DNA of 64,000 bases from a bacterium (lineage in GTDB: Bacteria > Planctomycetota > Planctomycetia > Kolteriales > Kolteriaceae). Of the stretch, positions 1-64,000 are shown piece after piece. The stretch's first letter is position 1; each line of letters begins with the position of its first letter. Location: contig JAIELF010000010.1 of the NCBI GenBank assembly GCA_019753235.1, positions 124,001-188,000 on the forward strand, written 5' to 3'. The notes beneath the pieces were generated by a model that was not told where the DNA came from, made no database searches, and was given only the letters and a program-made list of their open reading frames with translations. A program made the translations under genes and the position numbers.

Positions 1-3000
1 GATTCTGCTCGGATCGATCCCAAAGGCCAATCAGCATCGTCGTCGACATCTGCCTTGGGTTGATCTGTCCTTTTGTTATTCACGAGAGTGGCAACTTTCT
101 CATCCTTGGGAGGAGGCTGGTCGGCATCGTCGCGCGGGAGTTGTTGGCGAAAATAATCTGCCACGCCAGGCCGGGCGGTTTCGTCGGCCAAGGTAGCAAG
201 CGCCGTCAGCGATGGTACCTTTTGGGTTCGATCGGGGCCCGACAAGACATCCAGCCAAGCCCGCTCGGCAGCGGCATGTTTCTTATCGCGCGTAAGGATG
301 TCGGCTTGTCGACGACGGGCTTGATCCGCGAGCGACTCGATGGGCAACATCGAACCCAGCGTCTGCAGCCGACGTAAATCTTGCGCCTTGTCGGCCGATT
401 CGATCCGAGCCTGCCAAAGTTTGCGAAGTGGTTCTTTCGCCTTGGGGTCGAGCATTCGCCGAGCTAGGAAAGCATGACTCCACGCGATCCAAGAACGTTC
501 GAGGACCGGTGAATCGGTCGGGATGAGATCGGACGAGCCGAGCGATGCTTGTTCGTCGATGGCGTTCATCATGCCGGCCCAATCTCCGGCTTGGGCCAAG
601 TGATGAGCCTGCAATCGACGATAGATCCCACGTTCGTCGTCAGACTCGGCCAGTTCACCCAGTTCTTTGACAAGTGATTCGCGGACAGTCCCGAGTTTCT
701 CGCCTGATGTTCGGGCGATATCGAAAAGCATGTGGCGGGTTGCTTGGGCCGACTCTTTATCCATGCTGGCACTGCGTGCAGAGAGAAGGTCTTTGACGGC
801 GGGATCGATCTCTCCCTGAGCGAGGAAAAGCTGCGCCCTCTGATACAGCCCGGCCGGATCGTTCTCGCGGGCTAAAAGCAATCGGTCGACTTCACGGCGA
901 ACCTCGGCCATGGATCGATAGACCGCAATTCCGCCTCCACCTGCGGAGACGAATCGATCTCCCATGAGACTGATGTTGCCGAGCGGATATCGGTCAGGCG
1001 TGACCATTTCATGCACGATCTTTCCCGACAGCGTATCGAGAACAAGGAGCCGGCCGTCAACCGTTGGCAAAAGGTACAGATCCTTGATCCAGGCGCCACG
1101 TCCCGATGGCGGCGAGATTCCGACGGCCCATTCCACTTGTCCCGTCTTCGTCGAAATGCCTCGGACTCGTTGCGAATGAACCGTAATCAGTCGGCCAGGT
1201 CGCGTCCCCGCCAGAAACGCATCGCCATCGCGAGGCGTTTGCCATCGAGGTTCACCGGTGGCCAGATCGATACCGTGAATCCGCTGACCCATCGCCTCGG
1301 TGAGGATGACAATCTGCCCATCAACGAGAGGCGCGTCTGCGGAAAAGGGGGAAGGAGCGATAATCCCTTGCATCCCCATCGTATATTGCACAGGAATGTT
1401 CCCCTCCCGCGCGAGGGAATAGTCCCATAATCGTCTTCGCGCGATGGGATCGAACGCGACCACACGGTAGAGGTTTGTCGGGCAGAGAAGAATTCCCTCA
1501 TGAGTGATCACGGGACACGACTGGCTTCGGCGAAACAGATCCGACTCAATTCCTCGGCCGGCGACGGCTAAAACCTCTCGCCATAGAATCGAGCCTGTCG
1601 ACGGATCGATACAGAACAACGAAATCTCGGAGCGGGACTCCCCGATGACAAAGAGACGTCCATCGCATCGCGCCGGCGGGCCGAAAAAGTAAACGGGTGG
1701 ACGCTCTCGATCAGGCGTCGCGATTCCCCCTTCCAGGCGCCAAGCAATCTTGCCTGTCTGTTGATCGACCGCAACGAGCGTGTTGCGCGATCGGTCCAGC
1801 GATGGATCGTTTCCTCGCTTCTGCACGAAAGGGGTTTGATGATAAACGGGATGCAAAGGCACATCGTCGACAAGATAGACCCGCTGATCGTCGGCAGTGA
1901 TTTGACCATAGACTTGATTGGCAAAGAACGCGCACTCGATACCGCCTGGTGCGGTCGAAAGCTGGATCGCTTGAAAGTCAGGCTTCTTTAGTTCGCCGGC
2001 AATGCTCGAGCGGATCACGATCGAAGCGAGCTTGTTTCCTTGGTTGATGTTGTGGATCGATGCCCCGTCCATGGTTCGTATCGCGAGCGCCGATCCTATC
2101 CGAGCCGGTCGGTAGCCGAACACGAGGGGGATCCTTCGAGAGGCGCTACCATCGACCGCTTCACGGAGCAACCCTTGAATCATGGGATCATCCGAGAGAG
2201 GGATCGCCCAGACTGGATGCAGTAAAGGCAAAAGCGAAAAGTCGAACGAAGCTGCTTTCTTCGGAGCAGGCGATAGGGAAGAGCTCCATTGCCGGGCAAA
2301 GTCCGCTAGCCAAGGAGTCGACGCGACCATCGTTCCGCCGATCAAAACCTGCTTGGGCAAAGGTCTCTCCGGAGCATCCGTACCGAGCATCGCGCCGATG
2401 GCGGCGCTCTTCACGAAAAGGTTGTCGAGATTGGCCTCTTGATGGGCTGGCGAATCAATCACGCGGTCGAACCAGTGCGAAGCCAACTGGGTGTGACCGA
2501 GATCGAGATGCCAGGTGCCGAGCCGATCGCACGCCTGGCGACCGGCGGTTGTCAAAAAGAATCGTCGCGCGACCTGACCCCACCGATCTGGCTCGCTCAG
2601 CCCCGATTCCTCGCGGAGTTGGCGATCCGCTTGCGGGGTGTACATTTCGCGATAGCGAGCTAGCAACGCGGGGTCGGCAGCGATGATGGTTCGTTCGACG
2701 ATCTCTCGGATACTAGGCCAGCGATTCCCCTCCTCCTTGACGAAAGAGTCGTTCTCTTCGTCGAGAAGCGATTGCAAAAGATAGATCGCCCGGTCCATCT
2801 CGTTGCGATGAAGGAGTTCCTTGGCTTCGTCGAGCCGCCGAGCGAGGTTGGGGTCTGCGGGCAAAGTTGTCGGCGTCACCTGTTCCGGCAGGGCAGCCGG
2901 CTTGATCGGTGGGTTCAACGTCTTGGGGATTGCTTGTCCTCGGAGAGGATCGACCCCGATCGCTCCGAAAAGAATTGCCGTGATAGCAGCAACGCGCGGA

Positions 3001-3056
3001 GCAAGACCCAGCGAGCGTCGTTGGCCTACATACAGAGAAAGAATCTTGGCCGTGAT
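1..3056 (-). CDS. Giant secreted TPR / PQQ-type beta-propeller protein, 3' end outside window
   Basis: The frame is open from 3056 to the left edge, giving about 1018 residues with no stop inside the window. The N-terminus has a basic stretch then a hydrophobic segment (AAITAILFGAIGV) ending near RGQA, a likely signal peptide. A helical TPR-like region follows (DEAKELLHRNEMDRAIYLLQ and onward), then a propeller with PQQ/quinoprotein-like blades such as TGKIAWRLEG, TGSILWREV and TGEPRWQTP. A second helical region begins near MAEVRREVDRLLLARENDP and continues to the edge. The same order (signal peptide, TPR, propeller, TPR) is seen in the 1377-residue protein at 43806-47939, so the two are probably paralogues. 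No ATG, GTG or TTG lies in frame between an upstream TAG (about 3086) and the signal peptide. I place the start at an ATC codon with an ideal ribosome binding site. Exact function is unknown; such proteins are common and uncharacterised in planctomycetes. Confidence 0.8.
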   Translation of the reverse strand, partial: MTAKILSLYVGQRRSLGLAPRVAAITAILFGAIGVDPLRGQAIPKTLNPPIKPAALPEQVTPTTLPADPNLARRLDEAKELLHRNEMDRAIYLLQSLLDEENDSFVKEEGNRWPSIREIVERTIIAADPALLARYREMYTPQADRQLREESGLSEPDRWGQVARRFFLTTAGRQACDRLGTWHLDLGHTQLASHWFDRVIDSPAHQEANLDNLFVKSAAIGAMLGTDAPERPLPKQVLIGGTMVASTPWLADFARQWSSSLSPAPKKAASFDFSLLPLLHPVWAIPLSDDPMIQGLLREAVDGSASRRIPLVFGYRPARIGSALAIRTMDGASIHNINQGNKLASIVIRSSIAGELKKPDFQAIQLSTAPGGIECAFFANQVYGQITADDQRVYLVDDVPLHPVYHQTPFVQKRGNDPSLDRSRNTLVAVDQQTGKIAWRLEGGIATPDRERPPVYFFGPPARCDGRLFVIGESRSEISLFCIDPSTGSILWREVLAVAGRGIESDLFRRSQSCPVITHEGILLCPTNLYRVVAFDPIARRRLWDYSLAREGNIPVQYTMGMQGIIAPSPFSADAPLVDGQIVILTEAMGQRIHGIDLATGEPRWQTPRDGDAFLAGTRPGRLITVHSQRVRGISTKTGQVEWAVGISPPSGRGAWIKDLYLLPTVDGRLLVLDTLSGKIVHEMVTPDRYPLGNISLMGDRFVSAGGGGIAVYRSMAEVRREVDRLLLARENDPAGLYQRAQLFLAQGEIDPAVKDLLSARSASMDKESAQATRHMLFDIARTSGEKLGTVRESLVKELGELAESDDERGIYRRLQAHHLAQAGDWAGMMNAIDEQASLGSSDLIPTDSPVLERSWIAWSHAFLARRMLDPKAKEPLRKLWQARIESADKAQDLRRLQTLGSMLPIESLADQARRRQADILTRDKKHAAAERAWLDVLSGPDRTQKVPSLTALATLADETARPGVADYFRQQLPRDDADQPPPKDEKVATLVNNKRTDQPKADVDDDADWPLGSIRAE

Positions 3057-3068
3057 ACGGTGCTCCTT
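3054..3068 (-). promoter_or_regulatory. Shine-Dalgarno AAGGAG followed by a putative ATC start codon
   Basis: On the minus strand AAGGAG (3068-3063) is followed by a 6-nt spacer and then ATC (3056-3054), in frame with the signal peptide of the propeller protein. There is no standard start codon in that frame between the upstream TAG and well inside the signal peptide. Either ATC is used, which is known but rare in bacteria, or the base call is wrong here. Confidence 0.5.
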
Positions 3069-3339
3069 TTGAAACTGTCCTTTGGTCTATTGTTCCCGTC
3101 TTGCCTCGATTTCGCAATTCGTGGGAAACCGTTTATCGTCCTCCATTACCCGTTTTAGGGGGCGGACGTGACCATCCGTGGGGTTGGGATTGACCCGTTT
3201 GGCAGGGCCCCGGATCCTGCCAGGACTCTGTCGGCAGAGTCGGTCTCTGGGCGTGACCTCCCCCTTGCCGAGAGGTTGTCGGTGGTTTTCTCGAAGTTGA
3301 AGCGATTGCCGCCGTGTTGGGATCAGCGAGACAACTCTA

Positions 3340-4389
3340 TTGCTTATCACGATAACGCTGATCCTGGTGACTCTTTCGCAGGCGCCGCAGGCGTCGGGCT
3401 CGACGACCCTTCGAAGCGGTTTGGCTGATCGGCCCGATTGGTCCACCACGATCAATACGAGTCAAACCCGTCTTTTCGCTGATTCTCCTTCGCCGACAGT
3501 CGAACTTCCTAAGAGTACGAGCGCCGTCGATCGGCACACGGTCTATCAGCTCCAAGATTTGCCCGCTCCGGGTGATGTTCTCGATCTTCCATCCCCGCGT
3601 CAATTCGACCGCGATAACGCTCCGGTTTACGACAAGCCTGCGACGCTCGACTACATTTTCATGAGTCGGGCGAGCGTCAAAAACTTGGACACTAATTTCC
3701 TCGTCAATCAGGTGGGGTTCGACTATCGGTTGACCCGGCCATTCTTTCGGACGCAGGCAGCCCTGACGTTTCGGCCGGCGGCCGAGATCATGTTCCTATC
3801 CGGGCCCGGCGGCGGAATCGAACTGCCCGAGCAGCTCTACAAGATCGCGTTCGACTTCCAGCTCGACATCCCCTTCAACGAAGTGTTCGGCGTATCTCTT
3901 GGGATCACGCCCGGTCTCTGGAGCGATCTCATCGTGATCGACGGCGCCGACTTTCGACTGCCAGCCCGAGTGTTGCTGACATACAGAGTCAATGACTCTC
4001 TCTTCCTCGCTGGTGGTTTGATCTATACCGATAACATTCGCCAGAACCTGCTTCCTGGTCTGGGCGTCATCTGGGATCCCAACGAGAAATGGCATCTGGA
4101 GATTCTCTATCCACGAAGCAGAATTGTCTACCGTTGGAACGAGGATATTGCCGCTTACTTTGTCTTCGAGCGCGGCGGTACGACTTACAATATTCGCGAG
4201 TTCGGCCAGGACGAAGACTTCGAGTATCGCGATCTACGGACATTGCTGGGCCTTGAGTACAACCGCATTCCTAGGTTCGGCTTATTCGTGGAACTTGGGG
4301 TCGCGTTCGATCGAAAGTTTCGCTTCGACATCCAGGGGAATTTCGATCTGGGTGATTCATTCATCCTTCGTGCGGGTACTCGGTTTTAA
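3340..4389 (+). CDS. Outer-membrane beta-barrel protein, DUF6268-like
   Basis: 349 residues. It starts at TTG 3340, the first usable start after an in-frame TGA at 3298-3300. The short hydrophobic N-terminus (MLITITLILVTLSQAPQASG) looks like a signal peptide. From about residue 100 the chain shows alternating hydrophobic/polar strands separated by turns (RPFFRTQAALTFRPA, NEVFGVSLGITPGLW, DSFILRAGTRF) and it ends in Phe, the usual C-terminal residue of BAM-assembled barrels. I assign it to the DUF6268 type of outer-membrane barrel from overall pattern. Substrate and role are unknown. Its stop overlaps the stop of the convergent phosphatase-like gene by four bases. Confidence 0.7.
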   Translation: MLITITLILVTLSQAPQASGSTTLRSGLADRPDWSTTINTSQTRLFADSPSPTVELPKSTSAVDRHTVYQLQDLPAPGDVLDLPSPRQFDRDNAPVYDKPATLDYIFMSRASVKNLDTNFLVNQVGFDYRLTRPFFRTQAALTFRPAAEIMFLSGPGGGIELPEQLYKIAFDFQLDIPFNEVFGVSLGITPGLWSDLIVIDGADFRLPARVLLTYRVNDSLFLAGGLIYTDNIRQNLLPGLGVIWDPNEKWHLEILYPRSRIVYRWNEDIAAYFVFERGGTTYNIREFGQDEDFEYRDLRTLLGLEYNRIPRFGLFVELGVAFDRKFRFDIQGNFDLGDSFILRAGTRF

Positions 4390-5777
4390 TCCGTCAGCGC
4401 CGAGCGAATCAAATCGAATGCGTCCGTCATGGCTAAATCGACTCCTGGCGGCGGACCATCCCCTATCAGTAAAGGACGATCCTCGGACGACATCGCCGCC
4501 AACCCGTGACTCCCGCGTACGATCGATGCATCAAGGGGGATCACATCCATACGCATGCGAAAGCCCAACTTCTTCGCCATCAGCCGACGAATCACTCGCC
4601 ACTTCGGAAAGCGGATTTTCGGATCGAAGAACATTTCGCAGGGATCAAACCCCGGTTTGCGATGAATGTCGACCGTGCTCGCGAAATCCGGCGCGAGAGT
4701 ATCCTCCAGCCAATAAGGATAGGCAAACCAAGCGTTCCTCTTCGCGGCCACCACGATCTCGCCACTTCGAGAATGATCCAGACCAACCTCTGCACGCGCG
4801 GCACCGACGTAGATCCGATCGATTTCCGCGACCGCACGGAGGCGATCAACGATGGCGGGAATGTCGGCCGACTGACGAACGTAGATGTGTGCCCATTGAT
4901 GATCGCAGACCGCGATCGCGCGACTGGAAAACGTGTCGAGCATCTCGCCGAACGGACCCGGACGGACATCGAGATATCCTTCTTGCCGAAGAATACGCTG
5001 AAGATAGACGGGCTTATCCACGTCGACATGCGTGTACTCGCTGATGATCCAGACGCGGGCGCCCTGCTGGCGAGCAGCCTCGAGCAACGGAGCGACGGCA
5101 TCGTCGAGCTCGCGAACATGCCTGGCCATGCGGCTGGCCGCGGGGCCGAATCGCTGTGGGTCGTAATCCAGATGCGGCACGTAGACAAGCGTCAGGTTGG
5201 GATGGAATCGTTCCAGCGTCCATGCCGCGCTCCGAGAGATCCATGCCGAACAACCGGCCCCCGCCCCTGGGCCCCAGAAAGTGGCGAAAGGGAATGGCCC
5301 CAGCGATCTTTCCACATCGACGGCGATCTCTGTCGGCGAGCTCGCGATGCCGAACACTTTGTTGCCATCACATCCATAGTGAGGTTTCGGTGTGATCGAG
5401 ATATCGACGCCCGCCCCCTGATTGAACCACCAAAACAGCTTTGCCGCCGAGAACGATTGGCCTCGCGCCGCGAGGTCTTGACGGAGGACGTCATAAATTG
5501 TGGGTGCCTGAATCAGAGCGTTCGACTGCTGCCAAAAACGGACCTCTTTCGTGTCCCGAAAAAGCCAACCATTCGCGACGATGCCATGCTCTTGAGGAGT
5601 TCTTCCTGTAAGGATGGTCGCCTGGGCCGTCGAGGTGACAGCGGGAAAAACCTCCCGCAGCGAGCGAACCCAACCCTGCCGAGCCAGCTCTTTCATGCGG
5701 GGTGCATGCTCCAACAAGCGGGGTGACAATCCAACCGCATTGATCAGAACCAGAGGAGCCGTTCTCGCGTCCTTCAA
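4386..5777 (-). CDS. Alkaline-phosphatase-superfamily (type I phosphodiesterase-like, EboF-like) protein with altered metal ligands
   Basis: 463 residues, TTG start with AAGGTG eight bases upstream. The fold signature is that of the type I phosphodiesterase/nucleotide pyrophosphatase family: the nucleophile region FPAVTSTAQATILTGRTPQ, then EHGIVANGW, then YVPHLDYDPQRFGP, SEYTHVDVDKPVYLQRILR and a late His in CDHQWAHIYV. Several positions that bind zinc in classical members differ: the first motif reads LINAVGLS where an Asp is expected, the DxxGH motif reads DYDPQ, and the SDHG motif reads SEYT. A similar divergent subfamily accompanies UbiA-type EboC in the ebo clusters; here the UbiA gene is 16 kb away. 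Cytoplasmic by appearance (no signal peptide). Substrate unknown. Confidence 0.75.
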   Translation of the reverse strand: MKDARTAPLVLINAVGLSPRLLEHAPRMKELARQGWVRSLREVFPAVTSTAQATILTGRTPQEHGIVANGWLFRDTKEVRFWQQSNALIQAPTIYDVLRQDLAARGQSFSAAKLFWWFNQGAGVDISITPKPHYGCDGNKVFGIASSPTEIAVDVERSLGPFPFATFWGPGAGAGCSAWISRSAAWTLERFHPNLTLVYVPHLDYDPQRFGPAASRMARHVRELDDAVAPLLEAARQQGARVWIISEYTHVDVDKPVYLQRILRQEGYLDVRPGPFGEMLDTFSSRAIAVCDHQWAHIYVRQSADIPAIVDRLRAVAEIDRIYVGAARAEVGLDHSRSGEIVVAAKRNAWFAYPYWLEDTLAPDFASTVDIHRKPGFDPCEMFFDPKIRFPKWRVIRRLMAKKLGFRMRMDVIPLDASIVRGSHGLAAMSSEDRPLLIGDGPPPGVDLAMTDAFDLIRSALTD

Positions 5778-5941
5778 TTTTGATGCACCTTCATCATCAG
5801 TGTTTCCTTTGAGGTCGTTTCATCAACTCGACCCCAGGCCGGCAAGTCATCAAGCGACGGGGAGGCTCGGTACTCTCCCGGGCCAAGCCGCATATACCAC
5901 GACGACGGGCAAAATCGAATCGGAGGGAGAGGTTCGCTGTC

Positions 5942-7135
5942 ATGCAAGTTTCTCAATATGCCGCATCCATCACACCCTCGGCCACCATGGCGGCAGGGGC
6001 CAAAGCCAAGGAACTCAAAGCGCAGGGAATCAACGTCTTCGACTTTGCCACGGGCGAGCCCGATTTCATCACTCCTGCCCATATCTGTGCTGCCGCCACG
6101 CAGGCGATGAAGGATGGCCATACGAAGTACACCCCGTCGTCGGGCTTAATTGAACTCAAACAAGCGGTGGCGGATTATCATCGGCAATGGCATGGGCTCG
6201 ACTACGCGCCCGCGAGTATCTGTGTTTCCTCCGGAGCCAAACACACAATTTACTCGGCCCTTCTCGCCACGCTGAACCCCGGAGACGAGGTCATCATCCC
6301 GACTCCTTATTGGGTCAGCTACAGTGAATTGGTCAAGATGGCCGGTGCGGTGCCGATTCTCGTCGAAACGACCCGAAAAAATCGCTTTCTGCTGAAGGCA
6401 GATCAGTTTCGGTCGGCAATCACTCCCAAGACGAAGATGCTGATGCTCAACTCGCCGAGCAACCCGACTGGCTCGGCCTACGCGAAAGATGAGCTCGAGT
6501 CGATCGCCAAGATCATCGTCGACAAAAACCTGATTTGTCTATCCGACGAAATCTATGAACGACTGATTTACACCGATACTCCCTTTGTCGCGATGGCTTC
6601 CTTCGGAAAGGATGTCTTCGATCGAACACTGACGGTCAACGGCGTCAGTAAGACTTATGCGATGACCGGTTGGCGGATCGGATGGACGTGTGGGCCGGCC
6701 AACATCATCAAAGCCATGGATAGCATTCAAGGGCAACAGACAAGCAATCCCTCGAGCATCAGTCAGTGGGCCGCCATTGCCGCCCTCCGAGGTGAACAGC
6801 AGTGCGTCGAGCAGATGAAGGTCGAGTTCGTCAAACGTCGGGACTACGTTTGTCAACGACTCAACGCTATCGCGCACCTGTCGATCGAGCCACCCGATGG
6901 CGCGTTCTACGCCTTCTTCGATGTCTCTGCCTATTTCGGGAAAACGTTCGGCAACGTACTCGTCAAGGATTCGCAGACCTTCTGTTTGGCCCTGTTGGAA
7001 CAGGGGCACGTCAACACAGTGCAAGGGTCAGCATTCGGGGCTGAAGGTTATGCGCGGATGTCTTTCGCCACCAGCATGGAGACGATTCGCGGCGGTCTAG
7101 ATGCTTTGGAAGCCTGGTTGGCCACCGGTAAGTGA
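5942..7135 (+). CDS. aspC: Aspartate aminotransferase (class I/II, PLP-dependent)
   Basis: 397 residues, the usual length. It transfers the amino group between aspartate and 2-oxoglutarate in amino-acid metabolism, in the cytoplasm. Diagnostic elements are the ATGEPDF motif near residue 36, SPSNPTG (171-177), SDEIYE with the cofactor-binding Asp and Tyr (about 202 and 205), the Schiff-base lysine K237 in GVSKTYAMTGWR, the phosphate-binding Arg at 245, and the substrate Arg in the C-terminal ARMSFA. This resembles the Ib subgroup. The ATG start has a GGGAGAGG ribosome site nine bases upstream. It is divergent from the phosphatase-like gene, and a CysQ-type gene follows after 32 bases on the same strand. 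Some Ib enzymes also use prephenate, which I cannot judge here. Confidence 0.93.
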   Translation: MQVSQYAASITPSATMAAGAKAKELKAQGINVFDFATGEPDFITPAHICAAATQAMKDGHTKYTPSSGLIELKQAVADYHRQWHGLDYAPASICVSSGAKHTIYSALLATLNPGDEVIIPTPYWVSYSELVKMAGAVPILVETTRKNRFLLKADQFRSAITPKTKMLMLNSPSNPTGSAYAKDELESIAKIIVDKNLICLSDEIYERLIYTDTPFVAMASFGKDVFDRTLTVNGVSKTYAMTGWRIGWTCGPANIIKAMDSIQGQQTSNPSSISQWAAIAALRGEQQCVEQMKVEFVKRRDYVCQRLNAIAHLSIEPPDGAFYAFFDVSAYFGKTFGNVLVKDSQTFCLALLEQGHVNTVQGSAFGAEGYARMSFATSMETIRGGLDALEAWLATGK

Positions 7136-7167
7136 CGCTGGCAGGGCTGCAATGGTTGGGGTGAAAC

Positions 7168-7998
7168 GTGCTTGATCGAGAATGGGCCGTCTGCGAATCC
7201 GCGATTCGGCACGCCGGTGCCGAGGTGATGCGGCGGTACGCCTCGTTTGAGAAGATCGCCGACGCGCCGGCCGATATCAGTACCGATGCGGACCGAGCCT
7301 CGCAAGAGATGATTCTCCGCGAGATTCATCAGGCCTTTCCTGCGGATCGTCTCTGCGGCGAAGAATCCACGCCGGCCCTGAAGGATTCGTCGCACCTGAC
7401 GGGGCCGCGTCTCTGGATCGTCGACCCCATCGACGGAACGCGGGGCTTCGCAAAAAAGAACGACGAGTTCTCCATCATGATCGGGTTGGTCGAATCGGGT
7501 CGACCGATTCTGGGTGGGGTCTACGAGCCTTCCGTCGATCGGCTCACCTATGCGATCTTGGGTAAGGGGTGTTTTGTCAAGCAAAATGGTTCCATGCCCC
7601 GACAGACCCATGTCACCACCACAACATCGCTTTCGAATGCGGTCCTTTCCATCAGCCGATCGCAGAAGGACGTCGGCAGAGAAAAGTTGCTCCGCGGATT
7701 CGGAGCGAGAGATGCCGTCGAAACGTACTCGGCGGGGATAAAGCTCGCACAGGTTGCACGCGGCGAGACGGATGTTTATCTCGGCGACTACCTGACGCTG
7801 AAGGATTGGGATGTCTGTGCCGGACATATCCTTGTCACTGAAGCGGGTGGCACCGTGACGAGTGTCGATGGCGATCCGATCCATTACGAGGGAACGGGCA
7901 AGTCGCTGAGAGGTCGGGGAATCCTCTCAAGCAACGGGCATCTTCACGCGGGTTGCCTCGATGTGATTCAATCGGGCCGATATCGCTTCGACGCATGA
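7168..7998 (+). CDS. cysQ: 3'(2'),5'-bisphosphate nucleotidase, CysQ / inositol monophosphatase family
   Basis: 276 residues, GTG start with GGGG six bases upstream. The family metal site is visible: the acidic D/E residues in CGEEST, the WIVDPIDGTRGF motif, and the C-terminal DWDVCAGHILVTEAGG. The segment KKNDEFSIMIGLVESGRP after the DGT motif is closer to CysQ-type 3'-phosphoadenosine 5'-phosphate phosphatases than to inositol monophosphatase or HisN, but the distinction from sequence alone is not secure. CysQ removes PAP formed in sulfate assimilation, which fits the sulfite reductase gene found elsewhere in this window. It lies 32 bases after aspC and ends five bases from the convergent transporter gene. 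Confidence 0.85.
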   Translation: MLDREWAVCESAIRHAGAEVMRRYASFEKIADAPADISTDADRASQEMILREIHQAFPADRLCGEESTPALKDSSHLTGPRLWIVDPIDGTRGFAKKNDEFSIMIGLVESGRPILGGVYEPSVDRLTYAILGKGCFVKQNGSMPRQTHVTTTTSLSNAVLSISRSQKDVGREKLLRGFGARDAVETYSAGIKLAQVARGETDVYLGDYLTLKDWDVCAGHILVTEAGGTVTSVDGDPIHYEGTGKSLRGRGILSSNGHLHAGCLDVIQSGRYRFDA

Positions 7999-8003
7999 CC
8001 CCT

Positions 8004-9404
8004 TTATTTCATGGCAGACGAAAGGGTCTCTGCAAAGTTCGGATAGACGACTCTAAGCATCAACCAACACATCGCCAGCGACAGCGTTAGGTTGATCGTC
8101 TGCCCGACAACATACAGCAAGACCGGCTTTCCTCCCTTCAAATACCCCGCCAGCGAGCGGAAGTCGGTCTCAAGCCCGATACTCACAAACGCGAGAGAAA
8201 AAAGCCAATCTCGCGAGCTCTTCACCACGGTATCCTTCACAAGCATGGCGGACTCGCCCCATTTTCCGCCTGCCGAGGCGAGAAATGTGAAAACGATCGA
8301 GGCTGCTAGAAAGCCGATGATGAATTTTGGGAATCGTCGCCAGATCTCACCGATGCCGACGGAAGTTGTCCCCGTTGAATCGACTGATCGGCTCCAATAG
8401 ATCGCGACGGCCAAGGCCATCACCCCGATCAGCATGTTCTGAATCATCTTAATCGTGATCGCCATGAAGCGTCCCTGGTCGCCAAGCACTTGGCCCGCCG
8501 CACCAACCGCGCCGGTCGAATCGATCGTCCCTCCAATCCATGCTCCACCCACGACGGGGTCCATGCCGACCGCTTTGATGAACGCAGGCTGAGCGACCAT
8601 CATGATCGCCGTGAACGCCAGCGAGATGCCGATCGCCAGCGACAGTTCCTCCTTCTTCGCTCGGCACGCGGCAGCGGTGGCGATGGCGGCCGAGACGCCA
8701 CAGACGCTCATGTCGGCCGAGATCGTCAGGTTCAGCGAGCGTGACTCGATCCCGATCCAGCGCTGGCCGATAATGTACGTCGTGACAAAAACGATCGGTG
8801 TCACGACCCAAGAGATGGCGATGCCCGGAATTGCCAGTTTCAAAAGCAGATGCAGCATGATCTCGGCGCCATACACAACCAGACCGGTCTTGATGAAGAG
8901 CTCGGTTCGCAAGGCCGGCTTGATCCAGTTCGGCGTGCCGACGGTGTTGGAGATTGCCAGCCCGACCGCAATCGCCCACAGGGCATACTCGATGTTGTAC
9001 GCTGCGATGGTTTTCTGTTGTGCCAGAAGATGGGCGATACATGCCAGTAGCATCACGGCCAAAAACCCAGTTAAAAATCGGGAAGGTGATGTCCCCGTCG
9101 CCGCGACGGCCAGCGTGAACAGAATCCCCGCGCCGAGCGCGACTCTTCCGATCCCCCAAAGAACGCTGGCATCTCCTCCTTTAAAAAGTCCTTCGGTTGG
9201 CTGATCGACCCAGGTTGTGGGGCGGGCTAAAAACTTAGTCAGATCTTCCTTCTTCGCAACGAATCCAAGCATTGTCATGGCCAGGAACGCCGCGAGAATG
9301 GTTCCACCCAGAAGATTGGCCCAGAAGTCCTCTTGCTGCCACCAAGGTGTCACCGCAGCTTGAACTAAGTCACGCGGATCATCATTGGTGTTTGACTCGC
9401 CCAT
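8004..9404 (-). CDS. YeiH / UPF0324-type putative sulfate exporter, inner membrane
   Basis: 466 residues from the ATG at 9404; an in-frame TTG at 9476 would overlap the stop of lysA, but the extra 24 residues look unstructured, so I prefer the ATG (GAGAG six bases upstream). At least ten hydrophobic segments are visible. The family core is clear: GVSAAIATAAACRAKKEEL followed by a hydrophobic helix and then GGAWIGGTIDSTGAVGAAG. These are the hallmarks of the Cons_hypoth698 family, annotated as putative sulfate exporters on limited evidence. It sits immediately downstream of lysA on the same strand. Its neighbourhood with a CysQ-type gene is consistent with sulfur metabolism but not proof. Confidence 0.85.
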   Translation of the reverse strand: MGESNTNDDPRDLVQAAVTPWWQQEDFWANLLGGTILAAFLAMTMLGFVAKKEDLTKFLARPTTWVDQPTEGLFKGGDASVLWGIGRVALGAGILFTLAVAATGTSPSRFLTGFLAVMLLACIAHLLAQQKTIAAYNIEYALWAIAVGLAISNTVGTPNWIKPALRTELFIKTGLVVYGAEIMLHLLLKLAIPGIAISWVVTPIVFVTTYIIGQRWIGIESRSLNLTISADMSVCGVSAAIATAAACRAKKEELSLAIGISLAFTAIMMVAQPAFIKAVGMDPVVGGAWIGGTIDSTGAVGAAGQVLGDQGRFMAITIKMIQNMLIGVMALAVAIYWSRSVDSTGTTSVGIGEIWRRFPKFIIGFLAASIVFTFLASAGGKWGESAMLVKDTVVKSSRDWLFSLAFVSIGLETDFRSLAGYLKGGKPVLLYVVGQTINLTLSLAMCWLMLRVVYPNFAETLSSAMK

Positions 9405-9472
9405 GACTGCTCTCTCGTACCATTGGAGACCGACTGGACCGTCGGCACACGACTTGTCTGTAATTGGTGAAA

Positions 9473-10711
9473 TCAAGCAAGGACGGGGACGACTTCGCCG
9501 CGGATCAGGTCTTCGATCGGTTGCCGATGGCGGATGAGGATGGCCTCCCGATGGGACACAAGAACCTCGGCAGCGTATGTCATCGAGTTATAGTTCGAGC
9601 TCATCGCAAACCCGTAGGCCCCCGCGCAGTGTAGTGTCAGGTAGTCGCCGACCTTGGCCGCGGGGAGCGAGCGAGTTTCGACATAACCTCCCTCGGCCTG
9701 CGTGAAGATGTCGCCCGATTCGCACAATGGGCCCGCGACGGCCGCGTCGCAGTTCTCGGGCATCGCGCGTCCGTCGGCGGGAGAGATCGAAATCGGATGG
9801 TACGAGCCATACATGATGGGTCGAGCCAGGTTGTTGAATCCAGCATTCAAGACGTAGTACGTTTTCGATCCTTGATGCTTAATCGCGCGAATCTCGGCCA
9901 CGAGGTAGCCGGACTCGGCCACGAGATATCGACCCGGTTCGACTTCGAGTTCGATCGGTCGCCCGAGCGTTTGCGAGATCTTCTTCTGCGTCGCAAGCCA
10001 AAGCTGCGTGTATCGAGCGACATCGAGCGGTTTGTCGTCGGGTCTGTACGGCGTGGGCAAGCCGCCCCCGGCGCTGATCACTTCAAGATGCTCTCGGGCC
10101 AAGAGTGCGGCTCGTTCCATGGAGGAACAAACCTGAGAAAGATGCTCGAAATCGGTTCCCGAGCCGATGTGCATGTGGATGCCTGCAATCTTGATGTTCG
10201 ATTCCCTCGCGAGTTCCAAGCAACGAGGGAGTTCTTCGTGCCAGATGCCGTGCTTACTTCCTTCGCCGCCGGTGTTGGTCTTCTGGCTGTGCCCGTGGCC
10301 GAAACCTGGATTGATGCGAAGAGTCACCTTTCTCCCGGGTGACACCGTGCCGAGTTGTTGGATCATGTCGCTGGAGCCGGCATTGATGCCGACCGGATTA
10401 TCGCGAACGAAATCGAGAGTCGGTCGATCGAAGATATCGGAGGTGTAGACGACATCCGAAGGGGAGTAGCCCGCCTTTTGGGCTCGGTAGACTTCGCCGA
10501 TGGTGGTGGCGTCGACGACGACGCCATGCTTTCGCATGAGCGCGAGAATGGCGATGTTCGAATTGGCCTTTTGCGCGAAGCGAATCTTGGGGAAGCCGGC
10601 AAGATCGTGTATTCGTCTTTCGATCATCGCGCGATCATAGACGTAGGTTGGTGTGCCGAACTTCTGGGCGATGGTCGCCACAGGAACGCCGGCGATTTCC
10701 TTCAATAGCAT
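9473..10711 (-). CDS. lysA: Diaminopimelate decarboxylase
   Basis: About 412 residues from ATG 10711; in-frame ATGs at 10762 and 10786 are alternatives. The homologous part begins close to 10711 (KEIAGVPVATIAQKFGTPTYVYD), so I choose that. It decarboxylates meso-diaminopimelate to lysine with PLP. Motifs: the PLP lysine in IRFAQKANSN, IAGIHMHIGSG, the glycine-rich phosphate loop VISAGGGLPTPY, EPGRYLVAESG, and the catalytic GPLCESGD followed by CAGAYGFAMSSNYNS. Length and order of motifs are normal for the family. The YeiH-type transporter follows directly on the same strand; the oxidase gene lies upstream. Confidence 0.95.
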   Translation of the reverse strand: MLLKEIAGVPVATIAQKFGTPTYVYDRAMIERRIHDLAGFPKIRFAQKANSNIAILALMRKHGVVVDATTIGEVYRAQKAGYSPSDVVYTSDIFDRPTLDFVRDNPVGINAGSSDMIQQLGTVSPGRKVTLRINPGFGHGHSQKTNTGGEGSKHGIWHEELPRCLELARESNIKIAGIHMHIGSGTDFEHLSQVCSSMERAALLAREHLEVISAGGGLPTPYRPDDKPLDVARYTQLWLATQKKISQTLGRPIELEVEPGRYLVAESGYLVAEIRAIKHQGSKTYYVLNAGFNNLARPIMYGSYHPISISPADGRAMPENCDAAVAGPLCESGDIFTQAEGGYVETRSLPAAKVGDYLTLHCAGAYGFAMSSNYNSMTYAAEVLVSHREAILIRHRQPIEDLIRGEVVPVLA

Positions 10712-10834
10712 GTTGATGGTCACTCCAGGATGAATCTCTTGCCGTGGAGCGTTTGGCCCCATGGAACACCCGCGACTCCGTTGCATCTTTTGCTACGTCT
10801 TTGCGTGGAGAGAGCCAGCCCTGACGGATTCGTA

Positions 10835-11950
10835 TCAGCGTGCCAGGCGTAAGAAGTCGATCGGGAGCGGGCTAAAGCCGTCGAGGGCAAGACCGGTGAG
10901 AATCTCTCCCAGGACCGAAGCCATTTTGAAGCCATGCCCCGAGAGGCCCGCGGCGAAGACGACCCCGGGTTCTTCGGGCAGATGGTCGACGTAAAAATGG
11001 CCATCAGGACTCATGGTGTACATGCAGGCCGAGAACTCTGTCTGTCGATCGGAGACTCCTGGCAGCCAGGACTTCAAAAAGGCGCGGGTTGACGCGGCGT
11101 CTTCGGGTCGTTCATCACGATCGAGCTGATCAGGATTCGCGACCTTTTCGCCTCCTGAGTGCTCGGCCGCTTTCAATCCCGTCGCCTGATCTGCTGGAAA
11201 CCCGTAGTATTGTTTGCCTTCCCATTCCGCCATAAACGCTGGGAAACCATTCGATTCCAGATAACGAGGATCGCGTGTGTCGAACCAGTGCAACGTCTTT
11301 CGGATGACTTGAAGTTTTGAAGCCAGCGAAGGAAGGAGTTGTCCCGCCCACGCGCCGCCGGCCAGCACAACGCGCGTTGCTCGGTAAGTGTCTTGCGCGG
11401 TGCGAATGACATACCCCTGTCCATCGCGCGACCAACTTTCGACCGGTTCGTAGGTCCTGAGCTCTGCCCCCAAAAGTTGGGCGCCATGCAATCCTGCTTC
11501 GACGCATTCTTCGACGCGAAGATAGCCTCCCGTCGGTTCGAAGAGGACGTTCGCTTCTTCTGGGACGACAAGTCCCGGGAACCGCTGGACGGCGTCATGA
11601 GGGGATAATCGTTCAATGGGGACGTCGTACTCACGGGCACTTCGCGCGACGCCTTTAAGGATTTCGGATTGAGGCAAGCCTGCGTAGATCAGACCCACCT
11701 GGTAAAGAAGCGGGGACTCGACACGATGAGAAAGATCATGCCAAAGCTCGTAAGCCCGCCGCAGAAGCGGGACATAACCAGGATGTTCGAAGTACGCGAG
11801 CCGAATAAGACGCGTTCGACCGTGAGAACTGCCGCGATCATGTGGGGGACCAAAAGGATCAAAACCGACAACATGAGCTCCCCGACGAGCAGCATGGAAC
11901 GCTACCTGGCTGCCAACACCTCCGAGTCCGATTACTGCCAAATCATACAT
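10835..11950 (-). CDS. N-methyl-L-tryptophan oxidase / monomeric sarcosine oxidase family flavoprotein
   Basis: About 371 residues from ATG 11950; a GTG at 11965 would add five residues. A dinucleotide-binding motif for FAD is at the very N-terminus (YDLAVIGLGGVGSQVAFHAARRG), followed by GSSHGRTRLIR, which contacts the cofactor in this family. The cysteine that carries covalent FAD is visible in EFSACMYTMSPDGHFYVDHLP, and FAAGLSGHGFKMASVLGE closes the FAD site. The reaction is oxidation of an N-methyl amino acid to the amino acid, formaldehyde and peroxide; the true substrate cannot be told from sequence. It lies between a GGDEF-EAL gene and lysA on one strand with short gaps. Confidence 0.87.
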   Translation of the reverse strand: MYDLAVIGLGGVGSQVAFHAARRGAHVVGFDPFGPPHDRGSSHGRTRLIRLAYFEHPGYVPLLRRAYELWHDLSHRVESPLLYQVGLIYAGLPQSEILKGVARSAREYDVPIERLSPHDAVQRFPGLVVPEEANVLFEPTGGYLRVEECVEAGLHGAQLLGAELRTYEPVESWSRDGQGYVIRTAQDTYRATRVVLAGGAWAGQLLPSLASKLQVIRKTLHWFDTRDPRYLESNGFPAFMAEWEGKQYYGFPADQATGLKAAEHSGGEKVANPDQLDRDERPEDAASTRAFLKSWLPGVSDRQTEFSACMYTMSPDGHFYVDHLPEEPGVVFAAGLSGHGFKMASVLGEILTGLALDGFSPLPIDFLRLAR

Positions 11951-11992
11951 GCCTGATTCCCGCACCCAGGTGAAAGGTTCCCCCTTTTCACT

Positions 11993-13792
11993 CTATAGCC
12001 AAGAGGTTGGTCGAGAAAGCAACTCCTCGGCAACTCGCGGGGTCAATGGCGGAGAAATGAAGTATCCCTGGGCCCGATCACAGCCGAGCTCTCGCAGTTT
12101 GAGCAGGTGTTCACGCGATTCGACACCCTCGGCCGTCACTTCCAAGCCGAGCGTATGGGCTAATGTGATGATCGTCCGAACAACCTGTTCCATCCGCTCA
12201 CTCTCGAGCATGGCTTGCACGAAGGAACGATCAATTTTGAGCGAATCCAACGGCAGTTGCGGCAACGTCGCCAGAGAAGAATACCCGGTCCCAAAGTCAT
12301 CAACGTGGATGCCGATCCCCATCTCGCGAAGATGGGAGAAGATCGACGACGCGCTCGCGAAGTCGTCGACCATCAGACTTTCAGTGATCTCCAATCGAAG
12401 CGAATCATGCTCGAGGCCCTTCGATTGCTTGGCCGATCGAATGAAAGCGACCAGATCGGGATCGCTTAATTGCCGACCCGAAAGATTGACGCTGATCGAC
12501 AGTCGCCGTCGGGCAGGGGACTCGCCTTGCCATTGGCCCATTTGTCGGCACGCTTCTCCAAGGATCCACTTGCCTAACGGAATGATCAGCCCGGTCTCTT
12601 CGGTGAGCGGGATGAATTCGGCGGGCTCGATTTCGCCTGATCGCGGGTTTTCCCAGCGAACGAGCGCCTCGAAACCACACAAAAAGCCGGTCTTGAGTTC
12701 GATGATCGGTTGGTAGCGAAGGCGGAACTCGCTTCGCTCGAGTGCCAGCCGAAGCTCGCTCGCAAGGAAGATTGATTGCCGACGACGATCGACGTTCAGC
12801 GATTGAGTCTCTTGTGCTCCGGATTGGCCTGTTGATTCGGCTTGATGGGCGGCGGCGACGGCATGATCGAGCAGCGATTCCGCCGTCATCGATTCGTTTC
12901 GCGCGGTCGCCAACCCGATCGAAACCGAGACGAATAGCGGCCTGCCCTCCACCGTGAAAGGGGAATCAAAGATCGATTGCACGTCTTTGGCCCGCTTTTG
13001 AGCCTCTTCAGGCTCTCGTTGTGCATCGATTAAGAGACAAAATTGATCATCTCGAAGTCGAGCCAACGTTTCGCCTGGCTCGATCTGCTCCCGAAGCCTT
13101 TTGGCGGCCGACTGCAGAATCTGTTGACTGGCGACCAGGCCCAAACCGTCGGCAAACTGTCTGAATCGATCGATCGAGATCACCAGAACCGAAACGGACG
13201 GCTCGGGGCTCCATGCACGTTGATCGAGTCGCTCTTGTACGAAGCTGATGAAGTAGGTTCGGTTGGGCAGTCCCGTCACCGTGTCGTGATAGGTATCGAA
13301 GAGAAGTTGGCGTTCGACTTGTCGGCTCTGCGTGATGTCGCTGACGGTGCCGATGACCCGCATCGGTTTTCCCATGATGTCGGGCAGAATTCGACCCGTG
13401 ACATGCACCTGTCGCTCGGCACCATCGCGATGGACGATCGGGTGATCGAACTCAACCTCGTGCCGTTCGCCCCGTTCGAGTTCCTCTAGACATCGGCGAA
13501 CCCGACGTCGTTCGACGGCGGGGACTCGATCCACCCAGCCCGAAAGATCATGTCCCATCTCGTCGGGTTCGATGCCAAGCAAGTCGCGCCAGCGATCGGA
13601 ATAGTCGACCTGTCCCGTCGCCAGATCCCATTCCCAAATCGCATCTTTCATCAGCGACGCGAGGAGTTCAAATCGATCCGGAGCCTTTTGTTGGCCTCGA
13701 CCGGTCAGGATGGATGTCCCACCCCGCAGAGACGTGCTGCCACGACCCGAACCGCCGACACGGGTGGCGGAGGAGTCCGTCTTCGGAGTCAT
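11993..13792 (-). CDS. PAS-GGDEF-EAL protein, probable c-di-GMP phosphodiesterase with degenerate GGDEF
   Basis: 599 residues from ATG 13792, preceded by GAGG at eight bases; a start at 13831 is possible but lacks such a site. There is no signal peptide or membrane helix, so it is probably cytoplasmic. Order: a PAS domain (AIWEWDLATGQVDYSDRW to VIGTVSDIT), a GGDEF-type domain starting at DTVTGLPNR whose active-site loop reads RLRDDQFCLL instead of GGDEF, then an EAL domain. The EAL domain keeps FEALVRW, SVNLSGRQ, LRLEITESLM, VDDFGTGYSSL, LKIDRSF and VTAEGVE, so hydrolysis of c-di-GMP is expected while synthesis is not. The PilZ gene at 18854 is a possible effector in the same window. Confidence 0.92.
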   Translation of the reverse strand: MTPKTDSSATRVGGSGRGSTSLRGGTSILTGRGQQKAPDRFELLASLMKDAIWEWDLATGQVDYSDRWRDLLGIEPDEMGHDLSGWVDRVPAVERRRVRRCLEELERGERHEVEFDHPIVHRDGAERQVHVTGRILPDIMGKPMRVIGTVSDITQSRQVERQLLFDTYHDTVTGLPNRTYFISFVQERLDQRAWSPEPSVSVLVISIDRFRQFADGLGLVASQQILQSAAKRLREQIEPGETLARLRDDQFCLLIDAQREPEEAQKRAKDVQSIFDSPFTVEGRPLFVSVSIGLATARNESMTAESLLDHAVAAAHQAESTGQSGAQETQSLNVDRRRQSIFLASELRLALERSEFRLRYQPIIELKTGFLCGFEALVRWENPRSGEIEPAEFIPLTEETGLIIPLGKWILGEACRQMGQWQGESPARRRLSISVNLSGRQLSDPDLVAFIRSAKQSKGLEHDSLRLEITESLMVDDFASASSIFSHLREMGIGIHVDDFGTGYSSLATLPQLPLDSLKIDRSFVQAMLESERMEQVVRTIITLAHTLGLEVTAEGVESREHLLKLRELGCDRAQGYFISPPLTPRVAEELLSRPTSWL

Positions 13793-14025
13793 CAAGGCCA
13801 CCTCTATTCCTTCGGCACTTGCCGGCGTCAATCCAAGACCCCGGTCTTGCTCACGGTCCGAGTGTCGGAGCGTGACGGCGCTTTTCGGGCGTGTCAGCGC
13901 GTGTCGGCGGCCGACCTCGACTCTCTTGGGGGGTATGAAGTCGAAGTGTCGCCAACGTGGGCAGGAGGATATTACCCAAGCGGGGCCTCTCGGCCGGGGT
14001 TAAAGCTTTCCCTGTCTGCCTCTTT

Positions 14026-14038
14026 TGTCATCATGACA
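14026..14038. promoter_or_regulatory. Perfect 6-1-6 palindrome, possible operator
   Basis: TGTCAT, a single C, then ATGACA. It lies in the interval between the lipoprotein gene and the GGDEF-EAL gene. The symmetry suits a dimeric regulator, but a 13-bp palindrome may arise by chance and no second copy was noticed. Confidence 0.25.
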
Positions 14039-14240
14039 TGTTGGAATCAGCACAATCGATAGGACCCACACCGAAACGGAACAGCGGCGCAACAAAACGG
14101 GCGGAGCGGAGAGCAAATGAATGGCTTGAAAGAGCGGGGAGTCGACCGAGGGTCGAGTGGGCAACGAGCAGCATCTGGGCCGCTCGTTGTGCGTTGCCGA
14201 ACAGGCTTGTGTTACGCAATGACTATTGATGATCGCGCAC

Positions 14241-14277
14241 GAAAAGCCGCCGGTGACCGAATCACCGGGGGCGTTTC
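14241..14277 (-). terminator. Rho-independent terminator after the lipoprotein gene
   Basis: Read on the minus strand, the 16-base arms pair with two mismatches around a TTCGG loop, and the distal arm ends in GGCGGCTTTTC, giving a short T-tract. It lies about 90 bases after the stop of the lipoprotein gene at 14368 and so closes that transcription unit. The UUCG-type loop adds stability. Confidence 0.7.
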
Positions 14278-14367
14278 GCAAGCGATTTCGACCCGTTTAC
14301 TGCCGTGGCGGGGGGCTTTTGTTTGGTGAAGATCAGTAGGTAGTCAACCGATCGAGAAAGGATCGAT

Positions 14368-14694
14368 TTACTTGTTGCCCGGGCCAAGGGTCTTGCTGGT
14401 TTCGCTGACGCAGCCGTCGACGAGTTTCTGGGCTTCTTCCCATTTACCCGCATCCATGTAGTCGAGGATCTTCGCCATGGCGAGTTTCTCGTCGGTGGTC
14501 ATGTTCCCCTTCTCTTGGTTGGTCTGAATCAACTCGCGGATCCGGCCATTGTCCTTGACGTTTTTCGAGACGACGTTGGCTTTGACTTTCTCCAGTAGGG
14601 GTTTCCCGGTCGATCCAAACGCGACGGGGACATCTCCCCCACATCCGACGAGCACGATCGCCATCATCACCGCGAGCAAACCACGCACCACCAT
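14368..14694 (-). CDS. Small lipoprotein, function unknown
   Basis: 108 residues. A classical lipoprotein signal is present: a hydrophobic run MVVRGLLAVMMAIVLVGC with the lipobox LVGC, so the mature chain would be acylated at Cys18. The remainder is charged and mostly helical (DEKLAMAKILDYMDAGKWEEAQKLVDGC), with a second cysteine near the C-terminus. The ribosome site AAAGGAGG is very strong. It lies 17 bases downstream of the PPC-domain gene on the same strand, so the two are probably cotranscribed, and a terminator follows. I do not recognise the family. Confidence 0.8.
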   Translation of the reverse strand: MVVRGLLAVMMAIVLVGCGGDVPVAFGSTGKPLLEKVKANVVSKNVKDNGRIRELIQTNQEKGNMTTDEKLAMAKILDYMDAGKWEEAQKLVDGCVSETSKTLGPGNK

Positions 14695-14711
14695 GACATC
14701 CTCCTTTGACT

Positions 14712-17195
14712 TTACGGCATGACCTTCAGCACGATTCGCGCATCGACGGGAATGATGTCGTCGCCAACCTTGGCTGTGCCACGCACCGTGATTCCTCCTT
14801 TGTCGCCGACCGGGACGTCGCTGGCCAGTTGAATTGGCACAATCGTCTCGGAAACGTCGGCGGGGAGCGAGATCAAGGGTGCGGTGATTCCGCCCAGCCC
14901 GGCCGGCAGTCGAAGCGACAATTCCATCGGACCCACATAACCATTTTGCCGATTAATCTTGACGGCGAGGCTGATCTGCTGATTGGGTTTGGCGGTGGGC
15001 TCGGCCGTCGCGGGGACGATCTCCGCTGGCCGAGCAACGACGACGATCTCAATCGGCGGACTAGGCAGCGCGACTTCCACGGGCTCCTTTTTCGCGTTTG
15101 GGTCGGCCGGCGATTTGGTGAACGGAATCGATGCCGTCCCTTTCATCGCCAAACTGTATCGACCGGGCGGTGTTTCAGGCTTCACGTACAGCGATATCCT
15201 CCCCGCGTTTTGTCCGGCGGGAATCTCGATGGCCGAGTTCTCGACGGTCCCAGGGACGTAGGGAACCGTGACGCCGGCGAGCTTGTCCGAGAAATCGGGC
15301 GTTCGCCGTTCAAGTTGAAGTCCCACATCCAGCATCGACCCTTGGCCGATCTTCGGGAAATCAGAATGGGCGATCAGCAAGTACGGTGCCCCGGGGCGAA
15401 CCGCGAGATGAATGCTTCGAGCCAACCGCGCCGGCCGAGGCGCGTTCCCCGACGCAGGAAAAAATATGGTCCCCGCCCGAGCAATGCGAACCACGTCCGA
15501 CTCGGCCATTTTCGCCGACCCCTTAACAGTGATCTTGCTCTCGATGTCGGCCGCATCCGCGCTGGCTTGAAAGACGAGTAAGCCCTGCGAAACCCCCGGC
15601 CCCAGAACGACGGGCGATGCCGTCACCCCGGTCGGCAACCCCTCCACTTGGATCGCAATCTCGCCAACGAAGCCTCCTCGACGAAGCGCATAGACGACGG
15701 CGTCTGTGGTTCCACCGGAACGAACCAATAGGGACGACGGACCCGAGGGATCCGTCGGCGCGACGAGAAGCTGATAGTCCGGTAACGGCGGGCCGACGCG
15801 AACAAAGTAGACGAATCGCCCGTCGCCTCGGCTTTCGGAGAATCGATCGCGCACTTGAAGCAGATAATCTCCGTCGGCGGGGATCACCAATCGAGCGAGC
15901 GGATCGTGTGAACTGGTGATGTAGGACAGGCCTCCGACACTCTCGGCATCGTCGTCGAACTCGGTAACATCTTCGGCTGTGATGACGCCCGTGGTCGGAT
16001 CGGTTGCGGTGATTCGTCGAAGCAGAATCGACAGGTCTGCTGGCGACCCCAAGCGTTCACTCACGCCCGCGACTTCCAACAGTTGATCCTTCACGGCATG
16101 AAATCGAAACAGGTCTTTATCGTTGGGGTGATCGAGTCGCCCCGCGATGCTTGCGGGAATCGCGACCAATGGGGCCTGGGGATCCGCGTCGTTGGGTTCG
16201 ACCTCTCTCACCACGGGAAAATCAGTGATGCCGATCAAAACGCCCGCGCGATCCGCGAGAGTCTCCGCCAGAGGGAGTCGGCTCGCTTCTTCCTGAGCCG
16301 AGCGCGGCCTCATGAAGGAATCAATGGCCAGCCATTCGTTCGCTGGTCCGGCGGGCGGCGTGAACTTCATCGTGACACGCTCGAGGGGCTGCCCATGAAC
16401 GAGAACATTCTCCGCCGATGTCGAGCCGGGGAGATTTCTGCCATTGAGTTCAAACTCTGCTTCGATGCCACGCGTGGCGACCGGAGGGAAAACAATATCG
16501 ATCGTCGGATCTTGGTGAACAAGCAGGCGATAGAAGTAGCCCGGCCCGCCGCCATAAACCAAATCATGCACGCGGATGCGATAACTCCCCGCGACCGGTG
16601 CTGTCAGGTCGATGCGAGGATCCTTCCCTGCGTAACCGTTGGAGAGTTCGAGGGCTTTGCCGTCGGGGGCAAAGAGGGTGATCACGCCGTCCATTGCCGA
16701 GTCAATACGCTCGGCTTGCAAGTCGATCACCACCTTCTGGCCGGCATCGAGCGCGACGGAAAAGTAATCGACATCCGCCCGCGCCGCCAGCAGACCCTCG
16801 GCCGGCATTCCGACACCGATGGCTTGGGCTTGCTCGATGAGATTGTTGGGCTCCGCTTCCATCACGCTGGCAGCACGAGAGACGATCATCGTCCGCGGAT
16901 TACTAATCCCCCAAGTGCCAACCGCTCGGATGTCAACCATGGCAAAAGGAACTTCCGCCGGGACGCTGACACGGAACTTACCCCCATCGATCGGCATCGC
17001 GGTGATTCGGTCGTCGCTGAAGACGAGTCGCGTTGTCCCCTCGAGATCACTCCCTTCGAGAGAAACGTCGGTCGTTCCTCCGCGAAGGGCCGAGACTGGT
17101 ATCACACGGTCGCAACGAGCCAGCGGCAAAGCGGCCCACGACGCCGTCGGGATCAAAGCGATGCAGCCCGCTGCCATCAATAGCGAATGTGACAT
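14712..17195 (-). CDS. Secreted protein with pre-peptidase C-terminal (PPC)-type domains
   Basis: 827 residues from ATG 17195, chosen because a good signal peptide (MSHSLLMAAGCIALIPTASWA) begins there; the upstream in-frame extension of about 113 codons looks non-coding. After an Ig/IPT-like stretch, two PPC-type units are visible, each opening with an EPN motif (MEAEPNNLIEQAQAI and VREVEPNDADPQAPL), passing through DVDYFSVALDAG or DKDLFRFHAVKDQ, and ending with a strand such as SYRIRVHDL or DYLLQVRDR. The C-terminal third is beta-rich with further sandwich-like repeats. No peptidase domain is present. PPC proteins of this type are abundant at the planctomycete surface or periplasm; the role is unknown. 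The lipoprotein gene follows after 17 bases. Confidence 0.82.
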   Translation of the reverse strand: MSHSLLMAAGCIALIPTASWAALPLARCDRVIPVSALRGGTTDVSLEGSDLEGTTRLVFSDDRITAMPIDGGKFRVSVPAEVPFAMVDIRAVGTWGISNPRTMIVSRAASVMEAEPNNLIEQAQAIGVGMPAEGLLAARADVDYFSVALDAGQKVVIDLQAERIDSAMDGVITLFAPDGKALELSNGYAGKDPRIDLTAPVAGSYRIRVHDLVYGGGPGYFYRLLVHQDPTIDIVFPPVATRGIEAEFELNGRNLPGSTSAENVLVHGQPLERVTMKFTPPAGPANEWLAIDSFMRPRSAQEEASRLPLAETLADRAGVLIGITDFPVVREVEPNDADPQAPLVAIPASIAGRLDHPNDKDLFRFHAVKDQLLEVAGVSERLGSPADLSILLRRITATDPTTGVITAEDVTEFDDDAESVGGLSYITSSHDPLARLVIPADGDYLLQVRDRFSESRGDGRFVYFVRVGPPLPDYQLLVAPTDPSGPSSLLVRSGGTTDAVVYALRRGGFVGEIAIQVEGLPTGVTASPVVLGPGVSQGLLVFQASADAADIESKITVKGSAKMAESDVVRIARAGTIFFPASGNAPRPARLARSIHLAVRPGAPYLLIAHSDFPKIGQGSMLDVGLQLERRTPDFSDKLAGVTVPYVPGTVENSAIEIPAGQNAGRISLYVKPETPPGRYSLAMKGTASIPFTKSPADPNAKKEPVEVALPSPPIEIVVVARPAEIVPATAEPTAKPNQQISLAVKINRQNGYVGPMELSLRLPAGLGGITAPLISLPADVSETIVPIQLASDVPVGDKGGITVRGTAKVGDDIIPVDARIVLKVMP

Positions 17196-17610
17196 GTTTC
17201 GTCGTTTCGTCGTTGAGTGACAAGATGTTGACATTGCTGGATGGTACACGAGAGAAGTGGTGTTGCTCATGAAGAAAGCCCGCTCTCGATCAGGGTGATA
17301 AGAAAAAGTTACGTCATCATTGACACGATCACCTAACCGCAAGTTAGATTTTAGGTGATCGCGTTGCAACTCACCCCATCTCAAAGTGTTCCTCGGGTTG
17401 CGAAGTGACGATCCCGTCTTGGCTGATCGGCCGTGCCTGTTCGAAGAGTGGGCGATCTCATTGCCATGCTCTTTTCGATAGGTTGAGGTCGATTCCTGTC
17501 GTTGGGCAATCGAGCGATCGCTTGTCATCGACACTGGTCATCGAGAGTCGGTTGCACTTCTACTCTCGGTGCTTGTGGATGAGCGGCACGTACAAGACGG
17601 AAGGTATCCC
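17196..17610. other. Divergent intergenic region with an inverted repeat
   Basis: About 415 bases between the divergently oriented PPC gene and the phosphatase gene. It must hold promoters for both. The one clear element is the inverted repeat at 17326-17361, described separately. No small gene is supported. Confidence 0.5.
17326..17361. repeat. Perfect 11-bp inverted repeat with an alternative nested pairing
   Basis: CGATCACCTAA (17326-17336) and TTAGGTGATCG (17351-17361) are exact reverse complements with a 14-base loop. Inside, CTAAC (17333-17337) can instead pair with GTTAG (17343-17347) around CGCAA. The two foldings are mutually exclusive because they share bases 17333-17336. There is no T-tract on either side, so an operator or an mRNA switch in a leader is as likely as a terminator. 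Confidence 0.6.
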
Positions 17611-18807
17611 GTGATCACATCCCTGGAAACACGCTCGCCTCGCATTTTGCTTTGTTCGACCGACGTCGATCGCGTCGGCGATATTCAAACGATGCTTGAT
17701 TTTGCCAACTATGAGATTTCTGCCGGGCCGCTGTCGGTCGAACTGATCGACCCGGCCGACCCGGTTGATCTGGTTCTGATGGAAGGCCCCGCCTGTGCCG
17801 AGGAAGATCTTCTCGAGTTCTGTCGGCAAGTTCGCGAGCGACTGGCCGATCGCTTCGTCCCATTGATTTTTGTGACTGACGACGCCAGCCCTATCGTGCG
17901 AGCGTTCAGTAGCCGGGCAGGCACCGACGGCTTTCTTGTTCGGCCGCTGGACCCGGTGGTGCTTCTCTCGCAAGTGCAGGCGCTCTTACGGATCAAGTTT
18001 CTCCAGGACCGCGTTGTCGCGCAGTCTCGCGAGATCGAGCAATCTCATGAGAAGATTCGCATCGCGTATCAGATGATCGACCAAGAGTTACAACTGGCCC
18101 GTCGGATTCAGCAGAGCATGCTCCCGCGCGAACTTCCAAGCGATGGGCGTATTCAGTTTGGCGTTCGCAGCGCGGTATCGGGACAGGTGAGCGGCGATAT
18201 CTACGACGCCTTTCGCTTGCAGCCTCAAAAGTCGGCGTTCTATGTTGCAGACGCGATGGGGCACGGCGTACCGGCGGGCCTGTTGACGATCTTCGCTAAA
18301 AAGGGAATTCAGCCGGTCGAGATCATCGAAGGGGCCTCGCACATCATCAGCCCTGGCAAAGTCCTCGAGACGTTTAATCGCGACCTGGTCCGGCAGGATC
18401 TTTCCGAGAATCCCTTCATCACAATGGCGTACTTCACGCTCGATCATGAAACGCTGGCGCTCGACTATGCTCGCGGCGGGCATCCTTATCCGCTGCGTGT
18501 TCCGACGAAGGGGCCCATCGAGGAATGGAAAGCCGAAGGGACACTTCTAGGGGTCTTCGATACGGAGTATCCGACAGAATCGTTTCAACTGGCACCGGGC
18601 GATAAGCTCCTGATCTATACCGATGGCATCGACAGTGTCACTTTTGGAAAAGAGAAGCAAGGTTTAGAGTCGTTCCGAGCGTGCGTTCAGGAACATCGTG
18701 GTCGGCCCATCCAAGAAATGATCGACCGGATCTACGACGATCTGTTCCCCACCCGCGAGCACGACGACGATTTCACGCTCTTGGGGTTCAGCGTGGCAGA
18801 GCTTTGA
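17611..18807 (+). CDS. Receiver-like / PP2C (SpoIIE-type) serine phosphatase
   Basis: 398 residues from GTG 17611, which has GGAAGG six bases upstream; an earlier in-frame start at 17569 lacks one. The N-terminal 120 residues have receiver-domain topology, but the phosphoacceptor position reads DLVLMEGPA, with Glu where Asp is expected, the first acidic pair is LLCSTDVD, and the conserved Lys is Arg (FLVRPLDP). A helical linker (QDRVVAQSREIEQSHEKI) leads to the SpoIIE-type phosphatase domain, with SGDIYDAFRL, YVADAMGHGVPAGLLT, DYARGGHPYPL, LLIYTDGIDS and DDDFTLL all present. This fold usually dephosphorylates an anti-sigma-factor antagonist; none is encoded nearby. A PilZ gene follows after about 46 bases. 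Confidence 0.9.
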   Translation: MITSLETRSPRILLCSTDVDRVGDIQTMLDFANYEISAGPLSVELIDPADPVDLVLMEGPACAEEDLLEFCRQVRERLADRFVPLIFVTDDASPIVRAFSSRAGTDGFLVRPLDPVVLLSQVQALLRIKFLQDRVVAQSREIEQSHEKIRIAYQMIDQELQLARRIQQSMLPRELPSDGRIQFGVRSAVSGQVSGDIYDAFRLQPQKSAFYVADAMGHGVPAGLLTIFAKKGIQPVEIIEGASHIISPGKVLETFNRDLVRQDLSENPFITMAYFTLDHETLALDYARGGHPYPLRVPTKGPIEEWKAEGTLLGVFDTEYPTESFQLAPGDKLLIYTDGIDSVTFGKEKQGLESFRACVQEHRGRPIQEMIDRIYDDLFPTREHDDDFTLLGFSVAEL

Positions 18808-18853
18808 TCTTTGCCCGCCTTGCCAACCCAAGAGAATGTCGAGGTACCAAGCG

Positions 18854-19342
18854 ATGCCACAGCCAACAACAAACTTGGCCAAATACCGTGTGAGCGTCGA
18901 GGAATACGATCCCGCAGCCCCGGCCGAGCCGCGAAAGAAAATTGATAAAAATCAAGAAGAGACGCTCCTGGGTCTCGTGAAACGACTCTACGATCGATCG
19001 TGCCGAAACGAAACCATTCCCTTTCATGATCAGCGTCGATTTCAGCGATTACCGTTCCATCGCGTCGTCACGCTCACCCCTTGTCCCACGCTCGAAGAAC
19101 CACGCCTGCATGAGGCCGAGCCGGTCGTCGCGAAGGATATCTCCAGTGGCGGCCTTTGCTTTGTTCATCATCGCCGACCCACCGAGAAACAAATTCTGAT
19201 AACATTGGGGGAAGAGAACCTGATACCCATCTGCATGCTGGCAGAGGTTCGCTACGTCGTTCCTACCCAGCAGGCGATGTATGTCATCGGGGTCGAATTC
19301 AAGCAACGAGTTCAACTATCGCTTGAGGAAGCACTCGAGTAA
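18854..19342 (+). CDS. PilZ-domain c-di-GMP-binding protein
   Basis: 162 residues from ATG 18854 (GAGG nine bases upstream); an ATG at 18836 would add six residues. The first 60 residues are charged and unassigned. The PilZ domain has both ligand motifs intact: RRFQR (RxxxR) and, about thirty residues on, DISSGG (DxSxxG), followed by beta strands ending in MYVIGVEFKQR. Binding of c-di-GMP is therefore likely. Downstream, TAATG couples its stop to the start of the next gene, so they are translated together. The upstream gene encodes the receiver-like phosphatase. Confidence 0.88.
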   Translation: MPQPTTNLAKYRVSVEEYDPAAPAEPRKKIDKNQEETLLGLVKRLYDRSCRNETIPFHDQRRFQRLPFHRVVTLTPCPTLEEPRLHEAEPVVAKDISSGGLCFVHHRRPTEKQILITLGEENLIPICMLAEVRYVVPTQQAMYVIGVEFKQRVQLSLEEALE

Positions 19343-20385
19343 TGATCGGGACCAAGCCCCGACCGCCGGCAAGCCGACCTTTGGGTCCTCCGTCAACGTT
19401 TCTCACGCACTGCATTTGCGGCCAAGCCATCACCGGCTCGCGTCAACCAGAGTGTCAAGTCCTCACCTGTCCGAAATGTCAGAACGCTGTCTTTGTCCTT
19501 GCCGATAGTCCACTTGCCCCGATCGGCCATTCAGCAGAAAAAAGTCCCGCGTCCTCATCGCATGCAAAGAATCGATCACCTGTTGAGGACTTCGATCCTG
19601 TTCGGCGCCGGCGTCGCGAGCGTGCGAAACGCCGGCTTGCGCGGCGAAGACTTCGAAAGAGTTGGCAGCGATGGACGGCTCCGTTCCGATCGCTGCGGGT
19701 GTTTTTTCGAATACCGGCACTCGTGACAATTGGTTTGGCGGTGGTGTTGATCTGGACAGGCCAATCGCAATTCCTCGCGTATCGCGAGCGTCGATTGGCC
19801 GAGAGCATTGAACGGGCTGGCCGAGATGGGCTCGAAAAAGTCGAGCAAGGGGACTTTGAACATGCCGACCGAGTTTTCGAGCCGATTCGCGAGCGACTCG
19901 ATCTTTCGAACGACAGCCTAGAAGCTTACGCGGTCGCTGCCCGAGAAGCCCACGTGCTGGCCAACCTGCTGCTTGATTCGATTGACCGGAAGATCACCTT
20001 TGTTGCTCAAGAGAAAGAGAGTCGCCGAGAATCGATGCTCGGCCAGGGAATTCTGTTCGATGGGGAAGTTCTTTTCGAAGATGGAAGAGCCATCCTCGAC
20101 GCCCGTGTGTTCGTCCACGATCGGTTGGTACAGGTGCGATTAGGGAGCCTCGATCAAGCTCGGCAAGCAGGAATCACCGAGCCTGGTCGTTACCTCCTTG
20201 CATCGACGCTTCAATCGCTTAATGCCGAGGGATCAGACTGGCAGCTTCAATTGAACCCTGACCATTTGATCGCGATCGTTCACCCGAGTCTCCTAACCCC
20301 CTTGGGATTGGCTGACGAACGGGACCTCGTGGATCTTATTGAGAAACAACGACGGGCGCGCGAAACGAAAGGAGTCTCGCCATGA
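19342..20385 (+). CDS. Zinc-ribbon membrane protein, function unknown
   Basis: 347 residues. The N-terminus carries a cysteine cluster (CICG near 24-27, then a Cys and CPKC near 43-46) that looks like a zinc ribbon. A very basic stretch (RRRRRERAKRRLARRRLRK, around 88-106) precedes one transmembrane helix (VTIGLAVVLIWTG, about 127-140). The rest, probably outside the cytoplasm, is a helical region rich in Arg and Glu (ERAGRDGLEKVEQGDFEHAD), then a more beta part. The start overlaps the PilZ stop by one base (TAATG), and its stop overlaps the next start by four (ATGA). I do not recognise a family. Topology suggests a cytoplasmic zinc finger linked to a periplasmic domain. Confidence 0.75.
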   Translation: MIGTKPRPPASRPLGPPSTFLTHCICGQAITGSRQPECQVLTCPKCQNAVFVLADSPLAPIGHSAEKSPASSSHAKNRSPVEDFDPVRRRRRERAKRRLARRRLRKSWQRWTAPFRSLRVFFRIPALVTIGLAVVLIWTGQSQFLAYRERRLAESIERAGRDGLEKVEQGDFEHADRVFEPIRERLDLSNDSLEAYAVAAREAHVLANLLLDSIDRKITFVAQEKESRRESMLGQGILFDGEVLFEDGRAILDARVFVHDRLVQVRLGSLDQARQAGITEPGRYLLASTLQSLNAEGSDWQLQLNPDHLIAIVHPSLLTPLGLADERDLVDLIEKQRRARETKGVSP

Positions 20386-21959
20386 CCGCGATTCTTCTCT
20401 ATGGAACTCTCGTCTTGGCCGCTCCGATTGCCGTTGAACCGGAAAAGGTCTCTCGCGACCTGTCGGGCAAATTGATTCAGGTGGAAGACCAAGTGACCAG
20501 CGTGCTCGGCGTGGCCGACAATCGTCTGCTTCGACTCTGGCGGTGTCCCGATGTCTCTTTTCGGCTCGATGAATTCGCACCCAAAGAGATTACGGGGAAT
20601 GTGAGGGTCGTCGGTAAGGTCCGCTTTGAATCGTCGCAGGTGGTCGTCGAAGTTCAGAAGCTAGAGCTTCTCCCCAGTGATGATGACCGATTCAAGAAAC
20701 GAGAGTCGGCCATCAACGCGAGTGACCCCTCCGACTGGTACGAGCTCGCGGAATGGGCCCACAAGCGATTCTCTCTCTACCAGGCGGAGTCCATGAGCCG
20801 AGCCGCCCAACGAGCATACCGCAAAGGATTAGACCTCGATCGGCAACAAGCGGGCAACGACATCTCCAAACTCGATGCTCTTCGAGCCCGAGCGATCAGC
20901 AACAAGATCGTTCGTGATCTCGATCTGGCGGAACTCGATCATCACCGCGCGGTGGCTCGGCTACCCAACATCGCTGTCGTGTCGGCAGACGAACTCGAGC
21001 AGGCTGCCGATCGTTGGGCCAAGCAACTTGTACTTCCCGAGGGAGTGAGGCTCTCGTCGACACCCGAGCAGATCTCCGCTTATGAAAAGAATCCCGTCGA
21101 AGTCTATCGACAATCAACGGAGGCGCAGCGGTTGTCGTTATCTCGGTCGATGCAGCTTCGTCTCCTTCGGCTGTCGGCAGAAAAAAGAATCGCTTTGGGC
21201 GAGTGGGACTATGCTCGAGCGGCCCAGTGGGCAGCGGATCATTTGCCGGAAATGCCCGAACTGTCAAAGCGATGGCTTTACCAATCGATCGACGATGAGC
21301 AAGCCAGGCTTGGCCAGGCGCGATTTCGCGATGCGGATAAGCTCGCTCGCCGAGTGATTGATCAGTTGCAAGATAACGCACGCGCGGACACCATCCGAAG
21401 AACCTGGTTGGAATTGATGGAGTCGGCCATGAGAACCAATGAACTTCGGGCCGAGCAAGACGCGCGGGCCGAGAATCGGTCCGCGCCCCCGCGTGACGTC
21501 CGCGCTCGGTATGAATTGGCCCAGCATCGACTCACTTGGTTTCCGAAAGATTCCGCCGATCAGGCGTTGGCCGCGGGTCTCTATCAAGAGGCGCTCGCGA
21601 TCGAGCCGACCTTCGAGCCGGCGATGGAATCGCTGCGAGAACTGGGCTATCGCCGAGATCGGCAAGGAGTTTGGCAAGATCCGAAGGCAGCCGCTCAGAT
21701 CAACCCCACCGATGCCGAGCAAATCCGAAGCGCTACCGTCGGCATGGATGATGCTGCTGTCAAGCGAATCTTGGGCGATCCCGATGCGCATAGCCGATTC
21801 ATCACGGGACCTCGACTAGAAGAAAGACAGTGGCGTTATCAAGGCTTCAAGCAATCGACCTACATCAATTTTCGGGCCGACGGCGCAGGACGATGGCGCG
21901 TGTCAGACATTCGACTGGTCGATAACGAGTCGGCTCCGCAAGGGGATCAAGTCGAATAA
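20382..21959 (+). CDS. Secreted helical repeat protein with BamE/SmpA-like C-terminal domain
   Basis: 525 residues. A short N-terminal hydrophobic stretch (MTAILLYGTLVLAAPIAVEP) is a plausible signal peptide. After a small beta-rich domain (to about residue 100) comes a long helical TPR-like region. The last 75 residues contain DAEQIRSATVGMDDAAVKRILGDP and then YINFRADGAGRWRVSDIRL, which has the layout of the BamE/SmpA-OmlA fold (glycine-Met entry, valine-rich helix, GxP turn, beta strands). The start is coupled to the previous gene by ATGA. Its 3' end overlaps the convergent UbiA gene by 13 bases. Function unknown; the operon with PilZ suggests an envelope output of c-di-GMP signalling. Confidence 0.75.
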   Translation: MTAILLYGTLVLAAPIAVEPEKVSRDLSGKLIQVEDQVTSVLGVADNRLLRLWRCPDVSFRLDEFAPKEITGNVRVVGKVRFESSQVVVEVQKLELLPSDDDRFKKRESAINASDPSDWYELAEWAHKRFSLYQAESMSRAAQRAYRKGLDLDRQQAGNDISKLDALRARAISNKIVRDLDLAELDHHRAVARLPNIAVVSADELEQAADRWAKQLVLPEGVRLSSTPEQISAYEKNPVEVYRQSTEAQRLSLSRSMQLRLLRLSAEKRIALGEWDYARAAQWAADHLPEMPELSKRWLYQSIDDEQARLGQARFRDADKLARRVIDQLQDNARADTIRRTWLELMESAMRTNELRAEQDARAENRSAPPRDVRARYELAQHRLTWFPKDSADQALAAGLYQEALAIEPTFEPAMESLRELGYRRDRQGVWQDPKAAAQINPTDAEQIRSATVGMDDAAVKRILGDPDAHSRFITGPRLEERQWRYQGFKQSTYINFRADGAGRWRVSDIRLVDNESAPQGDQVE

Positions 21960-22846
21960 AGCCAGCGTCCGAGAATGATCGCGGGGAGCAGATGCAAGAT
22001 CGCGATCAGGCCCCATGCGGGCGAACCCGCCCACACGATCGTGATCGCTTGACAAACCACCAAGCTAAAGATCGATGTTTTGATCGCTCTTTGCACGTCG
22101 CCGGGCGAAAGCGATCGGATCGCGAGAACCAGCCGAGTCATCACCCAACCGGTCACCCATGGAGCAACGAAGAAAATCCTGAGTCGGCCTGAGTCGATGT
22201 TGATCCATAACACCGTCCAAAAGAGAAGCCCCAGCAGCATGATTGATGCCCCTGCGAGAAGCAGCGGCCTGGAGGATGGCTTGGCTTCCTGTCGGGCGAA
22301 GAGGGTGACGCCGGTGATGAAGAGTCCACTTGCCAGTGCGAACCACCAGGCTTGCATCGGAATCTCGTGAGGGCTCGCGGCAACCGCGCCGAGAAGAAGA
22401 TTCAGTGATCGGCAAAGGCCCATGATCGCGGGCGCGATCGGCCAACTTTTGAAAAGCCCGTCGTATGCGAGGATGCTTCCCGCCAAGATCATCGACAGCA
22501 ATCCGACGCGAGCGTTGATTGCCCAACAAAGACCCATCCCCGCGATAAGAGTCAGCATGCCAAGGATGAATGCGGCGCGAACGGAGATGTCACCCGAAGG
22601 GAGCGGACGCGCGGGCCGATCGCGCCGATCCTGATCGATATCGAACCAGTCGTTCCAAATCATGCCGCTCGCGTAAAGGAGGACGCTCCCGGCAACCACG
22701 CATACCAGATCAAGCGAAGGAGTGATTCCAAAACCGACCAGGGCCCAGCCAGCCAGAACGTCGGGCGGCGCGGTGAAGACGTTGGGCAAGCGAATCAGTC
22801 GGGCAAGGGAGAGAAAAGGTATCCCTCGATGATTGACCGACGACAT
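21947..22846 (-). CDS. UbiA-family prenyltransferase (EboC-like)
   Basis: 299 residues with eight or nine hydrophobic segments, typical for the family. The two Asp-rich prenyl-diphosphate motifs are present: NDWFDIDQDRRDRP near residue 65 and the shorter YDGLFKSWP near 128. It should transfer a prenyl group to an aromatic or other acceptor in the inner membrane; the acceptor cannot be predicted. Its ATG overlaps the yacG stop (TGATG), so it is translationally coupled to yacG. The ebo clusters pair such an enzyme with an alkaline-phosphatase-like protein similar to the one at 4386-5777, but the genes are not adjacent here. Confidence 0.9.
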   Translation of the reverse strand: MSSVNHRGIPFLSLARLIRLPNVFTAPPDVLAGWALVGFGITPSLDLVCVVAGSVLLYASGMIWNDWFDIDQDRRDRPARPLPSGDISVRAAFILGMLTLIAGMGLCWAINARVGLLSMILAGSILAYDGLFKSWPIAPAIMGLCRSLNLLLGAVAASPHEIPMQAWWFALASGLFITGVTLFARQEAKPSSRPLLLAGASIMLLGLLFWTVLWINIDSGRLRIFFVAPWVTGWVMTRLVLAIRSLSPGDVQRAIKTSIFSLVVCQAITIVWAGSPAWGLIAILHLLPAIILGRWLYST

Positions 22847-23073
22847 CAGTTAAGGGACTCCGGCTCGTCGCCAAAAGGTTTGACTCCCTTCGCCATCGGA
22901 TCTTCGAGTGCCTCTTGCACCACTCGGTTGGTCTCGACGGGAACGGAGTATGACTCTTCTAACCAATGATAAAGGTCGCCGTTCTGGCACTGGGTCGAGC
23001 AAAAGGGAAAACACCGGGGCAGTTTCTCCCCATCGTACTTCACTTCTTTCTTGCAACGAGGACACGTCGCCAC
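22846..23073 (-). CDS. yacG: DNA gyrase inhibitor / zinc protein YacG
   Basis: 75 residues from GTG 23073, which has AAGGAG eight bases upstream. The four-cysteine zinc knuckle has the YacG spacing: CPRCKKEVKY at the N-terminus, then CFPFCSTQC, followed by the conserved DLYHWLEESYSVPVE. In Escherichia coli YacG binds GyrB and inhibits gyrase. An upstream in-frame extension to 23508 is open but lacks ribosome sites and is not similar to YacG. The stop overlaps the UbiA start by one base. Confidence 0.88.
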   Translation of the reverse strand: MATCPRCKKEVKYDGEKLPRCFPFCSTQCQNGDLYHWLEESYSVPVETNRVVQEALEDPMAKGVKPFGDEPESLN

Positions 23074-23346
23074 CGGCAAATCTCCTTCCCTCAGGGGCCT
23101 CGCATTCGTCGCGGGGCCTCCTCTATCGTAGGTCGGCATTCGCCAGACCCAAGCCATTTGATCATCGATGTTCTTTCCCAAGTTCGCCAAGTTGCCGACA
23201 AATTTCTCGGGCGGGCGACTTTCGGTGTTCCCACCAATAGTGTCAGACGCTATCGGGCCCTTTGCCGGTGCCAACGGAATGGAAGGAGTCCCCCCGTGCC
23301 CGGGGTGTGCAAAGAGATTCTTGATGACCGGTAGGAGATGGTTTCG

Positions 23347-24276
23347 ATGGGACAGACGTTGGCAGTCGTGATCGGCTCGAACAGCCCGATTGGTCGATGC
23401 CTTGTCAGTCGGCTCAGCCAAATTCGTGTTCGGGTTCTGAGCGAACCTTCTTTCAGCGATGCGGCGGCGCTGACGGCGTCCCTGCGCGGGGTCGATGTTG
23501 TTTTTCATCTGACATCATCGGCGACATCCGACGGCCGACCCGCGTCTGACTTGGCTCACGTCAATCACGTTCTGATGGAGTCCGCGTATCTGGCGGAAGT
23601 TGGCTGTATCGTGCATAGCAGCCCTGCGACGGCAATGGGTTTCACTGATCGTGCGGATCTTGTCCGAGATGAATCCTCTCTCTCGCGTCGGCGAATGTCG
23701 TCGTCCGATCGTCTCTGGCACGATGCAGAGGAAGCGACTCTCGAGTTCGGGAACTGGACGGGTCTCTCGGTTGTGGCCGTTCGTCATGCTATGCCGATAA
23801 CGCCTCTTTCTGAAACAGGTTCGTTGGCGGACAATCCCATTCGATCGGCCATGTCGGGCGTGTTGCCGAGAGTCTTTGATGGGGGTTTGACGGTTGCCCA
23901 TGTTCAAGACTTGGCCGATGGTCACGTGCTGGCCTGGCGACGAGGCAGATCGGGGGAGAGTTACATTCTCGGGGGGCAGCGGGTCGAGATTCCTTCGTAT
24001 GTCCGATTGATCACGGATCTCTGCCCGGTGAATCGGGCCGATCAGGCGGTGCGATCGAAGTCCGCTCGCTGGTGGCCGCGATGGAAGTTTCCCGTCGTAG
24101 GCTCGTTTCAAGATCAATCGCCTTTGACTTGGGACGATCTTGAAGATCAGTACGCTTGGTTTACCTGCCAAAAAGGGATTAAAGAATTGGGTTATCACGA
24201 TCGGTCCGTCGAAGAGAGCATTCTCGAAGTGACCGAGCGGATGTCAGGCAACCTTCATCGCCGGCACGCGGCCTAG
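23347..24276 (+). CDS. NAD-dependent epimerase/dehydratase-like (extended SDR) protein, catalytic motif degenerate
   Basis: 309 residues from ATG 23347, which has GGAG nine bases upstream; ATG 23338 sits directly on that site. The Rossmann entry VVIGSNSPIGRCLVSRL keeps the GxxxxxG pattern in relaxed form, followed by LRGVDVVFHLTSSA and a C-terminal part that resembles sugar epimerases (DGGLTVAHVQDLADGHVLAW, SYILGGQRV). The YxxxK motif of active SDRs is not evident: the corresponding region reads SDRLWHDAEEATLEF. It may bind nucleotide without the usual chemistry, or use a different acid/base. It is divergent from yacG, and a short dyad (TTCTCGC/GCGAGAA, 24287-24313) follows the stop. Confidence 0.75.
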   Translation: MGQTLAVVIGSNSPIGRCLVSRLSQIRVRVLSEPSFSDAAALTASLRGVDVVFHLTSSATSDGRPASDLAHVNHVLMESAYLAEVGCIVHSSPATAMGFTDRADLVRDESSLSRRRMSSSDRLWHDAEEATLEFGNWTGLSVVAVRHAMPITPLSETGSLADNPIRSAMSGVLPRVFDGGLTVAHVQDLADGHVLAWRRGRSGESYILGGQRVEIPSYVRLITDLCPVNRADQAVRSKSARWWPRWKFPVVGSFQDQSPLTWDDLEDQYAWFTCQKGIKELGYHDRSVEESILEVTERMSGNLHRRHAA

Positions 24277-24430
24277 CAATGTTCTCGCCTGGGCGATGAT
24301 CATGCGAGAAAAGTCGTCTCATCCTTTATCCTGCACTTGAGCATCTTTCAACAGAATCGATTAACATAGCATCGACGAAATAGGGGGAGTCCCTTTCCGT
24401 TGGCGTAGGCGCGGAGAAAGCGAACAAGCT

Positions 24431-27400
24431 ATGTTGCACCAGAGAACCTTCCCTCTCGCTTTGGCGATCTTGTCGATCGTCCTGTGGACCCAAGGTCTTG
24501 TTGGGGCCGAGCCCCTCAGACTTCTTTTTCTAGGTGACCACGGGCATCATCAACCTGCTGCTCGGGCCGAGCAACTTGTTCCTGTGCTCGCTCGTCGCGG
24601 TATTCATGTCGAATTCACCACCGACGTTGATCGATTGCGCCCTGCCGAGCTCGATCGATTTCAGGGTCTGATCATTTACGCCAATATCGAGAAGATCACT
24701 GTCGAGCAGGAAGAGTCCCTTCTGCAATTCGTTGATCGAGGAGGCGCGCTCGTCGCCTTGCACTGCGCGTCGTACTGCTTCTTGAATTCGGAACCGTATA
24801 TCGCGCTCGTGGGGGCACAGTTCCAAAAGCATGAAACGGGAACGTTCTCGACCTTGATCGCCGAGCCTGATCATCCCGTGATGAAAGGTTTTGCCGGCTT
24901 CGAAAGCTGGGATGAGACCTATGTTCATCATCATCACCATCCCAAAGATCGAACGGTCCTCGAGTATCGCCTGCTGGGCGTGCAGGCTGACGGCCAGACA
25001 CGCGAGCCCTGGACATGGGTTCGAACTCAAGGGAAGGGCCGAGTCTTTTACACCGCGTGGGGTCACGACGAAAGAACATGGTCGCATGCCGGCTTTCATC
25101 AACTCGTCGAGCGAGGGATTCGCTGGGCCTGCAGGGACGAGTCGACGCCGATGCCTCTCTATCGCGATCCGCAGAAGTTTGATCAGCCGACGATGACGAG
25201 CATCAGAACCGATGTTGAACCTTTCGAATACGTCGAAATCGGCGCGAAGATTCCCAACTACACCCCCAACGCAAACTGGGGAACACAAGGGAAACCGATC
25301 ACGACGATGCAAAAACCACTCTCACCTGAGGAGTCGGTCAAACATTTTGTCACGCCAAGCGGGCTCTCGATGAAGTTGTTCGCGTCGGAGAAAGATCTCG
25401 CCGGCAAGCCGATCGCGATGAACTGGGACGAGAAGGGTCGGCTCTGGCTGGCGGTCACGACGGACTATCCCAACGACATCGTCGAACGAGGGGCAGGCAA
25501 CGATAAAGTCCAACTCCTAGAAGACACCAATCGCGACGGCGTGGCCGACCGAACAACGATCTTTGCCGACAGGCTCAATCTGCCGACATCGCTTGTTAGT
25601 GTCATGGGTGGCGTCATCGTCCAGAATGGGACCGAAACTCTTTTTCTGAAGGACACCGACGGTGACGGCAAAGCCGACGTTCGGGTTCCGATCATCACCG
25701 GATGGGCGATGGGCGATACCCACGGCGGCGTCAACAATCTGCGCTATGGTCCCGACAATTGGATCTGGGGGATGCAGGGTTACAACCAGTCCGAACCGAC
25801 CGTCGCAGGGAAGAAGCTGGCTCGGTTTCAAATGGGATTCTTCCGCTTCAAGCTTGAGCCAAGCCAAACTCCCCCGCATGTCCCTCGTGTCACCGCGATC
25901 GAGTTCCTTCGGTCAACCTACGGCAACACCTGGGGGCTGGGGTTTAGTGAGGAGGGGCTTGTCTTTGGATCATCAGCGAACGGTCATCCCAGTCTTTTCA
26001 TGCCGATTGCGAATCGTTACTACGAACGGGTGCGCGGGTGGACCCCTTCGCTTTTAGCAGCTAGCATTGCGGAGTCTCCGCGGTTCTCTCCGATCACGGA
26101 CAAAGTTCGGCAAGTAGATCATCATGGAAACTACTCGGCCGCGGCGGGGCATGCTCTCTACACTGCCCGCGCGTATCCTTCCCTGTGGTGGAACAAGACG
26201 GCATTCGTCTGCGGGCCCGAAGGCCATCTCGTGGGGACATTCCATTTAAAGCCAAAGGGGGCAGGCTTCCAGTCGAGCAGTCCTTGTAATCTGCTGGCCA
26301 GTGATGACGAATGGTCCGCACCGATCATGGCCGAGGTCGGGCCGGATGGATTTGTCTGGATCATCGATTGGTACAACTACATTGTCCAACACAACCCCAC
26401 GCCTCTCGGCTTCGAGAACGGCAAAGGGAACGCCTACGTCACCGACCTTCGTGACAAGACGCGAGGTCGGGTTTATCGATTGGTGGCTGATCAATCGACG
26501 GCCGGTTTCGATTCCACCCCCGCGATGCTCGACGAGAATGAGCCACGATCGCTTTTGGCGGGGCTGAGGCATCCGACGATGTTCTGTCGTCTAGAGGCGC
26601 AGCGACTCTTAGTGTCGCGACGTAAGAAAGATGTCGTCCCCGACCTTATCGCGATGGCTCGTGACCCGGCCGTCGATGCGATTGGACTGAACGTCGGCGC
26701 GATGCATGCCCTTTGGACACTCGCTGGTCTAGGTGAGACGGCCGACGATACGAGTGAGGCGTTCGCCGTCGCAAGCGAGGGATTCCGTCATGCGAGTCCA
26801 GGCGTTCGACGTGCCGCCGTTACCGTTCTGCCCCCGTCGCCCCGTTCGGTGGAGAGAATTGTTTCTTCGGGAATCCTTGCGGATTCCGACCCGCAAGTTC
26901 GATTGGCTGGCCTGTTGGCGCTGGCGGATACTAAGAGCAATCCGGGAGCGGGAGAAAAGCTGGCGAGTCTGGCTCTTGAGTCAGACATGCTGAAGGACAT
27001 TTGGTTGCGAGAGGCTTTCATCTCGGCCTCGGCCATGCATGGTGACCCTTTTCTTCGAACCCTACTCGTCTCGTCGGATCGGATAAAGCTTGATGCCCAG
27101 TCGCTGTCGATGCTTGCCGAAGCCGTGGCGATTGTAGCGGAGCATGTTGCCCGAACCGGGCTTGATCAGGACGCTACGAATCGGCTTCTCGCCTCTGTTC
27201 AAACTGCAGCAGCACCTTTTGCCGATGCACTGGTCATTGGTTTGGTGAAGGGGTGGTCCGCGGGAAAAAAGATGGCGCTCGATGCGTCTGCCGAATCGGC
27301 TTTGTTGAACGTGTTTCCGAACATGAGTCTTTCCGGTCGGGCGAGTGTTATTCGACTGGGGGAATGGACAGCAAATGATAAGCTTCGCTCTGCAGCCGAT

Positions 27401-28870
27401 GAACTGATTCGAGATGCGCAGAAAGCGTTCGCGTCAAAAGAGCTTTCAATGGATGCTCGACTCGCGGCGGCGGCGCAACTGATTCGGCTTCGACTCGACC
27501 GGCCTGAGTCGGTGGCGACTTTGCTTACGGAGATCGGACCGCAGTCGGATCCTGCCTTTGTTCAGGGTGTTTTCTCTGTTTTGCGGGAATCGACCTCGAA
27601 TGAACTAGGTGAACGGGTCCTCGCTAAACTCGGAACCTACACGCCGGTTGCGCGTCAACACGCGATTCGCCTTTTGTTGACGCGGACCGACACGACCCGC
27701 GAACTTTTACAAGCGACGGAGAAAGGATCGCTTGATCTGAGCGATCTTCTGATTGATCAGCGACAGAGTCTGACGACGCATCCGGACAAGATGATTGCAG
27801 CGCGGGCGAAGAGAGTATTCTCGGCCGGCGGAGGTTTGCCGAGCCTCGATCGGGTTAAGGTGCTTGAGGAACTGATGCCGGTGACCGAGGAGACCGGGGA
27901 CGTCGCGCGAGGCAAGCTCGCGTTCAAAACCCACTGCGCGAAGTGTCATCAGCATGGCGACATGGGAGAGAATGTTGGTCCCAATCTAACAGGGATGGCG
28001 GTCCATCCTAAGAAAGAGATCCTGCTTCATATTCTCGATCCCAGCCAAAGCGTCGAGACCAACTACCGGGCCTACACCGTGACCAGTCTCGATGGGCGAG
28101 TCCGTACGGGCTTGTTGTCGGCGGAGTCGAAGACAACGATCGAGATGGTGGATGCCGACGGAAAGAGAGTCTCCATTCCGCGCGAAGATATTGACGAGAT
28201 TGTTGCATCCAAGAAGTCCTTCATGCCCGAAGGATTTGAGAAGCAGATGAAGCGGGAGGAATTCGTTGATCTGCTCGAATTCATGGCGGCGCGAGGGAAG
28301 TACACACCACTGGATCTTCGACCGGTGGCATCGATTGTCAGCACGAAAGGGATGTTCACGGCCGAGTCTGCCGAGGCGGAGCGTCTGATCTTTGACAACT
28401 GGTCGCCTAAAACCGTGGATGGCGTCCCTTACCTTCTGGTTGATCCGAAGGATGGGCGGATCCCCAATGTGGTGATGTTGAAGGGGGATCTCGGCGAGTT
28501 TCCGCCGCGCATGCCGACGTCGGTTGTGCTGCCCGTTCATCAGCCTGTGAAGAAGCTCCACTTTCTTTCGGGCGTGGGGGGGTGGTCGTTCCCAGCGACG
28601 GTGAAGGGGACGGTGTCGATGATCGTTCGTTTGCATTATTCCGATCAGCGAAGTGAAGATCATACTCTTGAGAACGGCGTTCATTTCGCGGACTACATTC
28701 GCCGGGTTGATGTGCCGGGCTCGAAGTTCGCTTTTGCTCTGCGCGGCCAACAGATCCGAACTTTCTCGGTCGAGCCCAAGCGGGCCGATCCGATCGATCG
28801 CATCGAACTCATCAAGGGGCCCGATCCAACTTCGCCGGTGGTAATGGCGATCACGGCCGAGGCTCCTTGA
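24431..28870 (+). CDS. PVC-type heme-binding protein: ThuA, beta-propeller, HEAT, cytochrome c
   Basis: 1479 residues with a signal peptide (LALAILSIVLWTQGLVGA). Domains in order: a ThuA/glutamine-amidotransferase-like domain (about 28-245, with GDHGHHQP, GGALVALHCASY and YTAWGHDERTW); a dehydrogenase-type beta-propeller (about 310-690, with calcium-like loops DTNRDGVAD and DTDGDGKAD); a long HEAT-like helical region (about 700-1130); a cytochrome c domain with the heme motif CAKCH near 1177 and Met further on; and a C-terminal beta domain with NPCBM-like features. The combination is characteristic of the planctomycete PVC heme-binding family and suggests a periplasmic oxidoreductase, perhaps acting on sugars; the substrate is unknown. 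A run of five histidines occurs in the ThuA part. An SMR transporter gene follows after 18 bases. Confidence 0.9.
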   Translation: MLHQRTFPLALAILSIVLWTQGLVGAEPLRLLFLGDHGHHQPAARAEQLVPVLARRGIHVEFTTDVDRLRPAELDRFQGLIIYANIEKITVEQEESLLQFVDRGGALVALHCASYCFLNSEPYIALVGAQFQKHETGTFSTLIAEPDHPVMKGFAGFESWDETYVHHHHHPKDRTVLEYRLLGVQADGQTREPWTWVRTQGKGRVFYTAWGHDERTWSHAGFHQLVERGIRWACRDESTPMPLYRDPQKFDQPTMTSIRTDVEPFEYVEIGAKIPNYTPNANWGTQGKPITTMQKPLSPEESVKHFVTPSGLSMKLFASEKDLAGKPIAMNWDEKGRLWLAVTTDYPNDIVERGAGNDKVQLLEDTNRDGVADRTTIFADRLNLPTSLVSVMGGVIVQNGTETLFLKDTDGDGKADVRVPIITGWAMGDTHGGVNNLRYGPDNWIWGMQGYNQSEPTVAGKKLARFQMGFFRFKLEPSQTPPHVPRVTAIEFLRSTYGNTWGLGFSEEGLVFGSSANGHPSLFMPIANRYYERVRGWTPSLLAASIAESPRFSPITDKVRQVDHHGNYSAAAGHALYTARAYPSLWWNKTAFVCGPEGHLVGTFHLKPKGAGFQSSSPCNLLASDDEWSAPIMAEVGPDGFVWIIDWYNYIVQHNPTPLGFENGKGNAYVTDLRDKTRGRVYRLVADQSTAGFDSTPAMLDENEPRSLLAGLRHPTMFCRLEAQRLLVSRRKKDVVPDLIAMARDPAVDAIGLNVGAMHALWTLAGLGETADDTSEAFAVASEGFRHASPGVRRAAVTVLPPSPRSVERIVSSGILADSDPQVRLAGLLALADTKSNPGAGEKLASLALESDMLKDIWLREAFISASAMHGDPFLRTLLVSSDRIKLDAQSLSMLAEAVAIVAEHVARTGLDQDATNRLLASVQTAAAPFADALVIGLVKGWSAGKKMALDASAESALLNVFPNMSLSGRASVIRLGEWTANDKLRSAADELIRDAQKAFASKELSMDARLAAAAQLIRLRLDRPESVATLLTEIGPQSDPAFVQGVFSVLRESTSNELGERVLAKLGTYTPVARQHAIRLLLTRTDTTRELLQATEKGSLDLSDLLIDQRQSLTTHPDKMIAARAKRVFSAGGGLPSLDRVKVLEELMPVTEETGDVARGKLAFKTHCAKCHQHGDMGENVGPNLTGMAVHPKKEILLHILDPSQSVETNYRAYTVTSLDGRVRTGLLSAESKTTIEMVDADGKRVSIPREDIDEIVASKKSFMPEGFEKQMKREEFVDLLEFMAARGKYTPLDLRPVASIVSTKGMFTAESAEAERLIFDNWSPKTVDGVPYLLVDPKDGRIPNVVMLKGDLGEFPPRMPTSVVLPVHQPVKKLHFLSGVGGWSFPATVKGTVSMIVRLHYSDQRSEDHTLENGVHFADYIRRVDVPGSKFAFALRGQQIRTFSVEPKRADPIDRIELIKGPDPTSPVVMAITAEAP

Positions 28871-28888
28871 TCGAGAAGGAGATATCGT

Positions 28889-29203
28889 TTGGCTTGGATC
28901 CAACTCTTGATTGCGGGGATTCTAGAGGCATGTTGGGCGATCTCGCTCAAACTGTCTGATGGAATGACTCGGCCCGTACCGTCGGTGGTGACCGTTGTCA
29001 CGATGGCAGGGAGCGTCTACTTGCTTGCTCTTGCCGCCCGAACGTTGCCGATCGGAACCGCGTACAGCATTTGGGTCGGCTTCGGTGCGGGGGGCGCGAT
29101 CATCATCGGAATGATATGGATGGGTGAATCGACGAGCCCTGTTCGGCTATTCTTTCTTATCCTGCTGTTGGTGTCGATCGTCGGTTTGAAAGTGACATCA
29201 TGA
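28889..29203 (+). CDS. Small multidrug resistance family transporter, Gdx/SugE type
   Basis: 104 residues, four hydrophobic helices, TTG start with AAGGAG about seven bases upstream. The essential Glu in helix 1 lies in GILEACWAISLKLSDGMTR; the Trp and Lys following it match the SugE/Gdx branch (guanidinium exporters) rather than EmrE. TAYSIWVGFGAGGA in helix 3 is also typical. It acts in the inner membrane as a dual-topology dimer by family precedent. No guanidine riboswitch is visible upstream; the gene instead follows the large heme protein by 18 bases. It ends two bases from the convergent pseudouridine synthase gene. Confidence 0.88.
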   Translation: MAWIQLLIAGILEACWAISLKLSDGMTRPVPSVVTVVTMAGSVYLLALAARTLPIGTAYSIWVGFGAGGAIIIGMIWMGESTSPVRLFFLILLLVSIVGLKVTS

Positions 29204-29205
29204 TG

Positions 29206-29937
29206 TCACTCTTTCACCCAGCCTCGCTCGTGCCAATACCGAGGAGCCGGCGCCTGGATCGTGATGTCATCGAACCGGACCGGGTGGGGGAGAACCAATT
29301 GACGAGAATGAAGCGCAATGGGCGTAACGGGTGACGTACTACCGTCGTCGATCCATCCGGTCTCGTCGGCCGAGAGGCTTTGCTTGGCTCCATAGAGCAG
29401 ATCGCCGAACACGCTCCAGCCTCGACAACCGAGTTGTGCTCGAATCTGATGAAATCGACCGGTTTCTGGGTGGATCTCGACGAGCCAGCCCCCCGGGACC
29501 GCTTGTTTTGTTTGATAGGATAGCTTTGCCTCTTTGGATCCTGGCGTTCCAAGAGGGACGACTTCGACGAAAGCAACTTCATCGAGTTTCAATAGGCCGT
29601 CGATGAGTTCGCCCGCTTCCGGCTGGGGCTTTTGTTCAAGGATGGCCCAGTATGTTTTTTGGACCCGCCGATCGCGAAAAATCTCCGCCAGGCGAGCGGC
29701 TCCTTTGCTGTTGGTCGCGAATACAATCGCGCCGGTGACGGCACGATCAAGCCGATGCGGAATGCCGAGATAGACGTTGCCTGTTTTGTTCTGCTGTCGG
29801 CGTCGCTCTTCCTTGACGAGACGTTCGAGCGTCCTTTCGACCGGTGGGGGGCCCTGCGTCAGGAGTCCGGCCGGCTTATTGATTGCCAACAGTGGTTTAT
29901 CGTCGATCAGGATTTCGACCGAGGGAGTCAAGCTCAT
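29206..29937 (-). CDS. RluA-family RNA pseudouridine synthase
   Basis: 243 residues from ATG 29937, which lies five bases after the stop of the sulfite reductase gene; an upstream GTG (29952) would overlap that gene. The catalytic Asp is in the family motif PHRLDRAVTGAIVFA (Asp64), followed by KTYWAILEQ and the later ETGRFHQIRAQL and GDLLYG motifs. There is no S4 domain, as in RluA/TruC-like enzymes. It would isomerise uridines in rRNA or tRNA; the site cannot be predicted. Confidence 0.9.
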   Translation of the reverse strand: MSLTPSVEILIDDKPLLAINKPAGLLTQGPPPVERTLERLVKEERRRQQNKTGNVYLGIPHRLDRAVTGAIVFATNSKGAARLAEIFRDRRVQKTYWAILEQKPQPEAGELIDGLLKLDEVAFVEVVPLGTPGSKEAKLSYQTKQAVPGGWLVEIHPETGRFHQIRAQLGCRGWSVFGDLLYGAKQSLSADETGWIDDGSTSPVTPIALHSRQLVLPHPVRFDDITIQAPAPRYWHERGWVKE

Positions 29938-29941
29938 CCGA

Positions 29942-31630
29942 TCAGACGGCACTCTCGCCGGCGATTTGAAGCATTTTCTCTTTGCCGATCCGCCTGCAGA
30001 AGTCGCCGAACCGCTCTCCCTCCTGCCGATGTTCTTTGTAATGCATCAAAGGACCGTGCAGCTTTGCGGCCAGTTGGTCAACAGGGACTAGGTCGAGGAA
30101 CTGATACGAGAGAGCGTCGCCGAGCTTGTTTCCCCCCAGAAACACAACGTATTTCCCGGGGCTTCGGCCAACCAGACCGATGTCGCTGTTGTAAGGGCGA
30201 ACGCAACCGTTGGGGCACCCGGTCATTCGCAGAACAATGTCCGCATCGCCGAGCCCCACCTTCGCGATTTCCGACCCGACAATCTGCAGAATATCGGGGA
30301 GAGCTCGTTCGCTTTCCGCCAAGGCGAGTCCGCATGTCGGCATCGCAACGCACGCCATCGTGTCCTGTACCAGCAGGCTCAACGATCGGCCCGTTCCCAT
30401 CCCATTCTTCGTCAGATCGGCTTCTATTGCTTGCCGTTGTGAGGGATCGATGTCGCTCAACAAAAGGTTCTGCTGCGCGGTGATGCGGATGGAGGGGCGA
30501 TACTTGCGGATGATTTCACGCAAGCCGGTCCGTATCGTGGCCCGGTCGGTATCGGCGATTCGACCCGACAAAACATGCACCCCGACCCACCACTTACCAT
30601 CCCCTTGCTGATGCCAACCGAGGTGATTGTCGTAGCCGAATACGCCGCCGTCGTGAGCCGGCGGAAGGGGTCTTCCAAAATACTCGCTGACCAGCGCATT
30701 GAACTTCTCTTGGCCGAGCCGATCGATCGTGTACTTCAACCTCGCGTTCTTTCGATCTTCGCGGTTGCCGTAATCCCTTTGAACCTTGACGACGGCGGTG
30801 GCGGCATCAATGACTTCGTCGGGAGTCGCAAAGCAAACCGGGGTTGCCAATCGAGGGTAGGTCTTGGCCATGCCGTGCGTCATGCCCATTCCGCCGCCGG
30901 CATAGATGTTGTAGCCTTCGATCTGACCATTCTTATGGAGGGCGACCATCCCCAAATCGTTGGTCAATACATCGACACAGTTATCTTCCGGCAGCGCGAT
31001 CGCCGTTTTAAACTTGCGGGGCAGATAGTGCTTGCCGTAGATCGGTTCGATCACTTCGCCGTGATGATGAGCAATGACCGATTCACCGTTGAGCCAAATC
31101 TCGTGATAGGCCGGCGTCTGCGGCGAAAGATGTTCTGCAAGCGTGTCCGTCAATTGCTGCATCTGGTCGCGAACGGGGTTATCACGAATCGGAGCGGGGC
31201 AGCACATGATGTTTCGTTCGACGTCGCCGCACGCGGCAAGGGTGCTGACCAGCGAGTCGTTGAGCCCTTTGATCAGGGCTTTCAGGTTGGACTTGACGAT
31301 ACCGTGAAACTGAATTCCTTGTCGGCTGGTGAGTCGGAACGTTCCATTGGCGAACTTGTCGCAGAGTTCATCATGGGCCAACCATTGCTCGGGGGTGAGT
31401 TTTCCGCCCGGGACTCGGCTTCGGGCCATCATGATGTATGCTGGACCTAGATTCTGCTTCTTTCGCTCCTTTCGAGAATCGCGATCTTCCTGCTGATAGA
31501 CGCCGTGGAACTTGAGGAGTTGCTTGGCATCGTCGTCGAAATGGTCCACCGGGCTGGCCAATTGCTCGGGGAGCGATCCTCGCAGATAATTGGACTCGTC
31601 CTTGATCTCTTCCACCGATTGCTTGGACAT
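29942..31630 (-). CDS. cysI: Assimilatory sulfite reductase, siroheme/4Fe-4S hemoprotein
   Basis: 562 residues, the usual length for CysI. It reduces sulfite to sulfide with six electrons. The nitrite/sulfite reductase ferredoxin-like half is visible as GTFRLTSRQGIQFHGIVK, and the substrate-binding basic residues follow (CCPAPIRDNP). The four cysteines that hold the 4Fe-4S cluster and siroheme are in CVAMPTCGLA and TGCPNGCVRPY. The sequence is closer to the NADPH-dependent hemoprotein than to ferredoxin nitrite reductases, but no CysJ flavoprotein is present in the window. Divergent from the CPBP-like gene; the pseudouridine synthase gene follows. Confidence 0.9.
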   Translation of the reverse strand: MSKQSVEEIKDESNYLRGSLPEQLASPVDHFDDDAKQLLKFHGVYQQEDRDSRKERKKQNLGPAYIMMARSRVPGGKLTPEQWLAHDELCDKFANGTFRLTSRQGIQFHGIVKSNLKALIKGLNDSLVSTLAACGDVERNIMCCPAPIRDNPVRDQMQQLTDTLAEHLSPQTPAYHEIWLNGESVIAHHHGEVIEPIYGKHYLPRKFKTAIALPEDNCVDVLTNDLGMVALHKNGQIEGYNIYAGGGMGMTHGMAKTYPRLATPVCFATPDEVIDAATAVVKVQRDYGNREDRKNARLKYTIDRLGQEKFNALVSEYFGRPLPPAHDGGVFGYDNHLGWHQQGDGKWWVGVHVLSGRIADTDRATIRTGLREIIRKYRPSIRITAQQNLLLSDIDPSQRQAIEADLTKNGMGTGRSLSLLVQDTMACVAMPTCGLALAESERALPDILQIVGSEIAKVGLGDADIVLRMTGCPNGCVRPYNSDIGLVGRSPGKYVVFLGGNKLGDALSYQFLDLVPVDQLAAKLHGPLMHYKEHRQEGERFGDFCRRIGKEKMLQIAGESAV

Positions 31631-31814
31631 CGTGCTACCTTTTCAACGATCTGCCAGGACTGGCCCGCCGACTCTCCTGTCGTTTTCGCTACCCGCGCGA
31701 GGACCATCCAGCAAAGGACATTCAATCGGTCGCGATGTTCACCATCTTGACCAACTTGCTCGGTTGGGCTATCCGTCGAGGAAGATCAACCGAGTTGCTC
31801 TCAGGGAGCCGATC

Positions 31815-32495
31815 GTGACTTCATTGATGGATCGCCGGCGGGCTGTTTGGGAACTTGCCATTCTGTTGGCAGCAATGCTCGGCCATCTCTGGACCGACAG
31901 TCGCTATTTGCTTCCCAAGCCCGTTCGCCAACTCAATACTGTTCTATTGGCCACGCTCGCTTTGGGAATCCTCCTTCGGCAGCGACCCAGCCGAGAGGAT
32001 TTCGGGTTCGCCCCGCGGAGTTGGTTGGATGGCGTTCCTTTGTTGGCGGCGGGGACGGGGTGCGGCATGTTGGTCCTGCTGGGGGTGGGTCTGATGGCCG
32101 GGACCGTCGGGAGTTTTCAGGGTCTATTCGCCTGGCAAATCGAGAATCTCCATCAACAAGCATTTCAGCAGGTTCTGCTGCAAGTCCTTCTCGTTCCGCG
32201 ATGTTGCTGGCTGCTTTCGTCAAAGGAGGGGATGCCGAGCAATGGATGGGGGCCGGCAGTGCTGGCGGCCAGTATCTTTGCTCTCGTGCATGCTCCGAAC
32301 GTTCCGCTGATGATCTTCTCGGGGCTAGCGGGGCTGGGTTGGGTGATTTGGTTCCAAAAACATCCGAATCTGCCGGCCGTTTGGATTTCGCATGCCCTTT
32401 TGGCCGGGACAGCCCTGGCGACGATTCATCCCTTCCTCGGTCGGCTGCGGGTGGGGATAGGCTACCTGTGGAGTTCCCGGGACGTGCTTCCCTGA
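31815..32495 (+). CDS. CPBP-like (CAAX protease-related) membrane protein, first catalytic motif absent
   Basis: 226 residues from GTG 31815 with AGGGAG six bases upstream; the in-frame extension further up lies in the promoter region of cysI. Six to seven hydrophobic segments. The end resembles the CPBP family: ASIFALVHAPNVPLMIFSGLAGLGWVIWF and then WISHALLAG supply the two histidine-containing motifs. The first motif, usually EExxxR, reads QQAFQQVLLQ, so the catalytic glutamates are missing and proteolysis is doubtful. It lies 49 bases upstream of proC on the same strand. Confidence 0.65.
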   Translation: MTSLMDRRRAVWELAILLAAMLGHLWTDSRYLLPKPVRQLNTVLLATLALGILLRQRPSREDFGFAPRSWLDGVPLLAAGTGCGMLVLLGVGLMAGTVGSFQGLFAWQIENLHQQAFQQVLLQVLLVPRCCWLLSSKEGMPSNGWGPAVLAASIFALVHAPNVPLMIFSGLAGLGWVIWFQKHPNLPAVWISHALLAGTALATIHPFLGRLRVGIGYLWSSRDVLP

Positions 32496-32544
32496 TACGA
32501 TCGAAGGATGTCCCTCCGAGGCAACCCCGGCAAGAAGGTCGATC

Positions 32545-33345
32545 ATGAAAATTGGATTTCTCGGTTGCGGAAAGATGGCCCAGGCACTCGCGCGAGGCTT
32601 TATCTCTGCTGGTGTGGTTCAGCCCGAAGAAATCGTGGGGAGCGACATCGACTCCGCGACAGGTCAACACTGGAAGAACGAACTCGGAGTGGCATGGGCA
32701 TCGAGCAACCAAGAGGTTGTTGCGAACGCCGACGTCCTTTTCATCGCCGTCAAGCCCCAATCGATAGGGGATCTCCTGCGCGAGATTGGCGGTATGGGAA
32801 AGTCGTCAGCGCTTTTCGTTTCCATTGCCGCCGGCATCTCGATTCGGCAATTGGAAGAGGGGCTTGGTCAGCATCGGCGAATCATTCGCGTGATGCCCAA
32901 CACTCCCTGCTTAGTCGGGGCGGCCGCAAGCGGCGTCGCTGCGGGTAAGAATGCAACCGAGGAAGATGTCGCCCTTGTTCGGCAATTGTTTTCGAGCGTC
33001 GGAATTGCCTACGTTGTGCCCGAAAAGCTTTTGGATGCGGTGACCGGTCTCTCGGGGAGCGGGCCCGCGTACATCTATCTGATTATCGAAGCTCTCAGTG
33101 ATGGCGGGGTGAAGGCAGGGCTTCATCGTGATGTGGCAGGACAACTGGCCGCGCAGACCGTGCTGGGTGCCGCGAAGATGGTGCTCGAAACGAAGCTTCA
33201 CCCGGGGATACTCAAAGATATGGTGACGAGTCCCGCCGGCACAACGATCGCGGGGTTAGCTGTGTTGGAACAGCGTGGTGTTCGCTCGGCAATGATCGAT
33301 GCGGTGGTGGCGGCCACCGAACGAGCCAAGCAGCTTGGTTCGTAG
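32545..33345 (+). CDS. proC: Pyrroline-5-carboxylate reductase
   Basis: 266 residues, the normal length. It makes proline from pyrroline-5-carboxylate with NAD(P)H. The N-terminal nucleotide motif IGFLGCGKMAQALARGF, the FIAVKPQ segment, VMPNTPCLVGAAASG, and the signature near DAVTGLSGSGPAYIYLIIEALSDGGV are all present, as is the C-terminal VTSPAGTTIAGL. AAGAAGG lies six bases before the ATG. A terminator follows the stop. Confidence 0.96.
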   Translation: MKIGFLGCGKMAQALARGFISAGVVQPEEIVGSDIDSATGQHWKNELGVAWASSNQEVVANADVLFIAVKPQSIGDLLREIGGMGKSSALFVSIAAGISIRQLEEGLGQHRRIIRVMPNTPCLVGAAASGVAAGKNATEEDVALVRQLFSSVGIAYVVPEKLLDAVTGLSGSGPAYIYLIIEALSDGGVKAGLHRDVAGQLAAQTVLGAAKMVLETKLHPGILKDMVTSPAGTTIAGLAVLEQRGVRSAMIDAVVAATERAKQLGS

Positions 33346-33356
33346 AAAAATCGAAA

Positions 33357-33382
33357 CAAGCCCCGCCTTGCGACGGGGCTTG
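33357..33382 (-). terminator. Rho-independent terminator between convergent proC and porin genes
   Basis: CAAGCCCCG (33357-33365) pairs with CGGGGCTTG (33374-33382) around an 8-base loop. On the minus strand the stem is followed by TTTCGATTTTT, the expected T-rich tail, so it terminates the porin transcript. On the plus strand the tail is not T-rich, though the stem may still slow transcription from proC. Confidence 0.8.
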
Positions 33383-33432
33383 CCCGAGAATGAACCAGCC
33401 CTGAATGGGGGGCTTTCGCCCACCCGGAGTTC

Positions 33433-34821
33433 TTAGAAGCGGATGATCACATCCGTACCAAGCAGGATCTGGGTGTTGCGGGTACCGTCGTCGAACGGCC
33501 TCAGACCACCACCATTGGTCGCTTCGCCTGTAAACCAATCGAAGCGAAGGTTCGGGCGAACGATCAGGTTGGGGTTCGGCGTCCACTTAGGACCGACGGT
33601 CAACTGGAAGAACGAACCTTCATAACCAACGCGGTTGAGGGGCAAGCCGCGGTAGTTCTGCAACCCCGTCAGCGGCAGGAAGCCACCCACGCGGAAGCCA
33701 TCGTCGTCCTGGAACCATTCGAAGTTGGTACCAAAGGTCCACTTGTCGTTGATGTCGTAGAAGAGGTACTGGTTGATACCGTACCACTGGGCAGACTTGC
33801 CCGTGGTGAGGGCCTTCGTTTGGTTGCCGAAGTCCGACTGGAAGACGTAAGACATCTTCTCGCCGATCGGTTTCTGGTAGACAAACGTCTGCAGGAACCG
33901 AGGTGAGTGCTGCTGAGCGCCATCAACGAAGACGTTCTGATTGGCTTCGTTGCTGTACACCCAGACGAATCCTACGCTCGCGCCACCTTCAAAGGTGTAG
34001 CTCGCGGTGCCGAGGAACCCGAGGCCCGGAGAGGCAAGCGGGTTCTGGCTGTTGAAGTTATCCCATCCACGAATAACACCGGCGCCCACGCTGAAGTTAT
34101 CACCCGTGTAGGTGCTGAGGGTTCCGGTGTGGGTGAATGGTTCGCCGTGTTGGTATGTGTAAGGCAGAGAGAAGAAGAAGTTGTCTGCCGAATTCACTCC
34201 GAAATACCCGACGGGCGAAAAGAAGCGACCGACTTTGGTCTTGATCTTCCCAGTCGCGATTTCGCCGTAGGCTTGCGGCATCACGACGCCGTAGAACGAG
34301 TTATTCGGAGCCCACTGAAGGTCCATTCCATACGCCTGCACGAAGCGAGCGTTGGTACCAGCCAAAACGTCGACGCGACCACCGATATCGAAGAATTTCT
34401 CTTCGGTGTTCGTGACTCGTTCGAACGTCGTGTAGAACTGGTTGAGTTGGTACTCGTTCGAGCGATCCGTCCAAGTCACCGGCCCGTTGAAGCGATCGCT
34501 GGGTCCTGCGAAGTTGAACACGTAGCTCTGAGCCAAATTACCACGCAGCGAAAAGCCGTTGTCGGCCAGGAAGTTCCTGCCCGAGCTGTTGGTAAAGAGG
34601 TTGGTTAGTTCCCAGGGGGCATCTTCGTCGCCCCCTTCTTCTGCAGCAGCCTGGCAAGCCGCACAGTACGTTGAGCCCTCCACGATGCTCCCCGGTTCCG
34701 TGGCAACCACGGCCGGTTGAGCCGCGGGAGCGGCAGGAGCGGGATCTTGCGCAAACGCAGGACCCGCGATGAACAGGGCCGCCGCCAGGTTTCCAATGGC
34801 GGCCTTCCAACGCAATTTCAT
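33433..34821 (-). CDS. OmpL-like beta-barrel porin (BBP2 family)
   Basis: 462 residues from ATG 34821 (AGGAGG about seven bases upstream). Signal peptide: KAAIGNLAAALFIAGPAFA. An Ala/Pro-rich linker and an acidic CxxC-containing patch (YCAACQAAAEEGGDEDAP) precede the barrel. The barrel consists of regular amphipathic strands with aromatic girdles (FYGVVMPQAYGEIATGKIKT, VGRFFSPVGYFGVNSADNF, WTFGTNFEWFQDDDG) and ends NTQILLGTDVIIRF with the C-terminal Phe. The layout fits the putative beta-barrel porin-2 family common in planctomycetes. It is the last gene before a strong terminator and probably has its own promoter. Confidence 0.87.
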   Translation of the reverse strand: MKLRWKAAIGNLAAALFIAGPAFAQDPAPAAPAAQPAVVATEPGSIVEGSTYCAACQAAAEEGGDEDAPWELTNLFTNSSGRNFLADNGFSLRGNLAQSYVFNFAGPSDRFNGPVTWTDRSNEYQLNQFYTTFERVTNTEEKFFDIGGRVDVLAGTNARFVQAYGMDLQWAPNNSFYGVVMPQAYGEIATGKIKTKVGRFFSPVGYFGVNSADNFFFSLPYTYQHGEPFTHTGTLSTYTGDNFSVGAGVIRGWDNFNSQNPLASPGLGFLGTASYTFEGGASVGFVWVYSNEANQNVFVDGAQQHSPRFLQTFVYQKPIGEKMSYVFQSDFGNQTKALTTGKSAQWYGINQYLFYDINDKWTFGTNFEWFQDDDGFRVGGFLPLTGLQNYRGLPLNRVGYEGSFFQLTVGPKWTPNPNLIVRPNLRFDWFTGEATNGGGLRPFDDGTRNTQILLGTDVIIRF

Positions 34822-35430
34822 TGAGACTCCTCCTGAGATCGCCAGAGGCTCTGGCTGAGTTCCTTCTCGGATCGAGCCCAAAACAAATGCCTAGGCTCGT
34901 TCGTTGGAGTTTTCGGCTAGTGGGAATTCCAAGCTAAAAGCGAAGAATGGGATTCTTAAGTAGCTGGAACGAATCAGGATAAGAGGGGGGAAAAGGAGTA
35001 ATCCGCAAAATAGTGAAACTCGTTCGAATGCTCCCAACTATCTCAAACATCCTTAGTTGCCAAATATTGAGAAAATGGAGAGTCTGTAACGAAGAGAAGC
35101 CGCTCTGGGTGGGTCCACGGGTCGTCCCCTGGCCCTGAGCTGGGGGGTAACCCAGAAAACAGGATCGCCAAAATCCAGTAAGAGTGTCCTCGTAACCCCT
35201 ACAATGCGATTATTCGGAATGATTGAAGCAACCCATTGCCTCACCCGGCCTTAACTCTTTCGATTGCTTGCGAAACCGATACAACTCCGGTATATTCCTG
35301 ATGTTCGCTCCCCTGAGACGTTTCCCACCGATCGCTGATCCGTTCCCGAGTCATTTCCGGGCCGCATCAAGCATGGAGGGACCATTTCGGGGGCAGAAAG
35401 GAAGAACAACCGCAGGGAGGCTGCACGGTT
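34822..35430. other. Intergenic region of about 600 bases between divergent porin and small membrane protein genes
   Basis: No gene on either strand is supported. A good sigma70-type promoter for the plus strand lies at 35268-35296. A G-rich stretch around 35100-35160 holds a possible small stem-loop (CTGGG at 35140-35144, CCCAG at 35151-35155) with a competing upstream partner CTGGGT (35105-35110). I recognise no known riboswitch. Confidence 0.5.
35268..35296 (+). promoter_or_regulatory. Sigma70-type promoter
   Basis: TTGCGA (35268-35273), a 17-base spacer, then TATATT (35291-35296). Transcription would start near 35303, giving a leader of about 130 bases before the small membrane protein gene. 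Spacing and both boxes are good; activity is inferred. Confidence 0.55.
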
Positions 35431-35778
35431 ATGTTTCTTAAATTGTTCCCGGGATTAGGCTTAGTGTTCATGGGAGGGTTGGCTGGGCTCCTCTTGGCCA
35501 GTGGTGGTTTCGGAGGATCTTCGATGCCGGTTCGAGCCGGCGCGGCTTCGGTCTCTCCCATGGCGGCGATTGTCGAGCAAACCCCCGGCGGTGGGCAGGT
35601 GGTCTACTTGATCGATCAAGCCCAGAGGACGCTCACGATCTACCAATACGATCCAGGGAAGGGAAAGCTGAAGTTGTCGGCATCGCGCCACATCGGCGCG
35701 GACCAACAACTGTTAGAATTCAACAACGAGGAGCCCCACGTCGCCGACATTGAGAGACTCTCGCGGTCCAGCAAGTGA
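35431..35778 (+). CDS. Small membrane-anchored or secreted protein, function unknown
   Basis: 115 residues with GGGAGG ten bases before the ATG. A single N-terminal hydrophobic stretch (LVFMGGLAGLLLASGGFGG) acts as anchor or signal. A short globular part follows with a beta pattern, VVYLIDQAQRTLTIYQYDPG, then KLKLSASRHIGADQQLLEFNNEEP. The family is unknown to me; short proteins with this shape occur in planctomycetes. It lies 69 bases upstream of the acidic helix-turn-helix protein and is probably cotranscribed with it. Confidence 0.7.
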   Translation: MFLKLFPGLGLVFMGGLAGLLLASGGFGGSSMPVRAGAASVSPMAAIVEQTPGGGQVVYLIDQAQRTLTIYQYDPGKGKLKLSASRHIGADQQLLEFNNEEPHVADIERLSRSSK

Positions 35779-35847
35779 GCTTGCGGCCCCGTGCATCTCT
35801 GCCGGCGAATCGGTTGGGCTCCTCTTGATTGAGCAAGGGGATGAGCC

Positions 35848-37371
35848 ATGGCGCAGAACTATTATTCGCTGGAACAGGCTGCCAAGATTCTGGGCAAGTC
35901 CACCGAAGAGCTCGTCCAGATGGCACGGAAGCAAGAACTACGTGGCTTTGCCGATGCGGGTAGCTGGAAGTTCCGAACCCAGGATATCGATGATCGCAAG
36001 CGGAACGAAGAGCTTCTCAGCGGCCTGAGCGGACTGGGACTGAGCGCGGCTGGTTCCGCCGAGGACTTCGATGATTTGCTGTTCGAGGACGAGCCGAAGG
36101 CGTCTTCCGCTCCGACGGTCGAAGATATTGCATTGGCGAAAGAGCCTCCCCCCGTCAACCCTTCCGACAGCGCCACGGGCCGAGCCCTTCAGGCGGACAA
36201 AGGGATCAAAGGGAGTGGCGAAAGCGATGTCCGGTTGATCTTCAATGATTCCGATGATGCAGAGGACAGTGGCATCTCTCTGGTGCCCGACTTTGATCCT
36301 GAGGATTCGCACGAGTCAACCAAGCCACCGACCGACAGCGATATTCGCCTCCTCCTTGAAGACGACTCCGAGCCGGAATTGACCTTTGAGGATCCGAAGG
36401 TTTCCGCCAGCAGTTTGCCGACCGAAGAGTTTTTGGCCGATCCGGCGCCGACGATCAAGGGGTCTGCCGACTCGGGTTTGATCCCACTCATGGATGATGA
36501 TTCCGACGATGATCTGTTGCTTGAACCGGCCCCCCGCTTGCCGGCCATGTCCGAGCCGACGGTCGAGGACGAGTTCTCTTTCGAAGATGAACTAGGCACG
36601 GGGCTGGGACTCAAGAAGGATGACGACATCGATCTGGCGGACTTTGATCTGAATGACATCCAACGAGCCGATAAGACGCCGACCATTAAGCAGGCTTCGG
36701 GCGATGATGATTCCGATAGCGACTTCGACTTGAATCTCGAGGACGATATCGGCCTGGCTCAGGACATTGCCCCGGGCGCGGGGGATAGCGGCATCAACCT
36801 GGCCAAGCCAGACGATAGCGGGCTGCTCTTACGAAAAGCCGTCGATAGCGGCGTCAATCTGAAATCGGGCGACACCGACTCTTCCGACAGCGAGTTCGAC
36901 GTCAGCCTCGAAAGCGACGACGACATTTTCAACTCGGACGAACTTCCGACGTTCAAGGCCAGCGATACAGCACCTCGAATGTCGAAAGTCGTGGACGAAG
37001 ATTCCTCGGACGAGATTTCCGATAGCGATTTCGAATTGGCCTTGGATGAAGAAGGTGACGACGAGTCGGGAAGCGACGTCGTTGCGCTCGACGAAGATGA
37101 AGACGACGAAGATGCCAGCGAAGATTACGAGGAGGACGAGGACGCGATCGAGGCCGACGGACCGGTGATGGGAAATGCCCAGCCAGCCCCGTGGGGCGGG
37201 CTATGGGTCGGCGTCCTGTCGGTGACGACGATGGTCTTTGTCGTCGTCATGATGATGATGTACGAGATTTCAAGAAATGCCTGGTCGTATCACGAACCCT
37301 ACCCGCTGACGGCCACGATCATCGATACGGTCTATGAAACCGGGAAGAGTATCGGTGTTCCCTTGCCGTAG
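35848..37371 (+). CDS. Membrane-anchored acidic repeat protein with N-terminal excisionase-type helix-turn-helix
   Basis: 507 residues. The first 55 form a MerR/excisionase-type DNA-binding unit: YYSLEQAAKILGKSTEELVQMARK, then LRGFADAGSWKFRTQDIDD. Residues about 65-440 are very acidic, rich in Asp, Ser and Glu, predicted disordered, and carry recurring short motifs: DSG plus a hydrophobic residue (DSGISLV, DSGLIPL, DSGINLA, DSGLLLR, DSGVNLK), SDIRLLL/SDVRLIF, and DS-acid-F-acid (DSDFDLNLE, DSEFDVSLE, DSDFELALD). A transmembrane helix (VLSVTTMVFVVVMMMMY, about 456-472) and a 35-residue tail close the protein. The topology puts the DNA-binding unit and acidic arm in the cytoplasm. It appears lineage-specific; I know no function. 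Confidence 0.82.
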   Translation: MAQNYYSLEQAAKILGKSTEELVQMARKQELRGFADAGSWKFRTQDIDDRKRNEELLSGLSGLGLSAAGSAEDFDDLLFEDEPKASSAPTVEDIALAKEPPPVNPSDSATGRALQADKGIKGSGESDVRLIFNDSDDAEDSGISLVPDFDPEDSHESTKPPTDSDIRLLLEDDSEPELTFEDPKVSASSLPTEEFLADPAPTIKGSADSGLIPLMDDDSDDDLLLEPAPRLPAMSEPTVEDEFSFEDELGTGLGLKKDDDIDLADFDLNDIQRADKTPTIKQASGDDDSDSDFDLNLEDDIGLAQDIAPGAGDSGINLAKPDDSGLLLRKAVDSGVNLKSGDTDSSDSEFDVSLESDDDIFNSDELPTFKASDTAPRMSKVVDEDSSDEISDSDFELALDEEGDDESGSDVVALDEDEDDEDASEDYEEDEDAIEADGPVMGNAQPAPWGGLWVGVLSVTTMVFVVVMMMMYEISRNAWSYHEPYPLTATIIDTVYETGKSIGVPLP

Positions 37372-37422
37372 TCGGCATCCACTCGGCCGGCCCGTTTTGA
37401 CGGGGTCGGCGATCAAGGAATT

Positions 37423-37446
37423 GGCCCCTCGTCCTTTTAAGGGGCC
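37423..37446 (+). terminator. Hairpin after the acidic repeat protein, possible terminator
   Basis: GGCCCCT (37423-37429) pairs with AGGGGCC (37440-37446) around a 10-base loop, about 50 bases after the stop. No clear T-tract follows, so termination is uncertain; a second GGGGCCCC palindrome lies about 40 bases further on. Confidence 0.35.
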
Positions 37447-37538
37447 TGCGGTCCTGTTGGTCTTGACTCATCTCGAAGGGGCCCCTATTTCCCCCGACTA
37501 TCTCATCAGGGACAGTAGGTGTCGAGTGGGGAAAGATC

Positions 37539-38420
37539 ATGCGTGGCCAAGGGAGAGCGATTTCCAAACTCGCCGCTCTTTCGTGGCTGGGCGCTGTTCT
37601 TTTGGCGGGATGCCAAGGGCAAGAGTTTCGCGGATTTAGCGGCTATCGTCTGGGCGACAATCGAGACGTTAAGCTCGATCTAGGCCAAAAGCTGGATGCC
37701 GTTGAACAAAAGTGGAAGCAGACAAAGGCTCAACTCGATCAGGCGCTCGCCGATGCTTCCAACCTCCAAAAGCAGCTTGGTGGCCAGCAAGATGTTCAAT
37801 CGCTGTTACAGCAGCGTGTCGACAACCTGCTTCGTGAGAATCAACAGCTTCATCAAGAGTTGACTTCGGTCGTCATGAATGCGGCGGGCGATTCAGAATC
37901 GATTGCCGCCTCGGCCATCGAGAACATTCCGTCGAGTTCGCCGCGGGGGGATGTCGCGGTCCCGCCATCACTGGAACGATCGCTGGCCGCCCTGGCCGAT
38001 CAGCACGCAGGTGTTCAATACGATCCCAAGGAACGGGCCATCCGAATTATCAGTGCCGAGCTATTCCTGGCCGGCGATGAAATTCGTCCCGCCGGTCGTC
38101 GAACGCTGACCGATTTGGCAACGATTCTCAATTCCAATGACGCTCGCAATTTCAACTTTTTGGTCGTCGCCCATGCGGCTCCGGGAGCGACAGTTCCCAA
38201 GGAACTTGTCAGCTATCACCCAACTGTTTGGCATTTGACCGCGCATCAGGCAATCGCGGTCGAGCAGTTTCTCGAAGAGGCTGGCGTCGCTCCGACACGC
38301 GTCGGCATCATCAGTTACGCAGGCCAACAACCTCTCACGCCGGGCAAGGACGATGCAAGCCAGCGAACCAACGCCCGCGTCGAGGTGTTTTTGACTCCTC
38401 CCGATCCGGCAGTCCGCTAG
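37539..38420 (+). CDS. OmpA-family lipoprotein
   Basis: 293 residues. Lipoprotein signal with lipobox LLAGC (Cys25). A coiled coil follows (about 45-110: KLDAVEQKWKQTKAQLDQAL, VQSLLQQRVDNLLREN), then a linker, and a C-terminal OmpA-like peptidoglycan-binding domain (about 175-290) with LFLAGDEIRPAGRRTLTDLA, an AHAAP turn, a helix AHQAIAVEQFLEEAGV and QRTNARVEVFL. The classic NxDxxGxxxxN pattern is only partly kept. It would tether outer membrane to wall. It precedes a convergent PQQ gene by five bases. Confidence 0.85.
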   Translation: MRGQGRAISKLAALSWLGAVLLAGCQGQEFRGFSGYRLGDNRDVKLDLGQKLDAVEQKWKQTKAQLDQALADASNLQKQLGGQQDVQSLLQQRVDNLLRENQQLHQELTSVVMNAAGDSESIAASAIENIPSSSPRGDVAVPPSLERSLAALADQHAGVQYDPKERAIRIISAELFLAGDEIRPAGRRTLTDLATILNSNDARNFNFLVVAHAAPGATVPKELVSYHPTVWHLTAHQAIAVEQFLEEAGVAPTRVGIISYAGQQPLTPGKDDASQRTNARVEVFLTPPDPAVR

Positions 38421-38425
38421 TCGCT

Positions 38426-39727
38426 TCACTCCGAAAGCGAATAAGCAGCAATCTCTTTGTCGTTGCGGACGAAGACCGCGCGACGGGCGAAAGCGGGATG
38501 GCTCCAGACGACCTCTCGTCCAAACGCTTCGTTGGATGGATCGATGAGATGGGCTCGGCTGATCTCTTGATAGCCGGCTGGCGACAGCGTCGCGGTGATG
38601 AGATCTCCGGTTTCGCTGAAGATGAAATAGTAATCGCTGCACTTCACTAAGAAGCCGGTCCCAGAGTTGGCCGACCGATTGCCGGTCGTTGCTTCAAAGG
38701 ATTCCCATACGTGGTTGCCGGTGGCGAGTTCAACACATCGAAGCTGACCGAAGCGATTGACGCCGTAGAGATAGTCACCGTCGATGATCGGCGTACTGTT
38801 GACACATTCGACGCCCCGTTTGGTGTCGCCTCGCCAGAGTTCTTTGGCGGACGGTTGATCCCCCTGGAGTTCGAGCAGAAGTGAAACACCGATCCCGCCG
38901 GCGAAGAGTCGATTCGCCGCCAATTGCGGGGCCATGATGGCCATCCCGTAGTTGGGCTTGAGAGGCTTTGACCAGTAAACTTTGCCCGTCTTGGGATCGA
39001 GGCTGTTGATCGCCTCGGCATGCCAAATGATCAATTGAGGCTTGTTGCCGACGTGGATGATGGAGGGAGGCGCGTAGCCTGGTTCCGATGCGCTGAGCGA
39101 CGCCCAGACTTGTTTGCCGGTGGCCGCCTCGAGAGCGACGGCGACGGACCCCTCTCCTCCGACAGTCAAGTAGATCAGGCCGTCATGAATTAAGGGATGA
39201 CTGCAGAATCCCCAGATCGGAGCCTCGATTTTGTACTCTTCCTTCAGGGACTTGGCCCAGCGGACCTGGCCCGATTTTTCATCGAGCGCCGTCAAATTTC
39301 CCTCGGCCCCGAGCATGTAGACGACGCCATCTTGAACCGTGGGGGTGGCCCTTGGGCCCGCGGGATAGCTGATCTTGTAGGTGACGGGATACGCGTGCGT
39401 CCAGATCGTCTTGCCGGTGCTAGCGTCGAGGGCGTGAAGCCTTTCCTTGCCAGTGAGTTCAACCCGTTTGCCCGGATCGTTCTCACGTGTTCCGTCGGTG
39501 ACGAAGTCCGTGACGAATACGTGGTCATGAGCGACAGCTGGGCCTGCATATCCCCCCGCAATGGGGACCTTCCAAAGAAGCTTCGGGCCCTCCTTGGGAA
39601 AAGTTCGCAGGACCCCGGTCTCGCGCCATTGTCCATCTCGCCGGGGCCCCATCCATTGCGGCCAATCATCTCCCCAGGTAATGGCGAAAGAAAGGGCCAT
39701 TGCCAAGCAAGCCAACGATTTTGCCAT
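38426..39727 (-). CDS. Secreted PQQ-type beta-propeller protein
   Basis: 433 residues from ATG 39727 (GAAGGAG ten bases upstream), chosen because a signal peptide (AKSLACLAMALSFAITWG) starts there. It opens with DDWPQWMGPRRDGQWRETGV, the usual entry of planctomycete PQQ-like proteins, and continues with blades such as LHALDASTGKTIWTHAYP, LTALDEKSGQVRWAKSL, SVAVALEAATGKQVWASL and INSLDPKTGKVYWSKPL. No active-site Asp or calcium ligands of real alcohol dehydrogenases are obvious, so it is more likely a scaffold or binding protein. Confidence 0.85.
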   Translation of the reverse strand: MAKSLACLAMALSFAITWGDDWPQWMGPRRDGQWRETGVLRTFPKEGPKLLWKVPIAGGYAGPAVAHDHVFVTDFVTDGTRENDPGKRVELTGKERLHALDASTGKTIWTHAYPVTYKISYPAGPRATPTVQDGVVYMLGAEGNLTALDEKSGQVRWAKSLKEEYKIEAPIWGFCSHPLIHDGLIYLTVGGEGSVAVALEAATGKQVWASLSASEPGYAPPSIIHVGNKPQLIIWHAEAINSLDPKTGKVYWSKPLKPNYGMAIMAPQLAANRLFAGGIGVSLLLELQGDQPSAKELWRGDTKRGVECVNSTPIIDGDYLYGVNRFGQLRCVELATGNHVWESFEATTGNRSANSGTGFLVKCSDYYFIFSETGDLITATLSPAGYQEISRAHLIDPSNEAFGREVVWSHPAFARRAVFVRNDKEIAAYSLSE

Positions 39728-39984
39728 GATGAGGTCGCTCCTTCGCCGATCGGATTCGCAACAAAAATAGGAACCAGGTTTCTCTCTCCGCTCACTCTTC
39801 CTGAAGCGAATAGAGCACAAGCTCGGGGAAGAGAAAACGGGCCTGGGAAAAGATCTTCAAGATCTTTATGCAAAGGTCGAGAAATCTGTCGATAAGCGTC
39901 CGCCAACAATGAAGAGGGCACAATTGCTCTTCATGGAGTTTGCCCGCCGGCATTGATCGGACAGTGGATAAGGCGTTATCGCCG

Positions 39985-40362
39985 TCAGCTCAGAATCGTT
40001 TCGACGGCATTCAGGAACGTTTGATTCTGGAACGGCTTTCGGAGGACCATCTGCGCACCGAAGGCTTGGGCAGAATACAGGCAGTCTTGGGCCGAGAGTG
40101 TTTGGCCCCCGCCCGATATCGCAAGGAAGCGCATTTTAGGGTCTCGCTTGCGGATCTCCAGGATCACTTCCAGACCATCTTTGTCCGGGAGTAAAATATC
40201 GGTGATGATCAAGTCGAACGACTGTTGAGCAGCCAGCCGAGCAACGTCAGCGCCGCTGGAAGACTCGAAGACCTCGTAACCCTTTTCCTGCAAGGTCTCT
40301 ACCAAAAGAGTCCGAGTGTCGTCTTGATCCTCGACAACGAGAAGACGGGCGGGCTGATTCAT
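39985..40362 (-). CDS. Single-domain response regulator
   Basis: 125 residues from ATG 40362, with GAAGGAAG four bases upstream. All receiver-domain residues are present: the acidic pair in LLVVEDQDDT, the phosphoacceptor Asp in LIITDILLPDKDG, Ser in LAISGGG, and Lys in LRKPF. There is no output domain. No histidine kinase is encoded nearby, so the partner is unknown. The longer in-frame start at 40440 is unlikely. Confidence 0.9.
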   Translation of the reverse strand: MNQPARLLVVEDQDDTRTLLVETLQEKGYEVFESSSGADVARLAAQQSFDLIITDILLPDKDGLEVILEIRKRDPKMRFLAISGGGQTLSAQDCLYSAQAFGAQMVLRKPFQNQTFLNAVETILS

Positions 40363-40764
40363 CTTGCTTCCTTCTGTAGGCGTAGGCGGTCCATTCCCAA
40401 GGCAAAGGAACGTCAATGTAACCCAAGACGATTTCTTCACAGACTTCGAATAACGACCCCTTCGATCGCTTATGGGAGGAGTCTTTCTCGGATAAGTCGC
40501 TCACTCATCAAGACAGGATGATAACAATAGCGATCCATTAAATCCGCGCTCCAGTAACCTTCACTATGTCTGAAGGATAGTAAACCCCGAGTTCGATCTT
40601 TTGTTGCGATCTAGGGAAAACCCTAGCTAGCTGGAGTACGGATCATGGCATAGGCAGGCATACGGGACAACAGCATCCTTTTTGAGTGGTGAGTGGGATG
40701 CACAAGGTTGGCAGGATCAGGGAACAGTTTTGTATTCTGGATATTGCGATATCCCATGCCGCGT
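40363..40764. other. Non-coding interval of about 400 bases
   Basis: Between the response regulator start and the epmA stop. It contains the short dyad CTAGGG-AAAA-CCCTAG near 40610-40625 and nothing else I recognise. It is AT-richer than the neighbouring genes, as expected for a promoter region of the response regulator gene. Confidence 0.45.
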
Positions 40765-41721
40765 TTAGCAGCGGTCATCGGGGAATGGAATCACATCGGA
40801 AAGCCTTTGTTGCTCAAGCGAGATCATCACCAAGCGATCGAATCCAACCGCCACTCCAGAACAATCAGGCAGGCCTTGCTCCAGGGCTGAGAGAAGATAG
40901 TCGGGCAGGGGGAGTGTTGTTGCGTTCTGTTGGACGCGCCGATCGTTCTGCCTGATAAACCATTCACGAAGCTGACGGGGATCGCGACACTCGTGATAAC
41001 CGTTGGCCAGTTCGATGCCCCGCGCGTAGAGTTCGAATCGTTCCGCGCATTCGTTCCCGTCCTCGTCTTGAATGACGTCGGCAAGCGCGGCTTGGCTGGC
41101 GGGATAATGATAGATGAAATAGAGACCCTCTTTAGGAAGCGTCGGCTCGACTTGGTCGGCCCAAAGAAAATTCAGCAGATCATCTCGATCCTTTGCAACA
41201 AACGAAAGACCTGCGGATTGACAGCGGTCTGCAAGTTCTTCATTGGTTGCCTTTAAGGGATCGATGCCGGTCGATTGAAGAAATGCTTGTCGATAGCTTG
41301 CCGAGCCGACGTGGGGAAGTTGCATCAGCGACGTGACGAGCTTGCCGACGTCGTCCATCAGTTCCCATAGGCTGGCGCCAACCCGATACCACTCGAGCAG
41401 AAGAAACTCTCGGTTATGGAGTGGACCTGCTTCGCCCGCACGGACCGCATGAGCGAATTGAAAAATAGAACCGCTCCCCGCCACGAGCAATCGCTTCATT
41501 GCCAATTCGGGGGAGGTCTGCAAAAAACGGTGATCGCCGTCGATCGTAAGACTCACCGGGTGGATGTGGGCATCGACAACGGTCTCAGCCGATAGCAGAG
41601 GAGTGTCGACTTCCCAAAATCCGCGATCGAGAAAAAAATGTCGTGCTTGCTGGATCAGTGCCGATCGCGCTTTCAGGACATCGATCGTGGCCGAGGGTAG
41701 ATAGAGATGGGGGAGGTTCAT
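40765..41721 (-). CDS. epmA: Elongation factor P lysine ligase EpmA (GenX/PoxA)
   Basis: 318 residues, class II lysyl-tRNA synthetase catalytic core without an anticodon domain. It attaches beta-lysine to the conserved lysine of EF-P. Motifs: motif 1 region RGFWEVDTPLLS, motif 2 REFLLLEWYRVGASLWELM, the substrate segment ELANGYHE and motif 3 GVAVGFDRLVM. GAGGGAGAG lies about seven bases before the ATG. It lies 23 bases downstream of efp, its substrate, and epmB is divergent from efp, so the whole pathway is here. Confidence 0.95.
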   Translation of the reverse strand: MNLPHLYLPSATIDVLKARSALIQQARHFFLDRGFWEVDTPLLSAETVVDAHIHPVSLTIDGDHRFLQTSPELAMKRLLVAGSGSIFQFAHAVRAGEAGPLHNREFLLLEWYRVGASLWELMDDVGKLVTSLMQLPHVGSASYRQAFLQSTGIDPLKATNEELADRCQSAGLSFVAKDRDDLLNFLWADQVEPTLPKEGLYFIYHYPASQAALADVIQDEDGNECAERFELYARGIELANGYHECRDPRQLREWFIRQNDRRVQQNATTLPLPDYLLSALEQGLPDCSGVAVGFDRLVMISLEQQRLSDVIPFPDDRC

Positions 41722-41744
41722 GCGAAAACTCTCCCTCGAACTTC

Positions 41745-42314
41745 CTACTCGCGCACGCGTTCGATGTATTCGCCCGTGCGGGTGTCGACTTTAATTTTGT
41801 CCCCTTGGTTGATGAAGATAGGGACCTGGACCTCGGCACCGGTCTCGACCTTGGCGGTTTTGGTCACGTTGGTGGCGGTGTTTCCGCGAGCGCCGGGTTC
41901 GGCATACACCACTTCAAGGACCAGATGATTCGGGGCATCCACGCTGATGGGTCGTTCGTTGTAAAAGACAATATTGCAATTAAGGCCATCTTTGAGCCAT
42001 TTGGCAGTGTCCCCCATTTGCTCGGGGGTCAACTCGGGCTGATCAAAGGTGTCGGGATCCATGAAAACAAAATTGTCGCCGCTCCGGTAAAGATACTGCA
42101 TCTGCGATTCGCGAACGTCGGCAGCTTGAAGGCTATCATCGCTTTTGAAAGTCCGATCGAGGACCGAGCCTTTGATCAGGCTCTTCAGTTTGCACTTGTA
42201 GAGAGCTTGTCCCTTGCCCGGCTTGACGAAATTGCATTCTGTCATGATGTAGGGCTCGCCCTCGAGCTCGACTTTGAGTCCCTTGCGAAAGTCGCTGGTG
42301 TGGTAGACGGACAT
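41745..42314 (-). CDS. efp: Elongation factor P
   Basis: 189 residues, three-domain beta protein of normal length. It relieves ribosome stalling at polyproline. The modified residue is Lys34 in FVKPGKGQALYK. The remaining KOW-like and OB-fold domains are intact (VFMDPDTFDQPELTPEQMG, ATNVTKTAKVETGAEVQVP, VDTRTGEYIERV). The epmA ligase follows after 23 bases; the aminomutase epmB is divergent 290 bases away, so Lys34 is very likely beta-lysylated. Confidence 0.97.
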   Translation of the reverse strand: MSVYHTSDFRKGLKVELEGEPYIMTECNFVKPGKGQALYKCKLKSLIKGSVLDRTFKSDDSLQAADVRESQMQYLYRSGDNFVFMDPDTFDQPELTPEQMGDTAKWLKDGLNCNIVFYNERPISVDAPNHLVLEVVYAEPGARGNTATNVTKTAKVETGAEVQVPIFINQGDKIKVDTRTGEYIERVRE

Positions 42315-42604
42315 GGGTTTGACCGATCCATTTCTGTTGATGTTAATTGATCAAACGGGCTACCTAGACTGCGGTCGATTCCGAAACGTTTCCTGGACCG
42401 ACCCGTTTCGATGATCGTCGGCCGGCGATTCGGTTTGAACTCGCTCGCCCGTTGCCCTTCGCGTCTGAGACGACCACTTGAGTTCTCGCAGGGGTGGCAT
42501 AGACCATCACTATTCACGAGAAGGCTTTTTTGGGCCCCCCAGTGGGCAAGCGTTTGGCCTTCGCCCCGCCTCTGGGCCCCCGACGCAGCAAGGCGACCCC
42601 ACCC

Positions 42605-43660
42605 ATGCAACATACGGAAACGGCGGATCGCGAGGAGCCTGTCGGCTTGACTGATCCTTCCCAGTCGTTGCCCCGGTGGCAAAGAGAACTCCGCGACGCG
42701 TTTCGGCCATTGGGCAAGGCGGAGGACCGGACCGGGCCGGGGCTACCGATGGGGCCGGATCGACAAATCCCCTTGGAACTCCCGGCCACGAGTAATTTTC
42801 CGGTCGTGATTCCTCCCGCGCTTTTGGAGACGTTTCTGCAAACGTCGCCGGAGGATCCGGTGGCCAGGCAGTTTTTGCCTTCTGCGCTAGAGGAATCGCT
42901 TCCTCCGGGATTTTCCCAAGACGCGGTCGGCGATCGCCTTGCTAGGCAGACGCCCGGGATGATCCAGAAGTACTACGGTCGCGTTCTGCTCATCGTCACT
43001 GGGACTTGTGCGGTTCATTGCCGATACTGCTTTCGCCGACATTATCCTTACGCCGACGAGCCGAAGAGCCTGGCGTCGTTCGAGCCTGCTCTCGAGCAGA
43101 TCAACGACGATCCGAGCATCAGCGAGGTGATTCTGAGTGGCGGAGATCCGCTTTCCCGAACCGACGACTGGCTTGGTCAACTGGTGGGTCGGCTATCGGC
43201 CATACCTCATCTCCGAACGCTGCGTGTCCATACTCGTTTCCCGGTCGTGATTCCCTCCCGTGTTACCGAAGGGCTCCTAAATCTACTGACGTCCTCTCGC
43301 CTTGATCCGGTGGTCGTTCTTCATGTCAATCATGCCCGTGAACTGAGCAGCGAAGCGCGTGACGCGTTGAGAAAGATGCGAGAATCGGGAATCCCGCTCC
43401 TCAATCAGTCGGTCTTACTGGCGGGGGTGAACGATTCGGTGGAATCGCTGGAGTCTCTCTCTCGCGATCTTTTTTCCGCGGGCGTGATCCCCTACTACCT
43501 GCATCAACTCGACCGGGTGGCGGGCGCCGCTCATTTTGAGGTGCCGATCGAGCGGGGTCTTTCTCTCATCGCGGAACTTCGGGGCCGGTTGCCTGGTTAT
43601 TTAGTTCCTCGCTACGTTCAAGAGATCCCGGGGCAGAACTCAAAGCGAACGTTGGCGTGA
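42605..43660 (+). CDS. epmB: EF-P beta-lysylation protein EpmB (radical SAM lysine 2,3-aminomutase family)
   Basis: 351 residues from ATG 42605; the open extension to 42530 is unlikely. The radical SAM cluster motif is CAVHCRYCFRRH (Cys135, 139, 142), preceded by a KamA-like N-terminus with ALEESLPPGFSQD and QTPGMIQKYYG. ILSGGDPLSRTDDWL and RVHTRFPVVIPSRVT are typical of the family. The C-terminus lacks the tetramerisation tail of true lysine aminomutases, as EpmB does. It makes R-beta-lysine for EpmA. Adjacent to efp and epmA. Confidence 0.93.
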   Translation: MQHTETADREEPVGLTDPSQSLPRWQRELRDAFRPLGKAEDRTGPGLPMGPDRQIPLELPATSNFPVVIPPALLETFLQTSPEDPVARQFLPSALEESLPPGFSQDAVGDRLARQTPGMIQKYYGRVLLIVTGTCAVHCRYCFRRHYPYADEPKSLASFEPALEQINDDPSISEVILSGGDPLSRTDDWLGQLVGRLSAIPHLRTLRVHTRFPVVIPSRVTEGLLNLLTSSRLDPVVVLHVNHARELSSEARDALRKMRESGIPLLNQSVLLAGVNDSVESLESLSRDLFSAGVIPYYLHQLDRVAGAAHFEVPIERGLSLIAELRGRLPGYLVPRYVQEIPGQNSKRTLA

Positions 43661-43675
43661 CCTTGATTCCCCGCA

Positions 43676-43692
43676 GGCCGGTTCCGCCGGTC
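43676..43692 (+). terminator. Short GC hairpin after epmB, possible terminator
   Basis: GGCCGG (43676-43681) pairs with CCGGTC (43687-43692), with one G-T pair and a 5-base loop, 16 bases after the stop. The following sequence is only weakly T-rich, so the call is tentative. Confidence 0.35.
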
Positions 43693-43805
43693 GGTGAAGA
43701 ATCTCTTACTCGCCAAACGGGCACAGCAAATGCTTCTCAAATCTGCCCGTCGACCGCTACAATTGTTCGGCCGGCCGCAGGGAACGCGGAGGGCGGGGCG
43801 ACAAC

Positions 43806-46800
43806 GTGATGCACCAATTTCATCGGATCAGCCTAGTTATCGGATTGAGTTGGGCGGTCTGCACCCAGGCGCAGTTTGCCGAGCGGTCTCGCGTCAACCC
43901 CGACGACAGCACCGAGGCGGTTCGTCGGCTTCGCCTCGTGGATGCCTACGTCAGCCAAAACTCCTGGGCCGAGGCTGTCGACCTGCTTCAAAATACCATC
44001 GAAACCTATCCCACGAAGGTTATCGCCGTCCCTGATTCTCAACCCCCTCGTTACGTGTCGATTCGGTCGTACTGCCATCGCCGGATCAGCGAACTGTCGG
44101 CCGACGGACTGGAACTCTATCGTCAACGGGTCGACAGCCAGGCCCAAGCCCTCTTCGACGGGTCCGCCGTCGATGAATCTCCCGGAGCCCGATATCGAAC
44201 CATCGTCGAAAACTTCTTTTGCAGCTCGGTGGCGGATCAGGCCATCGATCGGTTGGGAGATTTGGCCTTTCGTGATGGCGATCTCGAACGGGCGGCGCAG
44301 TGGTGGTCGAAGCTTCTCCGAGAGGAAGATCCTGACAAGCAGAGTTCTGAAGTTCGCTATCCGGATTCAAAGTTGGACCCGGCTCGGATCTGGACAAAGT
44401 GGTCGATCGCTAAGCTGATGGCGGGAGATCCAGGCTCGGCCCAGAAAGGCCGATCGATCCTCAAGAGTAAGTATCGCGACGCGAGTGGTCGCCTAGCCGG
44501 TCAAGAGGATCTCTACTGGAAGACGTTGGAGTCGTTCTCTCTGCAAAAGGAGAACTCAACGACCGGACCTTCGCCAGATCATTGGACAACGTTTGCCGGC
44601 AACTTCTCTCGAAACAAGATCGCCACCAAGGAAATTCGGCTGAGTACCGTTCAACATCGATGGACGATCGAGTCGGCACCCGAAACCGACGGTGTTCAAC
44701 AAGAGATGCCCGAGTTCAACAATCCCTTTCCCCCTTTTCAATCTCCGGTTGTCAAAAGAGATGGACTCTACAACCATCCTGTCACGTTGGGGAACAAAGT
44801 CTTCGCCTGCAGCGATCGCAAGCTCTACTGGTTTGATGTCGACAAGAACACGCCCGTTTATGAGGCCAACCTCGACGTCAACAACGAACGCCAAGGGGAT
44901 CGTGCCGAGCACGTCGGCTACCAAACGTTGTCGGTGGCGGGTCGCTATCTCTTCGTTCGGACCGGCTCTTCACCAGGATTCGGTCCCAACATGCATCAGA
45001 TGAACAGCGCGAAGAGCCGACTCTTCTGTTTCGATCATGAGGCTCGTCGGCTGATTTGGTGGGTCGATGTCTCTCAATTGGAACTCGGTCAACAGGTCGT
45101 CTTCGAGGGAGCACCTGTTGTTCGAAGAGACGAACTCTTCATCGGAGTGGCTCGGCTCGATGCGATGGTCACCTCCTATATCGTCTGTCTGGAAGTGGAA
45201 ACGGGGGAGGTTCGTTGGAAGCGTTTGGTTTGTGAATCAACCAGTGATTTATCCCGCCCCGTGACGCCGGACCAAAACCTGCTGACGCTTTCGGGCGACT
45301 CTCTCTTTTATTGCACCAATCAAGGGGCCATCGCCTCGCTTGATATTCCTGCGGCTCGGATCGAATGGATTGCCGAGTACGACGTCGAGCCCGGGACCGC
45401 TTCGCGAACCGCGCGACCAGGGATCAATCCGTGTGTTCACCATCAGGGAAAACTCTTTGCCGTGCCATCGGGGGCCTCGGCCCTGGATTGTTTCGATGCT
45501 AGCACCGGCGTTCGACAATGGAGAGCCACCGTCCCCGCAGAGCACTTGCTCGGCGTGGCGCATGGTTTTGTCTTCGTCACGGGCGATCGCGTCTATGCCG
45601 TGGATGTCCAGACCGGTCAGGTTGCTTGGTACTTCCCAGAGAATCAGCCGAAAGGGGTCGGTCGCGGCATGCTGGCGGGCGATCTGATCTATTGGTCAAC
45701 CGCTTCGGAGATTCATGTTCTCGATCAATGGACCGGTCGTCGCGCCGAGGCGCCTATCTCGTTGATGGAGGGTCTTCGCACCAAGGCGGGGAATCTGATT
45801 CCCGGCGAGGGCTTCGCCTTGATTGCTCAGAATCGGCAAATCCTTGTCATTCGTCCGCATGCGTGGTTGACCGAACAACGAGAAAAGATGGTGGCGGCGA
45901 ATCCGGACTCGGCCGAGGCGCATCTTCTTCTCGCCTCGGCCGCGGCCGAGGTCGACATCGATAAGGCTTCAACTCACTTCGCGAAATCGCTGGAACTCAG
46001 TTCGCTTCTTCCAAGCGATCAAGCAACGCTCTTAGCCGAGCGGATCCGCGACGAATGGGTCCGCGCGATGACCAGACAAGTCGAGCGAAAGCTCGACGGA
46101 CTTTCATTGACGGACCGCGAACTCGAACCCGCCGACCGGACTCGGTGGGACGATGGACTTGCCCGCGCGTTTCGCCAAGCGTCGCGCGTCGATCAGCGAT
46201 GGGAAGTTTATCTTCTTCGCCGCCGACTTTGGCGCGACGATCCCGACCCGCGCATTCGCATCATGCTCGCTCAAGAGATGCTTTCGTCGCCCGGGGCTCT
46301 ACAGTCGTTAGCGCCGGCCGGCCCTGGTTGGAAGGTGGATCTTGCCGAGCAAGTGGCCGAGCAATTGTCGGCCGAGTTTCAAAAGTATGGGAACGTTCCT
46401 TTCGAGCCATGGGATGAAGAGTTCAAGGCCAATCGCCCCGCGATCGATGCCCCTGTCGAAGAACTGATCGCGTCGGCTCGGCGATTCCCTTTGGCTCGCG
46501 ATCGAGCGAACTACTTACTGTCGGCGGCCGAAAAGCGGGGCGAGACTCGATGGGCGACGTCGCCTCTTTTGGCCGTGGCTCGAAAGAGCCGACGAGCCAC
46601 TGACGGGAAATCCCCGCTGCTCGAAGCAGACGATGCAAGACCGACAAGCGATCCAACCGCGAATGCCGATTCCGTGGCCGAACCTACTCCCGACTCTGCG
46701 GATCCTCGTGGCATCGTTTGGATGAACTCTTCCGAGAAGGTCGACTCAGAATCCCGTCCCATCCAGATCGCCTGGACGACGGGGGACCCGACCCAAGTTA

Positions 46801-47939
46801 TCCTTCCTGCCGACGGAAGGTCCGTCCTGGTCGAGCGAGCAGGCACGTTGACATACTGCGACTTGATGACCGGCCGACCGATCTGGCGAGATTCAGGGTC
46901 GGCCGATCGAGCGTATTTGGCCGGGCCATTCTTGCTCTGTGAGACCGCCGGCGGCATCGATTGCCGGGGGATAGAAAAGGGCCTTCCTCAGTGGAGTTGG
47001 AGTCCGCCGAAAGAAACAGATCGCCTGGCTTTCGTCTCCTCCTTGACGGAAAGCTCCTCCGCAACGACCACGAATGTCTCTTGGATGGGCAACAGCTCTC
47101 GCACGAAAGTTGCCCTCACCGGCACCAGCCTATTCATTTGGTCGGCAGAAGGGACGATCTCAATGGTCGACCTTTTCTCTGGACGGACCGAATGGAGCCG
47201 CGATCTTCGTCAATCTCATGTCAAAGAATGGGCCGAGGGGACTTGGGAGCCAGAGATTCTCGTCGCATCCGGTGGAATCATTCTGCGCAAGGCGGATCAG
47301 TTGCTGATGCTCGATCGAACCGGCGCGATTCGCTGGCGGCACTCTTTGATGGGAGAGGCGGGTCGCGGGCCTGCCATTCTTCAAGGGGATCACTTGTTTG
47401 TTTCGTTATCGCGAACCGAGCTGGCCGCCATTCATGTTCCTGACGGGAAAATAGCATGGAAGACGAGTGTTCCTTGGCCGTCGTGGGGACTGCCGATCTG
47501 GATCGAATCGAACGGTCGCCTTGGGGTTCTGCTCGATCACTACGAATGGCAGGGAATCGACCCGGCCAAAGGCCCTTCGCGATTCAGAGCCATTGTCACC
47601 AAGATTCCGGTCAGAAACGTGGAGGGATGCTTTGCGACCAGCGGAGAGGTTTTTATCAGCGCCAACTCCTTTGGGCTTGATTGTCGTTCCCTCGTTGATG
47701 GACGATTGCTTTGGCACCGCGACCTGGCAGGTGTCCGAAGTATTCATGCTTGCCGAGGTCGGCTCTTTGTCTTTGGTCAAGCCGAGGCTGGCCCGACCGT
47801 GAAGGAAGTCAAAATCTCGGATGGTACAACGCTGAGTGAGTTGGCCATTCCTTTTGCCGGCGAGGTGAAAGAAATCGAATGGAACAAATACGGCGCTCTC
47901 GTTCGAATGGATCAACAAACAGTGGGCCTTGCTTGGTAA
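43806..47939 (+). CDS. Giant secreted TPR / PQQ-type beta-propeller protein
   Basis: 1377 residues; the start is GTG 43806 with ATG directly after. Signal peptide: ISLVIGLSWAVCTQAQ. A TPR-like region (about 25-260) has YVSQNSWAEAVDLLQNTIE and DLAFRDGDLERAAQWWSKLL. A first propeller (about 270-680) contains blades such as VCLEVETGEVRWKRLV, VYAVDVQTGQVAWYFP and IHVLDQWTGRRAEAP. A helical region (about 690-930) includes EAHLLLASAAAEVDIDKAST. A second propeller (about 970-1377) contains LTYCDLMTGRPIWRDSG and SMVDLFSGRTEWSRDL. The build matches the truncated gene at 1-3056. The MoxR gene follows after 32 bases on the same strand, so it may lead that operon. Role unknown. Confidence 0.88.
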   Translation: MMHQFHRISLVIGLSWAVCTQAQFAERSRVNPDDSTEAVRRLRLVDAYVSQNSWAEAVDLLQNTIETYPTKVIAVPDSQPPRYVSIRSYCHRRISELSADGLELYRQRVDSQAQALFDGSAVDESPGARYRTIVENFFCSSVADQAIDRLGDLAFRDGDLERAAQWWSKLLREEDPDKQSSEVRYPDSKLDPARIWTKWSIAKLMAGDPGSAQKGRSILKSKYRDASGRLAGQEDLYWKTLESFSLQKENSTTGPSPDHWTTFAGNFSRNKIATKEIRLSTVQHRWTIESAPETDGVQQEMPEFNNPFPPFQSPVVKRDGLYNHPVTLGNKVFACSDRKLYWFDVDKNTPVYEANLDVNNERQGDRAEHVGYQTLSVAGRYLFVRTGSSPGFGPNMHQMNSAKSRLFCFDHEARRLIWWVDVSQLELGQQVVFEGAPVVRRDELFIGVARLDAMVTSYIVCLEVETGEVRWKRLVCESTSDLSRPVTPDQNLLTLSGDSLFYCTNQGAIASLDIPAARIEWIAEYDVEPGTASRTARPGINPCVHHQGKLFAVPSGASALDCFDASTGVRQWRATVPAEHLLGVAHGFVFVTGDRVYAVDVQTGQVAWYFPENQPKGVGRGMLAGDLIYWSTASEIHVLDQWTGRRAEAPISLMEGLRTKAGNLIPGEGFALIAQNRQILVIRPHAWLTEQREKMVAANPDSAEAHLLLASAAAEVDIDKASTHFAKSLELSSLLPSDQATLLAERIRDEWVRAMTRQVERKLDGLSLTDRELEPADRTRWDDGLARAFRQASRVDQRWEVYLLRRRLWRDDPDPRIRIMLAQEMLSSPGALQSLAPAGPGWKVDLAEQVAEQLSAEFQKYGNVPFEPWDEEFKANRPAIDAPVEELIASARRFPLARDRANYLLSAAEKRGETRWATSPLLAVARKSRRATDGKSPLLEADDARPTSDPTANADSVAEPTPDSADPRGIVWMNSSEKVDSESRPIQIAWTTGDPTQVILPADGRSVLVERAGTLTYCDLMTGRPIWRDSGSADRAYLAGPFLLCETAGGIDCRGIEKGLPQWSWSPPKETDRLAFVSSLTESSSATTTNVSWMGNSSRTKVALTGTSLFIWSAEGTISMVDLFSGRTEWSRDLRQSHVKEWAEGTWEPEILVASGGIILRKADQLLMLDRTGAIRWRHSLMGEAGRGPAILQGDHLFVSLSRTELAAIHVPDGKIAWKTSVPWPSWGLPIWIESNGRLGVLLDHYEWQGIDPAKGPSRFRAIVTKIPVRNVEGCFATSGEVFISANSFGLDCRSLVDGRLLWHRDLAGVRSIHACRGRLFVFGQAEAGPTVKEVKISDGTTLSELAIPFAGEVKEIEWNKYGALVRMDQQTVGLAW

Positions 47940-47971
47940 TGGAATGGTCAAGACCCCATGGGGAGAAGTGA

Positions 47972-49048
47972 ATGAGCGAAATGCCAGACGGAGTTCCCGA
48001 GGGTGATATCGAGGCCGTCGGTCGGCTCGGCGAAGCGTTTCGGCGACTCAAAGCCGAGGCGTCAAAGGTGATCGTCGGTCAGGATAAAGCTCTCGAACAG
48101 ATTCTCATTGCCATGTTTGCCCGCGGGCATTGTTTGCTCGTGGGGGTGCCCGGCTTGGCGAAAACGCTGATGATTCGCACCGTGGCAGAGAGCCTCAGCC
48201 TTTCGTTTAGCCGAGTTCAGTTTACGCCCGACTTGATGCCTGCCGACATCACCGGGACCGAAGTGATCTCGGAAAACAAAATGACCGGCGAGCGCGAGTT
48301 CCGGTTCTTGCACGGGCCGATCTTCGCGAACCTGATCCTGGCGGATGAGATCAACCGGACGCCTCCCAAAACGCAAGCGGCTTTGCTCGAAGCGATGCAG
48401 GAACAGCAGGTCACGGTCGGCGGAACCAGGCATCCACTGCATCCGCCTTTCTTTGTGCTGGCCACGCAGAATCCCATCGAACAAGAGGGGACCTATCCGC
48501 TCCCCGAAGCGCAGCTGGATCGCTTCATGTTCGACATTCACGTTGACTATCCGACCGAGGACGAAGAGTTCGAGATCGTTCGCCAGACGACAGCCGACCA
48601 TGTCCCCAAGCTCGAGAAAGTTCTCGATTCGTTTGAGGTGCTCGAACTTCAGCGGATTGTTCGTCGAATCCCGATCGCGGACCATGTCATTCGCTACGCG
48701 ATGAAGCTGGCGCGGATGACTCGGCGAGGCAAGCCGGGCGAGACCCCCGACTTCGTGGAGAAGTATGTGACCTGGGGAGCGGGCCCGCGGGCGAGCCAGT
48801 TTCTGGTGTTGGCGGGAAAGGCTCGGGCGGCTTTGCATGGACGGTACCATGTCACGTCGGCCGACATTCGCGAAGTGGCGCACCCCGTGCTTCGTCACCG
48901 CGTCGTCACCAACTTTAGCGCCGAGGCTGACGGCGTGAATTCCGATGAAATCATTCGACGACTGGTCAAGTCCCTTCCTCAAGACGAAAGCGAGTCGCTG
49001 GCCGGTGGAAAGCTCTCCGAAGTATTTAGATCCAAAAACGCTGGCTAA
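47972..49048 (+). CDS. MoxR-family AAA ATPase
   Basis: 358 residues, GGGGAG six bases before the ATG. Walker A is GVPGLAKT (58-65), Walker B LILADEIN (121-128), sensor 1 [12 protein letters not shown], and the arginine-finger/sensor 2 area includes [14 protein letters not shown] and later [16 protein letters not shown]. MoxR ATPases act as chaperones with vWA-domain partners to mature or insert other proteins. The next three genes all encode vWA-type proteins, as in the Bat operons. Confidence 0.95.
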
Positions 49049-49910
49049 AGTGAAGGATCTGGAGGTCCGGGCCCGACGCATCGTCGAAGGGTTCGTCTCC
49101 GGATCGCACAAAAGCCCCTTTCAAGGGGTCAGCGTCGAATTTGCCGAGCATCGCCAGTACACGCCCGGCGACGATACGCGTCACATCGATTGGAAACTCT
49201 TCGGCAAGACCGACAAGTACTACCTCAAACGCTACGAGCAGGAGACCAATCTGGTTTGCAACCTGGTGATCGACACCAGCGAATCGATGAAGTATGGCTC
49301 GGGCAAGATGACGAAGCTCGATTTCACTCGCGAACTAGCGGCCGTCCTCGCGTACTTGGTGCTGCATCAGCAGGACAGCGTGGGGGCCGCCTTTTTTGAA
49401 CACAAGCTTCGATACTTGATCCCGCCCAGCGGCCAAGCCTCGCACATGAATCAAATACTGCACCTGCTCGCGGTTTGTCAGCCTGCCAATGTTACGAGCC
49501 GAATCGGCCCGGTCCTCAATGAATTGGCAGGACGATGGACCAAGCGGAGTTTGGTTTTCGTCATGACCGACGGTTTCGACGATGTGGACACCATGATCCA
49601 GGGACTCAGACACCTTCGCCATCGTCGGCATGAAGTCGCACTGTTGCATGTGCTCGACCCGGCCGAGCTTGATTTTCCGTTTAGCGATGTCACCCTCTTC
49701 AAGGGGCTTGAAGGCTTGCCAGAATCCTTAGTCGAACCTCGATCGATTCGGCGAGCCTATCGCGAAGAGTTTGAGAAGTTTCGCCGCGAGGTCGAAGTCG
49801 GGTGTCGTTCCGCGGACGTTGATTACATGTTGGTTCGGACTGATGAACCACTCGACCGATTGTTGACTCGATACTTGTCGACACGCGCCAGTCGACGAAG
49901 TCTGGCGTAG
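49005..49910 (+). CDS. DUF58 / vWA-like domain protein
   Basis: 301 residues from GTG 49005, which overlaps moxR by 44 bases; a GTG at 49050 would lose the conserved [20 protein letters not shown] segment. The DUF58 signature [22 protein letters not shown] is present, followed by a vWA-like fold with a DxSxS metal site ([11 protein letters not shown], Asp90, Ser92, Ser94). No transmembrane helix is seen, so it is cytoplasmic, unlike many DUF58 proteins that carry two. It is the usual partner of MoxR. Confidence 0.9.
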
Positions 49911-49973
49911 TCCCACAGAGAAAGTGAAGCAGGCCGACGGTCTGCACGAAAGAGAGGAGAAAAGAGAGCTTTC

Positions 49974-52202
49974 ATGAACGGTCCCCTGGCACTCTCGTTT
50001 GGCGCGCCGACCTTGTTGGGTTGGATGGCGCTGGCGGGCGTCCCCATCTTGATTCACCTGCTGCATCGTCAAAGGCACAAGACGATGGAATGGGCCGCCA
50101 TGCGCTGGCTGATGGCGGCACTCAAGAAAAATCAACGATGGATTCGTCTCGAACAGTGGCTCCTATTGGCGGTGCGAACGGCGCTGATTGCGTTAGTTGT
50201 TCTTGCGATGATGAAGCCGGCACTCGAGCAAGCCAAGGGGCTCTTTGCGGTGCTCGGCCCGTCGACGCACCATATCCTGGTCATCGATAACTCTCTTTCG
50301 ATGCAGTATGCCGAGGGCAACCTGACCCGCTTCGAACGAGCACAAGAGATGGCAACCTCTATCCTTGACTCCGCCCGACAAGGGGATCTCGCCAGCGTCC
50401 TGGTTCTCGGTTCGTCGGTGCAAGTGTTGGTGGCCGAGCCGAGCCCCTACCTGGCCAGTGTGGCTGAGGAGATCGAGAATCTGACTCCGGAAGATGCCAG
50501 CACCCGCATCGAGCAAATGATCGAGCCGCTCCGCCGACTTGTCGGACAATCGACGACATCGCGAACCCGCGTCTATCTCATCACTGATATGCAGCGATCG
50601 ACCTGGCTGGGCGAAGGAGCTTCCAATGACCCGACAGAGTTGCGAAGGAGATTAGTCGAACTGGCCGGTGACGCGCCGATCTCCATTCTCGACACCAGCG
50701 GACAAGAGAGCCCTAACTTGGCCGTGACTCAGTGGCAGGCGATCGATCCTGTTGCCGTCGACGGACGTCCGTACGCGATCCGAGCGACAGCCACCAACTT
50801 CGGTCAGACGGATCGTTCCGACGTCCGCGTCGATTTGAAAGTCGATGGAGAAGTCGAAGCTTCGGAGATGATCTCGCTGTCGGCGGGTCAGTCAAAGAAC
50901 GTGACGTTCGCCCCCAGCTTGACCGGTGAGGGCGATCATACGCTCGAGGTGCAGATCACCGGCGATCCTCTCCCGAGAGACAATAGCCGATACGCCATCG
51001 CGCGGGTTCGGCCGTCGCTGCAAGTTCTCCTCATTGATGGGCAGCCCTCGGGCGAATCGTTTCGCTCGGAAACGGATTATCTTCGTGTCGCGCTCGCCCC
51101 GGCATCGTCCAACGGCAACGACGCCACCGGTTTGATTCGCGTCGATGTCGCTCGCGAGTCCGATCTGTTGGAAAAGAATCTCGACGATTTCGACGTGGTT
51201 GGCCTCATCAATGTCCGTCAGATCACCGATGCCGAGGCCAAGGCGGTTGCATCGTTCGTCAGGCGAGGGGGTGGCTTTCTTCTGGTCGCGGGGAATCAAC
51301 TCGAAGTCGATAGCTACAACCGACTCCTCGGGAGCCAAGGGGAGAAGATTCTTCCGGTGGTGCTCGGCGACGGGGTCGGCGAGGGGATTCCGAGTGGCTC
51401 GGCCTTTCAGTTCGATCCCATCGATTACGTCCATCCCCTGGTCGCAGACTTTCGCGACAACGAGCAGGCAGGGCTCGTCTCCACAAAGATCTACCGATAC
51501 TTGAAGGCGACGATCCCCGCTTCCACAACCGAGAATGAATCGTTGCCGGCCCCCGAGATCGCACTCAAGTACAGTTCGGGGGATCCCGCCATCATCGTCG
51601 CGCCGAGCAAGGGTGGAACCGTCGCGATTCTGACAACGAGTGCCGATCTTGATTGGAACGGCTGGGCAATCTCGCCGAGTTATCTCCCAGTCATGCAACA
51701 ACTGATTCGGGTTCTGTCGGCCGGCAAGCTTCGGCGCCCGGACGTTCGCGCGGGAGAGACCTTCACACTGTCTCTTCCCGAAGGGACCAGTGAAGGGGAG
51801 ATCTCCGTCGAACGCCCCAGCCGAGCGGAGACCGCGGCCGAGCAAAATATCACCGCGATCAAGCCAGAACGAACCGACGGGGTGACTCGCTTAACTTTTT
51901 CGTCGACCGATCGGGTCGGCATTTACTCTTGCCAGTTGGGTCCCCCCGCGGATGAAACCTGGAAGGTGCCCGTCAACACATGGTCAGCAGAAAGTGATCT
52001 TTCGAAAATCAGTGAAGACGAGCTTGCTGGGACTTTCGCAGGCTGGAAGTTTCGCCTGCTCGATCGCTTCGAGCCCGATCGCCCCATGGGGGATGTCTCC
52101 GCATCCGGAAGCGAATCGATCCATCGGGGCTTGCTGTATCTTGTATTGGCGCTCGCACTGGTCGAGCCGATCCTGGCTTGGCGGTTTAGTCGTTCGCATT
52201 GA
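49974..52202 (+). CDS. BatA-type vWA membrane protein
   Basis: 742 residues. The N-terminal BatA domain (FGAPTLLGWMALAGVPILIHLLHR) and a second helix (LLLAVRTALIALVVLAMM, about 62-80) put the rest outside the cytoplasm. The vWA domain follows with an intact DxSxS metal site (VIDNSLSM, Asp105, Ser107, Ser109) and VYLITDMQRSTWLG. A CARDB-like beta domain (about 250-340) and a class I glutamine-amidotransferase-like domain (about 345-600, AVASFVRRGGGFLLVAGNQ) come next. A C-terminal helix (LLYLVLALALVEPILAW) anchors the end. It lies 63 bases after DUF58. Confidence 0.88.
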   Translation: MNGPLALSFGAPTLLGWMALAGVPILIHLLHRQRHKTMEWAAMRWLMAALKKNQRWIRLEQWLLLAVRTALIALVVLAMMKPALEQAKGLFAVLGPSTHHILVIDNSLSMQYAEGNLTRFERAQEMATSILDSARQGDLASVLVLGSSVQVLVAEPSPYLASVAEEIENLTPEDASTRIEQMIEPLRRLVGQSTTSRTRVYLITDMQRSTWLGEGASNDPTELRRRLVELAGDAPISILDTSGQESPNLAVTQWQAIDPVAVDGRPYAIRATATNFGQTDRSDVRVDLKVDGEVEASEMISLSAGQSKNVTFAPSLTGEGDHTLEVQITGDPLPRDNSRYAIARVRPSLQVLLIDGQPSGESFRSETDYLRVALAPASSNGNDATGLIRVDVARESDLLEKNLDDFDVVGLINVRQITDAEAKAVASFVRRGGGFLLVAGNQLEVDSYNRLLGSQGEKILPVVLGDGVGEGIPSGSAFQFDPIDYVHPLVADFRDNEQAGLVSTKIYRYLKATIPASTTENESLPAPEIALKYSSGDPAIIVAPSKGGTVAILTTSADLDWNGWAISPSYLPVMQQLIRVLSAGKLRRPDVRAGETFTLSLPEGTSEGEISVERPSRAETAAEQNITAIKPERTDGVTRLTFSSTDRVGIYSCQLGPPADETWKVPVNTWSAESDLSKISEDELAGTFAGWKFRLLDRFEPDRPMGDVSASGSESIHRGLLYLVLALALVEPILAWRFSRSH

Positions 52203-52226
52203 TGAGAGTTGTTTCGAGCTGAAGGG

Positions 52227-54584
52227 ATGATCGTGATCGATTGGCGAAGATGGTCGGAGAATTGGCTGGGAATCGAACCCGTGGCCGCGGGTGAAGATAC
52301 TCAGTGGAGTCTCCGCTACGCGCTCGGTTGGCCTGATTGGCTGTTCGTTCTCTTCGTGGCGGGCGCGGTAGCGCTTGTGGTGGGGATCTATTGGACCGAG
52401 GCCAAACAGCACCGTGCTCGATATCGGCTCACGCTGGCGCTGTTGCGAATCCTTTCGATCGGACTCATTGTCGTGATGCTGGGGGGGCTCGAGCTCATCA
52501 TCGATCGAACCGGTTTGCCCTATCTTGTTTTAATGCTCGACGACTCCGAGAGCATGTCCGTTCGCGATCAACCGACAGGCCAACAATCTTCGGGTCAAAC
52601 GCTGCCTCGGCTGGAGAGAGTCATTGAATCACTCTCTGCCGACAATGCCCAGCCTCTTCGGCAACTCACGAAACAACACAAGCTTCAGCTTTACACCCAT
52701 TCGGGGATGGCCCGGTTGGTCGGGACTTATGTCGACGAAAAAGAAGTCGATCAACTGTTGATCGACTTGAAGCAAATACAGGCGAAAGGCCCGGAAAGCA
52801 AGATCGGCACCAACGTGCGATCCGTGCTCAATACGCTTCGCGGCACGCCTCCCTCGGCAGTGGTCCTTCTCACGGATGGCATCTCGACCCAAGGGGAGAG
52901 TTTGGCGCAGGCGGCTCAGTATGCCGCTCGAAAGAGTACCCCCATTTTCACGGTCGGTGTCGGGGATCCCGGCGAGATGCGCGATTGGGAGGTTCGTGAT
53001 CTGCTCGTGGACGACACGGTCTTCGTCGGCGACCTGGTGACGTTTCAAGTGAAGCTGTCGGGCAGAGGGATGCCCGGCGAGTCGGCCACGATTCAACTCA
53101 AAAGGAAGGATCTGCCGTCCGCCATTGATGAAAAGACCGTTCGTGTTCCCGAGGGGGTCGATCATGTCGATGTCGAACTCAGCTTTCGACCGACCGAGCC
53201 GGGAAGCGAGCAGTACGAGGTAGTCGTGCCGATCGACCCGCGCGAGCCGATCCAGGATAACAATCGGGTCGAACGACGGGTCGAAGCGATCAAGGAGAAG
53301 GTGAAGGTTCTCTACGTCGAGTCATATCCTCGTTATGAATTCCGCTTTTTGAAGAGTCTGCTCGAACGGGAAGAGACCGTCGATCTTTCGGTTCTTTTAG
53401 CCGATGCCGACCCTGAGTATCTCGAAGAGGATCGTGTCGCCGTCGGCTTCTTTCCCACCACGCGAGAAGAGCTCAACAAGTTCGATGTCATCCTCATCGG
53501 CGACATCGCTCCGAGTCTCTTCAGTGCCGCACAAGTCGAGTTCCTTCGCGAGTTCGTGCGAGTGAAGGGGGGCGGGATCTTCTTCGTGGCCGGTCCGCAG
53601 GCAAACCCAAAGGCTTTTCGCGATACGCCGCTCGAGGAACTTCTCCCCATCGATCTGGAGAGTCCTTCGGGGACGCTGGCCTCGGGGACGCAAGAGGAGT
53701 TTCATCCCCGATTGACGACGGCGGGCAAGGTCAGCCCCATCTTTCGTTTCGGGGCCGACGAAGCCGAGAGCACGTCGATCTTCGAGCAACTCCCCGGCGC
53801 TTATTGGTATGTTCCGGTGGGTCGAGCAAAGCCTGCCGCCAGCGTTCTGGCGGAACATCCGACGGCACAGGTTGATGGCCGACCCGTGCCGATCTTAGCC
53901 ACGCAGTTCTTCGGAGCGGGTCGAACCATCTTTCAAGGCTTTACCGGAACCTGGCGCTGGCGAAACCGCGTCGAAGATCTCTACTTCGCCCGGTACTGGA
54001 TCCAATCGGTAAGGCTCCTCAGTCGATCGAAACTGCTCGGGAAGAACCGGGCGGTCGAAATGCTGGTCGATCGACGCCGTTATCGTCGAGGCGACCCCGT
54101 GCAGATCACCGTGCGAGTCCTCGATGAATCCCTCCTCGCCACAGGTGAGGGTAAAATGGAGGTATCCATCGATCGGGCCGACGGGACTACCCGCACTGTG
54201 GGGCTCGCTCGCCGGGGCGACGGTCAACCAATCTTCGAAGGGTTGTATCAGCAGACCGACGATGGGCAGTACCGTGTTCGCCTGACGAGCCCCGCCGTCG
54301 AGAAACTCGAGCCGATCGAGTTTACGGTTCTTCCACCGCCCGGAGAACTCGATCGCGTGCAGATGAACGAGCCGGAACTCCGCGCGGTGGCGGCCATGAC
54401 GCGCGGGACGTACCACCCTCTGGATGAACTTGGCAAGTTGTTTGCCGAGCTTCCTCCGGGAAGAAAGGTCTCGCTGCATACCGATCCCCCGATCGAGCTT
54501 TGGAACAAATGGCCGATGCTCCTTCTGTTGGTTGGTCTGTTGACGACAGAGTGGATCCTGCGGAAACGAAAGAGCTTGATCTAA
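52227..54584 (+). CDS. vWA and glutamine-amidotransferase-like membrane protein
   Basis: 785 residues from ATG 52227; TTG 52209 and GTG 52233 are alternatives. Two N-terminal helices (WLFVLFVAGAVALVVGIYW and ALLRILSIGLIVVMLGG) precede a vWA domain with a DxSxS metal site (LMLDDSESM) and VVLLTDGISTQGE. A beta domain and a glutamine-amidotransferase-like domain (VEFLREFVRVKGGGIFFVAG) follow, and a final helix (PMLLLLVGLLTTEWIL) anchors it. The structure repeats that of the preceding gene, so they probably arose by duplication and may form a heteromer. The stop and next start share one base (TAATG). Confidence 0.87.
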   Translation: MIVIDWRRWSENWLGIEPVAAGEDTQWSLRYALGWPDWLFVLFVAGAVALVVGIYWTEAKQHRARYRLTLALLRILSIGLIVVMLGGLELIIDRTGLPYLVLMLDDSESMSVRDQPTGQQSSGQTLPRLERVIESLSADNAQPLRQLTKQHKLQLYTHSGMARLVGTYVDEKEVDQLLIDLKQIQAKGPESKIGTNVRSVLNTLRGTPPSAVVLLTDGISTQGESLAQAAQYAARKSTPIFTVGVGDPGEMRDWEVRDLLVDDTVFVGDLVTFQVKLSGRGMPGESATIQLKRKDLPSAIDEKTVRVPEGVDHVDVELSFRPTEPGSEQYEVVVPIDPREPIQDNNRVERRVEAIKEKVKVLYVESYPRYEFRFLKSLLEREETVDLSVLLADADPEYLEEDRVAVGFFPTTREELNKFDVILIGDIAPSLFSAAQVEFLREFVRVKGGGIFFVAGPQANPKAFRDTPLEELLPIDLESPSGTLASGTQEEFHPRLTTAGKVSPIFRFGADEAESTSIFEQLPGAYWYVPVGRAKPAASVLAEHPTAQVDGRPVPILATQFFGAGRTIFQGFTGTWRWRNRVEDLYFARYWIQSVRLLSRSKLLGKNRAVEMLVDRRRYRRGDPVQITVRVLDESLLATGEGKMEVSIDRADGTTRTVGLARRGDGQPIFEGLYQQTDDGQYRVRLTSPAVEKLEPIEFTVLPPPGELDRVQMNEPELRAVAAMTRGTYHPLDELGKLFAELPPGRKVSLHTDPPIELWNKWPMLLLLVGLLTTEWILRKRKSLI

Positions 54585-57500
54585 TGGAAGCAACGTTGGC
54601 GCCACCCTCGGCGAAACTGCATGATGTCGGCCGTCGGCTCGACCGAACTCGCTCGGAAGTTCGTCGGGTTCTTCTTCGGCACGGCTTGGCGGTGTTCGCT
54701 TCGGTCCTTCTTTTGACGTTGGTCATCTTCTGTGCCATCGATGCGTTCTTGCACGTGTCATCGGGGATGCGCCTTTTGTTTCTTATGGTGACGGCAGGAT
54801 TGGCCGGCTGGATTGCGGTCACTCGCGTGCTCAGGCCGCTTTCCGCATCCATTTCGGACCTGCAATTGGCGTTGCGGATCGAACGACTTCATCCAGAACT
54901 CGAAGAAGCCCTCAGTTCCGCGGTGGCCATCGAAGGCAGCCAGACACAAGATGCTCGGGCGGGCTCGCCCGCATTACGAGACGCGCTCACTCGGTTGGCC
55001 TGTGATCGGTCAGAGCCGATCCGGTTCGATGACGTCATCGACTTCGCCCCCAGTCGCAAGGCGCTTTGGCAAGCCGGCGCTCTGCTCGCAACCGGTATCA
55101 CCTTGGCCGCCTGTTTTCCCATCACTTCGTCGACAGCGATGGCCCGGCTTCTTGTTCCGTTTGGTTCGTATGAATGGCCCAAACGGACACAGTTCGCGCG
55201 AATCGACTATCTACCCAAGATGGCCAAGGGAGATCCTTTCACCGCTCGTGTCAACGTGAAGGGGGTGATCCCAGATCGCCTGTCGATCGAGTACCGCTTC
55301 GCGGATGGTCAACAAGTTCCGCCCGCCCCGGTGGGACCTGCCCCGGCGGAATCGACAAGCCAGGAGCCTGCGACCGTGGACAAAGCGTCCAGTCAGGCCC
55401 CCCTTCGTGAACAGGTCTTTCTCGCCACGCTGGATGCGGCCAGTCAGCCGTTTGAGTTTTCGATCAAAGGAGGTGATGCCGACAGCGGGTGGTTGCCGGT
55501 GGAAGTGGTTCCCGCGCCCGACGTGACTCGGCTCGACGTCACCATCACGCCTCCCGAATACACGAAGCTCCCCTCGGCACGATTGCCCGAAGGAAAGGGA
55601 CATCTGAAAGGGCTTGTCGGCTCTCGCGTCGTCGTGCAGGCAGAATCGAATAAGCCGATCCGCACGGGGCGTCTTTCGTGGGAGAAGCAGTCCGCCACTC
55701 CAGGAACCATCAACGAAGATCATCGCCGTGTTGATGCCGAGTTCGTCATCTCGCAAACCGACACGTATCAGATTTTTCTCGAAGATGAGCAGGGGATGAC
55801 GAACGAGCATCGCTCGCCGCGCCCCTATCGCGTCGAAGCCCAGATCGACGCGCCGCCCGAGGTGAAGATTGAAAAGCCGACCGAGGACATGGAAGTGACC
55901 CGGCAAGCAAAAATCCCGATCCGCTGGTTGGTGCGCGACGATTTCGGCATACAGAATTTCGACCGTGTCTATCAGGTGGACAAGCCCGGCGTCACACCCT
56001 CGACCGATCCCAACGGGTCGGCATCGCCTGTCGAAAAGGTGACTATCTTTAACGGCGAGGATCGCCCCAAGCAGCAGACCGTCGAGGAAGAGTGGGATCT
56101 GGCGACGCTGGACTTGCCACAAGGATCGGTCATCACCTTTCGAGGGGTCGCTCGCGATTTCCGATCTCCTGCCGAGCCCAACGTCGGCGAAAGTCGTCCG
56201 ATTCGACTTCTCATTGTCTCGGCATCGGACTTCGTTCGACAAGTCGAAGCGGAACAGAAGTTAATCCGTGAAGAGATTCAGCGGATTCGCAATCTCGAAC
56301 AAACTGCTCTCGATCAGACCGCCACATTAGCGGAGGAAGCTCGGGTGCAGGGGACGCTTCCCGGTCCATCGAAGGAAAAGCTGCAGACGGTGGAGACCAC
56401 TCAACGGCGGATTCGAGAGAAGACGGCTGGGGAAGAGGATTCGCTGCAGAATCGGATTCGTCAACTCTCCGAGAAGCTTGCCGCCAACCGCGTCAACGAT
56501 CTCGACACCACCAAACGCCTGTCGCTGATGGACAGCGAACTTGGTCGGATTCAAGAGCAACATCTCGCCACCATCGAGAACAAGCTGACCTCGGCGCGAA
56601 AAGGAATGACGTCGCCGACCAAACAAGAAGCCAAGCCGACAGAAGAAAAGAACGGTGAATCCAATCCGCCGGCCGAAGATCTGGCCGAGGCGAAAGAACA
56701 TCAAGAGCAGGTGATCGAATCGTTAGACGCGATGCTCGATCAGCTCGATCGTTGGGAATCGGTGGCCGACGTCGTTAATGAGGCTCGCGATGTTGAACGA
56801 CGACAGGCCGACATTGCGAAGAAGGTTTCGGAACTTGCCTCGAAGACGCTGGGCAAGGATGAGTCGGATCTTTCCAATGAAGAGAAAGGATCACTGGCGC
56901 AGTCCGGAGCGAGCCAGGAAGAACTCCGTCAACAACTCCATCGGCTCGAGCGCAAGCTTGCCAAACAGGCAGAGAAAACCAATGCCGACGATCCCGTCGC
57001 GGCAGAGGCGATGAAGGAAGCATTAGAGAAAAGCAAGCAGTCCAATCTCGGCGGTCAGATGGCGGACGCCGCCAACAAGATCCGCGACAATCGCCTGACC
57101 GAAGCGGGAGCCGACCAAAACCAGATTGCGCAGAAACTTCGCGAGATGGTCGAGTCGCTCGAAAATCGGCGCGAGCAGGATTTGAAGAGGTTGGTTAAGA
57201 ATCTTCGACAAGCCGAGGAAGACTTAGCCAATATCCAAGAGGAGCAAAAGCGCCTTCGGAAAGAAACACAAGAGGCATCGCAGCAAGCGGATCCCCAAAA
57301 GCGCGACGAAGAGCTTCGTCGTCTCGGCCAACGACAAGCGGAGCTCCGCAAGAAGGCGGAGGAGTTCGCGCGTCGATTGTCGCAGTTACAGGCGAAGAAA
57401 GCCAGCCAAAGTGCAGGTCGTGCGGCAAGCCGAATGAACGATGCCGAGGGGAAAATGGATCAAGGACAAGGGGACAACGCCGGCCAGGAACAGGATCAGG

Positions 57501-58234
57501 CCGAGGACCAACTCGAAGAGGCGGCCCAAGAGCTGGCCGAGGCTCGCCAAGAGGCGGAGGAGAAGCTCGCCAATGAACAGCTTGCGAAAGTTGCCGACTC
57601 CATCAAACAGATTCATCAAAGGCAGCTGGCCATCCGAGACGATGTCGCTCGACTCGACGGTGTTCGACAGAAAGAAGGGAAGTTGACGCGCGGGCAGATT
57701 CAGTCGTTGCTCGGTTTGTCTCGTGCCGAGAAAGGTCTTGCAGGCGAGTCGGCCGCACTCCAAGAGCAACTAGCCGAGGCGAAGGTCTTTCGGCTTGTCA
57801 TTGAAGAAGCGGTCGAGCAAATGAACAAAGGATCGGAGCGGCTCAGCGAGAAAGAAACCGGGCCGTCTGCTCAGAAGCCGATCGAAAAAGCAGGGAATAA
57901 ATTTGCCCAGTTGATCGAATCACTCCGTAAAGATCCGCAGCAGAAGAAATCAAAAAAAGGGAATCAACAAGGAGGGGAAGGGGGCGAAGGAGGAGGTGGC
58001 TCGGGCCAGGATGGGATCCCTTCGATTGCCCAGATCAAATTGCTGAAGTCGCTACAGCTCGAGATTCTAGAAGAGACCAAGTCCCTGGAACCCGTGCAGC
58101 AAGTCGGTGAAGAGAAACCCGAGCAGCAACAGGAACGGGAAGGTCTCTCGAAGCGACAAGGCCGGCTGGCTGATCTTGTGAAGGACTTGATGAAGCCGAC
58201 CGAAGAGGGATCGACCGAGGAGACGACACCATGA
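54584..58234 (+). CDS. DUF4175-like membrane protein with very long coiled coil
   Basis: 1216 residues from ATG 54584, which overlaps the preceding stop; an in-frame extension from 54500 lies inside that gene. Three hydrophobic segments near the N-terminus (FASVLLLTLVIFCAIDAF, LLFLMVTAGLAGWIAV, LWQAGALLATGITLAA) anchor it. Beta domains (about 220-540) resemble those of DUF4175 proteins (LDVTITPPEYTKLP, RWLVRDDFGIQNFDRVY). From about residue 560 the chain is almost entirely Glu/Gln/Lys/Arg/Ala-rich coiled coil, with a Gly-rich patch near residue 1130 (GGEGGEGGGG). Probably a long periplasmic arm. ATGA couples it to the next gene. Confidence 0.85.
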   Translation: MEATLAPPSAKLHDVGRRLDRTRSEVRRVLLRHGLAVFASVLLLTLVIFCAIDAFLHVSSGMRLLFLMVTAGLAGWIAVTRVLRPLSASISDLQLALRIERLHPELEEALSSAVAIEGSQTQDARAGSPALRDALTRLACDRSEPIRFDDVIDFAPSRKALWQAGALLATGITLAACFPITSSTAMARLLVPFGSYEWPKRTQFARIDYLPKMAKGDPFTARVNVKGVIPDRLSIEYRFADGQQVPPAPVGPAPAESTSQEPATVDKASSQAPLREQVFLATLDAASQPFEFSIKGGDADSGWLPVEVVPAPDVTRLDVTITPPEYTKLPSARLPEGKGHLKGLVGSRVVVQAESNKPIRTGRLSWEKQSATPGTINEDHRRVDAEFVISQTDTYQIFLEDEQGMTNEHRSPRPYRVEAQIDAPPEVKIEKPTEDMEVTRQAKIPIRWLVRDDFGIQNFDRVYQVDKPGVTPSTDPNGSASPVEKVTIFNGEDRPKQQTVEEEWDLATLDLPQGSVITFRGVARDFRSPAEPNVGESRPIRLLIVSASDFVRQVEAEQKLIREEIQRIRNLEQTALDQTATLAEEARVQGTLPGPSKEKLQTVETTQRRIREKTAGEEDSLQNRIRQLSEKLAANRVNDLDTTKRLSLMDSELGRIQEQHLATIENKLTSARKGMTSPTKQEAKPTEEKNGESNPPAEDLAEAKEHQEQVIESLDAMLDQLDRWESVADVVNEARDVERRQADIAKKVSELASKTLGKDESDLSNEEKGSLAQSGASQEELRQQLHRLERKLAKQAEKTNADDPVAAEAMKEALEKSKQSNLGGQMADAANKIRDNRLTEAGADQNQIAQKLREMVESLENRREQDLKRLVKNLRQAEEDLANIQEEQKRLRKETQEASQQADPQKRDEELRRLGQRQAELRKKAEEFARRLSQLQAKKASQSAGRAASRMNDAEGKMDQGQGDNAGQEQDQAEDQLEEAAQELAEARQEAEEKLANEQLAKVADSIKQIHQRQLAIRDDVARLDGVRQKEGKLTRGQIQSLLGLSRAEKGLAGESAALQEQLAEAKVFRLVIEEAVEQMNKGSERLSEKETGPSAQKPIEKAGNKFAQLIESLRKDPQQKKSKKGNQQGGEGGEGGGGSGQDGIPSIAQIKLLKSLQLEILEETKSLEPVQQVGEEKPEQQQEREGLSKRQGRLADLVKDLMKPTEEGSTEETTP

Positions 58235-59049
58235 TCGGTTCCGCCATGCTGATGATTCTTCTATGGTCGGGGGATGATCCTCCCGCGACGATTCCGCCGG
58301 GCTCCTCGCCGGAACCTCCTACCGCAAACGCCGCGACCCAAGAGCCTCCGTCGAATCAAGGTAAGACGCTGGAACCCAAACCCGCGGGTCGACCGCGCAA
58401 AAAACTCGGCAAAGGAGATCGGCCGACGGCGGAGGCCAAACCAATCGCGCCCGACGATCAGGCTCCTGCGCCCGAATCCGATCGTCCCATTCCCAAGCCC
58501 GACGAACTGCCCGCCGATGGATCATTGACGGACGAGAAGCTCGACGAGGATCTGGGGCAAGAGTTGGAGGCGGCCAGCAATCCGGATCAAGATCCGCTGG
58601 GTAGAGTCGCAGAGGGAATGAAGCAGGCCGAGGAGAAACTCGCGCAGCGACAAAGCGCCGATGAAACGATCGGTCTGCAAGAGAAGATCATCAAGGATCT
58701 GGACGAACTCCTTCAGCAAGCAGAGAATCCTCCCCCGCCCGGAGGGGGTGGCAAGCAATCGAAAAAGAAGCCCAATCCTGGGCAAAAACAACAACAGGGA
58801 CAGCAGAAGACCGCTTCCCAAAAATCGAAGGCGCCTCGATCAAGTGATTCGAACGAAAGGATCGGGCCTCCGGGTTCGGTTCGCGAAGAGCTCAAGCCGC
58901 AGACGGGCGACCGGAACGTCTGGGGTCATCTCTCGGAAATGATGCGAGAGGAAATGGGGCAGTACGCCAAAGAGAATTTTCTAGGCAAGTATCGAGATCT
59001 CATTGAACGCTACTACACCGATATCGCCCGGCAATCGTCGCAGAAGTAA
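58231..59049 (+). CDS. Low-complexity Pro/Gln/Lys-rich protein, function unknown
   Basis: 272 residues. A short hydrophobic N-terminus (MIGSAMLMILLWSG) may act as signal or weak anchor. The body is low-complexity: Pro- and Ala-rich to about residue 95, then acidic helical (DEDLGQELEAASNPDQDPLG), then a PPPPGGGG spacer, a basic Gln/Lys tract (PGQKQQQGQQKTASQKSKA) and a conserved-looking end (VWGHLSEMMREEMGQYAKEN, KYRDLIERYYTDIARQS). The C-terminal segment resembles that of proteins found beside DUF4175 genes in planctomycetes. Start overlaps the preceding stop by four bases. Confidence 0.75.
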   Translation: MIGSAMLMILLWSGDDPPATIPPGSSPEPPTANAATQEPPSNQGKTLEPKPAGRPRKKLGKGDRPTAEAKPIAPDDQAPAPESDRPIPKPDELPADGSLTDEKLDEDLGQELEAASNPDQDPLGRVAEGMKQAEEKLAQRQSADETIGLQEKIIKDLDELLQQAENPPPPGGGGKQSKKKPNPGQKQQQGQQKTASQKSKAPRSSDSNERIGPPGSVREELKPQTGDRNVWGHLSEMMREEMGQYAKENFLGKYRDLIERYYTDIARQSSQK

Positions 59050-59080
59050 TCGCCGGGGCCGACAAAGAAAGGAGGATCGC

Positions 59081-60133
59081 ATGCTCGAGCGACTCGGGAT
59101 GATGGTGATTCTGTCGGCATGGTGCACCGTGTCGATCGCGCGGGGCGACTCTGGCGATGCCCCTCCGCCCGATCAGTTTGCTCCCGCGACCGAACTCATC
59201 TCGCCGGCGGCTCGTCAATTGATCGATCGGGGATTGCTTTATCTCTCCGAGAAGCAACGGCCCGATGGCAGTTTCGGCAGCGGCCAATGGGCTGGCAATA
59301 TCGCGGTCAGCGCGCTTGCGGGCTTGGCGTTTCTATCGAGTGGCTCGACGCCCGAAGAAGGGCCCTACAGTGGTCAGCTTAGCCGAATCGTCGATTACGT
59401 CTTAAGCAACACGAGCGCCTCCGGCTTCGTCGTCTATCAGCAAGCGACCTCGCACGGGCCGATGTACGATCATGGGTTCGGCACCCTATTTTTAGCCGAG
59501 ATCTACGGCATGACCGATCGGCAAGATGTCCGTGAAAAGCTGAAAAAAGCCGTCAATTTAATTGTCTACACACAGAACGATCAAGGGGGTTGGCGCTACG
59601 AGCCACGCCGTGTCCCCGATGCCGACATCAGTGTGACCATTTGTCAGATCATGGCGCTTCGGGCCGCACGCAACGCGGGGATCGCCGTTCCTCGCGGCAC
59701 GGTCGATCGTTGCACACAGTATGTCAAACAGTCGCAAAATCCCGATGGCGGTTTTCGCTACATGCTCGATCCCGGCCAGAGCGGCTTTCCTCGCTCGGCC
59801 GCTGGAGTCGTGGCACTTCATAATGCCGGGATCTATGAAGGGGGCGAGATCGATCGAGGCGTCGAGTACCTACTCAAATTCAATCCCGCGCGCCAGCGAG
59901 GCCAAGAGAGTCATTACTTTTACGGTCACTACTACGCGGCACTGGCGATGTATCAAGCAGGAGGGCGAATGTGGAACGATTGGTACATGGCCATTCGCGA
60001 CGATCTCATTTCTCGCGCTCGGGCCAGCGAGGGAAGTTGGATGTCCAGCGGCGTCTGTCCAGAGTACGGCACCGCGATGGCACTGATCATTCTTCAAATG
60101 CCGAACAACTATTTGCCGATCTTTCAGCGATGA
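59081..60133 (+). CDS. Secreted prenyltransferase / squalene-oxidase repeat protein
   Basis: 350 residues from ATG 59081 with AAAGGAGG five bases upstream. Signal peptide: MMVILSAWCTVSIARG. The chain is an alpha/alpha-barrel of the terpenoid-cyclase fold with repeated QW-like motifs: EKQRPDGSFGSGQW, TQNDQGGWRYEP, SQNPDGGFRYM and ASEGSWMSSG. The DxDD or DCTAE catalytic motifs of squalene-hopene cyclases are absent, so this is probably not a cyclase; proteins of this fold are also used for protein binding. It follows the low-complexity gene by 31 bases. Confidence 0.88.
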   Translation: MLERLGMMVILSAWCTVSIARGDSGDAPPPDQFAPATELISPAARQLIDRGLLYLSEKQRPDGSFGSGQWAGNIAVSALAGLAFLSSGSTPEEGPYSGQLSRIVDYVLSNTSASGFVVYQQATSHGPMYDHGFGTLFLAEIYGMTDRQDVREKLKKAVNLIVYTQNDQGGWRYEPRRVPDADISVTICQIMALRAARNAGIAVPRGTVDRCTQYVKQSQNPDGGFRYMLDPGQSGFPRSAAGVVALHNAGIYEGGEIDRGVEYLLKFNPARQRGQESHYFYGHYYAALAMYQAGGRMWNDWYMAIRDDLISRARASEGSWMSSGVCPEYGTAMALIILQMPNNYLPIFQR

Positions 60134-61401
60134 ACAGACTCATGAAGACATGCTCTCTACGAAAATCTTGGCCCGTCGCCGTCGTGTGTGGGGTGCTTCT
60201 GGGCTGGGCGCCTCTATCAGCCCAAGAGGCTGCATCCGATGCGACTCCCAAGGGGCCCTCCGCGATCGTGATGTTGGCCGATGGCTCGTTGATCGCGTCG
60301 CACGATCTCATCTTCGAACATGATGGACAGGTTTCAGCCCGATCGGAAGTCGGCGAATTTCACTGGAAATGGGAGGAGATCCTGTCGATTTCGCTGACGG
60401 ATGCGGAGCCGCGTCCGAGTCGATTCGCCGCTCTCTTGATTGCCGGCGACGAACGGATTCATGGACAAGTCGCCGTCGCCACGGAAGAGAACATCGAACT
60501 CAAAAGCGAACTCTTTGGACAGGTGAGCATCCCACTGTCGGCCGTGGAAGGGATTCTCCTGGCCGAACGATTGGCGGGATCGGCGAAAGAGAGATTGATC
60601 AATCGCTTGCGTACTTTACCCAGACAAGGGGATGCGTTTCTCCTGGCCAACGGCGATACGCTGCTGGGGACCGCGTCGCAATTGGGTCCGGAGAATTGGA
60701 CGATCGATGTCGACGGTCAACCTCGGACGGTCGAGACCAACCGCCTCCAGGGAGTCGCGCTTGATCCTCGGCTGCTGGATTACAAGAAGCCGGACGAGTT
60801 GCTGGTTGTCGCTCGATTCATTGATGGCTCGACGTTGATCGGAAAGGATCTAGTCGTCTCGGAGGGTAAGTGCGAGATGACCTCTTTGGTCGGTCCGAAG
60901 CTATCTTTTTCCTGGTCCGGTGAAGCCGGGTCGGCCGCGATGCGGTTTGATGTTCGCGGAGGCAAGGCCCGTTACTTGTCGGAGATGACGCCACAACGCC
61001 AGGAGATCGAGTCTTTCTTTGATGCCCCCGTTGAATGGAAACGGGACGCGAATGCGGACGGCGAGCCGATTCGCATAGCGGGAGAGCGGCATGATCGAGG
61101 CATCGGCATGCGAACGAAAATGTCGCTGGATTTCCCCGTCGAGGGTTACGACCGATTCCTCTCGATGATCGGCATCGATGAGTCGGCTTCTGGTGAGGCG
61201 AGTGTGATCTTTCGTGTTCTCGTCGATGGCAAGTCGATTTTTGAAAGCCCCGCAATGTCCTTAACCAGTCCTGCAATTCCTGTCGATTTGGTCATCGACG
61301 AAGGAAAGGTTCTGACGTTGACGGTTGATTTTGCAGATCGGGGCGATGCCGGCGATCTCGCCAACTGGGCGAGTGCTCGGCTTGTCAAAAGCAAGAAGTG
61401 A
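60130..61401 (+). CDS. Secreted NPCBM/NEW2-domain protein
   Basis: 423 residues; the ATG overlaps the preceding stop (ATGA), with a second ATG at 60142. Signal peptide: WPVAVVCGVLLGWAPLSAQ. A beta-rich middle (SAIVMLADGSLIASHDLIFE, DAFLLANGDTLLGTASQLG) contains several similar strand pairs that look like repeats. The C-terminal 150 residues form the NPCBM carbohydrate-binding-like domain, with the typical RIAGERHDRGIGMRTKMSL and FRVLVDGKSIFESPAM. It is the last gene of the run and ends 33 bases from a convergent lipoprotein gene. Confidence 0.87.
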   Translation: MNRLMKTCSLRKSWPVAVVCGVLLGWAPLSAQEAASDATPKGPSAIVMLADGSLIASHDLIFEHDGQVSARSEVGEFHWKWEEILSISLTDAEPRPSRFAALLIAGDERIHGQVAVATEENIELKSELFGQVSIPLSAVEGILLAERLAGSAKERLINRLRTLPRQGDAFLLANGDTLLGTASQLGPENWTIDVDGQPRTVETNRLQGVALDPRLLDYKKPDELLVVARFIDGSTLIGKDLVVSEGKCEMTSLVGPKLSFSWSGEAGSAAMRFDVRGGKARYLSEMTPQRQEIESFFDAPVEWKRDANADGEPIRIAGERHDRGIGMRTKMSLDFPVEGYDRFLSMIGIDESASGEASVIFRVLVDGKSIFESPAMSLTSPAIPVDLVIDEGKVLTLTVDFADRGDAGDLANWASARLVKSKK

Positions 61402-61434
61402 GTGTTGGAAAGCCTATCTGCCACGATAAGTCGA

Positions 61435-61683
61435 TTACTTCTTCATGGGAGGAGCAGTACCTTGCCGGCGAGCGTTCTCTTGCTCGGCCTGTCGGATTCC
61501 CTGCTCCACCGCATCTGTTTCTTGTGTCGCTCGCTCGGCCCGGGCAGGATCATCCTCGGCCGAGGGTGATCGATGGGGAGGGGGAGAAGGTTGACAACCG
61601 GCTCCCATCATCATCGAGACAATCGAGACGATCGCAATGATGCCAAGCGATGATCGGCCACGCATTCGAAGCGTCGTCACCAT
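61435..61683 (-). CDS. Small lipoprotein downstream of the DUF1559 gene
   Basis: 82 residues from ATG 61683 (GAGGAG about twelve bases upstream); ATG 61665 is an alternative. The lipoprotein signal ends in the lipobox MGAGC (Cys29). The mature part is short and polar: Pro/Ser-rich, then acidic/glutamine-rich (AERATQETDAVEQGIRQAEQ). It lies 16 bases downstream of the DUF1559 gene, an arrangement seen often in planctomycetes. No function known. Confidence 0.75.
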   Translation of the reverse strand: MVTTLRMRGRSSLGIIAIVSIVSMMMGAGCQPSPPPHRSPSAEDDPARAERATQETDAVEQGIRQAEQENARRQGTAPPMKK

Positions 61684-61699
61684 GGATGCTTGTTTCTCC

Positions 61700-62863
61700 T
61701 CAGGGGGACATCGCGAGCGATCCGCTGGATTCTCCCAACTCGTTCCCCGCGATGGTCGATAGAGCGGCGAATGTCGATGCATCGATCGAGTCGGTCACGA
61801 ATCGAACACCGCCGTCGGCCATCGCGATGAAGAGTCCCCCCGAATGGGCGGAGCGAAAATTCGGAAACTGTTGGCCCAACCGATTTGCTGGGTTGCTTTC
61901 AAAACTGGGCATGCGGGCATCGGTCGAATAGCCACAATCGTTGGGAGGATAGAGGTTCCCCTTGCGATCGACGGTAACCGCTAGCAATCCACCAATCGTG
62001 ATGCTCCGGTCGCCATTTTGTCGGGCTTGGCCGAAGGCTTGGAACGCCAGGTTGTCATAGATGACGGTCATGCCGTCGATCGGTTTGGTGTTCGGTTGGC
62101 ATACACGATTCTTCCCGTAGCCGACGGCATAGAAGCGATTGGTTTGGTTCCCGCCGGCTGATTCACCAACCAAGATGGTGTTTGCCGACCCATCAACAAT
62201 GTCCTGTCGGCGGACGGTCGATTCAAAACCCGACACGCCGCGCTGTCGGCCATAGAGCCGGTTGATGCCAGGATAAACGCGTGGATCACTGAGCGGCAAA
62301 CCAAAGGTCTCGATCGGTTCATGGACGTAGGGGGCGGCCCCACCCGAAAAGAGATAATCGGTCACGCAAGCATTGGGGATGTACCAGTCGGCAAGGCTTC
62401 CAAGGCGAACGCCCATCGGTGTTGGGTTGTATCGCCGATTCGACGGACAAAGAAAAAGCTGAACTTGCATACCGCATGCCGTGCTGTTGTCGGACGACGC
62501 CCAGCCATACGTGCGCAGGTCGGGGATCTGGACATCGAAGTTGAATTGATCATAGACCGTCTTGGCTTCGAGGTAGGGAAGGATCATGGCGTAGCCGGTA
62601 AAGTTCATGTAGGTCGATGCGCCGCGTCCGCCGAGGCCGGCAGCGGGGATCATGCCGTGCGTGTCAGCATAGCTAAGCATCGCCAACGAGATCTGCTTCA
62701 AGTTCGATTGACACGAGGCCCTTTGGGCGGCCTCTCGCACCGAAGAGACGGCGGGTAGAAGGAGCGCCATGAGCAAGCCGATCACCGCGATGACCACCAG
62801 CAATTCGATGAGCGTAAATCCCCGCGGGCGGGCTCGGCGAAAAGCGGCTGGTTGTTGATCCAT
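61700..62863 (-). CDS. DUF1559 pilin-like protein
   Basis: 387 residues from ATG 62863; the longer open frame to 63253 is not coding in appearance and overlaps the upstream gene. A type IV prepilin leader is present: RARPRG, cleaved before FTLIELLVVIAVIG, with the essential Glu at +5 and a 20-residue hydrophobic helix. The DUF1559 body follows (REAAQRASCQSNLKQISLAM), including a CxxS cluster with LFLCPSN. The C-terminal HSGGLFIAMADGGVRFVTDSI is the family H-x9-DG motif. These proteins are massively expanded in planctomycetes and look like surface or pseudopilin components; precise role unknown. Confidence 0.93.
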   Translation of the reverse strand: MDQQPAAFRRARPRGFTLIELLVVIAVIGLLMALLLPAVSSVREAAQRASCQSNLKQISLAMLSYADTHGMIPAAGLGGRGASTYMNFTGYAMILPYLEAKTVYDQFNFDVQIPDLRTYGWASSDNSTACGMQVQLFLCPSNRRYNPTPMGVRLGSLADWYIPNACVTDYLFSGGAAPYVHEPIETFGLPLSDPRVYPGINRLYGRQRGVSGFESTVRRQDIVDGSANTILVGESAGGNQTNRFYAVGYGKNRVCQPNTKPIDGMTVIYDNLAFQAFGQARQNGDRSITIGGLLAVTVDRKGNLYPPNDCGYSTDARMPSFESNPANRLGQQFPNFRSAHSGGLFIAMADGGVRFVTDSIDASTFAALSTIAGNELGESSGSLAMSP

Positions 62864-62917
62864 CGATGATGACTCTTCTCTAGGGCCGGGCATGACGATC
62901 CCTTCCAAATCAGCCTC

Positions 62918-62948
62918 GGGGGTCGACCCATGCTTTGGGCCGACCCCC
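62918..62948. repeat. Strong hairpin between the PEP-CTERM-like and DUF1559 genes
   Basis: GGGGGTCG (62918-62925) pairs with CGACCCCC (62941-62948), and CCC/GGG inside extend the stem beyond one mismatch. No T-tract follows on either strand, so it may be a processing or stabilising stem rather than a terminator. Confidence 0.5.
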
Positions 62949-62987
62949 AAGAGAACGCCGCGAGATTTCTTCACCCAGACCGTCCAA

Positions 62988-63680
62988 TTAGGAACGGGCC
63001 AGGTTCCGTCTTGAAGAAACCCACGACGCTGTTCGAACGCAGGCGGCAACGATAATGCATCCGCCAACCAGCAACCCGGTGCTCGCTTCGGGAATGGCGA
63101 CGGTTTGCGTGTCGACGCGAACAGCCTGTAGGCTCGAATGAATGCTTGCGGGAATCTGAATCGTGTAGCTCGGGGCATTCCCGTTGAAGACATATGTTCT
63201 CTTGTAGACCCCAAGGGTCGCGGGGCCGATGAATCCATCGATGACCCCTTCAAAAAGTGTTTCAGTGGATGAGGCGACTTCGCCGTTGATCGTCGGCGCG
63301 GTGATGTTGGGCTCGTTGGGGCCCAAGCTCTTCTCGATTTGGAAGATCACTGTGGTTTTGTAGCCGGTGCCCAGGCCGTAATTCGGAACGATGACCGTAG
63401 CGCTATAGTCCCCACTGAACGAATAGATGTTGCCGCCACCCGTGACGAATCCGCCTGATTGGGTCAAGCTGGGTCCGCCGTTGGAGTTGAACATGCCGAC
63501 ATCGGGGGCGGTGCTGATTCGGGTGAAGAAGTCCCATTGTTGATAGGTGGTAAGGGGGTCGCCCATGCTCCAGGGGGGTGCGACAAACGACTGAGCGAGT
63601 AGAGAATCGACACTGATCACGAGTACAAGGACCCCCCAAATCGCGGCACAGCGCCCGGCTCCAACGGAAAGACCGTTCAT
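62988..63680 (-). CDS. Secreted protein with PEP-CTERM-like sorting tail
   Basis: 230 residues from ATG 63680 (AGGAG eight bases upstream); an open extension to 63824 runs into the promoter. Signal peptide: AAIWGVLVLVISVDSLLAQS. The body is beta-rich with many Gly, Ser and Thr (GPSLTQSGGFVTGGGNIYSF). The C-terminus has the tripartite sorting layout: a PEP-like motif (AIPEAST, with Ala in place of the second Pro), a hydrophobic helix (GLLVGGCIIVAACV), and a basic end (SSRRNLARS). It would be a substrate of an exosortase, none of which is in the window. Transcription is likely driven from the promoter at 63830-63860. Confidence 0.75.
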   Translation of the reverse strand: MNGLSVGAGRCAAIWGVLVLVISVDSLLAQSFVAPPWSMGDPLTTYQQWDFFTRISTAPDVGMFNSNGGPSLTQSGGFVTGGGNIYSFSGDYSATVIVPNYGLGTGYKTTVIFQIEKSLGPNEPNITAPTINGEVASSTETLFEGVIDGFIGPATLGVYKRTYVFNGNAPSYTIQIPASIHSSLQAVRVDTQTVAIPEASTGLLVGGCIIVAACVRTASWVSSRRNLARS

Positions 63681-63806
63681 GAAAACCACTCCTGCAATTA
63701 GGTGAGATAAAACCGGAGTCCAACAGCGTGGCCGGGCCCGAGTCGGTCGTTTGGCGACGACTCGTAGGTAGGAGACAGAAACCCCGCCGGCGGACCGCGT
63801 GTTGGT

Positions 63807-63860
63807 ATTGAGACTCAATCTCAATGTAAATTATCTTAGTCGGTTGGCGGATGCCGTCAA
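63807..63860 (-). promoter_or_regulatory. Promoter overlapped by a 19-bp Fur-like dyad
   Basis: On the minus strand TTGACG (63860-63855) is a good -35 box and GATAAT (63835-63830) a good -10 box, 19 bases apart (long but usable). Just downstream lies ATTGAGA-TTGAG-TCTCAAT (63825-63807), a dyad with 7-base arms and a 5-base centre that resembles Fur boxes of the TGAGA-n-TCTCA type. The likely start point falls within it, so a bound repressor would block the PEP-CTERM-like gene. Fur control is inferred. Confidence 0.5.
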
Positions 63861-64000
63861 GAAAAATCGCCGCACGGTGTGGAAGGGGTTGTTGGCCGAT
63901 ACGCCAAATCGTTCGGGATGACGGAACCGTGATTCGCCAAGAGGTTTAAGAGGATTTGCAAGGAAGCGAAACGAAGATGACAAATCGCTATCTCGGTAAA
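63861..64000. other. Right-edge non-coding sequence
   Basis: I see no gene or element in the last 140 bases. It may be upstream of a gene beyond the edge. Confidence 0.4.

Follow-up and report, generated by a model that had tools for sequence, protein, structure and literature searches.

The window, as we call the whole 64,000-nucleotide stretch analysed here, encodes a protein of 507 aa that belongs, from its sequence, to an apparently uncharacterised family spanning the phylum Planctomycetota. A MerR/excisionase-type winged helix–turn–helix (wHTH) at the N terminus is followed by a long acidic arm and a C-terminal transmembrane (TM) helix, and the gene often sits between those for a small secreted protein (the partner) and an OmpA-domain protein. 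The reading that we favour, tentatively and at somewhat short of even confidence, is a bitopic inner-membrane, cytosol-facing docking scaffold tied to envelope partners.

A winged helix–turn–helix, an acidic arm and a membrane anchor

The coding sequence (Table 1) has exactly the coordinates given in the first-pass annotation, and its ATG is the family-conserved start, M1 being invariant in two alignments (A1 and A3). That annotation had described an excisionase-type unit, an acidic arm with three recurring motif types and a C-terminal TM helix; all three are borne out here and in the analysis of the arm below. Pfam HTH_17 (PF12728) matched residues 5–50 with E 9.4e-6 and 26.2 bits (cut-off 27), and in a genome-scale six-frame search the score was 30.8 bits, above the cut-off. 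An AlphaFold model of the head, made from 45 family members, is a wHTH (mean pLDDT 79, with block means above 80 across residues 1–50), and its fold matches are MerR-like. The only hydrophobic stretch of the 507-aa protein lies at residues 452–470 (Kyte–Doolittle 2.31), no stretch before residue 420 exceeding 0.81, and 37 residues follow the TM helix.

Compared by sequence with solved structures, the whole protein gave no meaningful match. The sole strong hit of the wHTH profile, 8vd6 ('CAP REPEAT'), was set aside, since the hit is to a repeat protein and does not extend beyond the initial part of the domain. A phage or excisionase origin was likewise rejected: a phage search and PHROG gave no homologue and no mobile-element context was found, and the gene is chromosomal, single-copy and syntenic. 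A promoter and terminator scan gave results near chance.

Table 1. Coordinates of the gene, its protein features and its neighbours in the window.
Feature	Position in window	Strand	Basis
Small secreted partner, 115 aa	35431..35778	+	Signal-peptide-like N terminus, beta-rich domain
Whole CDS: wHTH, acidic repeat arm and TM protein	35848..37371	+	Pfam, orthologues
MerR/excisionase-type winged HTH (HTH_17), residues 1–58	35848..36021	+	Pfam, AlphaFold, Foldseek (RacA, BldC)
Acidic Ser/Asp-rich arm, predicted disordered, residues 59–447	36022..37188	+	Composition, charge–hydropathy
Arm block with strongest constraint, residues 286–415	36703..37092	+	79% identity to L034
Near-invariant motif pair DSGINLxxPxDSGxxL, residues 313–328	36784..36831	+	Alignment A3
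ESGSxVxAL motif, residues 406–414, S409 invariant	37063..37089	+	Alignment A3
Transmembrane helix, residues 452–470	37201..37257	+	Hydropathy
Conserved C-terminal tail, residues 471–507, DLvRNmWsy.xPy-like	37258..37368	+	C-terminal alignment
OmpA-domain protein, 293 aa, lipobox-like LLAGC	37539..38420	+	Domain match, neighbour survey

The family across Planctomycetota

Nearly all sampled Planctomycetota seem to keep the gene. The wHTH profile matched 218 of 246 genomes of the phylum (E 1e-3 or better) and 125 of the 134 good-quality ones; since weaker matches may in some cases be other HTH_17 proteins, 218 is a ceiling on the number of orthologues. Conservation is wider than the first-pass annotation had noted. 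With the full protein as query, matches were found in 30 of 39 genomes. All 29 orthologue ORFs that we read out have wHTH, acidic arm and TM segment, and all 50 full-length members combine a single wHTH, one or two C-terminal TM helices and, between these, an arm that is clearly acidic in 48. Members from other classes are shorter, about 180–370 aa, on the same plan with one or two TM helices. The head is single copy in its own genome, where one other hit reached E 0.38, and a scan of genome contigs gave one close relative only. Neither this protein, its family nor the gene trio of Planctomycetota is described in the literature that we searched.

Another protein with an HTH_17/MerR-like wHTH was observed in the same genome, at L151:1915-3621 (contig C9, about 19414-21120). 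It is a sigma-70-like factor of 568 aa, identified as such by reading its sequence, in which the wHTH is internal; HTH_17 ORFs of similar size occur in about 10 of 12 genomes of the class.

Constrained motifs in the acidic arm

The arm (about 384 aa) contains 30–31% D+E, 6% K+R and 12% S, carries a net charge of −94 and falls on the disordered side of the charge–hydropathy boundary. Its short motifs far exceed their frequency in composition shuffles: DSG[LIVM] occurs five times (shuffle mean 0.15), and SD[IV]RL-type, DS[DE]F[DE] and SGSxVxAL motifs twice, three times and once, respectively (shuffle mean 0.00 for each). Because these patterns were picked after inspection of the sequence, the shuffle counts are post hoc, and conservation among orthologues is the stronger evidence. 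Within class Planctomycetia, SGINLxxPxDSGIxL and ESGSxVxAL are near-invariant in the arms, and S314, G315, L318, D323, S324, G325, L328 and S409 vary little or not at all among 24 proteins of the class. Between the window protein and its nearest relative (L034), arm block 286–415 is 79% identical, compared with 69% for the wHTH.

The first-pass annotation had taken the repeats for multivalent docking sites and had regarded a lack of conservation as evidence against this. Constraint on them is upheld within the class, as would be expected of candidate docking sites; outside the class the arms carry other motifs, for example GSGLLDLTREADDTSLGAELL or DDLIFDEG...GMATAEISSQDTF. Six members with two TM helices (L101, L103, L105, L110, L111 and L118) were seen to share an arm motif resembling GSGLLDLTREADDTSLGAELLDEIYPG. 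A search of 15 genomes with arm segment 286–377 returned orthologues as its only significant matches, with two further hits at E 0.2–0.5.

The usual DNA-contact residues of the head are largely lacking

A Foldseek search of the PDB with the wHTH model placed RacA–DNA complexes first (5i44, E 0.012, probability 1.00), with BldC, MerR-type regulators and excisionases next, and CbpM and DafA further down the list (ranks 30, 34 and 43; CbpM 3ucs is rank 30, E 0.24). BldC contacts DNA through Lys26, Thr27, Thr29, Arg30, Trp31, Lys33 and, in the wing, His46, Arg47 and Arg48; binding is essentially lost with R30A or H46E, and the counterpart of Arg30 is used by RacA too (PMC5859096). Using BldC and RacA sequences confirmed from the PDB, we compared these contacts with 45 family members. 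Recognition-helix positions 20 and 21, equivalent to Lys26 and Thr27, are each acidic (Glu/Asp) in 36 of the 45. Arg is found at the Arg30 equivalent in 22 of 45 and is replaced by Gln24 in the window protein; the Arg47 equivalent is Trp, Met or Leu, and that of His46 is not conserved. Some basic residues persist in the wing: the Arg48 equivalent is K/R in 35 of 45, and, by family numbering, K/R stands at position 41 in 35 of 45 and at position 43 in 41 of 45. The absence of DNA contact residues, which the first-pass annotation had named as the finding that would count against its proposal, is largely what is seen.

Net charge of the wHTH averages −2.5 in the family, versus +4.9 in 30 other HTH_17 domains (p 4e-13), which come from related genomes, are presumed DNA binders and are not phylogenetically independent; helix 2 averages −1.5 versus +1.4 in the other domains, and the recognition helix has a charge of −1 in the window protein versus +3 in RacA and BldC. 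Since the comparators are presumed binders and non-independent, and the wHTH of RacA, like that of the window protein, amounts to no more than +1 net, the residue-level test outweighs total charge. Going by these residues, canonical DNA reading by the family wHTH is unlikely and DNA binding by it in general is disfavoured, although some wing basic residues are kept; weak, wing-led binding is possible, and a protein-docking head would be a better bet than DNA reading.

These results bear directly on the first-pass proposal of a tether between DNA and membrane. In a tether of the kind known from RacA and RocS, the wHTH would bind the chromosome, perhaps weakly through its wing, the arm would serve as a flexible docking spacer, and the TM helix would hold DNA to the inner membrane and, by way of partner and OmpA-domain protein, to the envelope. 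The idea is partly supported. Its architectural precedent is good: the window protein is membrane-held, its head resembles RacA–DNA complexes before anything else and BldC next, and RacA and RocS share the order of N-terminal MerR-type wHTH, long middle and C-terminal attachment to membrane or pole (PMC11500499). The low charge of the RacA wHTH means that overall charge alone is no bar to binding, and wing residues 41 and 43 remain basic. It fails the main sequence test, however, with positions 20 and 21 acidic, the YpG-contacting Arg replaced by Gln24 and a negatively charged recognition helix; single acidic changes kill binding both in BldC (H46E, PMC5859096) and in RocS, where phosphomimetic T41D abolishes or abrogates it (PMC11500499), and an arm at −94 would repel DNA. 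We consider such a tether unlikely, if the strongest of the alternatives to a docking scaffold. A broader version, a phylum-wide linkage of nucleoid to envelope, could have the chromosome held by the wHTH (in a non-canonical, wing-led manner) or by a docked nucleoid protein, with the arm as an adjustable multivalent spacer and TM helix, partner and OmpA-domain protein extending the link to peptidoglycan or outer membrane; this we hold to be less probable still.

An envelope gene neighbourhood

We surveyed 90 loci from about 50 families, 60 of them distant and 30 near (the window's class). The small secreted partner lies directly upstream of the wHTH gene in 63 of the 90 loci (46/60 distant, 17/30 near) and the OmpA-domain gene directly downstream in 40 (37/60 distant but only 3/30 near, making it uncommon in the window's class), the full trio being found in 34, the window among them; these counts are lower bounds, several distant contigs stopping early. 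The partner has a signal-peptide-like N terminus, with an AxA-type site in many members (alignments A2 and A5), and a beta-rich domain of 70 residues that closes with two helices and is mostly modelled at pLDDT above 90; a fold search gave no significant match (best E 0.25). No J-domain protein was among the recurring neighbours identified. At L047, L053, L055 and L058 (families f5 and f7 of the class), genes for ResB-like and CcsA-like cytochrome c biogenesis proteins follow the wHTH gene.

The first-pass annotation had also suggested a membrane-held regulator. In that case the protein, ToxR/CadC-like or proteolytically released, would sense the envelope by means of its tail, the partner and the OmpA-domain protein, and would act on few promoters. 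Membrane attachment stands, and a head similar to MerR/BldC regulators beside genes for envelope proteins would suit such a role, but the DNA face is acidic and no head-releasing protease recurs phylum-wide among the identified neighbours (an M48 peptidase recurs in family f2 only). The heads of ToxR and CadC are a different wHTH and are not known to have a comparable long acidic arm, which also counts against this reading. We regard it as improbable.

In 19 of the 60 distant loci, homologues of PilB, PilT and PilC are encoded about 3–9 kb upstream, on the same strand; a histidine kinase and CNNM proteins frequently separate them from the trio, and in many such loci KsgA, DnaG and RpoD come after it. 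The block PilB-PilT-PilC-(HK)-(CNNM)-partner-wHTH-OmpA-KsgA-DnaG-RpoD was observed at L102, L104, L109, L112, L113, L115, L117 and others. In family f48 (L154, L155, L156 and L158) the partner gene comes directly after a secretin-like gene (PF00263; E 8e-26 and 7e-28 at L154 and L158) with no wHTH protein beside it; the partner can thus occur without the wHTH protein. Proximity to pilus and secretin genes would suit an accessory role like that of FimV, in which the protein would scaffold a type IV pilus or a type II secretion-like machine and the partner would lie near the secretin. Yet PilB, PilT and PilC are absent from the searched stretch in all 30 loci of the window's class, most of the distant loci that have them also hold KsgA, DnaG and RpoD and so have the look of a general superoperon, and the f48 loci lack the adjacent wHTH protein; this is the least probable of the readings considered.

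A candidate docking scaffold at the membrane

In the docking scaffold that we favour, wHTH and arm would face the cytosol, both anchored by the TM helix. Having lost its usual DNA-reading face, the wHTH would act as a head for protein docking or self-association, as does the MerR-like domain of CbpM, and an acidic DNA face is what would be expected of a protein-binding MerR-like domain. Through several short docking sites, the arm could bring client proteins together at the membrane. Coupling of the C-terminal tail to the secreted partner would complete an envelope-spanning unit, in which the OmpA-domain protein, seated on peptidoglycan or the outer membrane, would be reached by way of the partner or by the tail itself. 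In favour of the scaffold are the constant plan of the 50 full-length members, the recurrent gene neighbourhood and an arm block more constrained than the wHTH. Topology is consistent with this arrangement: members L103, L111 and L118, which have two TM helices, carry Lys-rich tails at their C termini, and the positive-inside rule then places their N terminus in the cytosol. With no hydrophobic segment before the C-terminal TM helix, the Lys-rich C termini make an N-in orientation likely for the window protein also, and its tail would then be periplasmic, facing partner and OmpA-domain protein. Against the scaffold stand the best fold match, RacA, which is a DNA binder, the retained wing basic residues, and the scarcity of the OmpA neighbour in the window's class; moreover, gene adjacency can reflect shared expression alone.

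Planctomycetota are unusual in their division, envelope and nucleoid organization, the nucleoid being condensed, and in Planctopirus limnophila 108 phylum-specific essential proteins are of unknown function (PMC10632474). Being single-copy, present in nearly every sampled genome and often part of an envelope trio, the gene is a strong candidate for core planctomycete cell biology. The question it raises is whether the protein tethers DNA or whether a MerR-like head has here become a membrane scaffold, and an 'excisionase/DNA-binding'-type domain in this setting is probably not the mark of a transcription factor.

Comparison with known systems

RacA of Bacillus subtilis (PDB 5i41, 5i44), which anchors the chromosome, is the best fold match and, like the family, ties an N-terminal MerR-type wHTH to a position at the cell surface, in the order N-terminal head to C-terminal anchor. 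Its recognition helix has Lys15, Thr16 and Arg19, whereas the family is acidic at the first two, and it has a coiled coil and DivIVA-dependent pole anchoring where the family has a TM helix and an acidic arm predicted to be disordered. RocS of Streptococcus pneumoniae, a regulator of chromosome segregation, also combines an N-terminal MerR-type wHTH, a long middle and a C-terminal membrane anchor (PMC11500499), but the anchor is an amphipathic helix, the middle comprises a coiled coil and DUF536, and no link to an OmpA protein is known. Streptomyces BldC (PDB 6ama, 6amk) shares the wHTH fold (TM-score about 0.6 by query; rmsd 1.5–1.6 for the best chains); unlike the family it is a free DNA-binding protein of 68 aa, whose Lys26, Thr27 and His46 are not conserved in the family and whose Arg30 is kept in about half of the members and absent from the window protein. 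CbpM (PDB 3ucs) and DafA (9dvi) are MerR-like wHTH domains in protein complexes, and that of CbpM has been solved as one without DNA-binding residues and with acidic interface residues (PMC4063869). Both differ from the family in being small soluble J-domain regulators with neither acidic arm nor TM helix.

The window protein has the architecture of RacA and RocS, an N-terminal MerR-type wHTH with a C-terminal membrane anchor, together with a head comparable to that of CbpM and DafA, a MerR-like wHTH without the usual DNA contacts; the Lys/Thr/Arg recognition-helix contacts of BldC and RacA are largely lacking in the family, with Gln for Arg in the window protein. RodZ and FimV resemble it in another respect, as each organizes envelope machines from a membrane anchor that carries a cytosolic head or acidic segment, but RodZ has another type of HTH and binds MreB, and FimV is built with LysM and TPR parts.
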